64,000 nucleotides of DNA from Oricola cellulosilytica (GTDB lineage: Bacteria; Pseudomonadota; Alphaproteobacteria; Rhizobiales; Rhizobiaceae). This document shows, piece by piece, positions 1-64,000 of the stretch. Under the pieces are notes generated by a model. That model searched no databases, had not been told where the DNA came from, and saw nothing but the letters and a program-made list of their open reading frames with translations. A program made the position numbers and the translations under genes. The DNA lies in the NCBI RefSeq assembly GCF_019966575.1, contig NZ_JAINFK010000002.1, positions 186,001-250,000 on the forward strand, written 5' to 3'. Position 1 is the first letter of the stretch. Every line of letters begins with the position of its first letter.

Positions 1-303
1 AAGGTCCGCTCCGAAATGCGCGTCTTCCTGGACGCGCTGGAGCGCCATTACGGCAAGCGCCCGGTTATCTACACCACGCCCGATTTCTACGAGAAGAATA
101 TCGCCGGGCACTTCAAGAACGAGACGTTCTGGCTGCGCACCGTGAAGGCGCACCCCAAGGTGACCTATCCGGGGCGTGAATGGGCGTTCTGGCAATATAC
201 CGGGACCGGCGTCGTCCCGGGAATCGACGGAGACACCGACATCAATGTCTTTGCCGGCGGCAAGGACGACTGGCGCCGATGGGTTGCCCAAAACAGCATC
301 TGA
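1..303 (+). CDS. GH25 family lysozyme, C-terminal part (cut by window start)
   Basis: The reading frame is open from base 1 to a TGA at 301-303, so the gene begins upstream and only about 100 C-terminal residues are visible. The segment has the end of a glycoside hydrolase 25 (1,4-beta-N-acetylmuramidase) barrel: a strand with PVIYTTPDFY, then FWLRTV, and the family's closing EWAFWQYTGTG followed by the DTDINVFAGG segment, where the Asp-x-Asp/Asn pattern is typical. GH25 enzymes cleave the MurNAc-GlcNAc bond of peptidoglycan. The next gene, 33 bases downstream, encodes a lytic transglycosylase, so two murein hydrolases sit together. The N-terminus, any signal peptide and the catalytic Asp/Glu region are outside the window. 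The family call is fairly sure; the exact role is not. Confidence 0.8.
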   Translation, partial: KVRSEMRVFLDALERHYGKRPVIYTTPDFYEKNIAGHFKNETFWLRTVKAHPKVTYPGREWAFWQYTGTGVVPGIDGDTDINVFAGGKDDWRRWVAQNSI

Positions 304-336
304 TTGTCATTTTCGCATCGCGAGGAGCATATTTTC

Positions 337-1527
337 ATGAAGCATCATGTCCGCAGGCTTGCTGCCCGTCTTTCTGCAGGCCTTCTCCTGTCGTCTTTCG
401 CGACCATCGCCGTGGCGCAGACCCAATGCGGCGGCGACTTCCGCGCATGGCGCGATGCAATGGTCAGGGAAGCGGGGGCGCAGGGGGTCGGCGAGCGCGG
501 ATTGCAGGCCATCGGCTCCGCGTCGGTCGACCAGAAGGTCCTCCAGCAGGATCGAGCCCAAGGGGTCTTCACTCTCGATTTCGCGGCCTTCGCCGAACGG
601 CTGATCTCCCAAAACCGGCTCGACAACGGCGCGGCAAAACTGCGCCAGCACGCCTCAGTGTTCGAGCGCGTTCGGTCCGAATATGGCGTCGCACCGGAAG
701 TCATTGCGGCGTTCTGGGGTCTCGAAACCGATTTCGGCGGCTATCAGGGAGATTTCAACACGCTCAACGCCATCGCCACGCTGGCCCATGACTGCCGACG
801 CCCGCACCTGTTCCGACCGCAACTCATCGCGCTCGGAAAGCTGATCGATCTCGGCGTCGTGCCGGCGGACATCACCGGCGCATGGGCGGGGGAGATCGGC
901 CAGGTGCAGGTCCTGCCCGAGGATTATCTCACCAAGGGACGCGACGGCGACGGCGACGGGAAGATAAGCCTCAAGACCTCCGCTCCTGACGCGATCGTGA
1001 CGGCAGCGAACTTCCTCCGGTCGCTCGGCTGGCGTCCCAACGAGCCGTGGCTGGTCGAGGTCGATGTCCCCGCCGAGATGGATTGGTCGAAGGCCGGCAT
1101 CCATACCGCGCTTCCCGTCTCGCAGTGGCAGGCTCTGGGCGTTACGGGACGCAGCGGAGCCCTTCCGAAGGGCGCGGAGGCGCACCTGCTCCTTCCGATG
1201 GGCCGCAAGGGACCAGCGTTTCTCGCCTATCCGAATTTCCGCGTCTTCCTCGAATGGAACCAGTCGCTGACCTACGTCACCACGGCCGCCTACTTCGCCA
1301 CCCGGCTGGGTGGCGCTCCACGCTTCGATTCCGGCAATCCGGACCCGGGTCTCGACCGGGCGCAAATGAAGGGTCTACAGCAGAAGCTCGCGGCGAAGGG
1401 TTACGATGTCGGCGAGATCGACGGTATTCTGGGAGCAGGCACGCGGGATGCGGTGCGGTCCGAACAGCAGCGCCTTGGCCTGCCGGCGGACGCCTGGCCA
1501 ACGGCGCAGTTGCTGAACCAGATCTGA
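337..1527 (+). CDS. MltB-type lytic murein transglycosylase with C-terminal peptidoglycan-binding domain
   Basis: Predicted 396-residue periplasmic lytic transglycosylase (SLT_2/MltB family), which cleaves glycan strands to 1,6-anhydromuropeptides. The ATG at 337 is chosen over the in-frame TTG at 304 because it has GAGGAG about 9 bases upstream and opens directly into a signal peptide (basic start, hydrophobic stretch, AVAQ cleavage region near residue 28). The catalytic Glu is expected in FWGLETDFG (about residue 135). The family segment WAGEIGQVQVLPEDY follows, then an acidic DGDGDG loop that resembles a calcium-binding loop. The last 60 or so residues are a PG_binding_1 repeat (LQQKLAAKGYDVGEIDGILG). 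No lipobox is present, so it is probably soluble. Only 33 bases separate it from the upstream GH25 gene, so co-transcription is likely. Confidence 0.88.
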   Translation: MKHHVRRLAARLSAGLLLSSFATIAVAQTQCGGDFRAWRDAMVREAGAQGVGERGLQAIGSASVDQKVLQQDRAQGVFTLDFAAFAERLISQNRLDNGAAKLRQHASVFERVRSEYGVAPEVIAAFWGLETDFGGYQGDFNTLNAIATLAHDCRRPHLFRPQLIALGKLIDLGVVPADITGAWAGEIGQVQVLPEDYLTKGRDGDGDGKISLKTSAPDAIVTAANFLRSLGWRPNEPWLVEVDVPAEMDWSKAGIHTALPVSQWQALGVTGRSGALPKGAEAHLLLPMGRKGPAFLAYPNFRVFLEWNQSLTYVTTAAYFATRLGGAPRFDSGNPDPGLDRAQMKGLQQKLAAKGYDVGEIDGILGAGTRDAVRSEQQRLGLPADAWPTAQLLNQI

Positions 1528-1609
1528 AGGCACACCCGGCCGGTACCTTCTGCCGCATTGCGGGGGCCGCCGCGGCGGTCTAGACCGTTTGCCGGAACAG
1601 GAAGGGCCG

Positions 1610-1978
1610 ATGCAACCGACGCGACGGATAGCCACGACGGCGATGCGCATCCTGTGCGTAGCGGCGCTGGTGCTTGCCGCCTTCGCCCACCGGCCCGCCG
1701 TCTCGGTCGCCGCCAACCTCCCGGCCTATGCGCTGCCGGACGGGTCACAGGCCGTTCTCTGCCTCAGCCACGGTGCGCCAGGACAGCAAAATAACGTTGT
1801 GCGCTGCGAATTCTGCAGCATTGCCGGCTCCGCCGCCGTTCCCGCGCAACCGGCGGTGGCGTCCGATTGCGAATATGACCCCTCGATTTCCATAGCGGGT
1901 TTCCCGGTCTTGCTGCCCCCGGCTGCTCATCGGCAACGCAATGGCCCGACGCGCGCGCCGCCGCGTTTTCTCATCTGA
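1610..1978 (+). CDS. DUF2946-like small secreted/membrane protein of a copper cluster
   Basis: A 122-residue protein with an N-terminal hydrophobic segment (RILCVAALVLAAFAH, residues about 12-26) that can act as a signal peptide or anchor. The start is the ATG at 1610, preceded by GGAAGGG at good spacing; an in-frame TTG at 1589 is the alternative. It has a CEFC motif (about residues 69-72) and a proline-rich end with RAPPR, a pattern matching DUF2946 proteins, which carry a short C-x-x-C and end in a similar R-x-PP. Family members often sit next to copper chaperones, and here a PCuAC gene and a SCO1 gene follow. I infer a role in copper handling, such as periplasmic binding of Cu by the Cys pair. 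The function is not established. Classification is by eye and moderate. Confidence 0.55.
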   Translation: MQPTRRIATTAMRILCVAALVLAAFAHRPAVSVAANLPAYALPDGSQAVLCLSHGAPGQQNNVVRCEFCSIAGSAAVPAQPAVASDCEYDPSISIAGFPVLLPPAAHRQRNGPTRAPPRFLI

Positions 1979-2086
1979 CGTGTCGTATCGGGCCGGGCGC
2001 TCCCGGCTCCCTAGAAATTTCACGATCGACCCGCGCTTTTGCGGCGGACTTCACGTCCGGATCGCATCCATTGAAACGAAACCGAA

Positions 2087-2572
2087 ATGAACTCTTTTTT
2101 CAGGAACACCGTCTCCGCCCTCCTCATCTCCGTCCTAGCCGTCTCCGTTGCCGGGGCGGATGATTTTGCCGTCGGCGATCTGACGATTGAACATCCCTAC
2201 TCACGTGCGACACCGCCCAACGCGCCGGTGTCGGGCGGTTATCTGACGATCCGCAATCTTGGCGGGGAAACGGATCGCCTTCTCGGCGGCGAAGCCGCGT
2301 TCGCCGGCAAGGTCGAAATCCACGAGATGACCATGGATGGCGACGTCATGAAGATGCGCAAACTCGATGACGGCATCGAAATACCGGCGGGCGGTAGCAT
2401 CGAACTGAAGCCCGGAGGACATCATCTGATGTTCATGCAGTTGCGGGAACCGATGCGGGCCGGCGAGAGCCGCACGGCGACGCTTCTGTTCGAACGCGCA
2501 GGTAAGATCGAGGTCGAATTCGGCGTCGAGGAATTCGGTGCAGGCCAAAAGGGCCACAGGAGCGGGAACTGA
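2087..2572 (+). CDS. PCuAC family periplasmic copper chaperone
   Basis: A 161-residue secreted protein of the PCuAC (DUF461) family. A signal peptide covers about residues 1-25 (hydrophobic core ALLISVLAVSVAGA). The Cu(I)-binding signature is complete: H79-x-M81, then M90, then H112/H113 with M115, matching the family H-x-M-x10-M-x21-H-x-M pattern. Family members deliver Cu(I) to the CuA site of cytochrome c oxidase, often together with a SCO protein. The SCO1 gene here starts within this gene's stop codon (shared A at 2572), which indicates translational coupling and a joint role in oxidase copper insertion. The ATG at 2087 gives the expected signal peptide. Confidence 0.9.
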   Translation: MNSFFRNTVSALLISVLAVSVAGADDFAVGDLTIEHPYSRATPPNAPVSGGYLTIRNLGGETDRLLGGEAAFAGKVEIHEMTMDGDVMKMRKLDDGIEIPAGGSIELKPGGHHLMFMQLREPMRAGESRTATLLFERAGKIEVEFGVEEFGAGQKGHRSGN

Positions 2573-3177
2573 TGGGTCTCAATATCCGAACGATGGCCGT
2601 TATCGCCGTGCTCGCCGTTCTGCTCGCAGGCGGAATGGCGGTGATCTTCCAGCAGTTCGTCGCAGGAAGATCGGACCAGTTGCTGACATCGGGCGGCGCG
2701 ATCGGCGCTCCGTTCGAACTCGTCGACCATAACGGCGAACCGATCACCGAACAGGCGATGGAGGGAAGGCCGGTTGCCGTCTTCTTCGGCTTCGCCCATT
2801 GTCCGGAAGTGTGTCCGACCACGCTCTACGAGATGGCCGGCTGGCTGAACGCGCTCGGCGAGGAAGGCGAGGAGATCGGAGCATTTTTTGTGACCGTCGA
2901 CCCGGAGCGCGATACGCCCGAGATCATGCGCGCCTATGTCACGAATTTCACCGACCGGATCACCGGCATCACCGGCGATCCGGAGAAGGTCGCCGCCCTG
3001 ACGAAGTCCTGGTTCGTCTATTCCCGAAAAGTGCCCCTCGACGATGGCGGCTATACGATGGACCACACGGCCTCGATCTACCTCGTCGGTCGGGACGGCA
3101 ATTTCAAGGGCACCATCGCTTATGGTGAGAACGGCGAAACCGCAGTCGCCAAGCTGCGGCGGCTGGTGAAGGGTTAG
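2572..3177 (+). CDS. SCO1/SenC/PrrC family copper metallochaperone
   Basis: A 201-residue thioredoxin-fold protein anchored by one N-terminal transmembrane helix (about residues 7-27). The copper ligands of SCO proteins are all present: the C-x3-C pair C77 and C81 in GFAHCPEVCPTT, and H165 in YTMDHTASIYLV. SCO proteins bind copper and reduce or metallate the CuA site of COX subunit II. The gene starts at the A of the PCuAC stop codon, so the two are probably translated from one message. Length and motif spacing are normal for bacterial SCO proteins. No cytochrome oxidase genes are in the window, so the client enzyme must be encoded elsewhere. Confidence 0.92.
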   Translation: MGLNIRTMAVIAVLAVLLAGGMAVIFQQFVAGRSDQLLTSGGAIGAPFELVDHNGEPITEQAMEGRPVAVFFGFAHCPEVCPTTLYEMAGWLNALGEEGEEIGAFFVTVDPERDTPEIMRAYVTNFTDRITGITGDPEKVAALTKSWFVYSRKVPLDDGGYTMDHTASIYLVGRDGNFKGTIAYGENGETAVAKLRRLVKG

Positions 3178-3193
3178 GCGCGTTGCATTCCCT

Positions 3194-3241
3194 TCACCCT
3201 CATCCTGATGAGGTGCGGCGTCGTCCGCAGCGGGACGCCGC
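3194..3241. repeat. Inverted-repeat element between convergent genes, possible terminator
   Basis: Two consecutive hairpins lie between the convergent SCO1 and MFS genes: CTCAT/ATGAG at about 3199-3212, and GCGGCGTC (3215-3222) pairing with GACGCCGC (3234-3241) over an 11-base loop. The wording (CCCTCATCCTGATGAGG then a GC stem) resembles a dispersed intergenic element common in rhizobial genomes; that is from memory and only one copy is visible here. There is no strong T-run, so terminator function is uncertain. Confidence 0.35.
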
Positions 3242-3273
3242 CCGCCTTTCCGCAAGGGGCGAAAGAGCGCGCC

Positions 3274-4452
<1,179 letters not shown>

Positions 4453-4455
4453 CTC

Positions 4456-5676
4456 TCAGTCGGCCATGGTTTCGAGGCTGGCCGATCCCTCCGGCGCGTC
4501 GCCCGCATCGAAGGGCTGCTCGATCTCCACGAACGTGTCCGGATAAAACCCGTTGAAACGGGTGCGCAGCGACAGCGAGTAAGCGCCGATATTGCCGATC
4601 TCGATCCAGTCGCCCGTATCGACGGTCTCCGGCAGATAGAACGGGCGCGTCAGGATATCGACCGAATCGCAGGTCGCACCGCAGACCTTGAAGGGCAAGA
4701 TGTTGGACGGGTCGCCATTGCGGCGGCGGATGTTCGGATCGGGAATGAAACGGGCGGGCAGTGTGATCTTTCCTGTCCAGGAATCCGACAGGGACGCCCA
4801 GATCCCGTCATTGATGTACAGCCGCCTGCCCTTGCGGAGCAGCACGCGGACGATGAGCGAGAAGGCGCGCGCCACGATGACCCGGCCCGGTTCGGCGACG
4901 AGCGGCAGATCATCAAACTCCCACTTTTCGATAGAGCCGCGCAGATCGCTCATCAGCGTCTCGAGAGTCGGCGTATCGGGCGCACCATTGTTCGGGTCGT
5001 GACCGTACGCCGCCGGAAACCCGCCGCCCACGTCCAGACCGGCCAGCGGAACGTTGGCCCGGCCACGCACCCAGTCCGCCGAGGCGAGCGCGCGTTCATA
5101 CGTCTCGGATTCCTCCACTTGGCTGCCGACGTGAAAACAGATGCCCGTCTTGAAGCCGATCCGGTGAAGGCGCTTCAGCAATTCAACCGCATGTGCGGGA
5201 GCGGCGCCGAACTTCTTCGACAGTTCGTATGCCGCATGGCCTTTCGTCGCGATGCGCACGAAGACGGTGATGGTCGTCTGGTCGATGTCGAGGGCGCGCG
5301 CGATCCGCAAAATCTTGACGATTTCGTCCTCATGGTCGACCACCAGGGTGCGGATCCCATAGTTCTCCAGCGCGAGCCTGATATCCGATAACGCCTTGAC
5401 GGGATGCATGTAGAGCATCTCGGCATCCGGCGAGAACCGGCGCACGGTTTCGAACTCGGCCGGGGAGGCCACGTCGAACGTGTCGATGCCCGCATCCACC
5501 AGTGTGCGGATCACCAGCGGCTCGCCGTTGGTCTTCACCGCATAGGCGGTCCGGCCGGGAAACAGCGACACGAATTTGCGCGCGTCGTCGCGCAGAACCT
5601 GCGGATGGAAACAATACACAGGCACATCAGGCCGCAGTTTCAGCGCCGCGTCGCGGGCTGTGGCAAATTTTTCCAT
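4456..5676 (-). CDS. PLP-dependent ornithine/diamino acid decarboxylase (fold type III)
   Basis: A 406-residue alanine-racemase-fold decarboxylase of the ornithine/lysine decarboxylase group, which makes putrescine or cadaverine. The PLP lysine is in AYAVKTNGEP (about residue 48). Also present are HVGSQ, the phosphate-binding GLDVGGGFPA, EPGRVIVA, and the ODC active-site C-x3-CDSVD (CGATCDSVD) near the C-terminus. The start is MEKFATARDAA at 5676; the upstream in-frame extension to 5835 lacks family similarity and would overlap the divergent amidase. Compact bacterial enzymes of this type are often bifunctional for Orn and Lys, so substrate preference is open. It precedes an MFS transporter by 3 bases. 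Confidence 0.88.
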   Translation of the reverse strand: MEKFATARDAALKLRPDVPVYCFHPQVLRDDARKFVSLFPGRTAYAVKTNGEPLVIRTLVDAGIDTFDVASPAEFETVRRFSPDAEMLYMHPVKALSDIRLALENYGIRTLVVDHEDEIVKILRIARALDIDQTTITVFVRIATKGHAAYELSKKFGAAPAHAVELLKRLHRIGFKTGICFHVGSQVEESETYERALASADWVRGRANVPLAGLDVGGGFPAAYGHDPNNGAPDTPTLETLMSDLRGSIEKWEFDDLPLVAEPGRVIVARAFSLIVRVLLRKGRRLYINDGIWASLSDSWTGKITLPARFIPDPNIRRRNGDPSNILPFKVCGATCDSVDILTRPFYLPETVDTGDWIEIGNIGAYSLSLRTRFNGFYPDTFVEIEQPFDAGDAPEGSASLETMAD

Positions 5677-5867
5677 CGGGTGAAGACTCCGCTGATTCCC
5701 TCGGCTTTGTCCAAGCGTCCTTAGCATGATCGTTACCGCGGAAAACACCTGCGCGAAAACACTCGCCATCAGCCACTGCGCTGCGCGGAGCGCTCTCCGG
5801 TCTTGCGGCTCGCCGCAACTCATGTATGCGGACAAGGTTGAAATCGCGGGAGAGGATGAGGCGCCGC

Positions 5868-7097
5868 ATGCTTTCGGTCTGCCAGATACTTGAAGACATT
5901 CAAGCCGGACGAAAAACGGCTGCGGAGGCGATCTCGCAATCGCGCGCCCTGATCGACGCGCGTGACGGGGATATCGGTGCCTTCCTCGAGCTCGCCGATG
6001 CCGATGCCACGCCCGGCGACGGCCCGCTCGCCGGTATCGCTGTCGGCGTGAAGGATATCTTCGACACCTACGACATGGCGACGCGCTACGGATCGCCTGT
6101 CTTCGACGGGCACCGCCCCCCGGTCGATGCGGCTATCGTGGCGATGCTGCGTGCCGCCGGCGCCTCCGTGATCGGCAAGACCGTGACGACGGAGTTCGCC
6201 TTCATGCATCCGGCGGGAACGGTCAATCCGCGCAATCGGGCCCACACGCCGGGCGGGTCGTCATCTGGATCGGCCGCCGCGGTGGCTGCGGGCATGGTTC
6301 CGGCGGCGATCGGCTCGCAGACGGGCGGGTCGGTGATTCGTCCCGCGGCGTATTGCGGCGTCACGGGCTACAAGCCGAGCTTCCGGCTGTTTCCGACCGT
6401 CGGCATGAAAACCTTCTCCTGGTCGATGGACACGGTCGGTCTCTTTGCCGCCAAGGTGGTAGACGCAGGACGGGTCGCGAGCCTCCTGTCCGGCCGCGAT
6501 CTGGAGGCCGACCCGTTGCGCGAAGCGCCGCGTATCGGCTTGTACCGTACGTCGATCTGGGATCAGGCGTCGCCGGCGATGCAGAACGCAATCGACAGCG
6601 TCGCCCAGAGCGCCGCCGATGCGGGCGCTCACATCGTCGAAATCGAGGAACCGGACGCGCTCTCACGCGGGCGCGACATCCACACGATCGTGCAGAATTT
6701 CGAAGCCGCGATGGCCCTCGGCGACGAGCATCGGCGGCACGCCGCGAAACTCAGCGATGTCCTGCGCGAAGCGCTCGATGACGGCTACAGCACCCGGCCG
6801 CAATCTTACGACAACGGACGCCGCATCGCCCGTCAGGCCCGGAAAGCCGCCACCGCGCTGTTCAACGATATCGACGTGCTGCTGACGCCCTCGGCTCCGG
6901 ATGCAGCGCCTGTGGGCCTGACTTCGACCGGGTCATCCATCTTCAACAGGCTCTGGACGCTGACCGGCAATCCATGCGTCAACGTGGCCGGGCGCGTCGA
7001 CCCGGCCGGAATGCCGCTCGGTATCCAGATCGTCGGCCGATTCGGACGTGACAAGCTTGCGCTGCAGGCGGCGCGGTGGTTGGAGGAAACCCTGTGA
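5868..7097 (+). CDS. Amidase signature family enzyme
   Basis: A 409-residue amidase signature hydrolase. The Ser-cisSer-Lys triad is visible: Lys in GVKDIFDTYDMATRYGS, and the Gly/Ser-rich GGSSSGSAAAVAAGM followed by GSQTGGSVIRPAAYCG. These enzymes hydrolyse linear amides, but the substrate cannot be inferred; it is shorter than GatA and there is no gatC or gatB nearby, so a tRNA amidotransferase role is unlikely. Start choice: ATG at 5868 has GAGG six bases upstream; ATG at 5856 is also possible. It is divergent from the decarboxylase gene, sharing a control region of about 190 bases. Confidence 0.82.
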   Translation: MLSVCQILEDIQAGRKTAAEAISQSRALIDARDGDIGAFLELADADATPGDGPLAGIAVGVKDIFDTYDMATRYGSPVFDGHRPPVDAAIVAMLRAAGASVIGKTVTTEFAFMHPAGTVNPRNRAHTPGGSSSGSAAAVAAGMVPAAIGSQTGGSVIRPAAYCGVTGYKPSFRLFPTVGMKTFSWSMDTVGLFAAKVVDAGRVASLLSGRDLEADPLREAPRIGLYRTSIWDQASPAMQNAIDSVAQSAADAGAHIVEIEEPDALSRGRDIHTIVQNFEAAMALGDEHRRHAAKLSDVLREALDDGYSTRPQSYDNGRRIARQARKAATALFNDIDVLLTPSAPDAAPVGLTSTGSSIFNRLWTLTGNPCVNVAGRVDPAGMPLGIQIVGRFGRDKLALQAARWLEETL

Positions 7098-7329
7098 AAC
7101 ACCGGTTCGCTGACGGATTTTGTCAAATTCTGTGTTTTGCAGTGCAAAAAGGGGCCTTCTCCTCAATTTTTTTTCACAGTGGAGAGTGACGGGAAAATGA
7201 AATGCTGAGGACGACTTGTCCAAGTCGGCTCAAAGACTGATTCAGAAACTTTCGCAACGCAGCAACGAATTTCCTTGTACCTTCGTTGTACCCACATAGA
7301 CTCAGCCCATCCTAGCAGGGAGGCTTGCG

Positions 7330-7416
7330 ATGGGACTAACACGTTCGATTAACATGATGATGGTCTGTGCAGCGTTCGTGTTTCTTGGCGCACTGGTATT
7401 TGGAGTGTTGCCCTAG
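7330..7416 (+). CDS. 28-residue single-helix membrane microprotein
   Basis: A short ORF beginning MGLTRSINMMMVCAAFVFLG and ending VLP. It has a strong Shine-Dalgarno GGGAGG (7318-7323) six bases before the ATG and its own possible promoter (TTGTAC at 7275-7280, 16-base spacer, TAGACT at 7297-7302). A textbook rho-independent terminator follows at 7462. A short basic N-terminus and about 18 hydrophobic residues predict one membrane helix. The complete transcription unit in an otherwise empty gap of about 400 bases argues for a real gene. I do not recognise the family, and function is unknown. It would be missed by length-filtered gene calling. Confidence 0.6.
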   Translation: MGLTRSINMMMVCAAFVFLGALVFGVLP

Positions 7417-7461
7417 TCCGGCGCCAATAGGCGGTCGAGGCGCTGCCTGATCTCCAGAAGC

Positions 7462-7499
7462 AAAGCCCGGTGCGGCGATCCGCTCCGGGCTTTCTTTTG
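7462..7499 (+). terminator. Rho-independent terminator
   Basis: AAAGCCCGG (7462-7470) pairs with CCGGGCTTT (7485-7493). An inner GCGG/CCGC extends the stem after a T-T mismatch, and a T-rich run (TTTCTTTTGTTT) follows. It ends the microprotein transcript. It lies just past the end of the convergent azoreductase gene. Confidence 0.85.
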
Positions 7500-7500
7500 T

Positions 7501-8127
7501 TTACGCGGCAAAGGCGTTCTTTGCGGAAGCGGTCTCCTTGTCCGCAATCCGGCGGATCGCTTCATTTGCCTTGGCAAGGCTTTCGTCCTCGCTGTTCACC
7601 AGTCCGTCGGCTGCTACGATTTCGACATCGTCAATGCCGATGAAGTTCAGCACTTGGCGCAGATGCGGCGTGGCAAAATCGACCACGCTGTCGACCGGGA
7701 CCCCGCCGGACGTGACGACGATATAAGCCTTCTTGCCCGACAGGAGACCTTCCGGCCCGGCGTCGGTGTAACGAAACGTCTCTCCCGCACGGCATACGAG
7801 ATCGATCCAGGCCTTGAGCGATCCGGGGATCGAGAAATTGTAGATCGGCGCGCCGACCACCAGGATGTCCGCTTCCTTGAGCTCGGTGACAAGCTGCTCG
7901 GAAAGGGCGAGCGCCTTGGCCTGCTCGACTGTCCGGTCCGCCTTCGGGGTCCAGTTCGCCGAGAGCCAGTGCTCGTCGATGAGTGGAAGCGCGGCGGTCG
8001 CCTCCCGCTCGGTGATTTCCGCGTCGCCATAGACGGCGCGAAGGGTGTCCACGAGGTCGGCGCTGAGACGGCGGCTGAACGAACCTGCGGCTCGCGCGGA
8101 AGCCTGAACGGACAGAATCTTGGTCAT
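7501..8127 (-). CDS. azoR: FMN-dependent NADH-azoreductase
   Basis: A 208-residue flavodoxin-fold reductase of the AzoR family, which uses FMN and NAD(P)H to reduce azo compounds and quinones. The N-terminal KILSVQASARAAGSFSRRLS gives the phosphate-binding loop. GAPIYNFSIPGSLKAWIDLV is the flavin-contacting segment typical of AzoR, and TSGGV corresponds to the second FMN loop. The start at 8127 (MTKILSVQ) has GGAG about 9 bases upstream (ccGGAGaattcca); an in-frame ATG at 8238 would add residues without family similarity. It is transcribed alone, converging on the microprotein gene. A role in quinone or thiol stress is inferred from the family. Confidence 0.9.
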   Translation of the reverse strand: MTKILSVQASARAAGSFSRRLSADLVDTLRAVYGDAEITEREATAALPLIDEHWLSANWTPKADRTVEQAKALALSEQLVTELKEADILVVGAPIYNFSIPGSLKAWIDLVCRAGETFRYTDAGPEGLLSGKKAYIVVTSGGVPVDSVVDFATPHLRQVLNFIGIDDVEIVAADGLVNSEDESLAKANEAIRRIADKETASAKNAFAA

Positions 8128-8246
8128 TGGAATTCTCCGGTTGATAATCGGCACCGGAGATAAGCCCTCAACAGCCTCGCGCCAGACCCGCTGCGGATAC
8201 GCACCGTTCGACGCGGGCGAACAGTTAGGCAGGCACAAGAAGATCG

Positions 8247-9170
8247 CTATGCCGCATGAAGTTCACCGTCATCGCCGGTGTCCGCGCGGATGCCAATCAG
8301 GCGGCACATTGCGAAAACCAGATCCGGACGGTTCATTGTGTAAAAATGGAAATCGGTTACGCCACGCTCCACAAGATCGAAAACCTGTTCTGCCGCCACG
8401 GCGGAGGCGACCAATGCGTGCGTTTGCGGATCGTCGTCCAGTCCCTCAAAGCGCTCTGCCAGCCATGCCGGAATTTCCGCCCCGCACCGTGAGGCGAAAT
8501 TGCGGACGGCTTTGAAACTATGGATCGGGATGATCCCCGGCACGACCGGAACGTCGATCGCGGCGCCACGAACGCGCTCGAGATACCGTTCGTAGGTGTC
8601 GTTGTCGAAGAAGAACTGGGTTATCGCGCGCGCGGCGCCCGCGTCGACCTTGCGCTTGAGCATGTCGATGTCAGTGGCGAAGTCCGGACTTTCAGGATGT
8701 TTTTCCGGATAGGCTGCGACCGATATGTCGAGCGCGCCCATTGCGGACAGACCTTCGACGAGATGGGCAGCGTTGCGGTACCCTCCGGGATGCGGCCGGT
8801 AAGCAGCCCCTACCCCGTCGGCGGGATCCCCGCGGAGCGCTACAAAGCGGGTGATGCCTAGTGACATGAAATCCGCAGCAACCGCGTCGACATCCTCACG
8901 TGTCGCATCGACGCATGTTAGGTGTGCGGCAGCGGGGGTGGCGTCCGTCCCGATTACCTTCTGCAGCGTCTTCCGGGTCGGCTCGCGTGTCGAACCGCCC
9001 GCCCCATAGGTCACCGACACGAAGTCCGGTTTCAGCGGAGCGAGCTTTTCGATCGCTTCCGAAAGCGTCTCCTCCATGCGGGGCGTTTTCGGCGGGAAGA
9101 ACTCGAAGGAGACCCTGATGCCGGTATCGTCCTTCGTGGCATCGTTGACGGACTTGAAGGCCGATCTCAT
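8247..9170 (-). CDS. metF: 5,10-methylenetetrahydrofolate reductase
   Basis: A 307-residue MTHFR that makes 5-methyl-THF, the methyl donor for methionine synthase, in the cytoplasm with FAD and NADH. Features are VSFEFFPPKTPRMEE near the start (the catalytic Glu in FEFFPPK), TYGAGGSTREPT, ALRGDPADGVG, and PGIIPIHSFKAVRNFASRCGAEIP. The ATG at 9170 overlaps the last 4 bases of the upstream ArsR-methyltransferase gene (ATGA), so translation is coupled and the regulator almost certainly controls its own partner. Length is normal for bacterial MetF. No methionine synthase gene is in the window. Confidence 0.95.
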   Translation of the reverse strand: MRSAFKSVNDATKDDTGIRVSFEFFPPKTPRMEETLSEAIEKLAPLKPDFVSVTYGAGGSTREPTRKTLQKVIGTDATPAAAHLTCVDATREDVDAVAADFMSLGITRFVALRGDPADGVGAAYRPHPGGYRNAAHLVEGLSAMGALDISVAAYPEKHPESPDFATDIDMLKRKVDAGAARAITQFFFDNDTYERYLERVRGAAIDVPVVPGIIPIHSFKAVRNFASRCGAEIPAWLAERFEGLDDDPQTHALVASAVAAEQVFDLVERGVTDFHFYTMNRPDLVFAMCRLIGIRADTGDDGELHAA

Positions 9171-10186
9171 GCGACAAACTCCAGGGGCGATGCCTTGTTC
9201 AAATCATCATCCGCGATTTCGACACGGGGGTCGCGGGCCATCCATATCTTGACCGTAAGCCGGCCGCCGTCCGCCTTGCCCGCATCGAGCGCTTTGGAAG
9301 CGATCATTTCAAGTTCTGCATCCGCGAACCATCCGCCAATGTCCTCATCCGAAAATCCGAGACGACGGTGCGCATGCTCGTCACGAAGAAAATCGAATCC
9401 GTGCGGAGCGAAATCCACGATGACCAGCCGGCCACCCGGACGTAGCGCCCTCGCCGCCTGGCTGATCGCTTCCGCCGGATCGTCGAGATAATGCAGCACC
9501 TGATGGACGGTCACCAAGTCAAAACCATCGCGCGGAACCGGAAGGTTATAGACATCGCCCAGCCGCACTTCCGCTGAGCGGATGCCTGCATGATCGAGAT
9601 TGGCGCGCGCCACATGCAGCATCTCACGGTTTGAGTCGATGCCTATGCCGTGCTGATAGATATTCGAGAAGACCTCGAGCAGGCGCCCGGTCCCGGTACC
9701 CAGATCGAGCATGTAGCGAACCGGCTCATCTCCCACCAGGGCGACAAGAGCATCCTCGACCTTCCTGTCCGCGACATGCAGAGTGCGGATCTCGTCCCAG
9801 CTGGACGCATTCTTGGAGAAATAGTCGGACGCCTTCTCGCGGCGTTTCGCCTTGACGCGCGCAAGCCGTTCCAGGTCGTGCCGGATTGTCGGATCCTTCT
9901 GGTCGAGACGTTCTAGTAACTCCTGCGTCAGCAGGTCCCCGGTGAGATTCCGGCTCAGCCGGAAAAGCGCCCACGATCCTTCCTGTTGCCGTTTGATAAG
10001 CTTTGCGTCGAGCATCAGCTTCAGGTGACGCGAAACGCGTGGCTGCGACTGGCCCAGAATCTCCGTCAGTTCGGAAACCGTCAGATCGCCGTCCGCCAAG
10101 AGGTTGAGAATGCGCAAGCGGGTCGACTCGGCTATCGTTTTCAGAACATCGACAATAGTGTCGAGAGTGTAATCGCTGTCGCTCAT
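9167..10186 (-). CDS. ArsR-family regulator fused to a class I SAM methyltransferase
   Basis: A 339-residue two-domain protein. Residues about 8-95 form an ArsR winged helix (LKTIAESTRLRILNLLADG, then LTVSELTEILGQSQPRVSRHL as recognition helix). Residues about 150-300 form a Rossmann methyltransferase (YMLDLGTGTGRLLEVF motif I, then LVTVHQVLHYLDDP and GGRLVIVDFAPHG). The ArsR metal-site cysteines are absent, so metal sensing is unlikely. The fusion lies directly upstream of metF with a 4-base overlap. ArsR-type SahR regulators are known to control the SAM cycle in Proteobacteria. Here the methyltransferase fold could sense SAM/SAH rather than, or as well as, catalyse. A perfect palindrome lies 19 bases upstream of the start. 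Sensing of SAM/SAH is inference. Confidence 0.85.
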   Translation of the reverse strand: MSDSDYTLDTIVDVLKTIAESTRLRILNLLADGDLTVSELTEILGQSQPRVSRHLKLMLDAKLIKRQQEGSWALFRLSRNLTGDLLTQELLERLDQKDPTIRHDLERLARVKAKRREKASDYFSKNASSWDEIRTLHVADRKVEDALVALVGDEPVRYMLDLGTGTGRLLEVFSNIYQHGIGIDSNREMLHVARANLDHAGIRSAEVRLGDVYNLPVPRDGFDLVTVHQVLHYLDDPAEAISQAARALRPGGRLVIVDFAPHGFDFLRDEHAHRRLGFSDEDIGGWFADAELEMIASKALDAGKADGGRLTVKIWMARDPRVEIADDDLNKASPLEFVA

Positions 10187-10204
10187 GAATGGACCCTAAA
10201 AGAC

Positions 10205-10220
10205 ATAAAGATATCTTTAT
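10205..10220. promoter_or_regulatory. Perfect 16-bp palindromic operator in the arsR-metF promoter
   Basis: ATAAAGATATCTTTAT is a perfect inverted repeat placed 19-34 bases before the ArsR-fusion start. On the minus strand it overlaps the likely -10 region: GTTGCA (10243-10238) then a 17-base spacer to ATAAAG (10220-10215). Position over the core promoter fits autorepression by the ArsR-type product. It also lies upstream of the divergent DUF2293 gene. Binding is inferred. Confidence 0.65.
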
Positions 10221-10270
10221 ATGAAGAAAATTTTGCTTGCAACCTCCGTTCGAGAGCGGGTGTTCCCGCG

Positions 10271-10612
10271 ATGACCACGAAGCGGCAAGTCGAGGCGGCA
10301 AAGTCATTGCGCGCGCTGGCGCCGATGATTCCCTTCAATGAGGCCTTGGAGGTCAAGGCCCTTGCTGCCGGGAGGCACTTGCGCCGTCTGCCCGTCTCCG
10401 TGGCGATGTGGCTGTCGCTTGTGGCCCATATTCGCCACGTGCACACCGACTACGACTCGCTTCTGGAGGAAGGGTATGACCGCGATGCGGCACGCCATTT
10501 CGTGGTTGACGATATCAACTCGGTCTTGGCGCGATGGCAGGCCACACGCCGTGTTGAGATTGACGATTCCGAAGCCATGGGCGCCTTCCCCGACCCGGTC
10601 GAGGACTCATAG
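10271..10612 (+). CDS. DUF2293 domain-containing protein
   Basis: A 113-residue cytoplasmic protein matching the DUF2293 pattern as I remember it: RALAPMIPFNEAL, then LPVSVAMWLSLVAHIRHVHTDYD, then EEGYDRDAARHFVVDDINSVLARW. No signal peptide or membrane segment is present. The ATG at 10271 is chosen because family similarity begins immediately; the frame stays open upstream into the divergent regulator. It shares an 84-base promoter region with the arsR-metF operon, so the palindrome there might also influence it. No function is established for this family. Confidence 0.75.
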   Translation: MTTKRQVEAAKSLRALAPMIPFNEALEVKALAAGRHLRRLPVSVAMWLSLVAHIRHVHTDYDSLLEEGYDRDAARHFVVDDINSVLARWQATRRVEIDDSEAMGAFPDPVEDS

Positions 10613-10814
10613 ATCTGCTGCTCGGCAACAAGATCCCGGTTACCGCATTGACAGAATTATGTGGATTTTCGTCCGCCTCACTTCGTAGGATTCGACCGCG
10701 CGATTGCGTCGATCGGCTGGTTGGCGTGCGCCGAATGTGGGATATGTCACACAATCATCCTGATCTCCGTCCTATCAAGCGTTTGCCGCTTTTTTTGAGA
10801 AAGGTTCTCCGACC

Positions 10815-12002
10815 ATGACTTTCCGCAGCCGTGCCCTTGAGGCAGCCAGCGCACTCGTGATCATATTCGCGTCAGGCACCGCCGCCCGTGCTGAGATAAA
10901 CGCTCAAGCCGTCTTTGACGCACTTGCCAAACAGGCAAGTGCGCAAGGTCTCGAACTGACGGCAAATTCCGTCGCCCTCGACGGTTCGGACGATATCGTC
11001 GTCTCCGGCCTGAAAGTGGGCGTTCCTGGCGAAGATGATGGGCTCGAGATCGAGAACATCCTGCTGGAGGACGTCAGCGAGGCTGATAATGGTGCATATG
11101 TGATAGGCAGGATCGCCGCTCCCTCATTCACCGATACGCAGAACGGAATGACCATCGATTTCGAGGGCGGCAGTATCGAAGGCTTCTACGTGGCCGGTCC
11201 GAACGAGACCGATCCGATTGCAGGCGTTGGCATCTATCGGGCGCTTAATGTCGGCGCGCTGCAGGTTAGCCAGAGCGGCAAACCATTTTTTTTGCTGGAC
11301 GGGATTACGGCGGAAATAAGCCCTTACGAACCCGGCACAACGCTGGAATTCGACGCCGAGATAAAGGATTTCACAATCGATTTCGCGAACATGCCGGACG
11401 CGAGAACGCGCAAGACGATGGCCGATGTCGGATACGAGCAGATTCGCGGGCGCATGAACGCGGAAGGCTCCTGGGACACGGCAAGCGGCAAGCTCCAAAC
11501 GTCGCAGAGCTTTACGCTGGACGATGCCGCCATTCTCAACTTCGATTTCGCCATTGGAGGCTACACCGCCGAACTGCTTGCAGCCCTTCAGAAAATGCAG
11601 GCACAAATGCAAGATCAGGGGGACCAGGCCATGGGCTTGGCGATGATGGGCCTGATGCAGCAGCTTGAAATCGCGAACATCGAAATCGAGATCGTTGACG
11701 AATCCGCGACCGGGCGGATTCTCGATTACGTGGCCAAGCAACAGGGCACCAATCGCGAAAGCCTCGTCGCCCAAGCGAAGGGCATCCTGCCGTTCGCGCT
11801 TGCGCAGTTGCAGAACCCAGCCTTCGCAGCCAAGGTCACCGCAGCCGTCGGCGCCTATCTGGACAATCCTCAGTCTCTGAAGATCGTCTCCGCGCCCGCC
11901 AGTCCCGTCCCGGTAGCGCAGATCATGGCCGCAGCGATGAGCGCGCCGCAGTCGATCGTTGACGTTCTCGCCGTCGAGGTCTCCGCGAACGCAGGAAACT
12001 AG
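10815..12002 (+). CDS. Unrecognised secreted (periplasmic) protein
   Basis: A 395-residue protein with a clear signal peptide (hydrophobic ALVIIFASGTA, cleavage after ARA near residue 26). The mature part alternates beta-type stretches about gradients of small residues (SVALDGSDDIVVSGLKV, LEIENILLEDV, IDFEGGSIEGFYVAG). It then has a helical, Gln/Met-rich stretch around residues 255-280 (LAALQKMQAQMQDQGDQAMG) and an alanine-rich C-terminus. There are no cysteines and no catalytic motif that I recognise. The repeated strands recall beta-taco/AsmA-type periplasmic proteins, but this is only an impression. It is transcribed alone, with a strong terminator at 12021. Function is unknown. Confidence 0.75.
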   Translation: MTFRSRALEAASALVIIFASGTAARAEINAQAVFDALAKQASAQGLELTANSVALDGSDDIVVSGLKVGVPGEDDGLEIENILLEDVSEADNGAYVIGRIAAPSFTDTQNGMTIDFEGGSIEGFYVAGPNETDPIAGVGIYRALNVGALQVSQSGKPFFLLDGITAEISPYEPGTTLEFDAEIKDFTIDFANMPDARTRKTMADVGYEQIRGRMNAEGSWDTASGKLQTSQSFTLDDAAILNFDFAIGGYTAELLAALQKMQAQMQDQGDQAMGLAMMGLMQQLEIANIEIEIVDESATGRILDYVAKQQGTNRESLVAQAKGILPFALAQLQNPAFAAKVTAAVGAYLDNPQSLKIVSAPASPVPVAQIMAAAMSAPQSIVDVLAVEVSANAGN

Positions 12003-12020
12003 CGCCGTCGACGGGCAAGT

Positions 12021-12045
12021 CCCGGCAGGCGACTGCCGGGTTCTT
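12021..12045 (+). terminator. Rho-independent terminator
   Basis: CCCGGCAG (12021-12028), loop GCGA, CTGCCGGG (12033-12040), then TTCTT. It lies 18 bases after the stop of the secreted-protein gene and touches the end of the convergent pcp gene. Confidence 0.8.
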
Positions 12046-12682
12046 AGCGCCGGTGTCCAAACAGGTTCACGCACCTTCTGAGCAGCAGTTCGGCTCCCCG
12101 GACCAGATCCTCGAAGGCAAGCTTCCCCGCATCGGCTTTCTCACCTGCAAGGGCGACCGGACCAACATGCACGAATCCGCTCATCGCGGCATTCAGACCA
12201 CGGCACGCGCCGGCCGCCGAGTGGTAGAAAACGTAGTTGCAGAGGTAGTCGCCCGCGTCGCCGGACCACTCGACGGGTAAGCCCTCTTCTTCCAGAACCG
12301 CGGCAATATCTTCAAGCGGCAGGGTCGAACTAATGCTGCCACCATTCGGAATGATGGCGCTTGCCGATGGACGCATCTGTCCCGCATCGAGGCGGTCTGC
12401 ACCCACCGAATTATGGGCGGACCTCTCCAGACGGAATCCCTTCGCGGCAGCGTCCAACCCGAAGTGAACCGCAATTTGCGGATCGAAGCCGGCGGCGACG
12501 GTCTCGAGCGCCGGCACCGCCTCGGTCCATGAGACCGGCAACACGGCAAAGCGGCACTCGACCGGCCCGCGGAATATCGGTGGCCGAGCCTGGAAGCGGT
12601 GCATCAGGTGCTCGCTCGGGTTAACGGGAGCGCCCGGAAACGGAGTAAAGCCGGTGACGAGCAGTCTGGTTTTGTCCGCCAC
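12044..12682 (-). CDS. pcp: Pyroglutamyl-peptidase I (peptidase C15)
   Basis: A 212-residue cysteine peptidase of family C15, which removes N-terminal pyroglutamate from peptides in the cytoplasm. LLVTGFTPFPGAPVNPSE is the family's opening segment. The catalytic Glu is in GFRLERSAHN (about residue 86), Cys in AGDYLCNYVFY (about residue 147), and His in GFVHVGP (about residue 171). The triad order Glu-Cys-His is as in characterised enzymes. It begins 8 bases after aspS stops on the same strand and is likely its downstream cistron, though no metabolic link to aspartyl-tRNA synthetase is known to me. Confidence 0.85.
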   Translation of the reverse strand: MADKTRLLVTGFTPFPGAPVNPSEHLMHRFQARPPIFRGPVECRFAVLPVSWTEAVPALETVAAGFDPQIAVHFGLDAAAKGFRLERSAHNSVGADRLDAGQMRPSASAIIPNGGSISSTLPLEDIAAVLEEEGLPVEWSGDAGDYLCNYVFYHSAAGACRGLNAAMSGFVHVGPVALAGEKADAGKLAFEDLVRGAELLLRRCVNLFGHRR

Positions 12683-12690
12683 CGCTCGCG

Positions 12691-14478
12691 CTACTCCTTT
12701 GCGGGTTGAAGCACCCGTACGTGCAGGTCCCGCAATTGCGCCGGTTCGGCGGGCGCAGGTGCGCCCATCAGCAGATCGATCGCCTGCTGGTTCATCGGAA
12801 ACAGCGCGATCTCGCGCAGGTTCTTTGCGCCGCAGAGGATCATGACGATACGGTCGATGCCGGCGGCCATGCCGCCATGCGGCGGAGCGCCGTATTGGAA
12901 CGCGCGGTAGAGGCCGCCGAAGCGATCCTCGACGTCCTTCTTAGTCAGTCCAACCATCTCGAAGGCCTTCACCATCACATCGGGCTTGTGATTGCGGATA
13001 CCGCCGGAAACGATCTCGAAGCCGTTGCAGACCAAGTCGTACTGCCACGCCTTGATGCTCAGCGGGTCTTGGTTCTCAAGCGCATCCATACCGCCTTGGG
13101 GCATGGAGAAGGGGTTGTGCGAGAACTCGATCTTCTTCTCGTCCTCATCCCATTCGTAGAACGGAAAGTCGACGATCCACGCCATCTCAAAGCGATCACG
13201 GTCGACAAGATCGAGTTCCTCGCCCGCACGGGTGCGCGCAGCGCCGGCAAAGGCCGCGAACTTCTTGGGATTGCCAGCAACGAAGAAACAGGCATCGCCT
13301 GCCTCCAGTCCGAGTTGGGCGCGGATGGCGTCGGTGCGTTCGGGTCCGATATTCTTGGCAACCGGACCGGCGCCCTCGACCGCTTCACCTTCCTTACGCC
13401 AGAAGATATAACCGAGGCCGGGCTGGCCTTCCGACTGCGCCCACGAATTCATGCGGTCGCAAAAAGCGCGCGAGCCGCCGGTTCTCGCAGGAATAGCCCA
13501 CACTTCAACCGCAGGGTCGTTTGCGATCATGTTGGCGAACACCTTGAATCCCGAGCCGGCGAAGTGATCGGTGACCGCTTCCATCTCGATCGGATTGCGT
13601 AGATCCGGCTTGTCGGTGCCGTATTTGCGCACCGCCTCCTCAAAGGGAATCCGGCGGAATTCCCGGCTTACCGGCTTGCCCTCGGCGAACTCGTCGAAAA
13701 TTTCGCGGAAAATCGGCTCCATCGTCGCAAACAGGTCCTCCTGCTCGACGAAACTCATCTCGATATCGAGCTGGTAGAACTCGCCGTAGAAACGGTCGGC
13801 GCGCGGATCCTCGTCGCGGAAGCAGGGGGCGATCTGGAAATAGCGGTCGAAGCCGGAGACCATCAGCAACTGCTTGTATTGCTGCGGCGCCTGTGGAAGC
13901 GCATAGAACTCACCCGGATGAAGGCGCGACGGGACCAGGAAGTCTCGCGCGCCCTCCGGCGACGAGGCCGTCAGGATCGGGGTCTGGAATTCGGTGAAAC
14001 CAGCGTCATTCATGCGGCGGCGCATCGAGGAAATGACCTTGGTGCGCGTCATGATGTTCTTGTGCAGGGTCTCGCGGCGCAAATCGAGAAAGCGGTAGGT
14101 CAGACGGATATCCTCGGGATAGTCCGGCTCACCGAAAACCGGAAGCGGCAGTTCATTGGCCTCGGAAAGCACTTCCATCTCGCGCGCGAAAACCTCGACC
14201 TCGCCTGTCGGCAGGTTGGGATTCACGGTCTCGTCGGTACGCGGCTTCACCTCGCCGTCCACGCGGATCACCCATTCGCCGCGAACTTTCTCCGCGGTCC
14301 GGAAACAGGGCGAATCGGGATCGGCGACGACCTGCGTCAGACCGTAATGGTCGCGCAGATCGATGAACAACAGGCCGCCATGGTCACGGACGCGATGAAC
14401 CCATCCGGAAAGACGAACGGAGGACCCTGCATCCGATTTGCGGAGCGCTCCGCAATGGTGGCTGCGATAACGATGCAT
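12691..14478 (-). CDS. aspS: Aspartyl-tRNA synthetase
   Basis: A 595-residue class IIb synthetase. The N-terminal OB-fold anticodon domain ([24 protein letters not shown]) is followed by the bacterial-type catalytic core: motif 2 [19 protein letters not shown], the GAD insertion domain, and motif 3 [14 protein letters not shown]. The start [13 protein letters not shown] at 14478 fits the normal N-terminus; the frame opens earlier at 14559 without similarity. Bacteria lacking AsnRS often have a non-discriminating AspRS, but this cannot be decided here. A TTGACA -35-like box lies upstream on the same strand at 14578-14573. Confidence 0.97.
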
Positions 14479-14550
14479 TCGTGTGTGCCTTTTTGTCAGC
14501 TTGGCGCGGTCTCTGGGCCGCGAAGAAAATGGTGCGGGAAATCGCGCGGA

Positions 14551-14578
14551 AAAGCGCATGAGGCATGCGTTTTGTCAA
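14551..14578 (-). promoter_or_regulatory. Possible aspS promoter with inverted repeat in the spacer
   Basis: On the minus strand TTGACA lies at 14578-14573, but the -10 (about GCTTTT) is poor. Inside the would-be spacer is CGCATG-AGG-CATGCG (14555-14569), extended by flanking AAA/TTT. A repressor site over a promoter is one reading; chance is another. Low confidence. Confidence 0.3.
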
Positions 14579-14683
14579 GAAGGCGACGGGCCGAGGTCCG
14601 AATTTCCGTGCGTTCGAACCGCAAACCGGTGTATCGCTTGAAGTCCCGGATTGCCGGGCCGCGAACTCTCAGCCCCTATCGAC

Positions 14684-15967
14684 ATGAACCTCCGCCCTCT
14701 CCTGCCCTTGCTCGTCGCCGCATTCATCATGCTGGCGGGGAACGGGCTGCAGGGCACATTGATCGCGATCAGGGGCGCGCAGGAAGGGTTTTCGACCGGG
14801 CTGATCGGCTTCATGGGCACCGCCTATTTCGGAGGGTTTCTCCTAGGATGCGTCTCGATCACCCGGATGCTCAGCGCGGTCGGCCATATCCGCACCTTCG
14901 CGGCGCTGGCGGCGATCGCCGCATCCGGAACCCTGATGCTCGTCCTCGTCATCGACGGCATCGCGTGGGTGATCATCCGTTTCGTCATGGGCTTCTGTTT
15001 CGCCGGCCTGTTCACGACGATCGAAAGCTGGCTGAACGCCGGCGTCAGCAACGAAACCCGCGGCCGCGTGCTGTCGATCTACAGGATCATAGATCTCGTC
15101 GCGGTGACCGGCGCGCAGTTCATGCTGCCGGTGTTCGGCGCGGGCGGTTTCGCCGTCTTCGCCGTGATGGCGCTGATGATCACGATCTCGCTGGTTCCGG
15201 TTTCGCTCGCCGACCGGTCCAGCCCGAAGCCGCCCAAGGATTTTCACTTCGACATGAAGGCCATCTGGGCGCTGTCGCCGATCGCATGCATCGGCGCCGT
15301 CGCCATCGGCGCCACCAACAGCGCGTTCCGTCTGATCGGTCCGATCTACGCGCAGGACATCGGCCTGTCGATCGCAAGCGTCGCCACCTTCATGAGCGCG
15401 GGCATCATCGGCGGCGCCGTGTTGCAGTATCCGCTCGGCGTGCTGTCCGATCTCCATGACCGGCGGCTCGTTCTCATCCTGACCAGCCTCGGCGCGGTGC
15501 TGGCGGGTCTTTATCTCGGTCTGTTTGCCGGAACGTCCCCGCTATCGAACTATATCGGAATTTTCCTGTTCGGTGCGTTCGCCCTGCCGCTGTATTCGCT
15601 GTCGGTGGCTCATGCCAACGACCATGCCGAGGCATCGCAATATGTCATGGTCGCCGCCGGGCTGATGTTCTGCTTCTCGGTCGGCGCGATCATCGGGCCC
15701 TTCGTCTCCTCCTTCATCGTCCAGACCTACGGCCCGGCCTCCCTTTTCACATACACCGGCGCGGTCCACGGAACGCTTATTCTGGCGACGATCTGGCGGA
15801 TGCGGATGCGCGGTCCCGCGCCGGCCGAGCGGCGCGGCGCGTTCACCATGCTGCTGCGGACGTCGCCTGCGCTCGCGCGTCTCGCCAACGGCAAGGCGAG
15901 GAAAACCGGTGGCACCGATGGGCAATCGACAAACCGGGCGGACGTGGCTAAAGACCTGAACGCATGA
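14684..15967 (+). CDS. Major facilitator superfamily transporter (YcaD-like)
   Basis: A 427-residue polytopic membrane protein with about 12 helices. Family resemblance is to the YcaD/MFS_1-type transporters: N-terminal LLPLLVAAFIMLAGNGLQGTL, then GFMGTAYFGGFLLGC, and ESWLNAGVSNETRGRVLSIY, the latter being a hallmark stretch of this subgroup. The C-terminus is a basic/polar cytoplasmic tail of about 50 residues. The ATG at 14684 is used; a start at 14651 is in frame but adds no similarity. The stop overlaps the start of rnd (ATGA), so both are probably in one transcript. The substrate is unknown. Confidence 0.8.
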   Translation: MNLRPLLPLLVAAFIMLAGNGLQGTLIAIRGAQEGFSTGLIGFMGTAYFGGFLLGCVSITRMLSAVGHIRTFAALAAIAASGTLMLVLVIDGIAWVIIRFVMGFCFAGLFTTIESWLNAGVSNETRGRVLSIYRIIDLVAVTGAQFMLPVFGAGGFAVFAVMALMITISLVPVSLADRSSPKPPKDFHFDMKAIWALSPIACIGAVAIGATNSAFRLIGPIYAQDIGLSIASVATFMSAGIIGGAVLQYPLGVLSDLHDRRLVLILTSLGAVLAGLYLGLFAGTSPLSNYIGIFLFGAFALPLYSLSVAHANDHAEASQYVMVAAGLMFCFSVGAIIGPFVSSFIVQTYGPASLFTYTGAVHGTLILATIWRMRMRGPAPAERRGAFTMLLRTSPALARLANGKARKTGGTDGQSTNRADVAKDLNA

Positions 15968-17118
15968 AGCTTATCGAAACGACGGACGAACTGTCCGCTG
16001 CCTGCGCGCGCCTTGCGCAACATCCGTTCATCACCATCGATACCGAGTTCATCCGCGAGACCACGTTCTGGCCCGAACTCTGCCTCGTGCAGATCGCCAG
16101 CACCGAGGAGGCGGTGCTCGTCGACCCGCTGGCGGACGGCATTTCGCTCGACCCGATGTTCAGCCTGCTGGCAGACAAGAACGTTCTGAAGGTCTTTCAC
16201 GCCGCCCGCCAGGACATCGAGATATTCTTCAACCTGGCCGCGGCAATTCCCGAGCCGATCTTCGACACCCAGGTCGCGGCGATGGTCTGCGGCTTCGGCG
16301 ACGCGATCGCCTATGATCAACTGGTAAAGCGCATCACCGGCGCGCATATCGACAAATCGTCGCGGTTTACCGACTGGCGGCAACGGCCGCTGAGCGACAA
16401 GCAATTGAGCTACGCGCTCGCGGATGTCACCCATCTGCGTGACGTATACGCGGAACTGTCGCAGCAGCTGCAGGCCGCTCACCGGGAGCATTGGGTGCGC
16501 GAGGAAATGAGCGTCCTTACCGCGCGCGAGACCTACGATCTGCATCCGGAAGACGCATGGCAGAAGCTGAAACTGCGCGTGCGCAAGCCCATCGAACTGC
16601 AAATCCTCAAGAATCTGGCCGCATGGAGGGAGCGCGAGGCGCGTGCGCGCAACCAGCCCCGCCGGCGCATCCTGAAGGACGACGCCATCTACGAGATTGC
16701 GCAGCAGCAACCCAGGACCCCGGAAGCCCTCGCGCGCCTGCGTTCCCTCAACAAGGGCATCGAGAGATCGTCAATGGCCCAGCCGATGATCAAGGCCGTC
16801 ACTGATGCCCTCGCCCTCGACAAGAGCGAGCTACCGGCGATCCCGCGTGCCCCGGCTTCGCCCGAGGGGACGAGCGCCGCGGTCGACTTGCTGCGCGTGG
16901 TGCTGAAGCTGACGGCCGAGGAACAGGGCGTTGCCCAGAAGATCATCGCGACAACCGACGATCTCGAGAAAATAGCCATCAAGGGCGACGAGGCCGACGT
17001 CGGGGCGCTCAAGGGGTGGCGCCGCGAGGTTTTTGGCGAAAAGGCATTGAAGACAGTCAACGGCGAGATCGCGATCCGGTTTGATGATCGCAAGCTTTCC
17101 GTGGTCGATCTCGGCTGA
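15964..17118 (+). CDS. rnd: Ribonuclease D
   Basis: A 384-residue DEDD-type 3'-5' exoribonuclease for tRNA and small-RNA 3' maturation. The N-terminal exonuclease domain shows the acidic residues of motif I in FITIDTEFIRETTFWPELCLVQIA, motif II in KVFHAARQDIEIFF, and motif III Y-x3-D in LSYALADVTHLRDVY. HRDC-type domains follow (ELQILKNLAAWREREARARN), where RNase D normally carries two. The start is the ATG of the ATGA overlap with the MFS gene. It converges on ppx with only 12 bases between them. Confidence 0.93.
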   Translation: MKLIETTDELSAACARLAQHPFITIDTEFIRETTFWPELCLVQIASTEEAVLVDPLADGISLDPMFSLLADKNVLKVFHAARQDIEIFFNLAAAIPEPIFDTQVAAMVCGFGDAIAYDQLVKRITGAHIDKSSRFTDWRQRPLSDKQLSYALADVTHLRDVYAELSQQLQAAHREHWVREEMSVLTARETYDLHPEDAWQKLKLRVRKPIELQILKNLAAWREREARARNQPRRRILKDDAIYEIAQQQPRTPEALARLRSLNKGIERSSMAQPMIKAVTDALALDKSELPAIPRAPASPEGTSAAVDLLRVVLKLTAEEQGVAQKIIATTDDLEKIAIKGDEADVGALKGWRREVFGEKALKTVNGEIAIRFDDRKLSVVDLG

Positions 17119-17130
17119 CCGAACGGGCCG

Positions 17131-18654
17131 CTACGCCGCGTCCACCACCAGTTCGATATCGCGCTCGACGATCTTCGAGAGCTGGTTGATGCGCCCGAGC
17201 GGGCGGCTGCCATGGAGTTCAGCCAGCCGTTCCGGCAACACCAGTTGCATCGTGCCGTCGTCCCTTTCGCGCCAGACGATATCGCCGATCACGCCCGGCA
17301 TCGCGGCGGTAAACAGATACGCCACGCGGAAAAACGCCCCCAGGTAGCGCGTCCGGTCCCAAATCCTGTCGCTGGTGATCTTGCGGATTTCCGGGGCGAG
17401 CGTCGGATTCTTCAGTCCGTCATGCCGGAAATAATTGGCAAGCGCGATGTAGGCGCGCCCCGGATGATCGATCTGGGTAAATCCGCCATAGGCAATGACA
17501 TTGAGAGCCTGGTCGCCGCGATAGTCGGGGTGTGCGCGCCAGCTGATGTCGGCCAGCCGGCAGGCTGCTTCCCGGTAACGGCATTCGTCCTCGGTCTCAT
17601 CTATCCCGAATGCCGCGAACGATTTGCCGGTCCACGCCGCCAGTTCGCGCGCGTGCTGCGGTGATCTGGAGCGCAGGATCGACAGTTCCTCCGCCGCTTC
17701 GATCAACGCGTCCGCTTTTTTGGTCTCGTCGTCGAGCAAGCCGTAGAGATAACCCTCGCGTACGCCCGCCGAGGAGAACACGATGCGTTCCGGCTTCATG
17801 GCCCGGATCAACTCGACGAGGGCGATGGCGCCGTAGGGCAGAAGCGCCCGGCGCGAGCGCGACACGTCCTCGATGCCCTTGAGTTTCTCGACATGGTTTT
17901 TCCCGACGCGCCGCAGGAATCCGAGCGCTTTCTGCGCGTCCATTTCATAATGGTGGGTTACGCGGAGCGGATAATCGAGGGAGGCCTGGTGAAGCTTCGC
18001 GAGGTTTCGCCAGGTGCCCCCAATTGCATAGAAAGTCTTGCCCATCCCCTCCTTGAGAAAGGCGGGACGTTTAAGCTCCTCGCGAGCGATCTTTACGGCG
18101 CGGGCAAGATCTCCCTCGGCGCGTTCGGAGAGCCGGATCACGCCGATCGGCAGGGTCAGTCCCTCGCCTATGTGGTCCCCGCGCATCTGCACGACCTCGA
18201 GGCTGCCGCCTCCCAGGTCCCCCATCACCCCATCAATGTCGCGAAAGGCGGACTGAATGCCATATGCCGAATAGAGTGCTTCTTCGCGACCGCTCAACAC
18301 GGTCACGTTCTGCCCCAGGATGCGCTCGGCTTCCGCAATGAAGGCAGGTCCGTTGCCGGCTTCGCGGGCGGCTGCAGTCGCGAGAACGGCGAGTTGTTCG
18401 ACCCGGGCCTGGTCGGCAAGCGCCCGGAATCTGCGAAGCGCCGCGAGCGCGCTGGCGACCGCGTCCTCATCCATGTTTCCTGTCTCGGCGATGCCTCGCC
18501 CGAGACCGCACTGGACTTTCTCGTTGAAGAGGATCGAGGGGGCGCGAACGAGACCTTCGTAGATGACCAGGCGGACCGAGTTCGACCCGATGTCCACGAC
18601 CGCGGTGGGTTCCCGGTTCCGCAGGCGTCCCTGCGCGTCTTCGGTTTCAATCAA
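17131..18654 (-). CDS. ppx: Exopolyphosphatase / guanosine-pentaphosphatase family (Ppx/GppA)
   Basis: A 507-residue ASKHA-fold phosphatase that removes terminal phosphates from polyphosphate (or pppGpp). The phosphate-1 motif is VVDIGSNSVRLVIYEG near the N-terminus, the phosphate-2 motif is VMGDLGGGSLEVV (about residue 143), and an HD-like helical C-terminal half follows. It starts 25 bases after ppk ends on the same strand, a classical polyphosphate pair: synthesis by Ppk and breakdown by Ppx. Length is typical of alphaproteobacterial Ppx. The relative preference for polyP or pppGpp cannot be read. Confidence 0.93.
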   Translation of the reverse strand: MIETEDAQGRLRNREPTAVVDIGSNSVRLVIYEGLVRAPSILFNEKVQCGLGRGIAETGNMDEDAVASALAALRRFRALADQARVEQLAVLATAAAREAGNGPAFIAEAERILGQNVTVLSGREEALYSAYGIQSAFRDIDGVMGDLGGGSLEVVQMRGDHIGEGLTLPIGVIRLSERAEGDLARAVKIAREELKRPAFLKEGMGKTFYAIGGTWRNLAKLHQASLDYPLRVTHHYEMDAQKALGFLRRVGKNHVEKLKGIEDVSRSRRALLPYGAIALVELIRAMKPERIVFSSAGVREGYLYGLLDDETKKADALIEAAEELSILRSRSPQHARELAAWTGKSFAAFGIDETEDECRYREAACRLADISWRAHPDYRGDQALNVIAYGGFTQIDHPGRAYIALANYFRHDGLKNPTLAPEIRKITSDRIWDRTRYLGAFFRVAYLFTAAMPGVIGDIVWRERDDGTMQLVLPERLAELHGSRPLGRINQLSKIVERDIELVVDAA

Positions 18655-18679
18655 CTGTCGTTCCAGTCCGATCGCGAAC

Positions 18680-20884
18680 TCAGGCCTGTGCGCCTTCTGC
18701 CCGTTTTTTGTGTGCGATCAAACGGGGGGCGGACGATTTCAACGACTTTCCCCGTCCCGATAGGCTGGGATTGGTCATAAAGTAGTTCTGGGCGTTGAAT
18801 GGCTTCTCTTCGCTGGAACGGGTAATGCGGCGCGAGCGCCCGTCCGGGAGCAGTTCGAAGCTCTGCTCGTTGTCGAGAAGGTTGGCAAGCATGATCTGGC
18901 CGATCGCCTGCTCGCGCACAGTGGCATTTTCCAGCGGAACCAGGGTCTCGACCCGGCGGTCGAGATTGCGCGGCATGAGGTCCGCCGACCCCATATACAC
19001 CACCGCCTCGTCGGACGGCAGTCCGTGGCCGTTGCCGAAACAGTAGATGCGGCTGTGCTCGAGAAACCGCCCGATGATGGACTTGACCCGAATATTTTCC
19101 GACAGGCCGGAAACCTGGGGGCGCAGGCAGCAAATACCACGCACCACCAGATCGATCTCCACCCCGGCTCCGCTTGCCTCGTAGAGCGCGTCGATGATCG
19201 CTCCGTCGACAAGCGAATTCATCTTCATCCATATTTCGGCCGGCCGTCCGGCCTTGGCATGGGCGATTTCATCTTCGATATGCCCGAGAATGCGTTTGCG
19301 CATACTACGTGGCGATACGGCAAGCTTCAGGTCGTCGCCGGGGTCTGCATATCCGGTGATGAAATTAAAAACGTGGGCGACATCCCGCGCGATGGCCGGA
19401 TCGCAGGTGAAATAGGAGAGGTCCGTGTAGATCTTCGCCGTGATCGGGTGGTAGTTGCCGGTGCCCAAATGCACATAGTTGCGCAATTTCCCGTCTTCGC
19501 GACGGACGATCAGCGACATCTTGGCATGCGTCTTCATCTCGAAGAACCCGTACACGACCTGCACACCGGCGCGCTCCAGATCGCGGGCCCAGCGAATATT
19601 GGCTTCTTCGTCGAAACGGGCCTTCAGTTCGATGAGTGCGGTCACGGACTTGCCGGCTTCGGCTGCATCGATCAGCGCTCTGATGATGGGACTGTCTTTG
19701 GAGGTCCGGTACAGGGTCTGCTTGACGGCGAGTACGTTCGGGTCTTGCGCGGCCTGACGCAGAAACTGGACGACGACGTCGAATGATTCGTAAGGATGGT
19801 GGACAAGTATGTCCTTCTCGATGATTGCCGCGAAACAATCCCCATTGTGTTCGCGAATGCGTTCGGGAAAGCGCGCCGAATAGGGCTCGAACTTTAAGTC
19901 ATCCCGGTCGATCGATACGATCTCGGAAACCGTGTTGAGGGCGAGAAACCCCGGCTGCACGCTGACGCGGGATTCGGGCACTTCCAGTTCATGCGCAACG
20001 AATTCGCGCACTCCACGCGGCATCTCGTGATCGAACTCGATCCGGATGACCTGTCCGCGACGTCTGCGCTTGAGCGCCGTCTCGAACAGCCGCACCAGAT
20101 CTTCGGCCTCTTCCTCGACCTCGATATCGCTGTCGCGAATGATGCGAAAGGTCCCCTTTCCCCTTACCTCGTAGCCCGGATAGAGCTTGGAAATATACAA
20201 TCCGATGATGTCTTCGAGGCTGATGAAGCGGTAGTTCGGACCGTCCGTCGGGATAGAGATGAAGCGGTCGAGCGCCACGGGAAACCGCAGGAGTGCGTTC
20301 ATCTGCTCCCGGTTCGAGCGGTTTACGAGTTGCAGGGCGATCGAGAAGCCGAGATTCGGTATGAACGGGAACGGGTGCGCCGGGTCGACCGACAACGGAG
20401 TCAGCACCGGGAAGATCGTCTGCAGGAAATGATCTTCGAGCCAGTCGCGATCAGCTTTCATCAACTGTTCGCTGCGAACGATCGCGATTCCGGCAACCTC
20501 GAGTTCCTCCTGCAACTCCGCCAGCACGACCTGCTGTTCCGTCTGCAGCTTGCCAGATTCTTCGAGAACCGACTCCAGTTGCTCCTGCGGTGTCAGCCCG
20601 TCGGCGCTGCGTTCGGCTATTCCTTCGCGAACCTGGCCCGCAAGCCCGGCCACGCGAACCATGAAGAATTCATCGAGGTTGTCTGCGGAGATCGAAAGGA
20701 ATCGAAGTCTTTCGAGAAGCGGATGCTTGGTGTTGCGCGCCTCGTCGAGAACGCGCCAGTTGAATTGCAGCCAGGAAAACTCCCGGTTCACGAAACGCGA
20801 GGGATCGTTGCGGAAATCCGAGCTTTCCGGCAATTCGGCAGGCTCCTCCGTATTTCCTTGCCGGGTATCCAGCGTGTCCGTCAT
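18680..20884 (-). CDS. ppk1: Polyphosphate kinase 1
   Basis: A 734-residue PPK1 that reversibly polymerises ATP gamma-phosphate into polyphosphate. The four-domain plan is visible: N domain ([20 protein letters not shown]), head domain ([17 protein letters not shown]), and C1 and C2 phospholipase-D-like domains with [41 protein letters not shown], and [18 protein letters not shown]. The active-site His that is autophosphorylated is expected in the segment around [13 protein letters not shown]. It is followed by ppx. No PhoB box was identified by eye in the 137-base region ahead of it. Confidence 0.95.
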
Positions 20885-21021
20885 TCTCGCAGTCTCATGC
20901 TCGCCAAAACTCCATTTCCCCCATGGCGGTCAGACGCTTATGCGGGATTGCTGATAATGATAGCACGTTGATTACAAATAAATTGCCACCGTTCGATGGC
21001 GACCGGAAGCAGGCGACGCGA

Positions 21022-21735
21022 TCAGAACTCGAATGCGCGCTGCCCGGAATCATGCTCGCTCACGAAGCCGGCCGCAAAAGCGCGGGTTATACGGCTTTTC
21101 CGGGCCAGTGATGCGGCGTCGAGACGGTCTACGATATCGCGAGCACTCGCCAGTGACCGCTCGATGCGGCAGGCAATGTACTGGATAACAGCGGGGTCCA
21201 CGGAAATCTGCCGGTCCGCGAAAAGCTTTGCCATGACGCCGACAAGCAGTTCGTCATCCGGCTCTTCGAGCTCCACTGTTGTCGCCGCCTGAATGCGTGA
21301 GCGCAGGTCGGGCGTGCGAATCTGCCACGCGCGCGGCCAGTGTGCCGTGGTCATGAGCATGCTTCCCTTGTTCGCGCGGACCGCGTTCAAAAGATGGAAA
21401 AGCCTGTTTTCGTCGAAGTTTCCGGGCTCGATACCGTCGAGAAGGAGCGGCATGCCCGCCTGTGCCGCATCCAGGTCCGCCTCGTCGAGCGCTGCGGGAT
21501 CGCAACTGCGGGCCTCCGCGTTTTCCCGCCAAATGCTGGCAAGGTGAGTCTTGCCCGACCCCGTGGGTCCGGCGAGGACGACCACGGGTCCCGGCCAGTC
21601 CGGCCAACCTTCCACGAGCATTACCGCCTGGCGGTTCGATCGCGTGACAACCAGATCGTCTCGCGCCATCGACCCCGGAAGGCCGATATCGAGGAGTAGC
21701 TGGGTCTCCGTCCCCATCACATTACCAGCACGCAT
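21022..21735 (-). CDS. hdaA: DnaA-like regulatory protein HdaA / Hda
   Basis: A 237-residue AAA+ protein related to DnaA domain III but lacking the C-terminal DNA-binding helix-turn-helix. Walker A is LAGPTGSGKTHLASIW (about residue 55), the Walker B region is LLLDGIEPG, sensor-like AHWPRAW follows, then SRIQAATTVELEEPDDEL. Such short homologs act as Hda/HdaA, promoting hydrolysis of DnaA-bound ATP at the beta clamp. An N-terminal QLLLDIGLP is the expected clamp-binding-type QL-x-L/D-L segment. It sits downstream of perM and a CDP-alcohol phosphatidyltransferase on the same strand, an order common in rhizobia. Confidence 0.82.
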   Translation of the reverse strand: MRAGNVMGTETQLLLDIGLPGSMARDDLVVTRSNRQAVMLVEGWPDWPGPVVVLAGPTGSGKTHLASIWRENAEARSCDPAALDEADLDAAQAGMPLLLDGIEPGNFDENRLFHLLNAVRANKGSMLMTTAHWPRAWQIRTPDLRSRIQAATTVELEEPDDELLVGVMAKLFADRQISVDPAVIQYIACRIERSLASARDIVDRLDAASLARKSRITRAFAAGFVSEHDSGQRAFEF

Positions 21736-21747
21736 TGAGCAAAACGC

Positions 21748-22857
21748 TTACTTGGTTGCCTTGCCGGGCTTGTTCTTGCCCGCGTAAAGATCGGAATCGA
21801 GATATTTTTCGAGGGCGAAACGCACCAGAACGCCTACCGCCGCGGCGGCCGGGACGGCAATGAGCAATCCCGTGAACCCGAACAGGGAACCGAAGGCAAA
21901 CAGGGCGAACATCAGCCAGACGGGATGCAGACCGACGCTGTCTCCAACCAGCTTGGGCTGAAGAAAGTTTCCTTCGATCGCCTGCCCGGCGAAGAAAATC
22001 GCGGCGACGATCGCGATCATGATCCAGTCCGGCCAGAACTGAACCAGCGCGACGCCGAGGGAGAGCACAAGCCCCACCAATGACCCGACATAAGGGATAA
22101 AGCTGATCAGGCCCGCGAACAATCCGATGAGCAGGCCGAAATTCAACCCGACAATGGTGAGACCGATCGCGTAGAAGAGGCCGAGGATCAGGCAGACCGT
22201 ACCCTGTCCCCGCACGAATCCGGCGATGGCCACGTTGACGTCCCGTCCGATACGCCGCACCGAGTCAACGTGATTGCGCGGAATCCAGCTATCGACCTTC
22301 GCGATCATCTTGTCCCAGTCGAGCAGCATGTAGAAGGCGACGACAGGAGCAACGATCAGCAATCCGGCAACGTCGAGCACCGCCTTCCCGGATGACCAGA
22401 TGCCCTGAAACAGGGTGGTCAGAAACCCTGCGCTCTGATTGAGCAGAGCGTCCACGCCCGATTGCAGCGCTTCTGGATCAATGCCCAGATAATTCGAAAG
22501 CCACCCCGTTTCGACGCTCGCGCTGGCGACTAGGGTTTGCAGCTGCACGAGATAGGTCGGCAGCCGCGCAATGAATTCCGTGAGCTGCGTCGCTAATACC
22601 GGGACCACCACCATCAGCGCGATGACGAACAAAATGATGAAGGAAAGCAGGATCACGATCGTCGCGGTAAGACGCGACAGACCGCGCCGCTCGAGGAAGT
22701 CGGCCACGGGGTCCATGAAATAGGCCAGCGCCAGGCCTGCGAAGAACGGCAGGAGAATGGAGCGGAAAATGTACAGGAACACGATGATGGCGGCCGTCGT
22801 CGCCAGCCAGAATATGGCTTGGCGTTTGAGCGAGGCGGTTGTGATCTGGTCTGTCAT
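21748..22857 (-). CDS. AI-2E family transporter / PerM-like permease
   Basis: A 369-residue membrane protein of the AI-2E transporter (UPF0118) family, with about eight helices: a pair near the start ([20 protein letters not shown]), [18 protein letters not shown] (a family hallmark), and a C-terminal block with [19 protein letters not shown] and [15 protein letters not shown] followed by [18 protein letters not shown]. Members have been proposed to export AI-2 or to act as permeases and antiporters; the substrate here is not determinable. It overlaps the preceding CDP-alcohol phosphatidyltransferase by 4 bases and lies 12 bases ahead of hdaA. Confidence 0.85.
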
Positions 22858-23447
22858 CGGATTCCGTCCGCTGGTTTCGCGTCCCTGGCGAGTTCTCCCG
22901 CCGGCCTGCGGAGCTCACGGGCAAGAACCATTGCATAGCCCGCACCCGAAAGCCCGACGAGAATTGCGACGAGCCACACCAGATACCCGGTCACGGGATC
23001 GGTTGCGATTTCGAACGCGTTGGCGCCGAGAATCCAGGCAGCGAGCACAATCATCAAAGCGGTATTTGCCTTGGATATCCAGAGCGGCCGGACCGTTCCC
23101 AGATTGCGCCGCATCGCGAGAATACCGGCGCCCGCGACAATCGCGACATCGCGAAGGATGGTAAGCAGCAAAAGCCATACCGGCAGATGGCCCTGCACGG
23201 TCAGGGCCGCGAAGATGGCTATGATCAGGGCCTTGTCGGCGATCGGGTCGAGATATGCGCCAAGCCTCGAACGTTGGCCGAAATGGCGGGCGATGATCCC
23301 GTCGACTGCATCGGAAACCCCGGAAACGACGAACACGAGAAACGCGGTCATCCAGTGGTTGGCACCGATCGCATAAACGATGAACGGAACCGCGGCGAAC
23401 CGGGCGGCCGTAATGAGATTGGGAATTGTGAAGGCGGTATTCGTCAT
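22854..23447 (-). CDS. CDP-alcohol phosphatidyltransferase family protein
   Basis: A 197-residue integral membrane enzyme carrying the full CDP-alcohol phosphotransferase motif: D-G-x2-A-R-x8-G-x3-D-x3-D in [24 protein letters not shown]. It opens with [10 protein letters not shown], as in PgsA- and ClsC-type proteins. A second, clearer PgsA is encoded at 34978, so this copy may be a cardiolipin-type or other phospholipid synthase; the substrate cannot be decided by eye. It heads a three-gene minus-strand unit with the AI-2E transporter (4-base overlap) and hdaA. It is divergent from purM. Confidence 0.85.
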
Positions 23448-23615
23448 GCATGGGTATCCGGTCCGTGGTCATATAGAGACCAGTGCGGCCGTGCGCAAAA
23501 CGCTTTCTTGCCGGGGGGAGAAATTGCTGTGTCCGGCGCGCAAGCGAAGCTGGAAACCGCGCCGCGCCCGTGCGATAGACCGCGCTATCGACAGGTAATC
23601 AAGGCGCAGGCGATC

Positions 23616-24698
23616 ATGACCGACACGCCCAAGACAACGAAATCCCGCGAGGGCCTGAGCTATCGCGACGCCGGTGTCGACATCGATGCCGGCAACGCGT
23701 TCGTCGAGGCGATCAAGCCGCTGGTCAAGTCGACCGAACGCCCGGGCGCGGACGGCACGATCGGCGGATTCGGCGGCATCTTCGATCTCAAGGCCGCGAA
23801 TCTCGACGATCCGGTCCTGGTGGCGGCAAACGACGGCGTCGGCACCAAACTGAAGGTGGCGATCGAATCCGGCGTGCATGACACGGTCGGCATCGATCTC
23901 GTCGCCATGTGCGTCAACGATCTGATCGTGCAGGGCGCCGAGCCGCTGTTCTTCCTCGACTATTTCGCCACCGGCAGGCTCGACGCCGAACAGGGCGCGC
24001 AGATCGTCGCCGGAATAGCCGAAGGCTGCCGGCAGGCGGGATGCGCGCTGCTCGGAGGCGAAACCGCCGAGATGCCCGGCATGTATTCGGGGGGCGACTA
24101 CGATCTCGCGGGCTTTGCGGTCGGAGCGGCCGAACGAACCGCCCTGCTGCCGCGCGGCGATGTCGTGCCGGGCGACGTCGTGCTCGGCATCGCTTCGTCG
24201 GGCATTCACTCCAACGGCTTTTCGCTCGTCCGGCGGATCGTCGAGCAGGCGGGAGCCGGCCTTGGCGATCCGGCGCCGTTCGACGCCGAGACCACGCTCG
24301 GCAGGGCGCTGCTCGAACCGACGCGCATCTACGTCAAGGCGATCCGCGCCGCCCTCCGCGAGACCTCCGGCATCAAGGCGCTGGCGCACATCACGGGCGG
24401 CGGCATCCCCGACAACCTTCCCCGTGTGCTCCCTTCGGGCATGGCTGTCGAAATCGACCTTTCCGCATTCAATCCCCAGCCGGTCTTTTCGTGGCTCGCG
24501 CAAGAAGGCGGCGTGGCGCGCGACGAGATGCTGAGAACCTTCAACTGCGGGATCGGAATGATCGCGATCGTCGCGCCGGACGATGCCGACGCGATCATCG
24601 CATCGCTCGAAAAGAACGGGGAAACGGTTGCCCGGATCGGCCGGATCTCGCCGCAGGAAGATCAGCGTGTGAACTTCTTCGGAGACCTTGCCCTGTGA
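23616..24698 (+). CDS. purM: Phosphoribosylformylglycinamidine cyclo-ligase (AIR synthetase)
   Basis: A 360-residue PurM, which closes FGAM to AIR using ATP in purine synthesis. Family markers are [19 protein letters not shown] near the start, [26 protein letters not shown], and [16 protein letters not shown], plus [16 protein letters not shown]. The start [14 protein letters not shown] at 23616 is chosen because the frame is open far upstream without similarity. The stop overlaps the GTG start of purN, a classic purMN pair. It is divergent from the CDP-alcohol phosphatidyltransferase. Confidence 0.96.
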
Positions 24699-25285
24699 GC
24701 ATCGATGCGCCGCGCAAACGCGCCGCCATACTGATATCCGGGCGAGGCTCCAACATGCTGGCGCTGATCGAGGCGGCGGAAGACGCCCACTATCCCGTCG
24801 AGATCGCCGGTGTCATCTCCGACAAGGCGGACGCCGGGGGGCTGGAAACCGCGCGCGGGCATGGCATTCCGGCCGTTGCGGTTCCGCGCGGCGACTACGC
24901 CTCGAAGGCCGATCACGAACACGCCCTCCAGGCCGAGCTTGCCCGTCTCGATCCCGATATCGTCTGCCTCGCCGGCTTCATGCGGCTGCTGAGCGCGGAG
25001 TTCCTCGAACCCTGGAAGGGCCGGATCATCAACATCCACCCTTCCCTGCTGCCAAAGTACAAGGGTCTCGACACCCATGAGCGGGCGATCGAAGCCCGCG
25101 ACACGGTGCATGGCTGTTCGGTGCACCACGTCACTGCCGGCATGGACGACGGTCCGGTGATCATGCAGGCGGAGGTTCCCGTCCTCCCCGACGATACGCC
25201 GGAAACGCTCGCCGCACGGGTGCTCGCCGAGGAGCACCGGATGTATCCCTTGGCCCTCGCCGAACTTGCCCGCTCGGCCAACTAG
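24695..25285 (+). CDS. purN: Phosphoribosylglycinamide formyltransferase 1
   Basis: A 196-residue GAR transformylase using 10-formyl-THF. It has [13 protein letters not shown] at the start, [19 protein letters not shown] with the catalytic Asn/His pair, and [16 protein letters not shown] with the catalytic Asp. The start is GTG at 24695, overlapping the purM TGA (GTGA), which gives translational coupling. Its 3' end overlaps the convergent molybdopterin oxidoreductase by 4 bases. Length is usual for alphaproteobacterial PurN. Confidence 0.96.
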
Positions 25286-27399
25286 AGTTTTCTTACGCAC
25301 ACCTTGGTGTCATGAAGCGGGGCGCCGCCATAGGGCGCGATGCTGTCGGCCGATGTCAGCGTGTTGATGCCGCACCCGTTCAGATGCGCCTTGTTCGGCC
25401 AGAGTCCCTCCACAATCAGAGTGCCCCGCTTCGGTTTCCGTGAAACGCGGGCATGAAGATGCACTTCGCCGAGGCTGTTGCCGAGCGCGACCAGGGCGCC
25501 GTCTTCCACACCCAACGTCGCCGCATCGCCCCCATGGATCAACACTTCGGGCCTTCCCTCCTTTTTGATGGAGCCCGGCGTCTCCTGGAACGAGGAATTC
25601 AGGAACGAGCGTGCAGGCGAAGTCGCCAACCGGAACGGGTGATCGGCATCGCTCTCTTCGAGCAAGTCCACATGATCGGGGAAGACCGGCAGCCGTGCGT
25701 ATGGCCCTTGCGGTCCCATCGGCTGCGGCGGCTTGTTGGGAGAAGGCCCGTTCTCCCAGTCGGGCTTGAAACGAAACTTGCCATCGGAAAACGCAAATCC
25801 GCCGATATAGTGCGACCGCTCAAAGTCGGGCTGGACATCGAACCAGCCCTTCACTTTCAAGGTCTCGTAGGTCTCGTAGGTCTCGCCGGATCCGGTGTTC
25901 CGCAGAAGGCCCTCGATCAGTTCCACGTCGGTCTTGCCGAAGCCCGCCATGTGCGCCACGCCGAGACGCCGGGCCAGTTCCTCGAAGACATAGTGGTTCG
26001 GTCGCGTTTCGCCCGGACCGTCGATCAGCTTTGGGCCGAGCATGACATGCTGGTGGCCGCCGCCCTTGTAGATGTCATCGTGCTCCATGAACATCGTCGC
26101 AGGCAGCACGACGTCCGCTAATTCGGCCGTCTCGGTCATGAATTGTTCGTGGACGACCGTAAACAGGTCGTCACGCGCAAAGCCCTGCTTCACCAGCGTC
26201 TGTTCCGGCATGACATTGACCGGGTTAGTATTCTGGACGAGCAATGCATTGACCGGCGGACCGCCCTGTAGCGCCTCTGTATCGCCCGTCAGAATGCGGC
26301 CGATCTTCGACTGGTCGAGCGAACGTATCGCGGGATCCTTGTAGGCAGACCCGGTTATCTCGCTTTTGTCAAAACCGTAGATGTCGCCGTTGTTGTGGAA
26401 GGCGCCGCCGCCCTCGTGCTTCCACGCACCCAGGACTGTCGCGATCGAGGTTGCCGCGTGCATGGAGACGGACCCGTTGCGGTTTCGCGTAAAGCCATAA
26501 CCGAGGCGGAAAAATGTGCGCTTCGTCTTCCCGACGAGCTTCGCGAACGCCTCAATCTCCTCCACGGTCAGCCCGGTGATCGCCGAGGCCCATTCCGGTC
26601 CGCGCGATTGAAGATGCGATTCCAGACCCGCCGGATCATCGCTGAATTCGTTGAGGAATTCCCGGTCCGCATGTCCGTCACGAAAGGCGACATGCATGAC
26701 CGCACATGCGAGTGCGGCGTCGGTGCCTGGACGCAAGACGAGACCCATGTCGGCCTGCTTTATCGTGTCGTTTTCGTAGATATCGATGGCGACGATCGTG
26801 GCGCCGCGATTCTTCCTGGCCTTGATCGCGTGTGTCATCACGTTGACCTGGGTGGAAACCGGGTTCGTCCCCCAGATCACGACGCAATCGGCCAAGGCCA
26901 TCTCCCTCGGGTCCGGACCCGCGAGACGCCCGGTCCCCATCACGTATCCCGTCCAGGCGGGATTCGTGCAGATCGTGTCGAACTGATTGGAATAGCGTTT
27001 CGCATGGCGCAGGCGATGAATTCCGTCGCGCTGCACCTGCCCCATCGTGCCGGCGAAATAGTAGGGCCAGACGCTCTCGGAGCCGGTTTGCGCCTCAGCT
27101 GCCTCGAAACGCTCCGCGATCAGGTCGAGCGCCGCATCCCATGACGCGCGCTGCCATTCTCCCTTGCCCTTCGAACCTTTCCGGACAAGCGGGTGGAGCA
27201 GCCGGTCGGGGTGGTGGATCCGCTCGCCGTAACGGGCAACCTTCGCGCAGATCACGCCATCGGTGTAGGTATTCGCCTTCGAGCCCCGCACCTTGCCGAT
27301 GGTTCCGTCAGCGAGCACTTCTACGTCGAGCGCGCAGCACGAGGGGCAATCGTGCGGACAGGTGGATCGGCGGATGTCTATTTTTGGAGCGATGTTCAT
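25282..27399 (-). CDS. Molybdopterin-dependent oxidoreductase (DMSO reductase family, [4Fe-4S])
   Basis: A 705-residue cytoplasmic-type Mo/W-bisMGD enzyme. An N-terminal [4Fe-4S] site is seen in STCPHDCPSCCALDVEV with the fourth Cys in GVICAKVARYGERIHHPDRL. Domains with GTNPVSTQVNVM and ALLVQNTNPVNVMPEQ follow, then the C-terminal molydopterin-dinucleotide-binding domain (PFRLATSPARSFLNSSFQ ... GALVALGNSLGEVHLHARVS). No TAT signal (twin-Arg) is evident. The substrate is unknown; the family includes formate dehydrogenases, nitrate reductases and assorted oxidoreductases. The start MNIAPKIDIRR at 27399 is used. No accessory subunit gene is next to it, so electron partners are unknown. Confidence 0.85.
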   Translation of the reverse strand: MNIAPKIDIRRSTCPHDCPSCCALDVEVLADGTIGKVRGSKANTYTDGVICAKVARYGERIHHPDRLLHPLVRKGSKGKGEWQRASWDAALDLIAERFEAAEAQTGSESVWPYYFAGTMGQVQRDGIHRLRHAKRYSNQFDTICTNPAWTGYVMGTGRLAGPDPREMALADCVVIWGTNPVSTQVNVMTHAIKARKNRGATIVAIDIYENDTIKQADMGLVLRPGTDAALACAVMHVAFRDGHADREFLNEFSDDPAGLESHLQSRGPEWASAITGLTVEEIEAFAKLVGKTKRTFFRLGYGFTRNRNGSVSMHAATSIATVLGAWKHEGGGAFHNNGDIYGFDKSEITGSAYKDPAIRSLDQSKIGRILTGDTEALQGGPPVNALLVQNTNPVNVMPEQTLVKQGFARDDLFTVVHEQFMTETAELADVVLPATMFMEHDDIYKGGGHQHVMLGPKLIDGPGETRPNHYVFEELARRLGVAHMAGFGKTDVELIEGLLRNTGSGETYETYETLKVKGWFDVQPDFERSHYIGGFAFSDGKFRFKPDWENGPSPNKPPQPMGPQGPYARLPVFPDHVDLLEESDADHPFRLATSPARSFLNSSFQETPGSIKKEGRPEVLIHGGDAATLGVEDGALVALGNSLGEVHLHARVSRKPKRGTLIVEGLWPNKAHLNGCGINTLTSADSIAPYGGAPLHDTKVCVRKL

Positions 27400-27446
27400 G
27401 AGCCGGACACTAGCGATACGCATTTCGCGCGTATAGGAGCGTTCGG

Positions 27447-28304
27447 ATGAATTATCGTCACATCTATCACGCCGGAAATTTCGCGGATGTGTTCAAGCAC
27501 ATCGTTCTGACGCGAGTGATCCGCTACATGCAGAACAAGGAAGCGGCGTTCCGGGTGCTCGACACGCACGCGGGAACGGGGCTTTACGACCTGTCATCCG
27601 AGATGGCGCAGAAGACCGGGGAATGGCGCACGGGCATAAAGCGTGTTCTCGATTCCGCCAGCGATGCGCCGGCTGCGGTGCAGGAACTCGTCGCTCCATA
27701 TATCGATTGCGTCAGGTCGCTGAACCAGGACGCTGAAATCAGCCAGTATCCGGGGTCCCCCAGGATTGCCCGCATACTTCTCCGCAAGCAGGACCGCCTC
27801 ACCGCACTTGAACTGCATCCCGACGATTTCGAGAAATTGCAGACGAATTTCGCCGGCGACTATCAGGCGCGGGTGACGAAGCTCGACGGCTGGCTCGGAG
27901 TGAAATCGCACCTGCCACCGAAAGAACGCCGCGGAATCATCCTCATCGATCCGCCCTTCGAGGTTTACAACGAGTTTTTCAACATCCTCACGGCTCTGAG
28001 GGAGGGCCACCAGCGTTTCGCCACCGGCACGTTTCTCCTGTGGTACCCGATCAAGCATCGAAAGGGCGTGAGCGAGTTCCGGGATGAACTGAAGGCCATG
28101 GGGATCCGGAACATCCTCGATGCGACCCTGGAAGTGCGGACCGGTCGCGAGGTGCGCTTCGACGGATCGGGCATGATCGTCGTCAATCCGCCATACAAGC
28201 TGGAGGGAGAACTGCGGACAATCCTGCCCTGGCTCACCTCCGTGCTCGAACACGGCCCCGGCGCCGGCGGCCACGGCGTGAACTGGCTTGTCCGCGAGAA
28301 ATAG
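27447..28304 (+). CDS. rlmJ: 23S rRNA (adenine(2030)-N6)-methyltransferase
   Basis: A 285-residue RlmJ. The N-terminus MNYRHIYHAGNFADVFKH is the family signature, followed by the SAM motif VLDTHAGTGLYDL and the N6-adenine catalytic D-P-P-F in GIILIDPPFEVYNEFF. FLLWYPIKHRKGVSEF and MIVVNPPYKLEGEL close the protein. It methylates A2030 of 23S rRNA before ribosome assembly. It is divergent from the oxidoreductase gene with only about 47 bases between the two starts. Confidence 0.95.
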   Translation: MNYRHIYHAGNFADVFKHIVLTRVIRYMQNKEAAFRVLDTHAGTGLYDLSSEMAQKTGEWRTGIKRVLDSASDAPAAVQELVAPYIDCVRSLNQDAEISQYPGSPRIARILLRKQDRLTALELHPDDFEKLQTNFAGDYQARVTKLDGWLGVKSHLPPKERRGIILIDPPFEVYNEFFNILTALREGHQRFATGTFLLWYPIKHRKGVSEFRDELKAMGIRNILDATLEVRTGREVRFDGSGMIVVNPPYKLEGELRTILPWLTSVLEHGPGAGGHGVNWLVREK

Positions 28305-28381
28305 CGAATTCATACGGGGTGACGTCGGGCGAAGGTTGCGCTAATCCGGAAGAAACGGAACGGAACGAACAGGAGCACCTC

Positions 28382-28843
28382 ATGGCAGCCCGGCTTCTTC
28401 GAATGGCATGTGCAGCGACCGCCTCGATCGGCTTGCTGGTCGGGTCATACGTGCCCACCTTATCGGCCGACCTGATCGCCCCCGGCCCGTATACAGTTGC
28501 GCCCGCCGATTCGCTATGCGCTAGGGACAGCCACCTTCGCGCCATCGAGCGCGGCTTCGATATCCAGGCTCGCGAGGTACATCACCGGCCCGAGCTCGAA
28601 ATCAACCTGATAACCGATTTCCGCGAGAACAGGTTCTTGCCGAAAGTCGAGGATGTGCGCGCGGTGAGCAGGCTGTATTGCCAGGCCACGGCCCACATGT
28701 CGGACGGGCACGCCCGCAAGCTCTGGTACCTCATCGAGTATGACGAGGGCTTCGCCGGTTTCTTCGGCGACAATGTGGAGTTTTGCCTTTCGGGACTCGA
28801 CGACTGGAACGTTTACAACGGCAATTGCCGCGTCCTGCGATAA
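28382..28843 (+). CDS. Small secreted protein with four cysteines, function unknown
   Basis: A 153-residue protein with a good Shine-Dalgarno (AGGAG, eight bases before ATG 28382) and a signal peptide (RLLRMACAATASIGLLVG, cleavage near LSA-D). The mature part has four Cys, in DSLCARDSH, RLYCQATAHM, VEFCLSGLDDW and NGNCRVLR. The even number suggests two disulfides. The DW-x-VYNG-x-CR ending looks conserved-like, but I cannot name a family with certainty. It lies 18 bases before the RNase T2 lipoprotein gene and is likely co-transcribed. Function is unknown; a periplasmic location is inferred. Confidence 0.7.
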   Translation: MAARLLRMACAATASIGLLVGSYVPTLSADLIAPGPYTVAPADSLCARDSHLRAIERGFDIQAREVHHRPELEINLITDFRENRFLPKVEDVRAVSRLYCQATAHMSDGHARKLWYLIEYDEGFAGFFGDNVEFCLSGLDDWNVYNGNCRVLR

Positions 28844-28861
28844 CCGGCTTGTAGAGGACCG

Positions 28862-29566
28862 ATGCGTCCCCCTTTGCCGGCCGGTGCGGCTCTGGTCGTT
28901 GCGCTGGTGATGGCGGGTTGCCAGGAAAAGGGCGCGGCAAGTTCTTCCCCACCGGTTGAGCCTATGCCGCGAGCGGCTGACGTGCCGCTCGGCTCGGGAT
29001 TCGATTTCTACGTGCTCGCGCTTTCCTGGTCTCCGAGCTACTGCGCATCGGAGGGCGACCGCGCCAACCGGCAGCAGTGCGGTGCCCGCCCATCGCACGG
29101 ATTCGTGGTGCACGGCCTGTGGCCGCAGTTTGCGCAGGGCTATCCTGCCGATTGTGAAACGGAATTGCCATTGAGCGTCGAACGCAGCATGTCGGACACG
29201 ATGCTGGACATCATGCCGTCGACCGGTCTCGTCCGGCATCAATGGAAGAAGCACGGCACGTGCACCGGCTTGTCGCAAGCCGATTATTTCTCCGTGACGC
29301 GCATGGCGCGCGACCGGATCGCGGTTCCTGCAAATTTCGTGCGGCGGGATGCACACGCCGCCCTTGACCCGGACGATGTCGAGGGTGCCTTCATTGCCGC
29401 CAATCCGGACATGCCTGCAGATGCCGTCGCAGTAACCTGCGACCGCCGCTTTCTGCGGGAGGTGCGCATCTGCCTCTCGAAGGATATGACGGCATTCGTT
29501 TCCTGCCCGGAAGTCGACCGGAAAGACTGTCCGCGCGATAGCGCAATCATGCCACCCACCCCGTAA
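28862..29566 (+). CDS. Ribonuclease T2 family lipoprotein
   Basis: A 234-residue RNase T2. Both catalytic signatures are present: CAS I in GFVVHGLWPQF (catalytic His) and CAS II in HQWKKHGTC (Glu replaced position noted as Gln-Trp-Lys-Lys-His-Gly-Thr-Cys; catalytic Lys/His present). DFYVLALSWSPSYC is the family's first strand. The N-terminus has a hydrophobic run ending in VMAGC (Cys near residue 20), a probable lipobox with Met at -3, so it may be anchored to the periplasmic membrane face. Such enzymes degrade single-stranded RNA without metal. It follows the secreted Cys protein and precedes a GST gene. Confidence 0.88.
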   Translation: MRPPLPAGAALVVALVMAGCQEKGAASSSPPVEPMPRAADVPLGSGFDFYVLALSWSPSYCASEGDRANRQQCGARPSHGFVVHGLWPQFAQGYPADCETELPLSVERSMSDTMLDIMPSTGLVRHQWKKHGTCTGLSQADYFSVTRMARDRIAVPANFVRRDAHAALDPDDVEGAFIAANPDMPADAVAVTCDRRFLREVRICLSKDMTAFVSCPEVDRKDCPRDSAIMPPTP

Positions 29567-29577
29567 GAGAGTTGCCG

Positions 29578-30180
29578 ATGCCCCACCTGCTCTATTCTCC
29601 GGCGTCACCCTACAGCGCCAAGGTCCGCATGGCGGTCGCTTGGTTGGGTCTCGATATCGATAACAAGATCGTCAATACGTCAGTCGAACCCCCGGATCTC
29701 GTCGATAACAATCCTCTCGGCAAAATCCCGACGCTTGTCCTGAACGACGGCGCCGCGCTGTTCGACAGCCGCGCCATCATGCAGGAACTCGACCGGATGA
29801 GCGGCAAGCGCCTGTTCCCCCGCAACGCGGAGAAACGGCGTGAAGCGGAAAAGCTTGAAGCCCTGGCCGACGGCATCTGCGATTGCCTTCTGGCCCAGAT
29901 TTACGAGAAACGTTTCCGGCCGGAGGAGAAGGTTCATCAGCCTTGGCTCGACCTGCAGGCGCGCAAGGCAGAGCGCGGCCTGGACTGGCTGGAGGAGAAT
30001 GCACCCAGGGTAACGGTCAAGCTGCATGGCGGCCAATTCGCCATGGCCGCGATGTTCGGTTATCTCGACCTGAGATTCGAGGAGCTCAACTGGCGACGCG
30101 GGCGACCGAAACTCAGACGTTTCGAGCAGCGTTTCGCGGCCCGGTTCGATCAGTACGAACGGTTGAAGCCGGGCGCATGA
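29578..30180 (+). CDS. Glutathione S-transferase family protein
   Basis: A 200-residue two-domain GST. The N-terminal thioredoxin-like domain has LLYSPASPYSAKVRMAVAWLG with the usual S-x-(x)-Ser positions for GSH activation, NPLGKIPTLVLNDGAALFDSRAIMQ for GSH binding, and a helical C-terminal domain follows. The ATG at 29578 is preceded by GAGAG. It starts 11 bases after the RNase T2 stop. The substrate is unknown, and it may act in detoxification or thiol reduction. Confidence 0.82.
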   Translation: MPHLLYSPASPYSAKVRMAVAWLGLDIDNKIVNTSVEPPDLVDNNPLGKIPTLVLNDGAALFDSRAIMQELDRMSGKRLFPRNAEKRREAEKLEALADGICDCLLAQIYEKRFRPEEKVHQPWLDLQARKAERGLDWLEENAPRVTVKLHGGQFAMAAMFGYLDLRFEELNWRRGRPKLRRFEQRFAARFDQYERLKPGA

Positions 30181-30210
30181 AAAAGCCCGCGCGAGATATC
30201 TCGCGCGGGC
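30181..30210 (-). terminator. Perfect 26-bp palindrome acting as a minus-strand terminator
   Basis: The sequence at 30185-30210 is a perfect inverted repeat (stem GCCCGCGCGAGA with a TATC centre), followed on the minus strand by TTTT at 30184-30181. It ends the outer-membrane-protein message. For the plus strand no T-run follows, so any effect on the GST message is weaker. Confidence 0.8.
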
Positions 30211-30231
30211 CGCAATCGGTCAGTGTCAGTA

Positions 30232-30873
30232 TCAGAACTTGACGCCGATACCGGCATTGATCGTGTGGGTGTCGAATCCGGACGATACGGTCGTCGCACC
30301 CAGCGTGTAGTCCTGGGACTGGTAGTCGGTGTAACGGTACTCGAGACGGCCGAAGACGTTCTCGGTGATCAGCGTGTCCGCACCAGCGCCGACGGTCCAG
30401 CCGATATGCGTGTTCTCGTCCGTTCCGGTTGCACTGCTGAATTCGGCGCGCGTGGCTGCAACACCGGCGGTGCCGTAGATAAGAACCGGATCGAACGCAT
30501 AGCCGATGCGGCCGCGCAGCGAACCGAATACGCCCTGATCGGCCGATACGCCGGCGAGCGAGCCGTCAGCGCCCGAATAACCGATGTCGCCCTCGAGGCC
30601 ATACACCACAGCGCCATTCTGCAGGTTGTAGCCGGCAAAAGCGCCCCCGTTGAAGCCATCGGCATCGATGTCGCCGACGGTGGAGTCGAAATTGCCCCAG
30701 TTGTAGCCGCCGAATGCACCGACATAGACGCCCGACCAGGTCGCGGCAGGCGCGTACTCGACTGCGGCGACCGGCGGTGCCGGCGGGGCTTCAACAGCGT
30801 CCGCTGCGAGAGCGGCGTTGCCCAACAGGGCGGCAATTGCAACGCCGCCGGCCAGTTTGGAAAGATTATGCAT
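30232..30873 (-). CDS. Outer-membrane beta-barrel protein (Omp25/Omp31-like)
   Basis: A 213-residue outer-membrane protein with a signal peptide (KLAGGVAIAALLGNAALA, then AD) and an alanine/proline linker. The 8-stranded barrel pattern starts at WSGVYVGAFGGYNWGNF, continues with DGFNGGAFAGYNLQNG, WTVGAGADTLITENVFGRLEYRYTDY, and ends in GIGVKF with the C-terminal aromatic Phe required by the BAM machinery. It resembles the Omp25/Omp31/RopB group that coats rhizobial and brucella outer membranes. The start at 30873 has GGAG 5 bases upstream. It is divergent from the CaCA gene with 246 bases between, which include a CRP-like palindrome. Confidence 0.88.
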   Translation of the reverse strand: MHNLSKLAGGVAIAALLGNAALAADAVEAPPAPPVAAVEYAPAATWSGVYVGAFGGYNWGNFDSTVGDIDADGFNGGAFAGYNLQNGAVVYGLEGDIGYSGADGSLAGVSADQGVFGSLRGRIGYAFDPVLIYGTAGVAATRAEFSSATGTDENTHIGWTVGAGADTLITENVFGRLEYRYTDYQSQDYTLGATTVSSGFDTHTINAGIGVKF

Positions 30874-31025
30874 TTTAGTCTCCTTGATTTCGTCTGCTAT
30901 AGGCGTCATCGCGTTTTTCGGACGCTTCGAGCCCCAAACTCCCGCCTGCAGATTTCGTTCCGGATTGAGGCGAATGCGTTGCGGGATTTAGGAGATTCAG
31001 TGGCAGAAAAGTGACACCCGGCGAG

Positions 31026-31043
31026 TGTGATCTTTAGGTCACA
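31026..31043. promoter_or_regulatory. CRP-like palindrome between omp and CaCA antiporter genes
   Basis: TGTGATCTTTAGGTCACA pairs TGTGA with TCACA across eight bases (one mismatch further in). The spacer of eight differs from the CRP consensus of six, so the bound factor may not be CRP. It sits 77 bases before the antiporter ATG at 31120 and about 150 bases before the omp start, where it could affect both divergent genes. Confidence 0.45.
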
Positions 31044-31119
31044 GTGCGAGGCTCCCTTTAATCGCTGTTTCAATGCCTATATAGGACTGCTCGTTCATCC
31101 CTCACGCTTGCGGAGCCCC

Positions 31120-32064
31120 ATGTTTCTCGACATTTCGATGCTGATCGCTGGATTGGTCTTGCTGGTGTTTGCTGGCGACTATCTGGTGAAGGGCGCCGCG
31201 GGCCTTGCCGAAAATCTGGGCATTCCGCCACTTGTGATCGGCCTGACGGTTGTCGCTTTCGGGACCTCCGCACCGGAACTTTTCGTCTCTTTGCAATCTG
31301 CGCTCTCCGGGGCGCCGGACATTGCGGTCGGCAATGTCGTTGGTTCCAACATCGCCAACATATTGCTGGTCATGGGAGCGCCGGCGCTCATCGCCGCGAT
31401 CCACGCCAATCAGCGCGGTCTGTCGCGCAACACTGCGGTGATGATCGCCTTCACGCTCGCTTTCATGTGGATGCTGAGCGACGGAACGCTGCAGCGCATC
31501 GAGGCGACCGGGCTGTTCGCCGGCCTACTGCTGTTCATCATTGCGCAGATCCTTCGCGCTCGCGTGGCAATGGAAGACGTCGTGTCATCCGATTACCATG
31601 ACGAGTTGGGCGAGATGCCCCATTCGAGCGGAAAGATCGCAGTCTTTCTCGCCGGTGGACTGATCGGACTTCCGCTCGCGGCGCACCTTACGGTCGCCGG
31701 TGCGTCGGGCCTTGCCGAGAAGTTCGGCGTCAGCCAGGCGGCTATCGGTCTGACCATCGTTGCCATAGGGACGTCGCTGCCCGAACTGGCCACGACCATG
31801 ATGGCCGCATGGCGCAAGGAGGCCGACGTCGCGCTCGGCAACATCATCGGCTCCAACATCTTCAACATCGCCGCGATCATGGGCATCACCGGAATGATCA
31901 TCCCGATTCCGGTCTCCGAGGTCATTCTCCAGCGCGATATCTGGGTGATGCTGGTCACGTCCCTGCTGTTGGCGATCATCTGTTTCGCGCGAATAACCAC
32001 TGGACGAGTGCTGGGAGCCGTCATGTTTATCGGCTATCTCGGCTATATCGTCTCCATATTCTGA
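31120..32064 (+). CDS. Calcium/sodium antiporter (CaCA superfamily, YrbG-like)
   Basis: A 314-residue exchanger with about ten helices in two homologous halves. The alpha repeats are unmistakable: VVAFGTSAPELFVSLQSALS with GNVVGSNIANILLVMG, and IVAIGTSLPELATTMMAAW with GNIIGSNIFNIAAIMG. They provide the acidic cation-binding residues. The start MFLDISMLIAG at 31120 has CGGAG upstream; an earlier frame start is unsupported. A paralog occurs at 59995, so the organism has at least two such exchangers. Substrate ion is predicted as Ca2+/Na+, from the family only. Confidence 0.9.
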   Translation: MFLDISMLIAGLVLLVFAGDYLVKGAAGLAENLGIPPLVIGLTVVAFGTSAPELFVSLQSALSGAPDIAVGNVVGSNIANILLVMGAPALIAAIHANQRGLSRNTAVMIAFTLAFMWMLSDGTLQRIEATGLFAGLLLFIIAQILRARVAMEDVVSSDYHDELGEMPHSSGKIAVFLAGGLIGLPLAAHLTVAGASGLAEKFGVSQAAIGLTIVAIGTSLPELATTMMAAWRKEADVALGNIIGSNIFNIAAIMGITGMIIPIPVSEVILQRDIWVMLVTSLLLAIICFARITTGRVLGAVMFIGYLGYIVSIF

Positions 32065-32082
32065 CCGACACGGAGCACACAG

Positions 32083-32844
32083 GTGGGGACCACTGGCATC
32101 GCGCTCGTTACGGGGGGCGCAAAACGGATCGGGCGAGCGATCTCGGAAGACCTTGCCGCGCACGGCTTTACGGTGATCGTTCATGCAAACAGCTCTGGCG
32201 AGGAAGCGAAGAGGCTGGTCGACGACATTTTATCGCGCGGCGGCCGTGCGCACGCGCTCACGGCTGATCTGACAGATCCCGCCGCTGTCGCCGCGCTCAT
32301 ACCCCGCGCGTCCGATCTCGGAGGCCCAATCGATCTATTAGTGAACAACGCGTCGACCTTTATCGACGACAGCCTCGGGAATCTCGACGCGGAGACTTGG
32401 GACCGGCATTTTTCGATTCATCTGAAAGCTCCGGTCTTTCTGGCTGAAGCGATGGCTGCGCGACTTCCTCGGGATAGGGAAGGTCTGATAATCAACGTGA
32501 TCGACCAGCGCGTTTGGCGGCTGACGCCGAACTTCGTTTCCTACACGCTTTCGAAATCTGCCCTTTGGACCGCGACGTGCACCCTGGCGCAAGCGCTCGC
32601 CCCGCATATTCGTGTCAATGGGATTGGTCCCGGTCCCACGTTGAGAAATGCCCGCCAGAGCGAGGAGGATTTCCAGCGGCAGATCAGGGCGGTCCCGCTA
32701 GAACGCGGCCCGGAACTGAGCGAATTCGGCGCGACGATACGGTATCTCTGGGAAAACCGGTCGATCACGGGACAGATGATTGCGCTCGACGGCGGTCAGC
32801 ATCTCGCTTGGGAGACTCCCGATGTTGCGGGGGTGAACGAGTAA
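32083..32844 (+). CDS. Short-chain dehydrogenase/reductase (FolM/pteridine reductase-like)
   Basis: A 253-residue SDR with a GTG start at 32083 and GGAG seven bases before it. The Rossmann motif is ALVTGGAKRIGRAISED, NNAS is seen at residue about 87, and the active-site Y-x3-K is FVSYTLSKSALW. A variant TGGAKRIG resembles pteridine reductase/FolM-type SDRs, which reduce dihydromonapterin or folate-like substrates. That substrate assignment is tentative. It follows the antiporter gene by 18 bases and precedes uvrC. A quinone- or pterin-linked role is inferred only. Confidence 0.8.
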   Translation: MGTTGIALVTGGAKRIGRAISEDLAAHGFTVIVHANSSGEEAKRLVDDILSRGGRAHALTADLTDPAAVAALIPRASDLGGPIDLLVNNASTFIDDSLGNLDAETWDRHFSIHLKAPVFLAEAMAARLPRDREGLIINVIDQRVWRLTPNFVSYTLSKSALWTATCTLAQALAPHIRVNGIGPGPTLRNARQSEEDFQRQIRAVPLERGPELSEFGATIRYLWENRSITGQMIALDGGQHLAWETPDVAGVNE

Positions 32845-32919
32845 TCCCATTTTCGTGGTAACAGCATTGAAGCGTAGATGGCCGCGTCATGCTTGGCGGG
32901 CCGATGCGACAAGGTGAAG

Positions 32920-34926
32920 ATGAAGAATACCACCATCCCCGGCGGAGACATGATCGCGCAAACCGAGATCGACGACGGCGACGACCCGCTGGTCGCCGCG
33001 CTCGGCAAAGAACTCGCGTGGGACACCGGGGACGACACGCTTCAGGGGCTGAGCGGCGCGGAACTGATCAAGGCACACGTAAAGCGTCTCCCGAACGCGC
33101 CCGGCGTCTATCGCATGTTCAACGCGGCGGGTGATGTACTCTATGTAGGCAAGGCGTCGAGCCTGAAGAAGCGCGTAACGAGCTATGCATTGGGGCGTGG
33201 GCACACCAACCGAATCACCACGATGATCGGCCGGACGGCCGCGATGGAATTCGTCACCACGAGAACGGAAACCGAAGCCCTGCTGCTGGAAGCCAATCTC
33301 ATCAAGAGGTTAAGGCCGCGCTTCAACGTTCTGATGCGTGACGACAAATCGTTTCCCTATATTCTTCTTTCCGGAAACCACGAGGCGCCGGGCATCTTCA
33401 AACATCGCGGCGCCCAGACACGCAAGGGAGACTATTTCGGCCCGTTCGCGTCCGCCGGCGCGGTCGGCCGGACGATCAACGCCCTGCAGCGCGCCTTCCT
33501 CTTGCGCACATGCACCGACAGTGTTTACGAAAGCCGTAGCCGACCTTGCCTGCTCTACCAGATCAAACGCTGCTCGGGACCTTGCACCGGAGAAATCTCG
33601 CCAGAGAATTACGAGGAATTGGTGCGGGAGGCAAAAGCCTTCCTGTCGGGCCGCAGCCGGGCCGTCCAGGCGGACATGTCCAGAGGGATGCAGTCTGCGG
33701 CGGAAAATCTCGATTTCGAACGGGCGGCGGTCTACCGCGACCGGATCTCGGCCCTTACGGCGATCCAGAGCCATCAGGGAATAAATCCGCAAACGATCGA
33801 CGAGGCGGACGTTTTCGCCGTCCAGCAACAAGGCGGGATGACGTGCATACAGGTCTTCTTCTTTCGTACCGGTCAGAACTGGGGCAATCGCGCCTATTTC
33901 CCGAAGGCCGATCCATTGCTCGGGCCGGAAGAGGTGCTCTCGGCGTTCCTCTCGCAGTTTTACGACAACAAACCGACGCCAAAGCTGGTCCTGACCTCTG
34001 AGGCGCCCGCGGAAGCAAACCTTCTTGCGGAGGCCCTGTCGCTGAGGGCGGGCCGTAAGGTCACAATCACTTGCCCCAAGCGCGGTGAAAAGAGGGACTT
34101 GGTCGACCATGCCCTGACGAATGCTCGCGAGGCCCTGGGACGCCGCGTGGCTGAGACCTCCTCGCATGCCAAGCTGATGGAAGGCGCGGCCGAAGCATTG
34201 CATCTAAGCCGCGTTCCGCGACGCATCGAGGTGTTCGACAATTCGCACATCATGGGCACGAACGCCGTCGGTGCGATGATCGTCGCCGGACCCGAGGGGT
34301 TCGCGAAGAACCAGTACCGGAAATTCAACATCAAGTCCGAGAGCGCAAAGCCAGGAGACGACTTCGCGATGATGCGGGAAGTGATGGAGCGGCGATTCTC
34401 TCGCCTCATCAAGGAGTACGGAATTCCCGACAGGGAGGCCGAGGATGGCGAAGAGAACGAACCCATGCCGTCATGGCCCGATCTGCTGCTGATCGATGGC
34501 GGCATCGGGCAAGTCAATGCGGTTATGAAAATCCTCGCCGATCTCGGTATTGAAGATGTGGTTGATGTCGTGGGTGTCGCGAAAGGGGTCGACCGCGATG
34601 CGGGACGCGAGCGGTTCATCATTCCCGGAAAGCCCGATTTCTCGCTTCCTCCCCGCGACCCGGTTCTTTACTTCATTCAAAGGTTGCGCGACGAAGCGCA
34701 CCGTTTCGCGATTGGGTCGCACCGCGCGCGACGCAAGAAGGAGATGGTTAAGAATCCGCTCGACGAGGTCGCAGGCATAGGTCCCGCCCGCAAACGGGCG
34801 CTGCTGCATCACTTCGGAAGCGCGAAAGGGGTTTCGCGCGCCGCGCTGGACGATTTGGCCCAGGTCGACGGAATATCGGAGGCGATGGCCAAGCAGGTGT
34901 ACGATCATTTCCGGCAATCCCGCTAA
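32920..34926 (+). CDS. uvrC: UvrABC excinuclease subunit C
   Basis: A 668-residue nucleotide-excision-repair endonuclease that makes both cuts around a lesion with UvrB. The GIY-YIG nuclease domain ([20 protein letters not shown]), the UVR interaction motif ([13 protein letters not shown]), the UvrC RNase-H-like domain ([27 protein letters not shown]), and a C-terminal helix-hairpin-helix ([19 protein letters not shown]) are all in order. Start choice: ATG at 32920 has AAGG five bases upstream; ATG at 32878 and 32950 are in-frame alternatives. It precedes pgsA by 51 bases. Confidence 0.96.
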
Positions 34927-34977
34927 ATAACCGGTTTTCCTTGACCCGGCCCCTTTTCCGGTGCTCTCACACACTTG

Positions 34978-35562
34978 ATGACCAACAAAGCGTACAACCT
35001 GCCGAACCTTCTCACCTACGCCCGCATTCTTGCGGTGCCGGTGGTTGTGTTCTGTTTCTTTATTGAAGGGCGGTTGCAGGCCAGCGACCTCGCGCGCTGG
35101 TCCGCGCTGGGGATTTTTGTCGCGGCTTCGATCACCGATTTCTTTGATGGCTACCTCGCCAGAAAATGGGAGCAGACGTCCAATATCGGCCGCATGCTCG
35201 ACCCGATTGCCGATAAGCTGGTCGTATCGGTCATCCTGCTACTGCTGGCCGCTGAGGGTACAATCGCGGGGTGGAGCCTTTGGGCAGCGGTAATCATCCT
35301 GTGCCGTGAGATTCTCGTCTCCGGCCTCCGCGAGTACCTTGCCGCGCTTGAGGTCAGCGTTCCGGTGACACGACTTGCAAAGTGGAAGACGACCATCCAA
35401 CTGCTGGCCATTGGGTTCCTTCTGGCCGGACCGGCTGGCGACAAAATACTTCCCTTCATTACTGAAGCCGGATTGGTGCTGCTCTGGGTTTCGGCCCTGG
35501 TTACCCTCTATACCGGCTGGGATTATTTCCGCTCGGGCCTGAAGCACGTAATCGAGGAGTGA
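34978..35562 (+). CDS. pgsA: CDP-diacylglycerol--glycerol-3-phosphate 3-phosphatidyltransferase
   Basis: A 194-residue membrane phosphatidylglycerophosphate synthase. It begins AYNLPNLLTYARILAVPVVV, and the catalytic motif DFFDGYLARKWEQTSNIGRMLDPIADK is complete (D-G-x2-A-R-x8-G-x3-D-x3-D). LFLAG-like stretches form the remaining helices. The gene order uvrC-pgsA-moaD-moaE is widespread in alphaproteobacteria. The start is ATG 34978; an in-frame TTG at 34975 adjoins it. It is 8 bases from moaD. Confidence 0.95.
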   Translation: MTNKAYNLPNLLTYARILAVPVVVFCFFIEGRLQASDLARWSALGIFVAASITDFFDGYLARKWEQTSNIGRMLDPIADKLVVSVILLLLAAEGTIAGWSLWAAVIILCREILVSGLREYLAALEVSVPVTRLAKWKTTIQLLAIGFLLAGPAGDKILPFITEAGLVLLWVSALVTLYTGWDYFRSGLKHVIEE

Positions 35563-35569
35563 ACACGCC

Positions 35570-35824
35570 ATGACAAAGATGGTCTATTTCGCCTGGGTCC
35601 GCGAACGGATCGGTCTGACGGAGGAAGAAATCGACATCCCGGGCAACGTGAAGACCGGGGCCGACCTGCTTGCCTGGATGAAGGGCCGCGGCCACAATTA
35701 CGAGGCGGCGCTCGCCTTTGACAATGCGATCCGTATCGCCGTCGACCACGAACATATCGACCAAAAGGAAGATATCGGCTCGCCGCGCGAGATCGCCCTC
35801 TTCCCGCCGATGACGGGGGGATAA
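35570..35824 (+). CDS. moaD: Molybdopterin synthase sulfur carrier subunit
   Basis: An 84-residue ubiquitin-like sulfur carrier. The C-terminus ends FPPMTGG; the Gly-Gly tail is thiocarboxylated and donates sulfur to precursor Z in molybdopterin synthesis. The N-terminal strand KMVYFAWVRERIGL fits the beta-grasp fold. It overlaps almost directly with moaE (one base between). The product serves molybdoenzymes such as the oxidoreductase at 25.3-27.4 kb. Confidence 0.95.
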   Translation: MTKMVYFAWVRERIGLTEEEIDIPGNVKTGADLLAWMKGRGHNYEAALAFDNAIRIAVDHEHIDQKEDIGSPREIALFPPMTGG

Positions 35825-35825
35825 G

Positions 35826-36287
35826 ATGAATCCGATCGAACCGACCGTCCGCGTGCAGCCCGGCGATTTCGATCTTTCGGCCGAAGTCGCGGCCCTCACT
35901 AAAATTCGAAAAAACATCGGTGCGGCCGTGACCTTTACGGGTCTGTGCCGCGATGAGGAGGGTTCGCTTGCGGCGCTCGAACTGGAACATTATCCCGGCA
36001 TGGCCGAGGCCGAGATCGGGCGCATTGCCGCCCAGGCGGCCAAGCGCTGGCCACTGACCGGTCTCACCGTCATCCACCGCTACGGGCGGATCGAGCCCGG
36101 CGCCAACATCGTGCTTGTGGTCGCCACATCCACGCACCGCAAGGCAGCCTTCGAGGCCGCCGATTTCATGATGGATTTTCTCAAGACACGCGCGCCGTTC
36201 TGGAAAAAGGAACACCGCGCCGACGGGTCGGTCGGCGAGTGGGTCGACGCGAAATCCGATGACGACAAAGCCGTCGAACGCTGGTAG
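35826..36287 (+). CDS. moaE: Molybdopterin synthase catalytic subunit
   Basis: A 153-residue large subunit that converts cyclic pyranopterin monophosphate to molybdopterin with MoaD. Key segments are AVTFTGLCRDEEG, LELEHYPGMAEAEI, IHRYGRIEPGANIVLVVA, and KTRAPFWKKEH with the conserved Lys residues. The ATG at 35826 is preceded by GGGGGA. It closes the uvrC-pgsA-moaD-moaE run. The gene converges on the hemolysin III-family gene. Confidence 0.95.
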   Translation: MNPIEPTVRVQPGDFDLSAEVAALTKIRKNIGAAVTFTGLCRDEEGSLAALELEHYPGMAEAEIGRIAAQAAKRWPLTGLTVIHRYGRIEPGANIVLVVATSTHRKAAFEAADFMMDFLKTRAPFWKKEHRADGSVGEWVDAKSDDDKAVERW

Positions 36288-36323
36288 CGGGCCATCGTTG
36301 CCAGGGCGACCTTCCGGCTTCGC

Positions 36324-36965
36324 TCAGACCGCCAGGGCGAAGGTGCCGTAGACCACCGCGCCGAAATGACAAGTCGACGCCGCCAGCACAAAGCCGTGCC
36401 AGATTGCATTCTGAAATTTCAGGCTGTCCCACTGGTGGAAGATCACGCCCACGCTATAGAGCACGCCCCCCGAGAGGATGAGAACGGAAACCGCAAGCGG
36501 CAAAGTGTCGAATATCGGCCAGGCGAGTGTGACGCTGGCCCATCCAAGAGCAAGAAACAGGATAGTGGAAAACTTCTCGAACTGGCTCCAAAACGACAGC
36601 TTGGCGATCGCGCCGACCAAGGCCGCGACCCACACGAACGCGAGAACGCTGTAGGCGAACATATTGCCGAGCAGCAGTACGAGCGGCGTGTATGTTCCCG
36701 CGATCTTGAAGAATATCGCTGCCTGATCGCAGCGCCGCAGCCACGGTTTCCAGCCTTCGCTGCCGATCATGTGATAGGCCGCCGAAACGGTAAACAGCGT
36801 CACGACCGTGAGACCGTAAATCGCCAAGGCACTCGATGACGACGCGTCGAGTGTCGGAATGGCGATTGCCAGCAGAACAACGACCCCGGAGACGCTTGCC
36901 GTGATTCCAATGGCGTGGATGATGCCATCTGCGATCTTTTCGGCGCGGGTATAGTTTGGATACAT
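36324..36965 (-). CDS. Hemolysin III / PAQR family membrane protein
   Basis: A 213-residue protein with about seven helices. It has the PAQR/HlyIII pattern: N-terminal EKIADGIIHAIGI, S-x3-H motif in TVSAAYHMIGSEG, DQAAIFFKIAGTYTPLVLL, and the C-terminal H-x3-H-like segment QWDSLKFQNAIWHGFVLAASTCHFGAV. These His/Asp residues bind zinc in characterised relatives. The Escherichia coli relative is YqfA, with lipid-related functions suggested. Hemolysis by such proteins is not well supported. Upstream lies CGACAA-N8-TTGTCG at 36995-37014, which may include its promoter. Confidence 0.85.
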   Translation of the reverse strand: MYPNYTRAEKIADGIIHAIGITASVSGVVVLLAIAIPTLDASSSSALAIYGLTVVTLFTVSAAYHMIGSEGWKPWLRRCDQAAIFFKIAGTYTPLVLLLGNMFAYSVLAFVWVAALVGAIAKLSFWSQFEKFSTILFLALGWASVTLAWPIFDTLPLAVSVLILSGGVLYSVGVIFHQWDSLKFQNAIWHGFVLAASTCHFGAVVYGTFALAV

Positions 36966-37101
36966 CGGTACTAGCTAAACGCATGTCCCTCGTTCGACAA
37001 CGGTACGATTGTCGCAATCGAAGCAACTCCTCGTCAGGGTGTCATGACCCTCCGGCGCAAGGCCGGCGATCCGGATCGGGAGACGTGCTCTGACCGAACA
37101 A

Positions 37102-37126
37102 AAAACCGGGCCCAAGGCCCGGTTTT
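37102..37126 (-). terminator. Rho-independent terminator of ndk (bidirectional form)
   Basis: CCGGGCC (37106-37112), loop CAA, GGCCCGG (37116-37122), with A4 before and T4 after. On the minus strand this gives a stem with a run of T ending the ndk transcript. The symmetry allows it to stop transcription from either side. Confidence 0.85.
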
Positions 37127-37150
37127 CGGAACAAATATCAGGATCGCCTG

Positions 37151-37573
37151 TTAGCCGACGATTTCGTGGCCCGCGAACCAGAAGGCGATTTCCTCAGCCG
37201 CCGTGTCGGCAGCATCGGAGCCATGCACCGAGTTTTCGCCAATGGAATTTGCAAACTCCTTGCGGATCGTTCCTTCCGCGGCTTCGGCGGGATTCGTCGC
37301 GCCCATCACTTCGCGGTTCTTGGCGATGGCGTTTTCACCTTCGAGCACCTGCACCACAGTCGGACCGGACGACATAAACTCGGTCAATTCACCAAAGAAG
37401 GGACGCTCCTTGTGAACGGCGTAGAATGCCTCGGCCTGGCGGCGGCTCATCCAGACGCGCTTCGAGGCGACGACGCGCAGGCCCGCCTCTTCGAGTTTCT
37501 TGGTGATCGCACCTGTGAGATTGCGCTTGGTTGCGTCAGGCTTAATCATGGAAAAGGTGCGTTCGGTGGCCAT
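37151..37573 (-). CDS. ndk: Nucleoside diphosphate kinase
   Basis: A 140-residue kinase that equilibrates NTP and NDP pools using a phospho-His intermediate. It begins [19 protein letters not shown], has the P-loop-like [18 protein letters not shown], and the catalytic His in [13 protein letters not shown] (about residue 117). Length matches bacterial Ndk exactly. A well-formed promoter lies upstream on the same strand and the terminator is at 37102, so it is probably its own transcription unit. Confidence 0.96.
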
Positions 37574-37615
37574 GCGGCGGTCCTTAATGCTTTTGTTGTC
37601 GGGAAGGTCGGCGGT

Positions 37616-37644
37616 CTATAGCGGCACTGCGAACGCTTGCCAAG
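37616..37644 (-). promoter_or_regulatory. Predicted ndk promoter (CTTGGC-N17-CTATAG)
   Basis: On the minus strand CTTGGC (37644-37639) is followed by 17 bases and CTATAG (37621-37616), a near match to the alphaproteobacterial sigma-70 consensus CTTGAC-N17-CTATAT. The -10 lies 42 bases before the ndk start, leaving a leader of about 35 bases. Confidence 0.65.
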
Positions 37645-37836
37645 AGGCAGTGCTGCGCTGCGCCATACGCGGCCGACGCCGGGTGCCGGATCGAAAGCGG
37701 CTCGCCACCACCCGGTTCGCTGCCTACCCTGACAGGCAATGCAGCAGTTGGCGCCAGCCACCGCCTGCGCCCATTTGGCAGTCGTCCAGCGTTACAGCCA
37801 TTGCGTCGACACCCGTCTCCGGATTATTGCACCGCA

Positions 37837-39723
37837 ATGTTGCAAATCTCAGAGCTCACCTTCCGCATGATGGGCCGGCCGCTGTTCGAGAGCGCGTCTG
37901 CCGTCGTGCCCGAAGGCATGAAAGCCGGACTCGTCGGGCGTAACGGCACCGGCAAGACGACGCTGTTCAAGCTGATCACCGGCGAGCTTTCGCCGGAAAG
38001 CGGGTCGATCGAGATGCCGAAGGGATTGCGCATCGGCCAGGTGGCGCAGGAAGCGCCGGGCACGGCGCAGACGCTGATGGAGGTGGTGCTCGCCGCGGAC
38101 GCGGAACGCTCCGCGCTGCTGGCCGAAGCCGAGACGGCGAACGATCCCCACCGCATCGCGGCGATCCATACAAGGCTTGCCGATATCGACGCCCATTCGG
38201 CGGAAGCGCGCGCCGGGGCGATCCTGCACGGGCTGGGTTTCGACGCCGATGCCCAGCAGCGGCCCTGCTCGTCGTTTTCGGGCGGCTGGCGCATGCGCGT
38301 GGCGCTCGCCGCGGTGCTGTTCTCCGCGCCTGATCTGCTGCTGCTCGACGAACCGACCAACTATCTCGATCTCGAAGGCACGCTGTGGCTGGAAAACTAC
38401 GTGCAGCGCTATCCGCATACGGTGATCGTGATCAGCCACGACCGCGACCTCCTGAACTCGACGACCAATTCCATCCTGCATCTCGACGCCCGCAAGCTGA
38501 CCTTCTATCGCGGCAATTACGACCAGTTCGCACGCGCCCGCGCCGAGAAGCTCATGCTGGCGGGCAAGATGGCCGAAAAACAGGCCGCCAAGCGCAAGCA
38601 CATGGAAGCCTTCGTGGAGCGATTCCGCTACAAGGCGTCGAAGGCGCGGCAGGCGCAAAGCCGCCTCAAGGCGCTGCAGCGCATGAGCGAGGTCGAATTC
38701 GCCATCGACGAGGCAGTTCAGCCTATCCGGTTGCCCTCACCCGAGCGCCAGCCTGCCTCTCCGATTATCGCCATGGAGAACGCAAGTACCGGCTACGGCA
38801 GTGGCGCGCCGGTTCTGCGCGACCTCAACCTGCGTATCGACCATGACGATCGCATTGCGCTGCTCGGTGCGAACGGCAACGGCAAGTCGACATTCGCCAA
38901 GCTCATCGCCGGCCGACTGGGTGCGATGAGCGGGCAAATAACGCGCGCCGACAAGCTCAAGGTCGCGATCTTCGCGCAGCATCAGCTCGACGACCTGATT
39001 CCCGAGCAAACGCCCTACGAACACGTCCGGCCTTTGATGGCGGAACAGGGCGAAGCGAAAATCCGAGGCCGGGTGGCCCGCATGGGTCTCGGGGGAGACC
39101 GTATGAACACCAAGGCGAAGGACCTGTCCGGCGGCGAGCGCGCGCGCCTGCTGATCGGACTCATCACCTTTGACGCGCCGCATCTCCTCATCCTCGATGA
39201 ACCGACCAACCACCTTGATATCGACAGCCGCTCGGCGCTCGCCGAAGCACTCAACGACTATTGCGGCGCCGTAATCCTGATCAGCCACGACCGCCACCTC
39301 GTCGAATCCTGCGCCGACCGCCTCTGGCTCGTGCATGACGGCACGGTCAGCCCGTACGAGGACGATCTGGACGCCTATCGCAGACTGATCCTGAAAGGTC
39401 CGGGCAAGCCGGGTGCATCGAACGGAGCGGAAAAGGCAAAGCCAAACCTCTCCGGCAAGGAAAAGCGCAAGCACGCGGCAGCCAAACGTGCACAATTCGC
39501 TCCGCTGAAGAAAAAGATCAACGATCTAGAGCGTTTGACGGAAAAGGCTCAGGAAGCGATTCATGTCATTGACCGGGATATAGTTGCCGCGGGAAGCGGT
39601 CAGAACGCCGATGAGATCGCCTCGTTGTCCCGGAGACGCTCGGAACTGCAAACCCGCATTGCCAGGCTTGAAGAGGACTGGATGCGGCTTTCTACCGAAT
39701 ACGAAGAGGCAATGGCCGACTGA
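37837..39723 (+). CDS. ABC-F family ATP-binding protein
   Basis: A 628-residue soluble protein with two ABC domains and no membrane segments. Walker A motifs are GRNGTGKTTL (about residue 35) and GANGNGKSTF (about residue 345); the ABC signatures are FSGGWRMRVAL and LSGGERARLLI; Walker B motifs end in LLLLDEPTNYLDL and LLILDEPTNHLDI. Between them lies the ABC-F linker with a basic helix-rich region (RYKASKARQAQSRL). A C-terminal Lys-rich coiled coil (LKKKINDLERLTEKAQEAI) resembles the Uup/YheS-type extension. Such proteins act on the ribosome E site. The ATG at 37837 gives the standard start. Confidence 0.92.
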   Translation: MLQISELTFRMMGRPLFESASAVVPEGMKAGLVGRNGTGKTTLFKLITGELSPESGSIEMPKGLRIGQVAQEAPGTAQTLMEVVLAADAERSALLAEAETANDPHRIAAIHTRLADIDAHSAEARAGAILHGLGFDADAQQRPCSSFSGGWRMRVALAAVLFSAPDLLLLDEPTNYLDLEGTLWLENYVQRYPHTVIVISHDRDLLNSTTNSILHLDARKLTFYRGNYDQFARARAEKLMLAGKMAEKQAAKRKHMEAFVERFRYKASKARQAQSRLKALQRMSEVEFAIDEAVQPIRLPSPERQPASPIIAMENASTGYGSGAPVLRDLNLRIDHDDRIALLGANGNGKSTFAKLIAGRLGAMSGQITRADKLKVAIFAQHQLDDLIPEQTPYEHVRPLMAEQGEAKIRGRVARMGLGGDRMNTKAKDLSGGERARLLIGLITFDAPHLLILDEPTNHLDIDSRSALAEALNDYCGAVILISHDRHLVESCADRLWLVHDGTVSPYEDDLDAYRRLILKGPGKPGASNGAEKAKPNLSGKEKRKHAAAKRAQFAPLKKKINDLERLTEKAQEAIHVIDRDIVAAGSGQNADEIASLSRRRSELQTRIARLEEDWMRLSTEYEEAMAD

Positions 39724-39739
39724 CGGGTCTCTTTTTCGT

Positions 39740-40372
39740 CTAGTCGCGCCGGCCCCTTCCCCATGTAAGGGGTGACTTCCTCTTCTTTCGATGGCCGATG
39801 CGTGCGGTTTTCGAGCGCGACCGTGAGCCACGGTCGGAGGAACGCTTCCGCCTTCCGCCGAACAGAAAGAGGATGCCACCCACCGCCATAATCGCAAACC
39901 CGGTGGGGCGGTGCTCGTTGACCCATCCGCCGGCCTTTCCTTCGACGATCAGATCGACCGCCGAAATGCCCAGATCATCGCGGTCTCCCTCCCCGACCAG
40001 GAACGTGTGTGTTCCACGTTCCAGGGTCCCGATCTCGGCCGCATCCGCCATGAGGGAGCCGTTCTCCGTGACCGCCGCGGTTTCCGGCGACAGGAGAACC
40101 ACAGCGGTCGCGATCGTCGCTCCCGAGGGCCCGTTGACGACGAGCGTCAGTGTGCTCTCCCCGCCCCCGTCCAGACCTGCCGCCACCTCGACAGTGATCT
40201 TCAGAGGAGCATCGCCCTCGGAAAGCGGCACCGTAGCCGGGATGTAACCTGTATCCTCGCGAAAAACCTCGTAGCGCCCGATCTCGAAGTCCGACGCTTC
40301 CCCTCCGATAAACCGATCGCCGAATGCGGCGAAAAGCCCGATCAGGACGAGCACCGCTCCCAAGAACCGCAT
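39740..40372 (-). CDS. Unrecognised membrane-anchored protein
   Basis: A 210-residue protein with an N-terminal helix (FLGAVLVLIGLFAAFGD), a beta-rich soluble middle (about residues 30-150, e.g. VEVAAGLDGGGESTLTLVV), a second helix (GFAIMAVGGILFLFG) and a very basic, Arg/Ser/Lys-rich tail. The ATG at 40372 directly abuts the methyltransferase stop (TGAATG) and follows GGGGAGGG, so it is the last gene of the pepA-holC-methyltransferase unit. The charge pattern places the middle in the periplasm with both ends inside. I do not know the family. Function is unknown. Confidence 0.65.
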   Translation of the reverse strand: MRFLGAVLVLIGLFAAFGDRFIGGEASDFEIGRYEVFREDTGYIPATVPLSEGDAPLKITVEVAAGLDGGGESTLTLVVNGPSGATIATAVVLLSPETAAVTENGSLMADAAEIGTLERGTHTFLVGEGDRDDLGISAVDLIVEGKAGGWVNEHRPTGFAIMAVGGILFLFGGRRKRSSDRGSRSRSKTARIGHRKKRKSPLTWGRGRRD

Positions 40373-41044
40373 TCAGTCGCCCTCCCCGCTTTCCCGTGGC
40401 GAAACCGATTCTGCATGATTTTTCAGCCGACGCCAAACCGTGAAAGCGTGCGGAATCACGCGGCGAGGCTTGTGAATGGCGAAAAGATCCTCGTGAACGG
40501 CGGTGAACCCCAGAGACTGAAAGACTCGCAGGTTCCTGCGCTCGAGGGGCCAGGGCGGACCGCTCGCCTCGGCGCCATCGGGCCGCCAGCGCGCATAGAC
40601 CAGCAACAGGCCACCTGGCCTGACCGTCGAGGCTATCGCTCGTGAGGTCGCGTCAAGCATGTCGGGCGGAAGCGACTGAAGCGTGTAGCATTCGTTGACA
40701 AGATCGAATGCGTCGCGCCAGTGAGCCGGAAGAGCGAAAAGGTCCGCCTGACTATAGTCCACCCCAGATTCCGGGAAACGCCGCTTCGCCCACTCGATTG
40801 CCTCCGGGGATAGATCGAACGCGGTTGTCGCGTACCCGGCCGCGGCCAATGCCTCCGCGTTGTCTCCAAGTCCGCAGGCTATATCGAGTGCAGATTCGTG
40901 CGCTGACGCCGGGTTGCGCGCGAGCCACTCGGCTATCCTTTCCTTCGGGGCCAGATCAGCCCAGGGAATCCTGTCGGCGTCTCCGTCCGCGTCGCGGTAG
41001 AGCCCATTGAAGAATGCCGTTCTGCTCCGATCCTCGCCCTTCAA
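40373..41044 (-). CDS. Class I SAM-dependent methyltransferase (TTG start overlapping holC)
   Basis: About 223 residues of a Rossmann-fold methyltransferase: ALDIACGLGDNAEALAAAG is motif I, TTAFDLSPEAIEWAKRRFP motif II, DAFDLVNECYTLQSLPPD the acceptor-side loop, and RPGGLLLVYARW the later strand. No ATG is available near family similarity; TTG at 41044-41042 reads LKGEDRSRTAFF and shares bases with the holC stop (TTGA), implying coupling. The longer frame upstream is shadow sequence within holC. The substrate is unknown. It may belong to the cytosolic small-molecule methyltransferases, but that is a guess. Confidence 0.7.
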   Translation of the reverse strand: MKGEDRSRTAFFNGLYRDADGDADRIPWADLAPKERIAEWLARNPASAHESALDIACGLGDNAEALAAAGYATTAFDLSPEAIEWAKRRFPESGVDYSQADLFALPAHWRDAFDLVNECYTLQSLPPDMLDATSRAIASTVRPGGLLLVYARWRPDGAEASGPPWPLERRNLRVFQSLGFTAVHEDLFAIHKPRRVIPHAFTVWRRLKNHAESVSPRESGEGD

Positions 41045-41493
41045 GCCTTTCTCTCCCACCGGCCTTCGTTGTCCTGCTGCCAGTATGTGAGCTGGTGGCC
41101 TGCCGCTTTCAAAGCCTTCCAGTGGCCGCGCGCAGAGGCCAGTGCGTCTTCGTCCAGGCCGTCGAACATGAGCACCACTCTCTCGTATCCGGACAGATCG
41201 TCCGGCGGCTCGGCTCGCCCGATCAAAAAGCGAATGTCCGCACCATTGGGATTGGCCGTTTCCGTCGTGAGAAGCACCGGCTGGGATTCCGGGTGGTCGC
41301 ACCCATCCGCCCCGTGCGCGAGGAATCCCTCGGGCCGGTAGGTCCACAGATGCGTGTCCAGTCGATCGCGCAATTCCGCGCTGTCAGACTGAATGGCGGC
41401 ACGCCAGCCGCGCGCCACCGACTTTTCCACCAGGGCGGGAAGCGCCTCGTCCACGCTCGACTCAGTCAAGTGGTAGAAAAAGACTTCGGACAA
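41041..41493 (-). CDS. holC: DNA polymerase III chi subunit
   Basis: A 150-residue HolC-like protein. SEVFFYHLTES opens the fold, followed by ALPALVEKSVARGWRAAIQ, DTHLWTYRPEGFLAHG, and PVLLTTETANPNGADIRFLI, then YERVVLMFDGLDEDALASAR; this is the usual chi arrangement. Chi links the clamp loader to SSB. The start is uncertain: TTG at 41493 lies 7 bases after the pepA stop and precedes the family similarity; no ATG lies closer. The pepA-holC order is common in alphaproteobacteria, which supports the call. Confidence 0.85.
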   Translation of the reverse strand: MSEVFFYHLTESSVDEALPALVEKSVARGWRAAIQSDSAELRDRLDTHLWTYRPEGFLAHGADGCDHPESQPVLLTTETANPNGADIRFLIGRAEPPDDLSGYERVVLMFDGLDEDALASARGHWKALKAAGHQLTYWQQDNEGRWERKA

Positions 41494-41500
41494 GGTTTCG

Positions 41501-43006
41501 TCAGTTCTCGTAGTGCTCGGCAACGAGCCTATCGAGCAACCGGACACCATATCCGGAACCCCACGACTGGTTCGTGTCGTTTGCCGGGGAGGACATGGCT
41601 GTTCCGGCGATGTCGAGATGCGCCCAAGCGACATCTCCGACGAAGCGTTCGAGGAACTGCGCAGCCGTGATCGACCCGGCATTTCGGCCGCCCACGTTTT
41701 TCATGTCGGCGAACTTGGAGTCGATAAGCTTGTCGTACTCCTTGCCCATCGGCAGCCGCCACACCTTCTCGCCGGACGTCTCGCCAACCTGGGAAAGTTG
41801 ACCCGCAAGTTCGTCATTGTTCGAGAAAAGGCCCGCATGCTGCTGCCCCAGCGCGATCAGAACCGCGCCCGTCAACGTCGCCAGATCGATCATGAATCGT
41901 GGCTTGTGGGTTTCCTTGCAGTACCAGAGGGCGTCGGCAAGGACGAGGCGGCCCTCGGCGTCGGTATTGATCACCTCGATCGTCTGGCCCGACATCGATG
42001 TCACGATGTCCCCCGGACGTTGCGCGTTACCATCAGGCATGTTCTCGACCAGACCGATGATACCGATCACATTGGCCTTCGCCTTGCGCGCCGCCAAGGC
42101 GTGCATCAGTCCAGCCACCGCAGCGGCGCCGCCCATGTCGCCCTTCATGTCCTCCATGCCGCCGGCCGGCTTGATGGAAATGCCCCCGGTATCGAAGACA
42201 ACCCCCTTGCCAATGAAGGCGACCGGCTTGTCCTTCGCCTTGCCGCCCATCCACTTCATCACCACCAGACGTGGCGGCCGGGAGGACCCCTGTGCCACCC
42301 CAAGCAGCGCGCCCATGCCAAGTTTCTTCATCTCCTTTTCGGTGAGCACCTCGACCTCGACGCCAAGCGCTGACAGCGCTTCCGCGCGAGCCGCGAACTC
42401 CACCGGTCCGAGGATGTTTGCAGGCTCGTTCACGAGATCACGCGCCATCATGACGCCACGGGCGATCGCTTCGGCCGTAGCCCAGGCTTTCTTGCAGGCA
42501 GCCGGATCTCGTACCAGCAGTGTAACCTTCTGCGCCCCGGCAGGCTTTTGGTCGCCGTTCCCGTTGGCCTCATTCTCTTTCTTCGTCTTGTATTTGTCGA
42601 ATTCATACGCCCGCAACATCAATCCCTGCGCAAAAGCGGCAGCCGCCTCGGGATCGGCGTCGAACCCGTCGCCGGAGAGCAGAACCGATAGCGTCTTCGC
42701 GGCTCCGCTCTTTCCGCGAACGACGCCGCCAAGGGCCGCCCAGTCGGTAAGCTTCGCCGACCCTGTATCACCGACGCCGAGAACCAGGATGCGATCAGCC
42801 GCGGAATTCGCTGGCGCAACGACATCAACGACCGATTTCGACTTGCCGGAAAAGTTCGAAAACTTGATCGCACGGGCCAGAATGCCGGCGGGGTCGATCT
42901 CGTCTGCCAACTGCGGGAGGTTGGCGTCCTTGGCTGCCAGCAGCACGACCGTGCCCTTTTTGGGGGCGGAGATTTTGGCGAATGTGATTGTCGGGAGAAC
43001 GCTCAT
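41501..43006 (-). CDS. pepA: Leucyl aminopeptidase (M17, cytosol aminopeptidase)
   Basis: A 501-residue dimetal aminopeptidase. Metal and catalytic residues are in [21 protein letters not shown] (Lys and Asp), [14 protein letters not shown] and [15 protein letters not shown] (Asp/Glu). A low-complexity Lys/Glu/Asn-rich insertion near residue 150 ([14 protein letters not shown]) lies in the N-terminal domain. In some bacteria PepA is also a DNA-binding factor. The start [11 protein letters not shown] at 43006 is used. It heads the pepA-holC-methyltransferase unit and is divergent from lptF. Confidence 0.95.
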
Positions 43007-43250
43007 CGATTTCCTGTCATGGTTTGCCTGAGGATCGGGGACGGCGATGGAAGCTTGATTTTGCCGCAAGGGTTGGCGATAGCAAAGCGAGCATCAAGCA
43101 GCAATGCGTTAACCAGGTCCATTCGCGAAGGTTTAGTGCGCATACGCTATCGTTAACGGCAAACTGCCGTTGAAACCGAAATCTTAACGGCCTGACTGAT
43201 ATGCATGCGGACAACGCGGCAACGGCGCCGCCGGTCGAAGAAGGTGCGTA

Positions 43251-44429
43251 TTGAATACGCTGCAACGTTATATCGCCCGCAGGGTAGCCGTCATCGCGAC
43301 GAGTTCGTTTCTTGCGATTCTGGGGGTCGTTTGGGTTACCCAGGCGTTGACGCGGATCGATTTCGCCATGGGGTCCGGGCAGTCGATTATGGCATTTCTC
43401 ACCCTGATCATGGCGTTGACGCCTCAACTCGTCGCGCTGGTTTTGCCGTTCGGCGTCGTCATCGGGGTGGTGCAGGTCTTCAACACCATGAACTCCGATT
43501 CGGAGCTTGCCGTCATGTCGGCGGCGGGCGTCTCGCGCGGCACGCGGGCATGGCCGGTGCTTCTGATTGCGGCGGCAGCCAGCGCATGGCTTCCGATCTC
43601 GAACAATTTCGTGGAACCGGCGTCTAACCGCGCGGGGCGCGACATTCTCGTCTCGGCCCGCAGCGACTTGCTGACAAGCATGATACGTGAGGGCGTATTC
43701 ACCCGCATCGACAAGGACCTGACCATCTATGTCGACAGGCGGCTCGCCGGAAATCAACTCTCCGGGATCATGGTTTCCGATACGCGCGACGACGATCTCG
43801 CCCTGATTTACTACGCACAGACAGGCGCGGTCGGCCGGATCGGCGACAAGGAGGTCCTGGTCATGACCAATGGCCAGATCCACCGGGACAACCTGCGCGA
43901 CGGCGCCTTGTCGATCATCAGGTTCAATTCCTATGCAATCAGCCTCGCGCAATTCACGTCCGCAGGTGGCAAGACACATTACTATCCGGACACCTACCCG
44001 ACGGCGGATCTCATCAATCCGGACCCCAATGACCGTCTGGCCAGGGAAAGGCCGGCATGGCTGTCTGCCGAGTTGCATCGCAGGATGACCGACTGGATGT
44101 ACCCGATCCTTTTCGCGCTGATCGGGCTCGTCGTGGCCGGGCAAACCCAGTCTCACCGCCAGACCAGGTTCAATGCCTATTTTCTGGCGCTCGGCGGCGC
44201 CATGCTCTACCGGTGGGGCGCCTACGCGGCTTACGGCGCCACCAGAGCGAACGCCGAGGTCTGGCCGCTCATGTACATCATTCCGGTCGGCGGCATCGCC
44301 ATCAATGCCCTGCTGTTCCGCTTCGGCGTGGCGATTGCGCTTCCTGAAGGCCTGTTGCGCCAGTTCGACAGGGCCTCGGCGGCGTGGACGAGACTGCGGG
44401 TCCGGATGGCGCGCGCAAGGACAACCTGA
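43251..44429 (+). CDS. lptF: LPS export ABC transporter permease LptF
   Basis: A 392-residue YjgP/YjgQ-family permease with six predicted helices and a large periplasmic region between helix 3 and helix 4. The TTG start at 43251 has AAGG nine bases upstream. It begins MNTLQRYIARRVAVIATSSF, with FAMGSGQSIMAFLTLIMALT and the C-terminal pair of helices GLVVAGQTQSHRQTRF and AYGATRANAEVWPLMYIIPV. With LptG and the LptB ATPase it extracts LPS from the inner membrane. It is followed by lptG with two bases between. Confidence 0.92.
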   Translation: MNTLQRYIARRVAVIATSSFLAILGVVWVTQALTRIDFAMGSGQSIMAFLTLIMALTPQLVALVLPFGVVIGVVQVFNTMNSDSELAVMSAAGVSRGTRAWPVLLIAAAASAWLPISNNFVEPASNRAGRDILVSARSDLLTSMIREGVFTRIDKDLTIYVDRRLAGNQLSGIMVSDTRDDDLALIYYAQTGAVGRIGDKEVLVMTNGQIHRDNLRDGALSIIRFNSYAISLAQFTSAGGKTHYYPDTYPTADLINPDPNDRLARERPAWLSAELHRRMTDWMYPILFALIGLVVAGQTQSHRQTRFNAYFLALGGAMLYRWGAYAAYGATRANAEVWPLMYIIPVGGIAINALLFRFGVAIALPEGLLRQFDRASAAWTRLRVRMARARTT

Positions 44430-44431
44430 CA

Positions 44432-45523
44432 ATGGGCCGGACACTGCAGACATACTTCTTCTTTCAGATGCTGCGCGCGATCATCCTGTTCTCGGTCGGC
44501 ATCGCGGCGATCGCCTATCTGATCGACTTCACTGAACTCTCAAGGCGGACCGGCAGTCTGCCGCAATTCGAGGTAACGATGGCGCTCGCGCTTTCGGCAA
44601 TGCGTGTGCCGTTCATCATGCAGGTGGCGGTACCCTTCGTCGTGCTGTTTGCGACGATGACGACACTGATCATGCTCAACCGCAAATACGAGCTGGTCGT
44701 AGCGCGCTCCGTCGGCGTTTCGGCATGGCAGTTTCTGTTTCCCGCATTCAACGCGGCACTGCTTGTCGGCATCTTCGCCGTCACGGTGATGAATCCTCTC
44801 GCCGCCACCGGGTTCGCGCGGGCCGAAGCGATCGAGGGAGAATGGCGCTCGCGGCCCTCGTCGTCGCTGTTCGCCAAGGATCGGCCATGGCTGCGTCAAT
44901 CCCTCGATGATGGCGGCAGCATCCTGATCGGCGCCAGCCGCGCTGCGCGAACCGACCGCACCACTCTCTACGACGCCGTGTTTCTGGAAATCGACCCCGA
45001 GGGATCAGTTCGACGTCGCATAGACGCCCCAGACGCCTATCTCGAACCGGGGCGCTGGCGGCTCAATGGCGCTGAAATCAGCAGACCGGGAGAGAAGACC
45101 GAACCGGCCAGCGACCTCGTGATTCCGACAAAGCTCGACGAGTCGGTGGTCCAGGAAGCGCTTGTCCCCCCGGAAATGATTCCGTTCTTCGATCTTGGGG
45201 ATCAAATCGAGGCAGCGCAGTCATTCGGCGTTTCGGCGAACCCGCTTCGCATGCAGTATCATTCGTTGATCGCGCTTCCCTTGCTGCTGGTCGCCATGAC
45301 CCTGATCGCGGCGACTGTTTCCCTCCGCTTCGTGCGTTTCGGCCAATCCGGCGGCATGATTTTGGCTGGCATAGGGGCGGGCTTCATGCTTTATGTCCTC
45401 ACCGCCATAACCAAGTCGTTCGGGGGCGCAGGTGTGATTCCACCGATTGTGGCGGCGTGGCTTCCGGTTTTGGTCGCGACTCTTTTCGGTGTCGCGTATC
45501 TCCTTCACCGGGAGGACGGGTAG
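44432..45523 (+). CDS. lptG: LPS export ABC transporter permease LptG
   Basis: A 363-residue partner permease of LptF with the same six-helix plan: an N-terminal GRTLQTYFFFQMLRAIILFS, the periplasmic beta-jellyroll-like middle, and closing helices LIALPLLLVAMTLIAATVSLRFVRFGQSG and MLYVLTAITKSFG. ATG 44432 is used, two bases after the lptF stop. Its TAG overlaps the GTG of lptD, so lptF-lptG-lptD form one unit for moving LPS from inner to outer membrane. Confidence 0.92.
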   Translation: MGRTLQTYFFFQMLRAIILFSVGIAAIAYLIDFTELSRRTGSLPQFEVTMALALSAMRVPFIMQVAVPFVVLFATMTTLIMLNRKYELVVARSVGVSAWQFLFPAFNAALLVGIFAVTVMNPLAATGFARAEAIEGEWRSRPSSSLFAKDRPWLRQSLDDGGSILIGASRAARTDRTTLYDAVFLEIDPEGSVRRRIDAPDAYLEPGRWRLNGAEISRPGEKTEPASDLVIPTKLDESVVQEALVPPEMIPFFDLGDQIEAAQSFGVSANPLRMQYHSLIALPLLLVAMTLIAATVSLRFVRFGQSGGMILAGIGAGFMLYVLTAITKSFGGAGVIPPIVAAWLPVLVATLFGVAYLLHREDG

Positions 45524-47862
45524 TGGGAATATCGGGGCGGGCAGTGGCCAAGCACTTAAAAAGATTGGCAATTGACCTCGTGGGGGCGGGTGTCTTGGCA
45601 GGTTTGGCGGCCGGCGTCCCGGCGTTCGCCCAGACGACCGAATCTGTTGCAGGCCTGACCCGCGTACAGGACGAATCGCCGCTTCTGCTGCAGGCCGACG
45701 AACTTGTGTATGACCGGGACCGCGAATCGGTCGCGGCCGTTGGCGATGTCCAGCTCGACTACGGCGGAACCCGCCTGGTCGCACGGCGGGTCATCTACAA
45801 TCAGCGCACGGCGCGCATGGTAGCGATCGGAAATGTCGAGATCGTCCAGCCGGACGGAACGCGTGTCTTTGCTGACGAGATCGATGTCACCGAGGATTTC
45901 GCCGACGGATTCGTGAACGCACTTCGCATCGTGACGCCGGACAAGACATACATCGCCGCCGAAAACGCGGTGCGCGAGGGCGGTACCACGACGACGTTCG
46001 GCCATGGTGTCTACACCGCATGTGAGCCGTGCCGGGAGCGACCCGAAAAGCCGCCGCTGTGGCAGATCAAGGCCCAGCGCGTCATATGGAACGGCGAAGA
46101 GAAGACGATCCGTTTCGAGAAGGCCTCTTTCGAGTTCTTCGGGATGCCGATCGCATACCTTCCCGTGTTCACGACTGCCGACCCGACAGTGAAGCGCAAG
46201 ACCGGCTTTCTGATGCCCGGGGTGCGCTACTCGCAGGAACTGGGATTCGGGCTGGCGATCCCGTATTTCATCGCGCTCGCGCCAAATTACGACCTCAAGC
46301 TGACCGGCACGGGTTTCACCAGGCAGGGCGGCCTCGGCGAGGCGACCTTCCGGCACCGGACGGAGAATGGCCTCTACACCATCACTGCCGCCGGTATTCA
46401 TCAGCTCACGCCGGAAGCCTTCGACCCAATCACGCAGGACAGCACCCACGTCAACCGCGCCATGATCGGCACTACCGGCAAGTTTAAGATCAATCCTCGC
46501 TGGACTTTCGGGTGGGACGTGCTGGCGCAAACCGACAAGAATTTCTCACGGACCTACGACATCACCGGCTTTTCCGATCTGGTGCAGCAAAACGAGGTCT
46601 ATCTGACCGGCCTCGGGGATCGAAACTTCTTCGATGCGCGGGTCATGCAGTTCGACGTCCAGGAATCCGATCCCGACGGCGCTGGCCGTGACGCGCAGCA
46701 GCCATGGGTGTTGCCCAGCATCGACTATAATGCGGTGACGTCGCGACCCGTTGCCGGCGGCGAACTTGCCTTCAACGTGAACGCCCGCGGCATTTCTCGC
46801 GATATTGCGGACCAGCGCGGTAATCCCGCCGACTCTAACTTCGCGACTCGAGGTCTGCGGGGCGAGAACGGGAGGATCACGACAGAGGCAGAATGGCGGC
46901 GAACCTATATCGCGCCAAACGGAGTGGCTCTCACGCCGATTCTTGCGGCTCAGGCTGATGCCAATTTCCTCGATACGTCGACGTTCCCGTCCTACTCCGC
47001 GACGGGCGCGGCGCTTACCAGCGACGATACCTTCTATCGCTCCATGGTGACCGCCGGGATGGAGGTACGCTGGCCAATCCTGTTCTCCTCGACCAGTTCG
47101 GTTCACGTGCTAGAGCCCATCGCACAGGTTTTTGCGCGCCCTGATGAAACCGGGAGCGGCAAATTGCCGAATGAGGATGCGCAAAGCTTCGTGTTCGACA
47201 CAACGACGCTTTTCGAACGGGACAAGTTTTCCGGTTACGACCGGATCGAGGGTGGACACCGCGCCAATGTTGGCCTGCGCTATACTGGCACCTTCAACAA
47301 CGGCTGGACGCTGTTCGGCACCGTCGGGCAATCATACAATCTCGGAGGCGAAAACCCGTTTGCCGCGCCCGACCTCCTGAACGTGGGCGCAGAATCAGGC
47401 CTCGAGACGGATCAGTCTGATTTTGTCGGCATGTTCGGCGCCTCCTACAACAACTGGCTGCGTGCCGCGGTGCGGGCGCGGTTTGACGAGACGACATTCG
47501 AGAACCGCCGCACCGAGACCGAAGCCGAAATCCACACGGGCAGATTTACCGCAGGCGCCGAATACGCCTTCGTTCAGGCTCAGCCGACTTACGGCTTTGC
47601 GGCCGACCGGCACGAGGTCACGACACGGGCCTCGGTGCGCTTCGGCGAGAACTGGCAGGCGTTCGGTGGGGCTACCTACGACATCGTCAACGACAGGTTC
47701 TCGAGGAACGGCATCGGATTGGCCTATGATGACGAGTGTTTCTCACTCACGTTGCGGTTCGACCAGTCCCGTGACAACAGCGAGGTCCAATCCAATTCGT
47801 TTGCCTTCCGGATCTCGCTGCGCACGCTCGGCGATTTCGGCAGCGCTGGCACCGATTTCTAA
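45523..47862 (+). CDS. lptD: LPS-assembly protein LptD
   Basis: A 779-residue outer-membrane LPS translocon. The GTG start overlaps the lptG stop (TAGTG) and has GGGAGG eight bases upstream. The signal peptide covers about residues 1-35 (hydrophobic LVGAGVLAGLAAGVPAFAQ). The OstA/LptA-like jellyroll domain follows (LLLQADELVYDRD, YGGTRLVARRVIYN), and then the large C-terminal barrel (strands such as GFLMPGVRYSQELGFGLAIP, RNFFDARVMQFDVQESDP). Length is shorter-to-normal for an alphaproteobacterial LptD. Its chaperone surA lies 108 bases downstream. Confidence 0.92.
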   Translation: MGISGRAVAKHLKRLAIDLVGAGVLAGLAAGVPAFAQTTESVAGLTRVQDESPLLLQADELVYDRDRESVAAVGDVQLDYGGTRLVARRVIYNQRTARMVAIGNVEIVQPDGTRVFADEIDVTEDFADGFVNALRIVTPDKTYIAAENAVREGGTTTTFGHGVYTACEPCRERPEKPPLWQIKAQRVIWNGEEKTIRFEKASFEFFGMPIAYLPVFTTADPTVKRKTGFLMPGVRYSQELGFGLAIPYFIALAPNYDLKLTGTGFTRQGGLGEATFRHRTENGLYTITAAGIHQLTPEAFDPITQDSTHVNRAMIGTTGKFKINPRWTFGWDVLAQTDKNFSRTYDITGFSDLVQQNEVYLTGLGDRNFFDARVMQFDVQESDPDGAGRDAQQPWVLPSIDYNAVTSRPVAGGELAFNVNARGISRDIADQRGNPADSNFATRGLRGENGRITTEAEWRRTYIAPNGVALTPILAAQADANFLDTSTFPSYSATGAALTSDDTFYRSMVTAGMEVRWPILFSSTSSVHVLEPIAQVFARPDETGSGKLPNEDAQSFVFDTTTLFERDKFSGYDRIEGGHRANVGLRYTGTFNNGWTLFGTVGQSYNLGGENPFAAPDLLNVGAESGLETDQSDFVGMFGASYNNWLRAAVRARFDETTFENRRTETEAEIHTGRFTAGAEYAFVQAQPTYGFAADRHEVTTRASVRFGENWQAFGGATYDIVNDRFSRNGIGLAYDDECFSLTLRFDQSRDNSEVQSNSFAFRISLRTLGDFGSAGTDF

Positions 47863-47970
47863 AGATCCTGGCAGCGCGCAAAGTCACGCTTTCGCCCAAC
47901 ATGTCGGGCATTGGCGTCAATCGCCGGTCAGGGCTGTCGCCTTGTCGGCCGAAAACACAACGGGTAGGAC

Positions 47971-48921
47971 ATGACATTCGGGGCTGGCAAGATGAACCAA
48001 CGAAACCGACTAAGGGCCACTCTTCTGGCGTTTGTTCTCACCGCGGGCACCGGCCTCGCCGCGCTCCAGCAGGAAGCGCGAGCGACGGAAATCAAGGTCG
48101 TGGTCAACGATCAAGCGGTCACCTCCTACGATATCGCGAGGCGTTCGGCATTTCTCAAGCTCCAGCGCCGCAGCGGCAACGTACGGCAGATCGCCACGGA
48201 CGAACTGATCGAGGAGGCGCTCAAGCGGAGCGCGGTGGAGCAGGCCGGCTACCGCATACCCGACAGCCAGGTGGACGCCGCTTATGCGAACTTCGCGAGC
48301 ACAAACAAACTCTCAATCAGCCAGCTGACCCAGATTCTTCACCAAGCGGGCGTTACACCCAGACACTTCAAGGAATTCATCCGTCTCCAGATCGGCTGGT
48401 CCCAAGTTGTAGGGGCGCAATCGCGCGGATCCGGCAATTTGATGAGCGAGCAGGAGGTCGTCGCCAAGATGCTCGAGCAGGGCGGCAACAAGCCGACCTC
48501 GACCGAATATACGCTTCAACAGGTTATCTTCGTCGTTCCGCAGTCGCGGAAGGGAGACCTCAAGCGGCGGCGCACCGAGGCCAACAACATGCGTGGCCGC
48601 GTCAACGGCTGCGATGGAACGATCGACCTGGCCAAGCAGTTGCGCGACGTGACCGTCCGCGATCTCGGCCGCGTGCTGGAATTGCGGCTTCCCGAGCGCT
48701 GGAAAAAAGACATCGCGGGCCTGCGGAGCGGACAAACGACCCGGGTTCAAGATACCGAAAATGGTGTCGAGTTTATCATTGTCTGCGAAGCGCGCTCAGT
48801 TTCCGACGACCGTGTGGCCCAACTCGAGTTCTCGACCAAGGACCTTGAGGAGTCCGGCGGTGATCGGGGTGCGAAGCTTCTGGAAGAATTGCGCAAGAAC
48901 GCACGCATCGAGCGGCGTTGA
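47971..48921 (+). CDS. surA: SurA-like periplasmic chaperone with degenerate parvulin domain
   Basis: A 316-residue secreted protein. A signal peptide ([18 protein letters not shown]) is followed by the SurA N-terminal chaperone domain ([57 protein letters not shown]). A single PPIC-like region begins [11 protein letters not shown], but the usual active-site G-Y-H-I and the GG-D-L-G-W box are missing ([25 protein letters not shown]). So it probably works as an outer-membrane-protein chaperone without isomerase activity. ATG 47971 is used; ATG 47992 is possible. The location after lptD fits LptD assembly. Confidence 0.85.
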
Positions 48922-49976
48922 AGCCTGCTGTCGAACCTTGGCTTGTGACAACGCGAATGCATCTTCCGCTGGCGCTGACGATCGGTGATCCCGCAGGGAT
49001 AGGTCCTGACGTCATTATGGAAGCCTGGCGACGCCGCCAGCATGCCGGCCTTCCCGAGTTCTATGTTCTCGCCGATCCGGATCACTTGCGCGCGCGCGCC
49101 GATGCGCTCAAGGCCGACATTCGGATTGAATCCTGCACGCCGTCGGATGCCTCCGAATGTTTCCGGCGCGCGCTTCCGGTGGTGCGCCTGACACATTCGT
49201 TTTCGCGGGCGACCGGTTCGCCGGACCCGGACAATGCGCAGGGCACGATCGAATCCATAGACCGCGCGGTCACCGACGTCCTGGAAGGCCGCGCGTCTGC
49301 GCTCGTTACCGCGCCGATAGCCAAGAAACCGCTCTATGACGCAGGGTTCCGTCATCCCGGTCATACCGAATATCTTGCTGAACTGGCCGCTCGCTCCACC
49401 GGCCGCGAAGTGACGCCGGTAATGATGCTGGCCGGGCCTAAATTGCGAACGATCCCGGTCACGATCCACATCCCGCTCTCGGTAGTGCCGAGTCAGCTTA
49501 CTACCGGGCTGATCGTCGAGACATGCCGAATTGCCGACCACGACCTGAGGGAACGCTTCGGGATCCCCGCCCCCCGTCTCGCGGTCGCTGGCCTTAACCC
49601 CCACGCCGGTGAAGGGGGAGCGCTCGGGGCCGAGGACGGCGCGATCATTCTTCCCGCGATAGAAGCTCTTCAGCGATCGGGAATTGCGGCGAAAGGACCA
49701 CTTTCGGCCGACACCATGTTTCACGACCGCGCGCGGGCCCAGTACGATGTCGCCATATGCATGTATCATGATCAGGCGCTGATACCCGCAAAGGCCCTCG
49801 GCTTCGATGACAGCGTCAATGTCACACTCGGACTGCCGTTCATACGCACGTCCCCCGATCACGGTACAGCCTTTGATCTGGCAGGCAGTGGCGACGCAGC
49901 GCCTGACAGCATGATTGCCGCAATACGGATGGCAGCAAGGATGGCCTCTCACAGCACGAGAGCCAAGTCAGCGTGA
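48918..49976 (+). CDS. pdxA: 4-hydroxythreonine-4-phosphate dehydrogenase
   Basis: A 352-residue (from TTG) NAD-dependent enzyme of the DXP-dependent pyridoxal-5'-phosphate pathway. Metal and substrate motifs are [12 protein letters not shown] near the start, [27 protein letters not shown], and [19 protein letters not shown] at 48918 overlaps the surA stop; ATG at 48957 is the alternative and lies nearer the family start, so the true start is unsettled. The frame overlaps the next gene rsmA (GTGA). The order surA-pdxA-rsmA is conserved in proteobacteria. Confidence 0.93.
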
Positions 49977-50821
49977 GCCGAAGGCCGGTCACGGAGCTTG
50001 CCGCGGACGGTCTGCCGCCGTTGCGCGCGGTGATCGAAGAGCACGGTCTGGCCGCAAGAAAGTCGCTTGGACAGAACTTTCTGCTCGATCTCAACCTGAC
50101 GGGACGGATTGCCCGAACAGCAGGGGATCTTGGTAGGTACACCGTGATCGAAGTCGGCCCGGGACCAGGCGGACTCACACGCGCCCTGCTGACGCACGGT
50201 GCGAAGCGCGTGATCGCGATCGAGCGGGATGAACGCTGCCTCCCCGCACTCGCTCAGATCGCGGCGCATTATCCCGGTCGCCTCGAGATCGTTCAGGGAG
50301 ATGCACTCACAACGGATTTCGAGGCCCTCGCCTCTACCGTGCCAACGCGGATCGTCGCGAACCTACCTTACAATGTCGGCACGGAACTGCTGACTGGCTG
50401 GCTGGAAGCGGAGCCGTGGCCGCCCTATTACGACTCGCTGACGCTGATGTTTCAGCGCGAGGTGGCGGAGCGGATTGTTGCCGCGCCCGGCCACAGCGCC
50501 TATGGACGCCTCGGTGTTCTGAGCGGGTGGCGCACGCACGCGAGCATCGCGTTCGACGTGCCGCCGCAGGCCTTCTGGCCTCCGCCCAAGGTGACATCGT
50601 CTGTCGTGCATCTCGAGCCTCGACGGGAACCGCTGAATGCGCGCGCGGAGGCGATCTCGCGTGTAACCCGGCACGCCTTTGGTCAACGCCGCAAGATGCT
50701 GCGCCAAAGCCTGAAACCGCTGGGCGGCGCAACGCTTCTGGACAAGGCGGGAATCGACGGCACCCGGCGCGCCGAAACGCTTACGATCGATGAATTCTGC
50801 CGGCTCGCTAACTCCCTCTGA
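49973..50821 (+). CDS. rsmA: 16S rRNA (adenine(1518)-N6/adenine(1519)-N6)-dimethyltransferase
   Basis: A 282-residue KsgA/RsmA that dimethylates two adjacent adenines in helix 45. The N-terminal [20 protein letters not shown] is the family's signature, motif I is [16 protein letters not shown], motif IV is [15 protein letters not shown], and [16 protein letters not shown] closes the domain. The GTG at 49973 overlaps the pdxA stop. It ends the lptF-to-rsmA run. It converges on queF. Confidence 0.95.
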
Positions 50822-50852
50822 CGGCCAGCGTCAATTCATCTTACCCCGGAAC

Positions 50853-51314
50853 CTAGCCTCTGCCGCGATATGGCGCTACGCCTTGGTCGGGCGCCCAGAC
50901 CCCCTCCGGCAGCTTTCCGTGTTGCCAGAAAACGTCGATCGGAATGCCCCCGCGCGGATACCAGTAACCGCCGATTCTGAACCAGCGTGGCTCTAGAAGC
51001 TCAACAAGCTTTCGGCCAATGTGGACAGTGCAGTCCTCGTGGAACGCACCATGGTTGCGGAACGAGGTCAGGAACAGCTTCAACGACTTCGATTCAACCA
51101 GCCACCGGTCCGGCACGTAATCCAGTACAAGGTGCGCGAAGTCCGGCTGCCCCGTTACCGGACAAACCGACGTAAACTCCGGCACGGTGAAGCGCGCGAC
51201 ATAGTCGGTGTCTGGGTGGGGATTTTCCACGCGTTCCAACTGCGCTTGTTCGGGTGCGTCCGGCGTGGATACCGGTTTGCCCAACTGGGATAGCTGATCG
51301 GTTCCGTCGGTCAT
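50853..51314 (-). CDS. queF: NADPH-dependent 7-cyano-7-deazaguanine reductase
   Basis: A 153-residue short (unimodular) QueF that reduces preQ0 to preQ1 for queuosine synthesis. The catalytic Cys is in [17 protein letters not shown], with [17 protein letters not shown] and [11 protein letters not shown] following. ATG 51314 has AGGAG eight bases upstream; a GTG at 51320 is next to it. It converges on rsmA with about 31 bases between. No other queuosine gene is in the window. Confidence 0.94.
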
Positions 51315-51391
51315 TTCCACGGCTCCTGCTGTTGCGAAACGGGTAATGGAGAGACGGGCGTTCCGCGTCGTCGCACCAATCAGCCCGAATA

Positions 51392-52051
51392 CTACGTCTT
51401 TTCCGCGAGAAGCTCGCTCACGAAGTCAAAAAGCCCCGGCCGCCGGTCGCGGCGCAGGCGTTCGGCCTTAACGATGGCGCGTACGGCGTCGAAGGCGCGA
51501 TTCAGATCGTCATTGACGATCACGTAATCATACGACCGCCACTGCTCGATTTCCTCGGCCGCGTTCTTCAAACGACGCGCGATCGTCTCCTCATTGTCCT
51601 CGGCGCGGCGGTGGAGCCGCGATTTCAGCTCCGCCATCGAAGGGGGGAGGATAAAAATCGATACGACGTCGACGCGCATCCGTTCACCCAATTGTTGCGC
51701 TCCCTGCCAGTCGATGTCGAAGAGAATGTCCCTGCCCTCGGCCATCGCAGCTTCGACCGGTTCACGCGGAGAGCCGTAGAAATTGCCGTGCACCTCCGCC
51801 CACTCGAGGAGGGCGTCCGTGTCCCGCATCCGGTCGAATTCGCGGCGCGTAATGAAGTGGTAATGAACGCCGTCGATCTCGCTGGGGCGCCGCGAGCGCG
51901 TGGTCACGCTGACGGAAAGTTCCAGTCCGTGGTCCTGCTCAAGCAGGTTTCTTGCGATCGTCGACTTGCCGGCGCCGGACGGCGACGACAACACCAGCAT
52001 CAGTCCCCGCCGCTGTATCCGCTGCGACGGAAGTTTCCCCTCTTCAGACAT
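51392..52051 (-). CDS. gmk: Guanylate kinase
   Basis: A 219-residue kinase converting GMP to GDP. The P-loop is [43 protein letters not shown] binds the guanine and continues to [13 protein letters not shown]. The lid and core regions follow in the usual order. ATG 52051 ([11 protein letters not shown]) has GAGG at good spacing. It is the last gene of the fabF-mltG-yicC-gmk direction. Confidence 0.95.
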
Positions 52052-52072
52052 GCCGACCTCGCGCAACAGCGA

Positions 52073-52960
52073 CTATTGCAGGTTCTGCACCTGCTCCCTG
52101 AATTGATCGATCACGGCCTTGAGCTCCAGACCGATGGCCGTCAACGACGCCGATGCAGCCTTGGAGCAAACCGTGTTGGCTTCGCGGTTAAACTCTTGCG
52201 CCAGGAAATCAAGTTTTCGGCCGATCGGCCCTCCGGCCTTCAACAAATTGCGTGCAGCGGACACATGTGCTGCCAGTCGGTCAATCTCCTCGCGAATGTC
52301 CGCCTTTGTCGCGAGTAGCGCCGCTTCAGCGTGGAGCCGTGCCGGTTCGATACCGCTCTCGTCCTGCAGAAGCGCCGCCACATCGGCTCGCAGCCGTTGA
52401 TGGATCACAGATGGATCGCTGCCGGGATCAGCCGCAGCGCGCTCCGTCAGCGCCGCGATCGCATCGATCTGCCCCGCAAGGACGGCTTGCAGGGCCCGCC
52501 CCTCGCCCGAACGCGCTTCCACCAGCGTTGCGAGCGCCTCGTCGACCGCACTTATCACATCCTCTGCGTTGGCCTCCGGATCGAGCTTTGCCGCGCCGTC
52601 TTCGTCCGTCACGACGCCGCGCACGGAAAGAAGGCCGTCCGCGGTGGGCGGCGCGATGCCGGCCTCCTCTGCCAGCCTTTTTCCCGCATCGGCCAGCGAC
52701 ATAAAAAGCGCTTCGTCGATGCGGGTGGACGCGGCGTCCTCGTCGGGGGAAACATTAAGGAATAGCTGAATGCTGCCGCGCGCAAGGGCGGTGGAGATCC
52801 GTTTTTTTATCGGCAATTCCAGAGCTTCGAGCCCGGCCGGAATGCGTAGGCGGACATCAAGCCCCTTGTTGTTGACGGATCGAATGTCGCAGATCAGCGA
52901 AAAACCCTTCAGGCGGCGTGAGGCGCTCGCAAAACCGGTCATGCTCTGAACGCCGCTCAT
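52073..52960 (-). CDS. yicC: YicC/YloC family endoribonuclease-type protein
   Basis: A 295-residue YicC-family protein. The N-terminus GVQSMTGFASASRRLKG is the family signature, followed by LICDIRSVNNKGLDVRLRIP and a helical C-terminus that ends with ELKAVIDQFREQVQNLQ, also family-typical (Glu-rich RE-QVQN). Family members have been reported as RNases involved in small-RNA decay or in stationary-phase survival. ATG 52960 is used. It lies 21 bases before gmk, the standard neighbour. Confidence 0.93.
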   Translation of the reverse strand: MSGVQSMTGFASASRRLKGFSLICDIRSVNNKGLDVRLRIPAGLEALELPIKKRISTALARGSIQLFLNVSPDEDAASTRIDEALFMSLADAGKRLAEEAGIAPPTADGLLSVRGVVTDEDGAAKLDPEANAEDVISAVDEALATLVEARSGEGRALQAVLAGQIDAIAALTERAAADPGSDPSVIHQRLRADVAALLQDESGIEPARLHAEAALLATKADIREEIDRLAAHVSAARNLLKAGGPIGRKLDFLAQEFNREANTVCSKAASASLTAIGLELKAVIDQFREQVQNLQ

Positions 52961-53000
52961 CGAAATCCCCTCTCGCCGGCAAAGGCGCTTCGGACGCCAG

Positions 53001-54194
53001 TCAGTTTTGCCCCGCCTGTTCTTCGGCCGGCTGTTGCTGCGCCTCTTCGGCCCGCCGCTTCTCGATCTCGCGCCACCGGCGCACATTCTCGTTGTGCTCA
53101 TCGAGCGTCTTGGCGAAGACGTGGCCACCGGAGCCGTCAGCTACGAAATACAGCTCGTCGGTCACGGAGGGATTGGCCACCGCCTCCAGCGCCGCGCGTC
53201 CCGGTATGGCGATCGGCCCGGGGGGCAAGCCGTCGATCTGATAGGTGTTGTAGGGTGTCACCTTGTCGATGTCCGAGCGGTAAATGGGCCTCTCCGCCGG
53301 TTTGCCCTCGCCGCCGAACAGGCCGTAAAGAATGGTCGGATCGGACTGAAGGCGCATCCCCTTGCGAAGACGGTTCACGAACACGCCAGCAACGCGGGAG
53401 CGTTCGTTGGGGACACCTGTTTCCTTCTCGACGATGGATGCCAGCGTGACGAATTCGTTGATATCCTCGATAGGGAGGTCCGGTCTGCGATTTGCCCAGA
53501 TCTCCTCGACAATTGCGCGCTGCTGCGCTTCCATCGTCCGGACAATCTCCGCTCGTGTCGTGCCGCGAGAAAATTTCTGCGTGTCGGCGACGAGCATGCC
53601 CTCCGGGGGCAGTTCCTCAGGCATCTCGCCGACCAGCACCTCATTCTCCGCCACGCGCTGCAGCGCTTGCGCAACCGTGGTGCCTTCCACGACAGTCAGC
53701 GGGTGGAGAATTGCCCGTCCACTTACGAGGACGTCCATGACATCCTTCATCGAGGCCCCTGCCTTGAATTCGTACTCACCGGCCTTCAGCTCGCCGTCAC
53801 GGCCGTAAAACCGGACGCCGAGCTGGAAGATCCGGGCATCGGAAATGATGTTCCGGCTTTCCAGGCTGGTCGCGATCTGGGTCATGCCCGCGCCGGACCG
53901 GATGGTATGGGTTACAGCGGTGGTGGTGGGCCCCTCCTCTTCAAAGCGGACCTTGCCATAATAGAGCGCGCCGCCGACGGCGATCAGTGACAAGGTCACC
54001 AGCGACAGGAGGAAGTTGAAAAAAACCACGATTCGGTTCCGGGCAGCCCTTGCACGGCGTTTCGGAGGCGGCCCGAGCGCCGGCCCCGGCCGCAATGCCT
54101 GGCTGGGCGACTGGGGAATAATCCGCTCGCGCCCTGGCGCGCCGGCCTCTTCGGCGGAAGCGGGCTTGCGTCCAAAATGGTGGTCCGTACTCAC
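53001..54194 (-). CDS. mltG: Endolytic transglycosylase MltG
   Basis: A 397-residue YceG/MltG. A cytosolic basic N-terminus leads to one transmembrane helix (about residues 52-72, FFNFLLSLVTLSLIAVGG), a LysM-like small domain, and the YceG catalytic domain. The catalytic Glu lies in LASIVEKETGVPNERSRVAGVFVNRL, followed by MRLQSDPTILYGL. It cleaves nascent peptidoglycan near the membrane. Proline/Gln/Glu-rich residues end it. The gene lies between fabF and yicC, a typical alphaproteobacterial order. Confidence 0.93.
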   Translation of the reverse strand: MSTDHHFGRKPASAEEAGAPGRERIIPQSPSQALRPGPALGPPPKRRARAARNRIVVFFNFLLSLVTLSLIAVGGALYYGKVRFEEEGPTTTAVTHTIRSGAGMTQIATSLESRNIISDARIFQLGVRFYGRDGELKAGEYEFKAGASMKDVMDVLVSGRAILHPLTVVEGTTVAQALQRVAENEVLVGEMPEELPPEGMLVADTQKFSRGTTRAEIVRTMEAQQRAIVEEIWANRRPDLPIEDINEFVTLASIVEKETGVPNERSRVAGVFVNRLRKGMRLQSDPTILYGLFGGEGKPAERPIYRSDIDKVTPYNTYQIDGLPPGPIAIPGRAALEAVANPSVTDELYFVADGSGGHVFAKTLDEHNENVRRWREIEKRRAEEAQQQPAEEQAGQN

Positions 54195-54348
54195 ATCTTA
54201 TCCCTGTTTCTGCCTCCCGATCCGGTCACGCAAGGCAACGGGAGAATTGCCGCTCCGACACGCGATTAACCGAATTCGAAAACCCGCTCCCGGCCATTCG
54301 GCCCCAAGACCGATTACCCTTCAATGTGGCAAAAACATGCGTCTCGGC

Positions 54349-55617
54349 TCAGTCGCCGAGGCGCCGAAGAACAAGCGAAGCGTTCGTCCCGCCAAATCCG
54401 AAGGAATTCGACAATGCCACGTTGATCTCGCGTTCACGCTTTGTGTGCGGCACAAGATCGATCGGCGTCTCGACATCGGGATTGTCAAGATTGATCGTCG
54501 GCGGCGCAACGTTGTCGCGAATAGCAAGCAGACAGAATATGGCCTCGACCGCTCCGGCAGCGCCAAGCAGGTGGCCGATACAGGACTTGGTCGACGACAT
54601 GGATATCTTTCCGGCGGCATTGCCAACCACCCGCTCCACCGCTCCAAGCTCGATCGTGTCTGCCATTGTCGAGGTGCCATGGGCGTTGATGTAGTCGATC
54701 TCCGAGGCTTCGATACCGGCCCGCTTCAGCGCCGCCCTCATGCAGCGCTCCGCCCCTTCGCCGTCCTCCGAGGGGGCGGTGATGTGATATGCATCCCCCG
54801 AAAGGCCGTAGCCGATCACCTCGCCATAGATTTTCGCGCCTCGCGCCTTTGCGTGTTCGAACTCCTCGAGAACGACAACGCCGGCGCCCTCGCCCATGAC
54901 GAAGCCGTCACGGTCCCGGTCATAGGGGCGGGATGCCGCGGTCGGATCGTCGTTGCGTTCCGTCGACAGCGCCTTGCATGCCGCAAAGCCCGCCAGGGAA
55001 ATCCGGCTGATCGGCGATTCCGTTCCGCCCGCCACCATGACGTCCGCATCGCCGAGCGCAATGAGGCGGCTGGCGTCGCCGATCGCATGGGCGCCGGTGG
55101 AACAGGCGGTCACGACCGCGTGGTTGGGGCCGCGCAGCTTGTGACGTATAGAGATCTGACCGCCCGCAAGATTAATCAGCCGGCCGGGAATGAAGAAGGG
55201 CGACACCCGGCGCGGACCGCGGTCCCGCAGCGTGTAACCGGCTTCGACTATCCCCTCAATCCCGCCAATACCCGATCCGACGAGCACACCCGTCGCGATC
55301 TGATCTTCATCGCTTTCGGGATGCCAGTCGGCGTCATCCAGCGCTTGGTCGGCTGCGGCCATGGCGTAGGTGATGAACGGATCGACCTTGCGCTGCTCCT
55401 TCGGCTCCAACCAGTCGTCGGCATTGAACGTACCGTTCGAACCGTCACCAACGGGAATGCGGCAGGCAATCTGGGCGGGGAGATCGCTGACGTCGAATTC
55501 AGCGATCCGCGCGGCGCCGCTCTCGCCCGCCAACAAACGTTTCCAAGAATGGTCGGCATTGGCGCCCAAGGGCGAAACCATGCCGATGCCGGTAACGACA
55601 ACGCGTCGCATGTTCAT
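54349..55617 (-). CDS. fabF: 3-oxoacyl-[acyl-carrier-protein] synthase II
   Basis: A 422-residue KAS II condensing enzyme. The nucleophilic Cys is in VVTACSTGAHAIGDAS, the two His in YINAHGTSTMADTIEL and CIGHLLGAAGAVEAI, and the C-terminal SFGFGGTNASLVL is present. It elongates acyl-ACP with malonyl-ACP and governs cis-vaccenate formation. The start at 55617 (ATG) is used; ATG 55611 also reads well. It follows acpP with a 48-base gap that contains a hairpin. Confidence 0.95.
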   Translation of the reverse strand: MNMRRVVVTGIGMVSPLGANADHSWKRLLAGESGAARIAEFDVSDLPAQIACRIPVGDGSNGTFNADDWLEPKEQRKVDPFITYAMAAADQALDDADWHPESDEDQIATGVLVGSGIGGIEGIVEAGYTLRDRGPRRVSPFFIPGRLINLAGGQISIRHKLRGPNHAVVTACSTGAHAIGDASRLIALGDADVMVAGGTESPISRISLAGFAACKALSTERNDDPTAASRPYDRDRDGFVMGEGAGVVVLEEFEHAKARGAKIYGEVIGYGLSGDAYHITAPSEDGEGAERCMRAALKRAGIEASEIDYINAHGTSTMADTIELGAVERVVGNAAGKISMSSTKSCIGHLLGAAGAVEAIFCLLAIRDNVAPPTINLDNPDVETPIDLVPHTKREREINVALSNSFGFGGTNASLVLRRLGD

Positions 55618-55634
55618 CAAGCTACACCTGGATA

Positions 55635-55654
55635 CGCCGGCGGGTGAGCCGGCG
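55635..55654. other. GC-rich hairpin between acpP and fabF
   Basis: CGCCGGC (55635-55641) pairs with GCCGGCG (55648-55654) over GGGTGA, located 12 bases after the acpP stop. No T-run follows, so it is unlikely to be a full terminator. It could protect the upstream acpP message from 3' decay and thus raise AcpP over FabF. Confidence 0.5.
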
Positions 55655-55665
55655 AGTGCTCCCTG

Positions 55666-55902
55666 TTAAGCGTTTGCTTTCTCAATGTATTTGATAGCAT
55701 CGCCAACAGTGAGAATGGTCTCGGCAGCATCATCGGGGATTTCAACCCCGAACTCCTCTTCAAACGCCATCACAAGTTCAACTGTATCAAGGCTGTCTGC
55801 GCCCAAATCGTCGATGAAGCTGGCGCTTTCGGTGACTTTTTCGGCGTCAACGCCCAAGTGTTCAACAACGATCTTTTTGACGCGTTCTGCGATGTCGCTC
55901 AT
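55666..55902 (-). CDS. acpP: Acyl carrier protein
   Basis: A 78-residue ACP. The phosphopantetheine Ser is in [15 protein letters not shown] (residue about 37). The protein is acidic throughout, with the expected helices ([11 protein letters not shown], then [17 protein letters not shown]). It carries growing acyl chains for FabD, FabG and FabF, encoded on either side. A possible promoter lies in the 121-base gap to fabG. Confidence 0.97.
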
Positions 55903-55940
55903 GTCGGTTATCCCTCGACTTTAGAGTTTTTCGGTTCGTG

Positions 55941-55968
55941 GTTATCTTCACAACCCGGGCTAATCAAG
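55941..55968 (-). promoter_or_regulatory. Possible acpP promoter
   Basis: On the minus strand CTTGAT (55968-55963) and GATAAC (55946-55941) are separated by 16 bases. The -10 box is 38 bases before the acpP start. The 121-base gap after fabG, long for this cluster, supports a separate acpP promoter. Match is moderate. Confidence 0.4.
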
Positions 55969-56023
55969 TCGCAACAAACAGATAGCGACAACTTTGTTTT
56001 CCCGGCTGAAACGTGAAAATCGG

Positions 56024-56761
56024 TCAGATCATGGCCATTCCGCCATTCACATGGAGCGTTTGTCCGGTCATGTAGGCCGCTTCGTCGCTTGCTAGAAATG
56101 CGACCGATGACGCGACTTCGGGCCCCGTCCCCATGCGTTTCATGGGAATGGCGCTCATGATCGATTCTTTCTGCTTTTCATTGAGTTTCTCGGTCATCGC
56201 GCTTTCTATGAAACCCGGGGCGACGCAGTTGACGGTGACGTTGCGGCTAGCGATCTCCTGGGCAAGGGACTTGGAAAATCCGATCATGCCCGCCTTGGAG
56301 GCGCAATAGTTGGCTTGGCCGGGATTGCCGGTTACGCCAACCACCGATGTTATGTTGATGATGCGGCCGAAGCGGCGACGCATCATCGGATGAGCCAATT
56401 GCCGCGTAAGGCGAAATACCGCGGTCAGATTGACCTCGAGCACCGCGTCCCAATCGTCATCGGACATGCGCACGAAGAGACCGTCTCGGGTGATGCCTGC
56501 ATTGTTAACGAGAATGTCGACGCCTTCCAGCGTGCTTTCGGCCTCTTCTCCAAGTGCCTTGACGGCATCGCGATCCGAAAGATCGGCGGGAAAGACATGG
56601 ACCCGCTCACCGAGTTCCCCGGAAAGCGCATCGAGTTTTTCCCTGCGGGTGCCGTGAAGCCCGACAACGGCGCCCTGGGAATGCAGCACCCGGGCGATCG
56701 CCTCGCCAATCCCTCCTGACGCACCGGTCACCAGCGCCTTGCGGCCATTGAGTTCAAACAT
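56024..56761 (-). CDS. fabG: 3-oxoacyl-[acyl-carrier-protein] reductase
   Basis: A 245-residue SDR that reduces beta-ketoacyl-ACP with NADPH. The nucleotide motif is ALVTGASGGIGEAIARVL, NNAG appears in ILVNNAGITRDGLFVRMSDDD, and the catalytic Y-x3-K is ANYCASKAGMIGFSKS. VNCVAPGFIESAMTEKL is also FabG-like. It lies between fabD and acpP, so it serves type II fatty acid synthesis. Confidence 0.96.
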   Translation of the reverse strand: MFELNGRKALVTGASGGIGEAIARVLHSQGAVVGLHGTRREKLDALSGELGERVHVFPADLSDRDAVKALGEEAESTLEGVDILVNNAGITRDGLFVRMSDDDWDAVLEVNLTAVFRLTRQLAHPMMRRRFGRIINITSVVGVTGNPGQANYCASKAGMIGFSKSLAQEIASRNVTVNCVAPGFIESAMTEKLNEKQKESIMSAIPMKRMGTGPEVASSVAFLASDEAAYMTGQTLHVNGGMAMI

Positions 56762-56820
56762 GATGCTGTCCTTCCGGCTCAGTCTTGTCGGCTGGGATCT
56801 TTGCGCTTGGCCTCGCGCCG

Positions 56821-57768
56821 TCAGGCGTGGGACTGGAGAAACGCTTCTATATCGGCGGGAGTGTTGATGGCAACGCCGGCCAAGGCGCGGTCTATGCGGC
56901 GGGCAAGACCGGTCAAGACCTTGCCGGAGCCAACCTCGGCGACCTCATTCACGCCATTTGCCGAGAACCACTCGATCGTTTCCCGCCACCGGACCTGCCC
57001 GGTCACCTGCTCCACCAGACGCGCCGCGATGTCCTCGGGTTCGCCCACAGTCCCCACCGTGACATTCGCGATCACCGGAACGCGCGGCGGGTTGATGCGG
57101 ACATCGGCCAAGGCTTCACGCATCACGTCCGCGGCCGGCGCCATCATAGCCGAATGAAACGGTGCCGATACCGACAGCAACAATGCACGTTTCGCGCCTT
57201 TCTCGGTCGCGAGTTCGGCGGCGCGCTCGACCGCCGCCTTGCCGCCGGAAATCACCAATTGCCCGCCGCCATTGTCGTTTGCGATCTGACAGACGCCGCC
57301 GGTTTCGCCGGCCGCTGCTTCGCAGACGAAAGAAACCGCGTCATGCTCGAGACCAATGATCGCCGCCATCGCGCCTTTGCCAACGGGGACGGCCGCCTGC
57401 ATGGCATTTCCGCGAATACGAAGGAGCCGAGCGGTGTCCGCGAGCGAAAGCGTGCTTGCCGCACAGTGGGCCGAGTATTCGCCAAGCGAATGACCGGCAA
57501 CATAGGCAACCTTCCGGCCAAGATCGAAGCCCTGGCTTTCCAGAACCCGCACGACCGCCATCGAGACCGCCATCAAGGCCGGCTGTGCGTTGGCGGTCAG
57601 CGTCAACGTTTCTTCCGGGCCGTCCCACATGACCGCGGAGAATTTTTCACCGAGCGCGTCGTCGACCTCTTCGAAAACGGCACGGGCCTCCGGGAAGGCT
57701 TCCGCCAGATCCTTGCCCATGCCGACGGCCTGGCTGCCCTGCCCGGGAAACGTGAATGCTAGCGACAT
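56821..57768 (-). CDS. fabD: Malonyl-CoA:ACP transacylase
   Basis: A 315-residue MCAT. It opens AFTFPGQGSQAVGMGKDL, has the active-site Ser in VAGHSLGEYSAHCAA, and the His region in SAPFHSAMMAPAADVM. The N-terminal extension in frame to 57852 is unsupported, so MSLAFTFPGQ at 57768 is the start. It begins the fab cluster, and the start faces a divergent flavoprotein gene. Confidence 0.95.
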   Translation of the reverse strand: MSLAFTFPGQGSQAVGMGKDLAEAFPEARAVFEEVDDALGEKFSAVMWDGPEETLTLTANAQPALMAVSMAVVRVLESQGFDLGRKVAYVAGHSLGEYSAHCAASTLSLADTARLLRIRGNAMQAAVPVGKGAMAAIIGLEHDAVSFVCEAAAGETGGVCQIANDNGGGQLVISGGKAAVERAAELATEKGAKRALLLSVSAPFHSAMMAPAADVMREALADVRINPPRVPVIANVTVGTVGEPEDIAARLVEQVTGQVRWRETIEWFSANGVNEVAEVGSGKVLTGLARRIDRALAGVAINTPADIEAFLQSHA

Positions 57769-57846
57769 GGAGCGCGCCCCCGCGTTGAAAGTCGCGCCGG
57801 TTTGGGAAATGGCGCTTCGCCTGTCAAGTCCTGACCTGCCGTAAGA

Positions 57847-57874
57847 TTGCAACGCGGCGCGCCCCTTGTATCAT
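57847..57874 (+). promoter_or_regulatory. Possible promoter of flavoprotein dehydrogenase
   Basis: TTGCAA (57847-57852), 16 bases, TATCAT (57869-57874), 29 bases before the TTG start with GGGAGG. On the other strand CTTGAC (57828-57823) could start fabD transcription, but its -10 is poor. Confidence 0.35.
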
Positions 57875-57903
57875 GGCGCGCTTAAGACGGCAGGGAGGCG
57901 GGA

Positions 57904-59553
57904 TTGGGGACATCGTACGATGCGATCGTGGTGGGAGCAGGCCTTGCTGGGCTCGCTGCGGCCGCGGAACTCGGCGACCGTGGCAAGAAGGTGATTGTAC
58001 TCGATCAGGAAGGCGAGAAGTCCTTGGGCGGCCAGGCATTCTGGTCACTTGGCGGCCTTTTCATGGTCGACACCCCGGAGCAACGGCGGATGCGCATCCG
58101 TGACGGTATCGATCTGGCGCGGATCGACTGGATGGGATCGGCGCAGTTCGACCGTGCCGAGGATCACTGGCCGAGGCAGTGGGCGGACGCCTACCTCGAT
58201 TTCGCCGCGGGTGAAATGCGGCCGTGGCTCTCGGACATGGGCATGAAGTGGTTTCCGGTCGTCGGATGGGCTGAGCGAGGCGGCGCGTTCGCGAACGGTC
58301 ACGGCAATTCCGTGCCGCGCTTTCACATTACGTGGGGCACGGGACCCGGCGTTCTCGCACCCTTCATCAGACGGGTGCGAGAACGCGAGGCGGACGGCCT
58401 GATCACCTTCGCATTCCGCCACCGGGTCTCCCGCATAGAACGAGACGGCGGCCGCCCTTCCGGCGTTTCCGGGGAAATCCTCTCCCCTGCAGGAGTCGAG
58501 CGTGGGCAAAAGAGCAATCGCGACCCCATTGGCGAATTCCGGTTCGATTCCGGCAATATTATCGTGACGTCGGGGGGCATCGGCGGAAATTTCGATCTTG
58601 TACGGGGAAAGTGGCCCCGCGAGCGCCTCGGAGAACCACCTTCCCACATGATCGCAGGCGTACCGGATTATGTCGACGGTCGGATGATCGGTATTGCCCG
58701 TGACGCAGGCGCGGCAACGATCAACGAAGACCGGATGTGGCATTACACCGAAGGTGTGAAGAACTGGGATCCGATCTGGCCCAACCACGGCATCCGCATT
58801 CTACCCGGGCCGTCTTCCCTATGGTTCGACGCCCTCGGTAACAGGCTGCCGGCGCCCTGCCTGCCCGGATTCGACACGCTGTCGACCCTCAAGCACCTTC
58901 GCACCACCGGTTACGACCACTCCTGGTTCATCCTGACGCAAAAGACGATCGAAAAGGAGTTCGCGCTTTCCGGTTCGGAACAGAACCCGGACTTTACCTC
59001 CGGCAGGTGGAGGGAAGTTCTGAAATCACGGCTCGGCAAGGGAGCCACGGCCGCAGTCGAGGCTTTCAAGCAGCACGGCGAGGATTTCATTGTACGCAAT
59101 GACTTGGACGCACTTGTCGAGGGCATGAATCACCTGACCGGAGGAAACGAGCTCGACGCCGGAAAGATACGCGCCCAGATCGAAGCCCGTGATGCGCAAA
59201 TCCGCAATCCTTTCTCTAAGGATGCCCAGATCATGGCGATCCACGCGGCGCGAAATTATCTCGGCGACAAACTGATCCGCACGGCGAAACCGCACCGGTT
59301 TCTCGATCCCGCAAATGGGCCCCTTATTGCCGTTCGGCTCCACATCATCACCCGGAAGACGCTTGGCGGCCTGCACACCAATCTCTCATCGCAGGTGCTC
59401 GATGCGAAAGGCGAACCGGTGCCGGGCCTCTACGCGGCGGGCGAAGCGGCCGGCTTCGGCGGCGGCGGGTATCACGGGTACAACGCGCTGGAAGGAACGT
59501 TTCTTGGGGGTTGCATCTTTTCAGGCAGGGCTGCCGGGCGGGCGGCCGCCTGA
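57904..59553 (+). CDS. FAD-binding dehydrogenase (3-ketosteroid-dehydrogenase-like group)
   Basis: A 549-residue flavoprotein. The dinucleotide fold is AIVVGAGLAGLAAAAELGDRG, followed by LGGQAFWSLGGLFM, a motif of the FAD-binding fumarate reductase / ketosteroid dehydrogenase family. The C-terminus closes the FAD site (GLYAAGEAAGFGGGGYHG, EGTFLGGCIFSGRAAG). TTG start at 57904 has GGGAGG five bases before it. The substrate is unknown; family names such as KsdD are not evidence of steroid metabolism here. It is divergent from fabD. Confidence 0.82.
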   Translation: MGTSYDAIVVGAGLAGLAAAAELGDRGKKVIVLDQEGEKSLGGQAFWSLGGLFMVDTPEQRRMRIRDGIDLARIDWMGSAQFDRAEDHWPRQWADAYLDFAAGEMRPWLSDMGMKWFPVVGWAERGGAFANGHGNSVPRFHITWGTGPGVLAPFIRRVREREADGLITFAFRHRVSRIERDGGRPSGVSGEILSPAGVERGQKSNRDPIGEFRFDSGNIIVTSGGIGGNFDLVRGKWPRERLGEPPSHMIAGVPDYVDGRMIGIARDAGAATINEDRMWHYTEGVKNWDPIWPNHGIRILPGPSSLWFDALGNRLPAPCLPGFDTLSTLKHLRTTGYDHSWFILTQKTIEKEFALSGSEQNPDFTSGRWREVLKSRLGKGATAAVEAFKQHGEDFIVRNDLDALVEGMNHLTGGNELDAGKIRAQIEARDAQIRNPFSKDAQIMAIHAARNYLGDKLIRTAKPHRFLDPANGPLIAVRLHIITRKTLGGLHTNLSSQVLDAKGEPVPGLYAAGEAAGFGGGGYHGYNALEGTFLGGCIFSGRAAGRAAA

Positions 59554-59687
59554 ACAGTAGGGGCAAACCGTCCGGCCTTCCGAAAATATTTTCTCCGGCA
59601 CGACTCGGCGACGCTTGAAAAATTCTCGGCGCAGACCGACCTGTCATTTCGCACAGCCCCGCATGGTGGCTGGACCGAGTATCGATC

Positions 59688-59981
59688 ATGTCGCATCCAG
59701 CGGCCCCTCAACTCCACTCCCCCTCCCCGCCCGACATCCGTCCGGAAAAAGTCCCCCTCAGTTTCCACGTCGTAATCGGCATAGGCGGGTTGTTCCTGTT
59801 CCTAGCGAGTCAGATCTGTATCGTCGCGGTTGCGGCGGTATGGGCAATCGGCGGTTATCTACATCTTGCGCTGACCGGCTTCCTGGTTCTGATCGCGATC
59901 CTTGGTGCACCGGCCCTTTACCTGTGCTGGAAGGTTCTCGTGATGACCATCTCGGCCGAACGCGACCCCGAGAACAACTGA
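59688..59981 (+). CDS. Small two-helix membrane protein next to a CaCA antiporter
   Basis: A 97-residue protein with a proline-rich N-terminus and two hydrophobic segments (about residues 28-50 VVIGIGGLFLFLASQICIVAV and 60-85 LALTGFLVLIAILGAPALYL). No family is recognised. ATG 59688 is preceded by TCGATC, with no clear Shine-Dalgarno. It ends 13 bases before the CaCA gene, so it is probably co-expressed and could be an auxiliary subunit, but that is inference. Confidence 0.6.
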   Translation: MSHPAAPQLHSPSPPDIRPEKVPLSFHVVIGIGGLFLFLASQICIVAVAAVWAIGGYLHLALTGFLVLIAILGAPALYLCWKVLVMTISAERDPENN

Positions 59982-59994
59982 GCCGGAGCAAAAG

Positions 59995-60927
59995 ATGCTG
60001 TCTGATATTATCCTGGTGGCTACCGGGCTCGTCGCTCTTTTCGCAGGCGGCGAATGGCTGGTACGCGGTGCTGTGGCGCTGGCATCGCGCATGGGAATGC
60101 CGACCCTCTTGATCTCTCTGACCGTCGTGGGGTTCGGCACGTCGATGCCCGAACTGCTTGTTTCCCTGCGGGCCGCCATGGAAGGCCGGGCCGATATCGC
60201 GCTTGGAAACGTGGTTGGCTCCAATATCGCGAACATCCTGCTCATCATCGCGGTCTCGGCGATGGTTTCGCCGATGGTGCGATGGGACGGCGCGGTGAAA
60301 CGGGATGCAATCGTGATGGTCGCCGCGGGCCTCGCCACTCTGGCTCTGGTGCAGTCCGATGTCATTGGCGCGACCGCCGGGGTTGCGCTGCTCGCGGTCC
60401 TGGCCGCCTATGTCGGCTACGCCTACTGGGCCGATCGGAAAGCGGGACAAGCGCTGCAGTTCCACCCTTTCCCCGAAATCAGCCGTCGGAAGACAGTATT
60501 TTGCATCCTCGCGGGCTTCATATTCCTTTTTGCCGGCGCCGAGGCACTGGTGAACGGCGCCGTCGGCATCGCTCGGACCTTTGGCATATCTGAAGCCGTG
60601 ATCGGCCTGACGATCGTCGCCGTCGGCACGAGCCTTCCCGAACTTGCAACCTCGGTGATCGCCGCGGTCCGGCGCCACTCCGACATCGCCATCGGCAATA
60701 TTGTCGGGTCCAACATTTTCAACATTTTCGGCATTCTCGGCATAACCGCCGTCGTCGCGCCCGTCAGCGCAAGCAACAACTTTCGCGAATTCGACGCGCC
60801 GGTGATGTTGGTGGTCAGCGTGATGTTCGCCATGCTCCTGTCGTTCGGCAGGTCCATCGGACGGATTGTGGGTCTCCTGTTCCTCGGTGCCTACGGCGCC
60901 TATCTGGTGATGCTGTTCGCCAGCTGA
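59995..60927 (+). CDS. Calcium/sodium antiporter (CaCA superfamily), second copy
   Basis: A 310-residue exchanger with ten helices and both alpha repeats: VVGFGTSMPELLVSLRAAM with GNVVGSNIANILLIIA, and VAVGTSLPELATSVIAAV with GNIVGSNIFNIFGILG. It has GGAG seven bases before ATG 59995. It is a paralog of the gene at 31120, differing mainly in the cytosolic loop between halves. It may handle a different ion or expression condition. It follows a small membrane protein by 13 bases. Confidence 0.9.
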   Translation: MLSDIILVATGLVALFAGGEWLVRGAVALASRMGMPTLLISLTVVGFGTSMPELLVSLRAAMEGRADIALGNVVGSNIANILLIIAVSAMVSPMVRWDGAVKRDAIVMVAAGLATLALVQSDVIGATAGVALLAVLAAYVGYAYWADRKAGQALQFHPFPEISRRKTVFCILAGFIFLFAGAEALVNGAVGIARTFGISEAVIGLTIVAVGTSLPELATSVIAAVRRHSDIAIGNIVGSNIFNIFGILGITAVVAPVSASNNFREFDAPVMLVVSVMFAMLLSFGRSIGRIVGLLFLGAYGAYLVMLFAS

Positions 60928-60936
60928 CGGGGAAGG

Positions 60937-60965
60937 CTTGCGGACAAAGCGGAAATCTGTATAAG
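60937..60965 (+). promoter_or_regulatory. Predicted promoter of the rpsF operon
   Basis: CTTGCG (60937-60942), 17-base spacer, TATAAG (60960-60965), fitting the alphaproteobacterial sigma-70 pattern. It gives a leader of nearly 200 bases before the rpsF ATG at 61169. That is unusually long and holds an ORF and a hairpin. Confidence 0.6.
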
Positions 60966-61009
60966 CACGCCCACTGCCGGTCAGCTGGGGGCTGAACGGA
61001 GGAATGGCT

Positions 61010-61144
61010 ATGGCCATTGTCAGGTCTCATTCGACTTGCGCCTCCGGTGTCTCCGCTCTCGACCCGTCAAGTTCGAAGCGCCTTTCTCTCCCTCTTCCGG
61101 AGGTTCGGGACTGTCGCAGAGGCTTAGCCGCTGAGCGGCAGTGA
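61010..61144 (+). CDS. Candidate 44-codon leader ORF upstream of rpsF
   Basis: An ORF beginning MAIVRSHSTC and ending LAAERQ, with GGAGG (60998-61002) seven bases before the ATG at 61010. It ends 24 bases before rpsF. It is rich in Ser, Leu and Arg with no membrane segment. Codons near its end overlap the hairpin at 61127-61139, so translation of this ORF could melt the hairpin. It may be a regulatory uORF, a real small protein, or a chance frame; there is no similarity evidence. Confidence 0.35.
   Translation: MAIVRSHSTCASGVSALDPSSSKRLSLPLPEVRDCRRGLAAERQ
61127..61139 (+). promoter_or_regulatory. CCG-containing hairpin in the rpsF leader
   Basis: GCCGC (61127-61131), loop TGA, GCGGC (61135-61139), 29 bases before rpsF. 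Known S6:S18 leader RNAs contain a stem with a CCG motif bound by the S6-S18 pair to repress translation. This hairpin contains CCG, but I cannot confirm the rest of the motif by eye. Confidence 0.4.
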
Positions 61145-61168
61145 ACAGAGAACGAAAGGCAAGAATCA

Positions 61169-61594
61169 ATGGCTTATTACGAGCACGTGCTGCTTGCGCG
61201 TCAGGACATCTCGTCCCAGCAGGCAGAAGAGCTTGTCACTCACTTCAAGGGCGTCCTCGAAGAGCGTGGCGGCAAGGTCGAAAAGGTGGAAAGCTGGGGT
61301 ATCAAGTCACTTCAGTACCGCATCAACAAGAACCGCAAGGCGCATTTCGCCCTGCTGAACATCGATGCGCCGGCGGACGCCGTGCAGGAGATGGAACGCC
61401 AGATGCGAATTCACGAAGACGTCCTGCGTTACATGACCATCCGCGTCGACGAACTGGAAGAGGGTCCGTCCGCAATGATGCGTCGCAACGACCGAGACGA
61501 CCGTCCGCGCCGGGGTGATCGCGAAGATCGCCCGCGCCGTGATCACGATCGTCCGCGCCGCGACCGTGACGAGAACCGCGAAGGAGACAAGTAA
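61169..61594 (+). CDS. rpsF: 30S ribosomal protein S6
   Basis: A 141-residue S6. It begins [21 protein letters not shown], has [22 protein letters not shown], and [23 protein letters not shown]. It has a C-terminal tail of about 35 residues made of alternating Arg/Asp ([24 protein letters not shown]), coded by near-repeats of the DNA. Long tails on S6 are known in several alphaproteobacteria. It shares one base with rpsR (TAATG). It is expected to bind S18 and helix 22/23 of 16S rRNA. Confidence 0.97.
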
Positions 61595-61842
61595 TGGTCG
61601 ACATCAACCAGATTCCGACGCGCCGTCCGTTCCATCGCCGCCGCAAGACCTGCCCCTTCTCCGGGGCCAATGCTCCGGCGATCGATTACAAGGACATCCG
61701 TCTTCTGCAGCGCTACATTTCCGAGCGCGGCAAGATCGTTCCGTCCCGCATCACTGCAGTAAGCCAGAAGAAGCAGCGCGAGCTTGCAAAAGCCATCAAG
61801 CGCGCGCGTTTCCTGGGCCTGCTGCCCTACGTTGTAAAATAA
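61594..61842 (+). CDS. rpsR: 30S ribosomal protein S18
   Basis: An 82-residue S18. It has [47 protein letters not shown], and [24 protein letters not shown]. Its ATG overlaps the rpsF stop. A GC-rich hairpin lies 7 bases after its stop. The partner S6 is encoded directly upstream. Confidence 0.98.
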
Positions 61843-61848
61843 TCGGCT

Positions 61849-61873
61849 TGGCCGGGGCGGCATTCCCGCCCCG
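61849..61873 (+). terminator. Strong GC hairpin after rpsR, possibly an attenuator
   Basis: GCCGGGGCGG (61849-61858), loop CATTC, CCGCCCCGGC (61864-61873), a perfect 10-bp stem without a following T-run. It lies within the operon ahead of DUF2232 and rplI, so it probably gives RNA stability or partial stop rather than a full end. Confidence 0.5.
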
Positions 61874-61985
61874 GCTGGCATCTCGGCAGCCGCGTCGGGC
61901 GCGGAGTGCCTTCAATACGAAAATTCCGAGTTGGGGCGCCGGACATCGTGCCTCTAACTGCTGAAGCAGCAGGACAGCGAGAGAA

Positions 61986-62969
61986 ATGGCATCCAGACTG
62001 ACACCAGAAACAGGCGGAAGGGGCGCGCTCGCCGGGGCGGCCACGGCGTTGCTGTGTCTCGGCTTGTCCAGCGGAACGCCGCTTGCCGCGCTGCTCTACT
62101 TCATTTCGCCCGTGCCGCTGATGATCGCCGGACTTGGCTTCGGCCTGAACGCTGCCCTCGTCGGCGCAACCGTCGCAATCGTCGCGACGCTCCTGACCGC
62201 AGGCGGCACTGTTGCGACGCTTGTCGCGCTCTCCATCGCAGTGCCGGCCTGCGCCAGCGCCTTCTGGCTGAATCTCGCCCGGCCTGCCGAGGAAATCGGA
62301 GGCCCGCGGGGCAAGATCGCTTGGTATCCACTGGCTGACGTTCTCCTGGCCGTCTCCCTTCTCACCGGCCTAGCGTATGTCGTTCTCGGCTTTATGGTCG
62401 GGTTCGGACCGGAGATGGCGGCGGAACTCGCAGACGAGCTCATCAACCGTTTCAAGCAGGCGAATCCTGAGGTGGCGTTCACCCCGGAAGGCGTCACGAG
62501 CCTTCAGAACTTCATCGAGGCCGCCATTCCGGTGGCTCAGCCCTTCATGTGGATGTTGACGCTGACCGCCTCGATCTATCTTGCGCTCGCGGTCGCCCGC
62601 CGTTCCGGCCTGACGAGGCGTCCGAAGGACGACTGGCCAGTGGCGTTGCGCATGCCACGCACGGCCACATTCGCTTTCCTTGCAGCCATCCTTGTAAGTT
62701 TCGCGCCGGGAGGCATAGGACACGCCGCAAGCAGCTTCGCCGGGGCGTTGGCAGCCGGATTTACGCTCGCAGGTTTCGCGATGCTGCATCAGCGCACGCG
62801 CGGCACCGCCGGACGCACGGCGATCCTCGTTCTCGCGTATGTCGGCGTCGCCTTTATCGCCTTCGTCGCGGTGTTCTTTTTCATCGCCGGAATATTCGGG
62901 ACCGGCCGTCATGTCCCGCTGTCGCCGGGCTCGCCTCAATCATCTTCATCCGCATCAAACATCGACTGA
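61986..62969 (+). CDS. DUF2232 domain-containing membrane protein
   Basis: A 327-residue protein with about eight helices (GALAGAATALLCLGLSSGTPLA, ALLYFISPVPLMIAGLGFGL, TLVALSIAVPACASAFWLN and others). The helix layout and the position between rpsR and rplI match DUF2232 proteins of alphaproteobacteria. ATG 61986 is used. The role is unknown; related YybS-type proteins lie next to rplI in firmicutes. It is 12 bases before rplI, so it is probably co-transcribed with it. Confidence 0.78.
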   Translation: MASRLTPETGGRGALAGAATALLCLGLSSGTPLAALLYFISPVPLMIAGLGFGLNAALVGATVAIVATLLTAGGTVATLVALSIAVPACASAFWLNLARPAEEIGGPRGKIAWYPLADVLLAVSLLTGLAYVVLGFMVGFGPEMAAELADELINRFKQANPEVAFTPEGVTSLQNFIEAAIPVAQPFMWMLTLTASIYLALAVARRSGLTRRPKDDWPVALRMPRTATFAFLAAILVSFAPGGIGHAASSFAGALAAGFTLAGFAMLHQRTRGTAGRTAILVLAYVGVAFIAFVAVFFFIAGIFGTGRHVPLSPGSPQSSSSASNID

Positions 62970-62981
62970 AAGGAACCCGAC

Positions 62982-63599
62982 ATGCAAGTCATTCTACTCG
63001 AGCGCATCGCCCGCCTTGGTCAGATTGGCGACGAAGTTGCCGTCAAGGACGGCTTCGCGCGCAACTACCTGCTGCCCACTGGCCGTGCGCTTCGCGCTAA
63101 CGCCGCCAACCGTACGCGTTTCGAGGCGGAACGCGCCCAGATCGAAGCCCGCAACGCCGAGCGCAAGTCGGCAGCTTCCGAGATCGCCGAGCGCCTCAAC
63201 GGAAAGACCATTGTCGTGGTGCGCTCCGCCGGCGAGACCGGCCAGCTCTACGGATCAGTGTCCACTCGTGATATCGCCGACATTCTCACCGGCGAGGGGT
63301 TCGATGTTTCGCGCAACCAAGTCGACCTAAAAAATCCGATCAAGGCAATCGGCCTGCATGAAATCGAAATCGTGCTGCATCCGGAAGTCGAAACCAAAAT
63401 CACATTGAACGTCGCTCGTTCATCAGACGAAGCCGAACGTCAGGCTGCCGGCGAGGATTTGAGCTCCGCCGAGGCAATCTATGGTGTCGACGAAGACGCA
63501 CAGTTGCAGACCTACGATCCGGAAGCCGAGGAGTTCTTCGAGGAAGGCGCCTCCGGCCCCGAAAAAGCAGACGACGAGGAGGCTGAAGAGCAGGCCTGA
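62982..63599 (+). CDS. rplI: 50S ribosomal protein L9
   Basis: A 205-residue L9. The N-terminal rRNA-binding domain has [35 protein letters not shown], then the connecting helix [21 protein letters not shown]. The C-terminal domain is [14 protein letters not shown] through [18 protein letters not shown] tail of about 50 acidic residues follows ([32 protein letters not shown]). Such acidic L9 tails are common in alphaproteobacteria. A terminator lies 30 bases downstream. Confidence 0.97.
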
Positions 63600-63628
63600 C
63601 GCGACGCTCATTCAGTTCCCGCTAAACC

Positions 63629-63660
63629 ACGGCTCCGGATCGTTTCCGGAGCCGTCTTGA
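63629..63660 (+). terminator. Terminator-like hairpin after rplI
   Basis: ACGGCTCCGGA (63629-63639), loop TCGTT, TCCGGAGCCGT (63645-63655), then CTTGACTCTT. The 11-bp stem is perfect and the T-run is weak. It closes the rpsF-rpsR-DUF2232-rplI operon. Confidence 0.7.
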
Positions 63661-63711
63661 CTCTTCGGCCCAAAGTTTTATCCAATTGTATCAGACTGTT
63701 GGACGAAACCG

Positions 63712-64000
63712 ATGCCTTCGACAGTGCTTACGATACTGAATCGCTACCTGGACGATCAGGATATCCAGGGCCGACTCTCCGTGACATATCCGGACGGGAA
63801 AACCCGTTCTTATGGAAAGGGCAATGGCGAAAGTGTCCACGTCGAGGTCACGTCATGGCCCGTTCTCTGGCGAATTGCGCTGTCTCCCGACCCAGGGGTT
63901 GCTGAAGCCTATATGGATGGCGAGCTGATCTTTCGGGACGGCGATCCGGCGACCCTGCTGAAACTGATCTATACCGCCAGACCCCCGCAACCCGGCTTCC
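63712..64000 (+). CDS. Cyclopropane-fatty-acyl-phospholipid synthase-like protein, N-terminus (cut by window end)
   Basis: An open frame from ATG 63712 to the window end, 96 residues. The visible part has LTILNRYLDDQDIQGRLSV, DGKTRSYGKGN, and GVAEAYMDGELIFRDGD followed by PATLLKLIYTARP, matching the N-terminal domain before the SAM-binding fold in CFA-type methyltransferases. The catalytic domain lies beyond the window. No ATG nearer the hairpin at 63629 is in frame. The family call rests on this N-terminal pattern only. Confidence 0.65.
   Translation, partial: MPSTVLTILNRYLDDQDIQGRLSVTYPDGKTRSYGKGNGESVHVEVTSWPVLWRIALSPDPGVAEAYMDGELIFRDGDPATLLKLIYTARPPQPGF

What the first reader, a model, noticed from the sequence alone, without database searches (positions are those of the whole stretch)
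10187..10270. Perfect palindrome over the promoter of a fused ArsR-methyltransferase and metF
ATAAAGATATCTTTAT (10205-10220) is a perfect inverted repeat at the likely -10 of the operon whose first gene is an ArsR winged helix joined to a SAM-binding fold. The next gene, metF, feeds the methyl cycle. The regulator lacks the ArsR metal cysteines. The layout suggests a repressor that reads SAM or SAH in its own methyltransferase domain. SahR-type regulators of the SAM cycle are known; whether this fused form is a sensor, an enzyme, or both is not settled by sequence.
Basis: partly seen in the sequence, partly recalled or inferred. Interest (0 to 1): 0.6.

Follow-up and report, generated by a model that had tools for sequence, protein, structure and literature searches.

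The report
SahR repressor and its operator
The palindrome is the binding site of SahR, an already described bacterial repressor that uses a methyltransferase-like domain to sense S-adenosylhomocysteine and switch on its own gene, metF and the rest of the methionine/SAM cycle, so this is a textbook member of a known system rather than a discovery.

Summary
Observation confirmed: a perfect 16-bp palindrome (10205-10220), 18 bp upstream of an ArsR-HTH + SAM-methyltransferase-fold gene (10186-9167, minus strand) that overlaps metF by 4 bp. A bare 16-bp palindrome is not rare (3 in the window, about 1.5 expected), but the sequence is specific: the four best matches to the degenerate 20-mer in the 3.7-Mb genome lie directly upstream of sahR-metF, ahcY and two parts of a split B12 methionine synthase; the reversed-pattern control has none. 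In relatives, 63 of 69 sites examined precede sahR, ahcY, metH parts, metK, metF or metE. The regulator occurs across the order and in about half of sampled Alphaproteobacteria, followed by metF in 42/43 and 29/29 loci. This is SahR, the SAH-responsive ArsR-family repressor (Leyn et al. 2014); the fused form IS SahR, not a variant. A Brevundimonas protein of the same architecture and operon ('ArsRM', 2023) binds its own promoter in vitro and is claimed to methylate arsenite; our protein has no cysteine, so that activity is unlikely here. SAH as effector is inferred from Desulfovibrio. Already known; low interest. Small extras: SahR boxes on unlinked pieces of split MetH, and the unrecognised SahR/ArsRM match.

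The parts
10203..10222 (.). SahR operator, 20 bp (ACATAAAGATATCTTTATAT); perfect 16-bp core 10205-10220
   Evidence: same motif upstream of sahR in 30/30 nearest loci (own included) with at most 2 mismatches
9167..10186 (-). sahR: ArsR-type winged helix + class I SAM methyltransferase-like domain, 339 aa, no cysteine
8247..9170 (-). metF, 5,10-methylenetetrahydrofolate reductase, overlapping the sahR 3' end by 4 bp
   Evidence: TIGR00676 above cut-off; PF02219; metF follows sahR in 42/43 and 29/29 relatives
7501..8238 (-). Flavodoxin-like FMN-dependent NADH-azoreductase gene after metF; possible operon member (conservation there not tested)
   Evidence: PF02525
10271..10612 (+). Divergent DUF2293 gene sharing the intergenic region with sahR; found beside sahR in 30 of 80 sahR loci, essentially the closest relatives only

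Best explanation
The locus is the sahR-metF operon with its autoregulatory SahR operator. SahR, an ArsR-family homodimer (dimerisation inferred), binds the 20-bp palindrome, blocks the promoter just upstream of the start codon, and thereby represses itself, metF and, at three other sites in this genome, ahcY, the homocysteine-methyltransferase part and the pterin-binding part of a split B12-dependent methionine synthase. When S-adenosylhomocysteine accumulates it binds the methyltransferase-like domain, SahR leaves the DNA, and the enzymes that clear SAH and re-methylate homocysteine are made. Shown here: architecture, operator sequence and its genome-wide specificity, conservation of operator, targets and operon, conserved SAM/SAH-binding motif. 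Inferred from published SahR work: repression and SAH as the ligand.
For: In the own genome the four sites with at most 1 mismatch to ATATAAANANATNTTTATAT are upstream of sahR, ahcY, the metH pterin part and the metH homocysteine part, and the reversed control pattern has 0 hits. In relatives, of 69 sites examined, 20 precede ahcY, 26 a metH part, 11 sahR, 3 metK, 2 metF, 1 metE; 6 have no such gene. Operator in front of sahR in 30/30 of the nearest loci, 17/20 order-level loci (at most 2 mismatches) and 25 of 27 readable class-level loci. Homologues in 150/151 relatives at a loose threshold, mostly full-length, and 94/190 Alphaproteobacteria at E<=1e-40. DNA-recognition helix QSQPRVSRHLK almost invariant and SAM/SAH motif D161-x-GTGT, D184, D211 conserved. 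Literature: SahR regulon core = sahR, ahcY, metH, metH2, metF, metK; 20-bp palindrome; alpha- and deltaproteobacteria. Ensifer aridi sahR has the box upstream of sahR, ahcY, metH, bhmT, metK, and sahR expression rises in the deletion strain. The Brevundimonas protein heading an arsRM-metF-HMT-metH operon shifts its own promoter.
Against: No ligand binding, repression or DNA binding was measured for this protein. No metK operator was found in this genome (best site 5 mismatches to the 16-mer), although metK is a core target elsewhere. The primary SahR paper (Novichkov et al. 2014) was not held, so the statement that its sensor domain is methylase-like rests on my memory of its abstract; the architecture itself is shown here. 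No sequence of a named, experimentally tested SahR could be aligned directly.
Confidence: 0.92

Rival explanations
1. Bifunctional ArsRM: the protein is also an arsenite methyltransferase, as proposed for the Brevundimonas sp. M20 protein in the same operon context.
For: Same fusion, same operon start (arsRM-metF-HMT-metH), reported arsenite tolerance in E. coli and EMSA with its own promoter. SAM-binding motif intact here.
Against: The proposed As(III) ligand is a cysteine (C134); this protein has none and 35 of 55 orthologues have none, with no cysteine column shared by more than 7 of 55. ArsM-type enzymes use conserved cysteines (established knowledge). Targets are SAM-cycle genes, not ars genes.
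Confidence: 0.03
2. Bifunctional regulator-enzyme: SahR-type repressor whose methyltransferase domain still methylates some unknown substrate.
For: Beyond the SAM motif, residues H228-Q-V-L-H232, D258-F-A-P-H262, L267-R268, H273 and L276-G-F278 are invariant or nearly so, as one might expect of a substrate pocket; the fold is a complete class I methyltransferase (Z 20-23 to enzymes).
Against: Ligand sensing and domain coupling explain the same conservation; no substrate or linked pathway gene other than the SAM cycle.
Confidence: 0.12
3. SamR-like regulator that senses SAM instead of SAH.
For: A distant SahR relative, SamR, was predicted to sense SAM in Xanthomonadales; sequence cannot separate the two ligands.
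Against: SamR has a 24-bp motif, is only about 30% identical to SahR, and controls metB, metE, metX2, hom; here the 20-bp SahR motif and ahcY, the SAH-clearing gene, are present.
Confidence: 0.06
4. The palindrome is a chance inverted repeat.
For: Three perfect 16-bp palindromes occur in the window, 1.5 expected.
Against: Sequence-specific conservation at the same place in dozens of genomes and at the other SAM-cycle genes.
Confidence: 0.01

Closest known systems
SahR (ArsR family, Desulfovibrio alaskensis and alphaproteobacterial SahR; Novichkov et al. 2014, Leyn et al. 2014)
   Same: ArsR-type HTH regulator; 20-bp palindromic operator; autoregulation; targets ahcY, metH parts, metF; gene beside metF
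   Different: Nothing that is known to matter; in this genome no metK operator was found and methionine synthase is split, so two boxes serve separate MetH pieces
ArsRM of Brevundimonas sp. M20 (PMC10190100)
   Same: ArsR-methyltransferase fusion, first gene of a metF operon, binds a TTTATAT-containing palindrome upstream of itself
   Different: Claimed arsenite methyltransferase with a cysteine ligand; this protein has no cysteine. The paper does not mention SahR, though its protein has the SahR architecture and operon context
SamR of Xanthomonadales
   Same: SahR homologue controlling methionine genes
   Different: 24-bp motif, about 30% identity to SahR, wider regulon, effector unknown
Split three-gene methionine synthase of Phaeobacter inhibens (PMC5764234)
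   Same: Separate PF02574, PF00809 and B12-binding (PF02607+PF02310) proteins, as in this genome
   Different: That paper concerns the enzyme; here two of the pieces carry SahR operators

Membership tests
SahR | ArsR-family winged-helix DNA-binding domain | tested here: met
   PF01022 residues 21-65; NF033788 above cut-off
SahR | C-terminal effector domain related to SAM-dependent methylases (feature recalled from the 2014 abstract) | tested here: met
   PF08241 residues 160-256; predicted fold matches class I methyltransferases
SahR | 20-bp palindromic operator upstream of its own gene | tested here: met
   10203-10222; conserved in relatives
SahR | Regulon core ahcY, metH, metF, metK | tested here: met
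   ahcY, two metH parts and metF in this genome; metK site in some relatives only, none convincing here
SahR | SAH binding releases the repressor from DNA | not testable with these tools
   Only the conserved nucleotide-binding motif can be seen
SahR | Sequence orthology to an experimentally tested SahR | tested here: inconclusive
   One close orthologue per genome across the class with conserved metF linkage, but no named tested SahR was available to align
Metal-sensing ArsR/SmtB | Cysteine metal-binding site in or near the HTH domain | tested here: not met
   No cysteine in the protein
ArsRM / ArsM arsenite methyltransferase | Cysteine As(III) ligand(s) | tested here: not met
   No cysteine; no conserved cysteine column in 55 orthologues
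SamR | 24-bp ATC-N10-GAT-type motif with metB/metX2/hom targets | tested here: not met
   20-bp SahR motif at SAM-cycle genes instead

The most novel reading that the evidence does not exclude
The methyltransferase domain of SahR is still a working enzyme, so that the repressor senses SAM-cycle state by turning over a substrate rather than only by binding SAH.
Probability: 0.1. Interest if true: 0.5.

Novelty: already known. Interest (0 to 1): 0.12.

Why it matters
It places a window from an uncharacterised Oricola-like genome in a known regulatory circuit, and gives an operator map of the SAM cycle there. The one loose end of wider use: the 2023 'ArsRM' arsenite methyltransferase of Brevundimonas has the architecture and operon context of SahR, and its proposed arsenic-binding cysteine is not a conserved feature of the family, so that claim deserves a re-check against SahR function.

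Tried and rejected
The SahR primary paper is not held. A chance palindrome was considered and rejected on conservation. A riboswitch or other RNA element: no Rfam match in the window at gathering thresholds. A metal-sensing ArsR was rejected (no cysteine). ArsM-type activity was considered and thought unlikely. No solved structure of a SahR was found by sequence (best matches are single-domain methyltransferases and ArsR/CzrA-type repressors); the fold search is dominated by methyltransferases, and Rv2258c-SAH and RdmB/DnrK-type enzymes match along most of the chain but with rmsd 16-20 A, i.e. similar domain order without a common arrangement. The six relative-genome sites without a SAM-cycle gene have one mismatch, are mostly poor palindromes and lie in less G+C-rich contigs; treated as chance. 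One early script read minus-strand loci in the wrong orientation and was replaced; two loci with short flanks (L153, L163) could not be read properly and are left out of the count.

Full report
What is there. The 16-mer ATAAAGATATCTTTAT is at 10205-10220 as described. Extended to 20 bp it is ACATAAAGATATCTTTATAT (10203-10222), one mismatch from the degenerate motif ATATAAANANATNTTTATAT. It lies between two divergent genes: on the minus strand a 339-aa regulator (start 10186), on the plus strand a DUF2293 gene (start 10271). The regulator has an ArsR-type helix-turn-helix (PF01022, 21-65) and a class I SAM methyltransferase domain (PF08241, 160-256). metF overlaps its end by 4 bp (TIGR00676 over cut-off).

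Is it more than chance? As a palindrome, no: three perfect 16-bp inverted repeats occur in the 64 kb and about 1.5 are expected. As a sequence, yes: no other match with up to 3 mismatches occurs in the window (0.02 expected), and in the whole 3.7-Mb genome the only further matches with up to 2 mismatches are two sites. One is next to ahcY (C4:804865-806220) and the other lies just upstream of the start codon of the pterin-binding part of methionine synthase (C7). With the degenerate 20-mer, the four sites with at most one mismatch are these three plus one 32 bp upstream of the homocysteine S-methyltransferase part of methionine synthase (C6). The reversed-pattern control has none.

Methionine synthase is split here. 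The metH family model matches three separate genes, which carry S-methyl_trans, Pterin_bind, and B12-binding domains. This is the arrangement shown to form a three-part methionine synthase in Phaeobacter inhibens. SahR boxes sit on two of the three parts. No convincing box was found at metK (five mismatches to the 16-mer) or near the B12-binding part.

Relatives. The regulator is present at full length in nearly all members of the family and order sampled and in 94 of 190 Alphaproteobacteria at E<=1e-40, nearly always as one copy. metF directly follows in 42 of 43 loci long enough to tell and in 29 of 29 class-level loci. The operator stands before sahR in 30/30 of the nearest loci and 17/20 order-level loci with at most 2 mismatches, and in 25 of 27 readable class-level loci. 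A pattern search in 61 genomes found sites in 49; of 69 sites examined with their neighbours, 63 precede ahcY (20), a metH part (26), sahR (11), metK (3), metF (2) or metE (1).

The protein. Over 26 sequences spanning the class the residues Q46-S-Q-P-R50-x-S52-R-H-L-K56 of the recognition helix are invariant, which fits an operator that has hardly changed. In the methyltransferase domain, D161-x-G-T-G-T166 (motif I), D184, H228-Q-V-L-H232, D258, H262, L267-R268, H273 and L276-G-F278 are invariant. The predicted structure is confident (mean pLDDT 86, pTM 0.80). Its C-terminal part matches class I methyltransferases at Z 20-23 (best row: Z 22.8, rmsd 1.8 over 180 residues). So the SAM/SAH pocket is kept; whether there is catalysis cannot be read from sequence. 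There is no cysteine in the protein, and no cysteine column is shared by more than 7 of 55 orthologues.

Comparison with what is known. Leyn et al. [quoted passage not shown] the SAH response was shown in Desulfovibrio alaskensis. I recall from the abstract of that primary paper (Novichkov et al. 2014, not held) that the sensor domain of SahR is related to SAM-dependent methylases; that is exactly the fusion seen here. [quoted passage not shown] In Brucella microti ahcY, metH, metF and sahR respond together to acid. The Brevundimonas 'ArsRM' (PMC10190100) is the same architecture heading arsRM-metF-HMT-metH; it shifts its own promoter in vitro and is said to methylate arsenite through a cysteine. 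The paper does not mention SahR. Its DNA binding supports the mechanism proposed here; its enzymatic claim does not carry over to a cysteine-free protein.

Mechanism and certainty. Shown: site, architecture, target set, conservation. Inferred: dimeric binding, repression by covering the promoter close to the start codon, and relief by SAH. I put 0.92 on this being SahR acting as an autoregulated repressor of the SAM cycle; SAH as ligand is the least tested step. The organism is probably an Oricola or a close neighbour (nearest named loci are Oricola, 76-78% identity in SahR).

Noticed in passing
G000 C7:9760-9779 and C6:215592-215611 (L003, L014): Methionine synthase is split into three separate genes, and two of them (pterin-binding and homocysteine parts) carry their own SahR operators.
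   Followed up: partly
L003 61-1460: Upstream of the pterin-binding MetH part lie a second MTHFR-fold gene and a DUF5981 (MTHFR C-terminal, cysteine-rich) gene, a second MetF-like system besides the metF in the window.
   Followed up: no
outside the window: PMC10190100 (Brevundimonas ArsRM): A published bifunctional arsenite methyltransferase has the architecture and operon context of SahR, and the paper does not mention SahR; its proposed As ligand cysteine is not a conserved feature of the family.
   Followed up: partly
10271-10612: A DUF2293 gene of unknown function is divergent from sahR and shares its intergenic region; the pairing is seen in 30 of 80 sahR loci, all among the closest relatives.
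   Followed up: partly
10815-12002: A 395-aa protein with an apparent signal sequence and no Pfam match.
   Followed up: no
L086 about 1500-2020: A SahR-type site upstream of metE in one order-level relative, consistent with metE as an occasional SahR target.
   Followed up: partly
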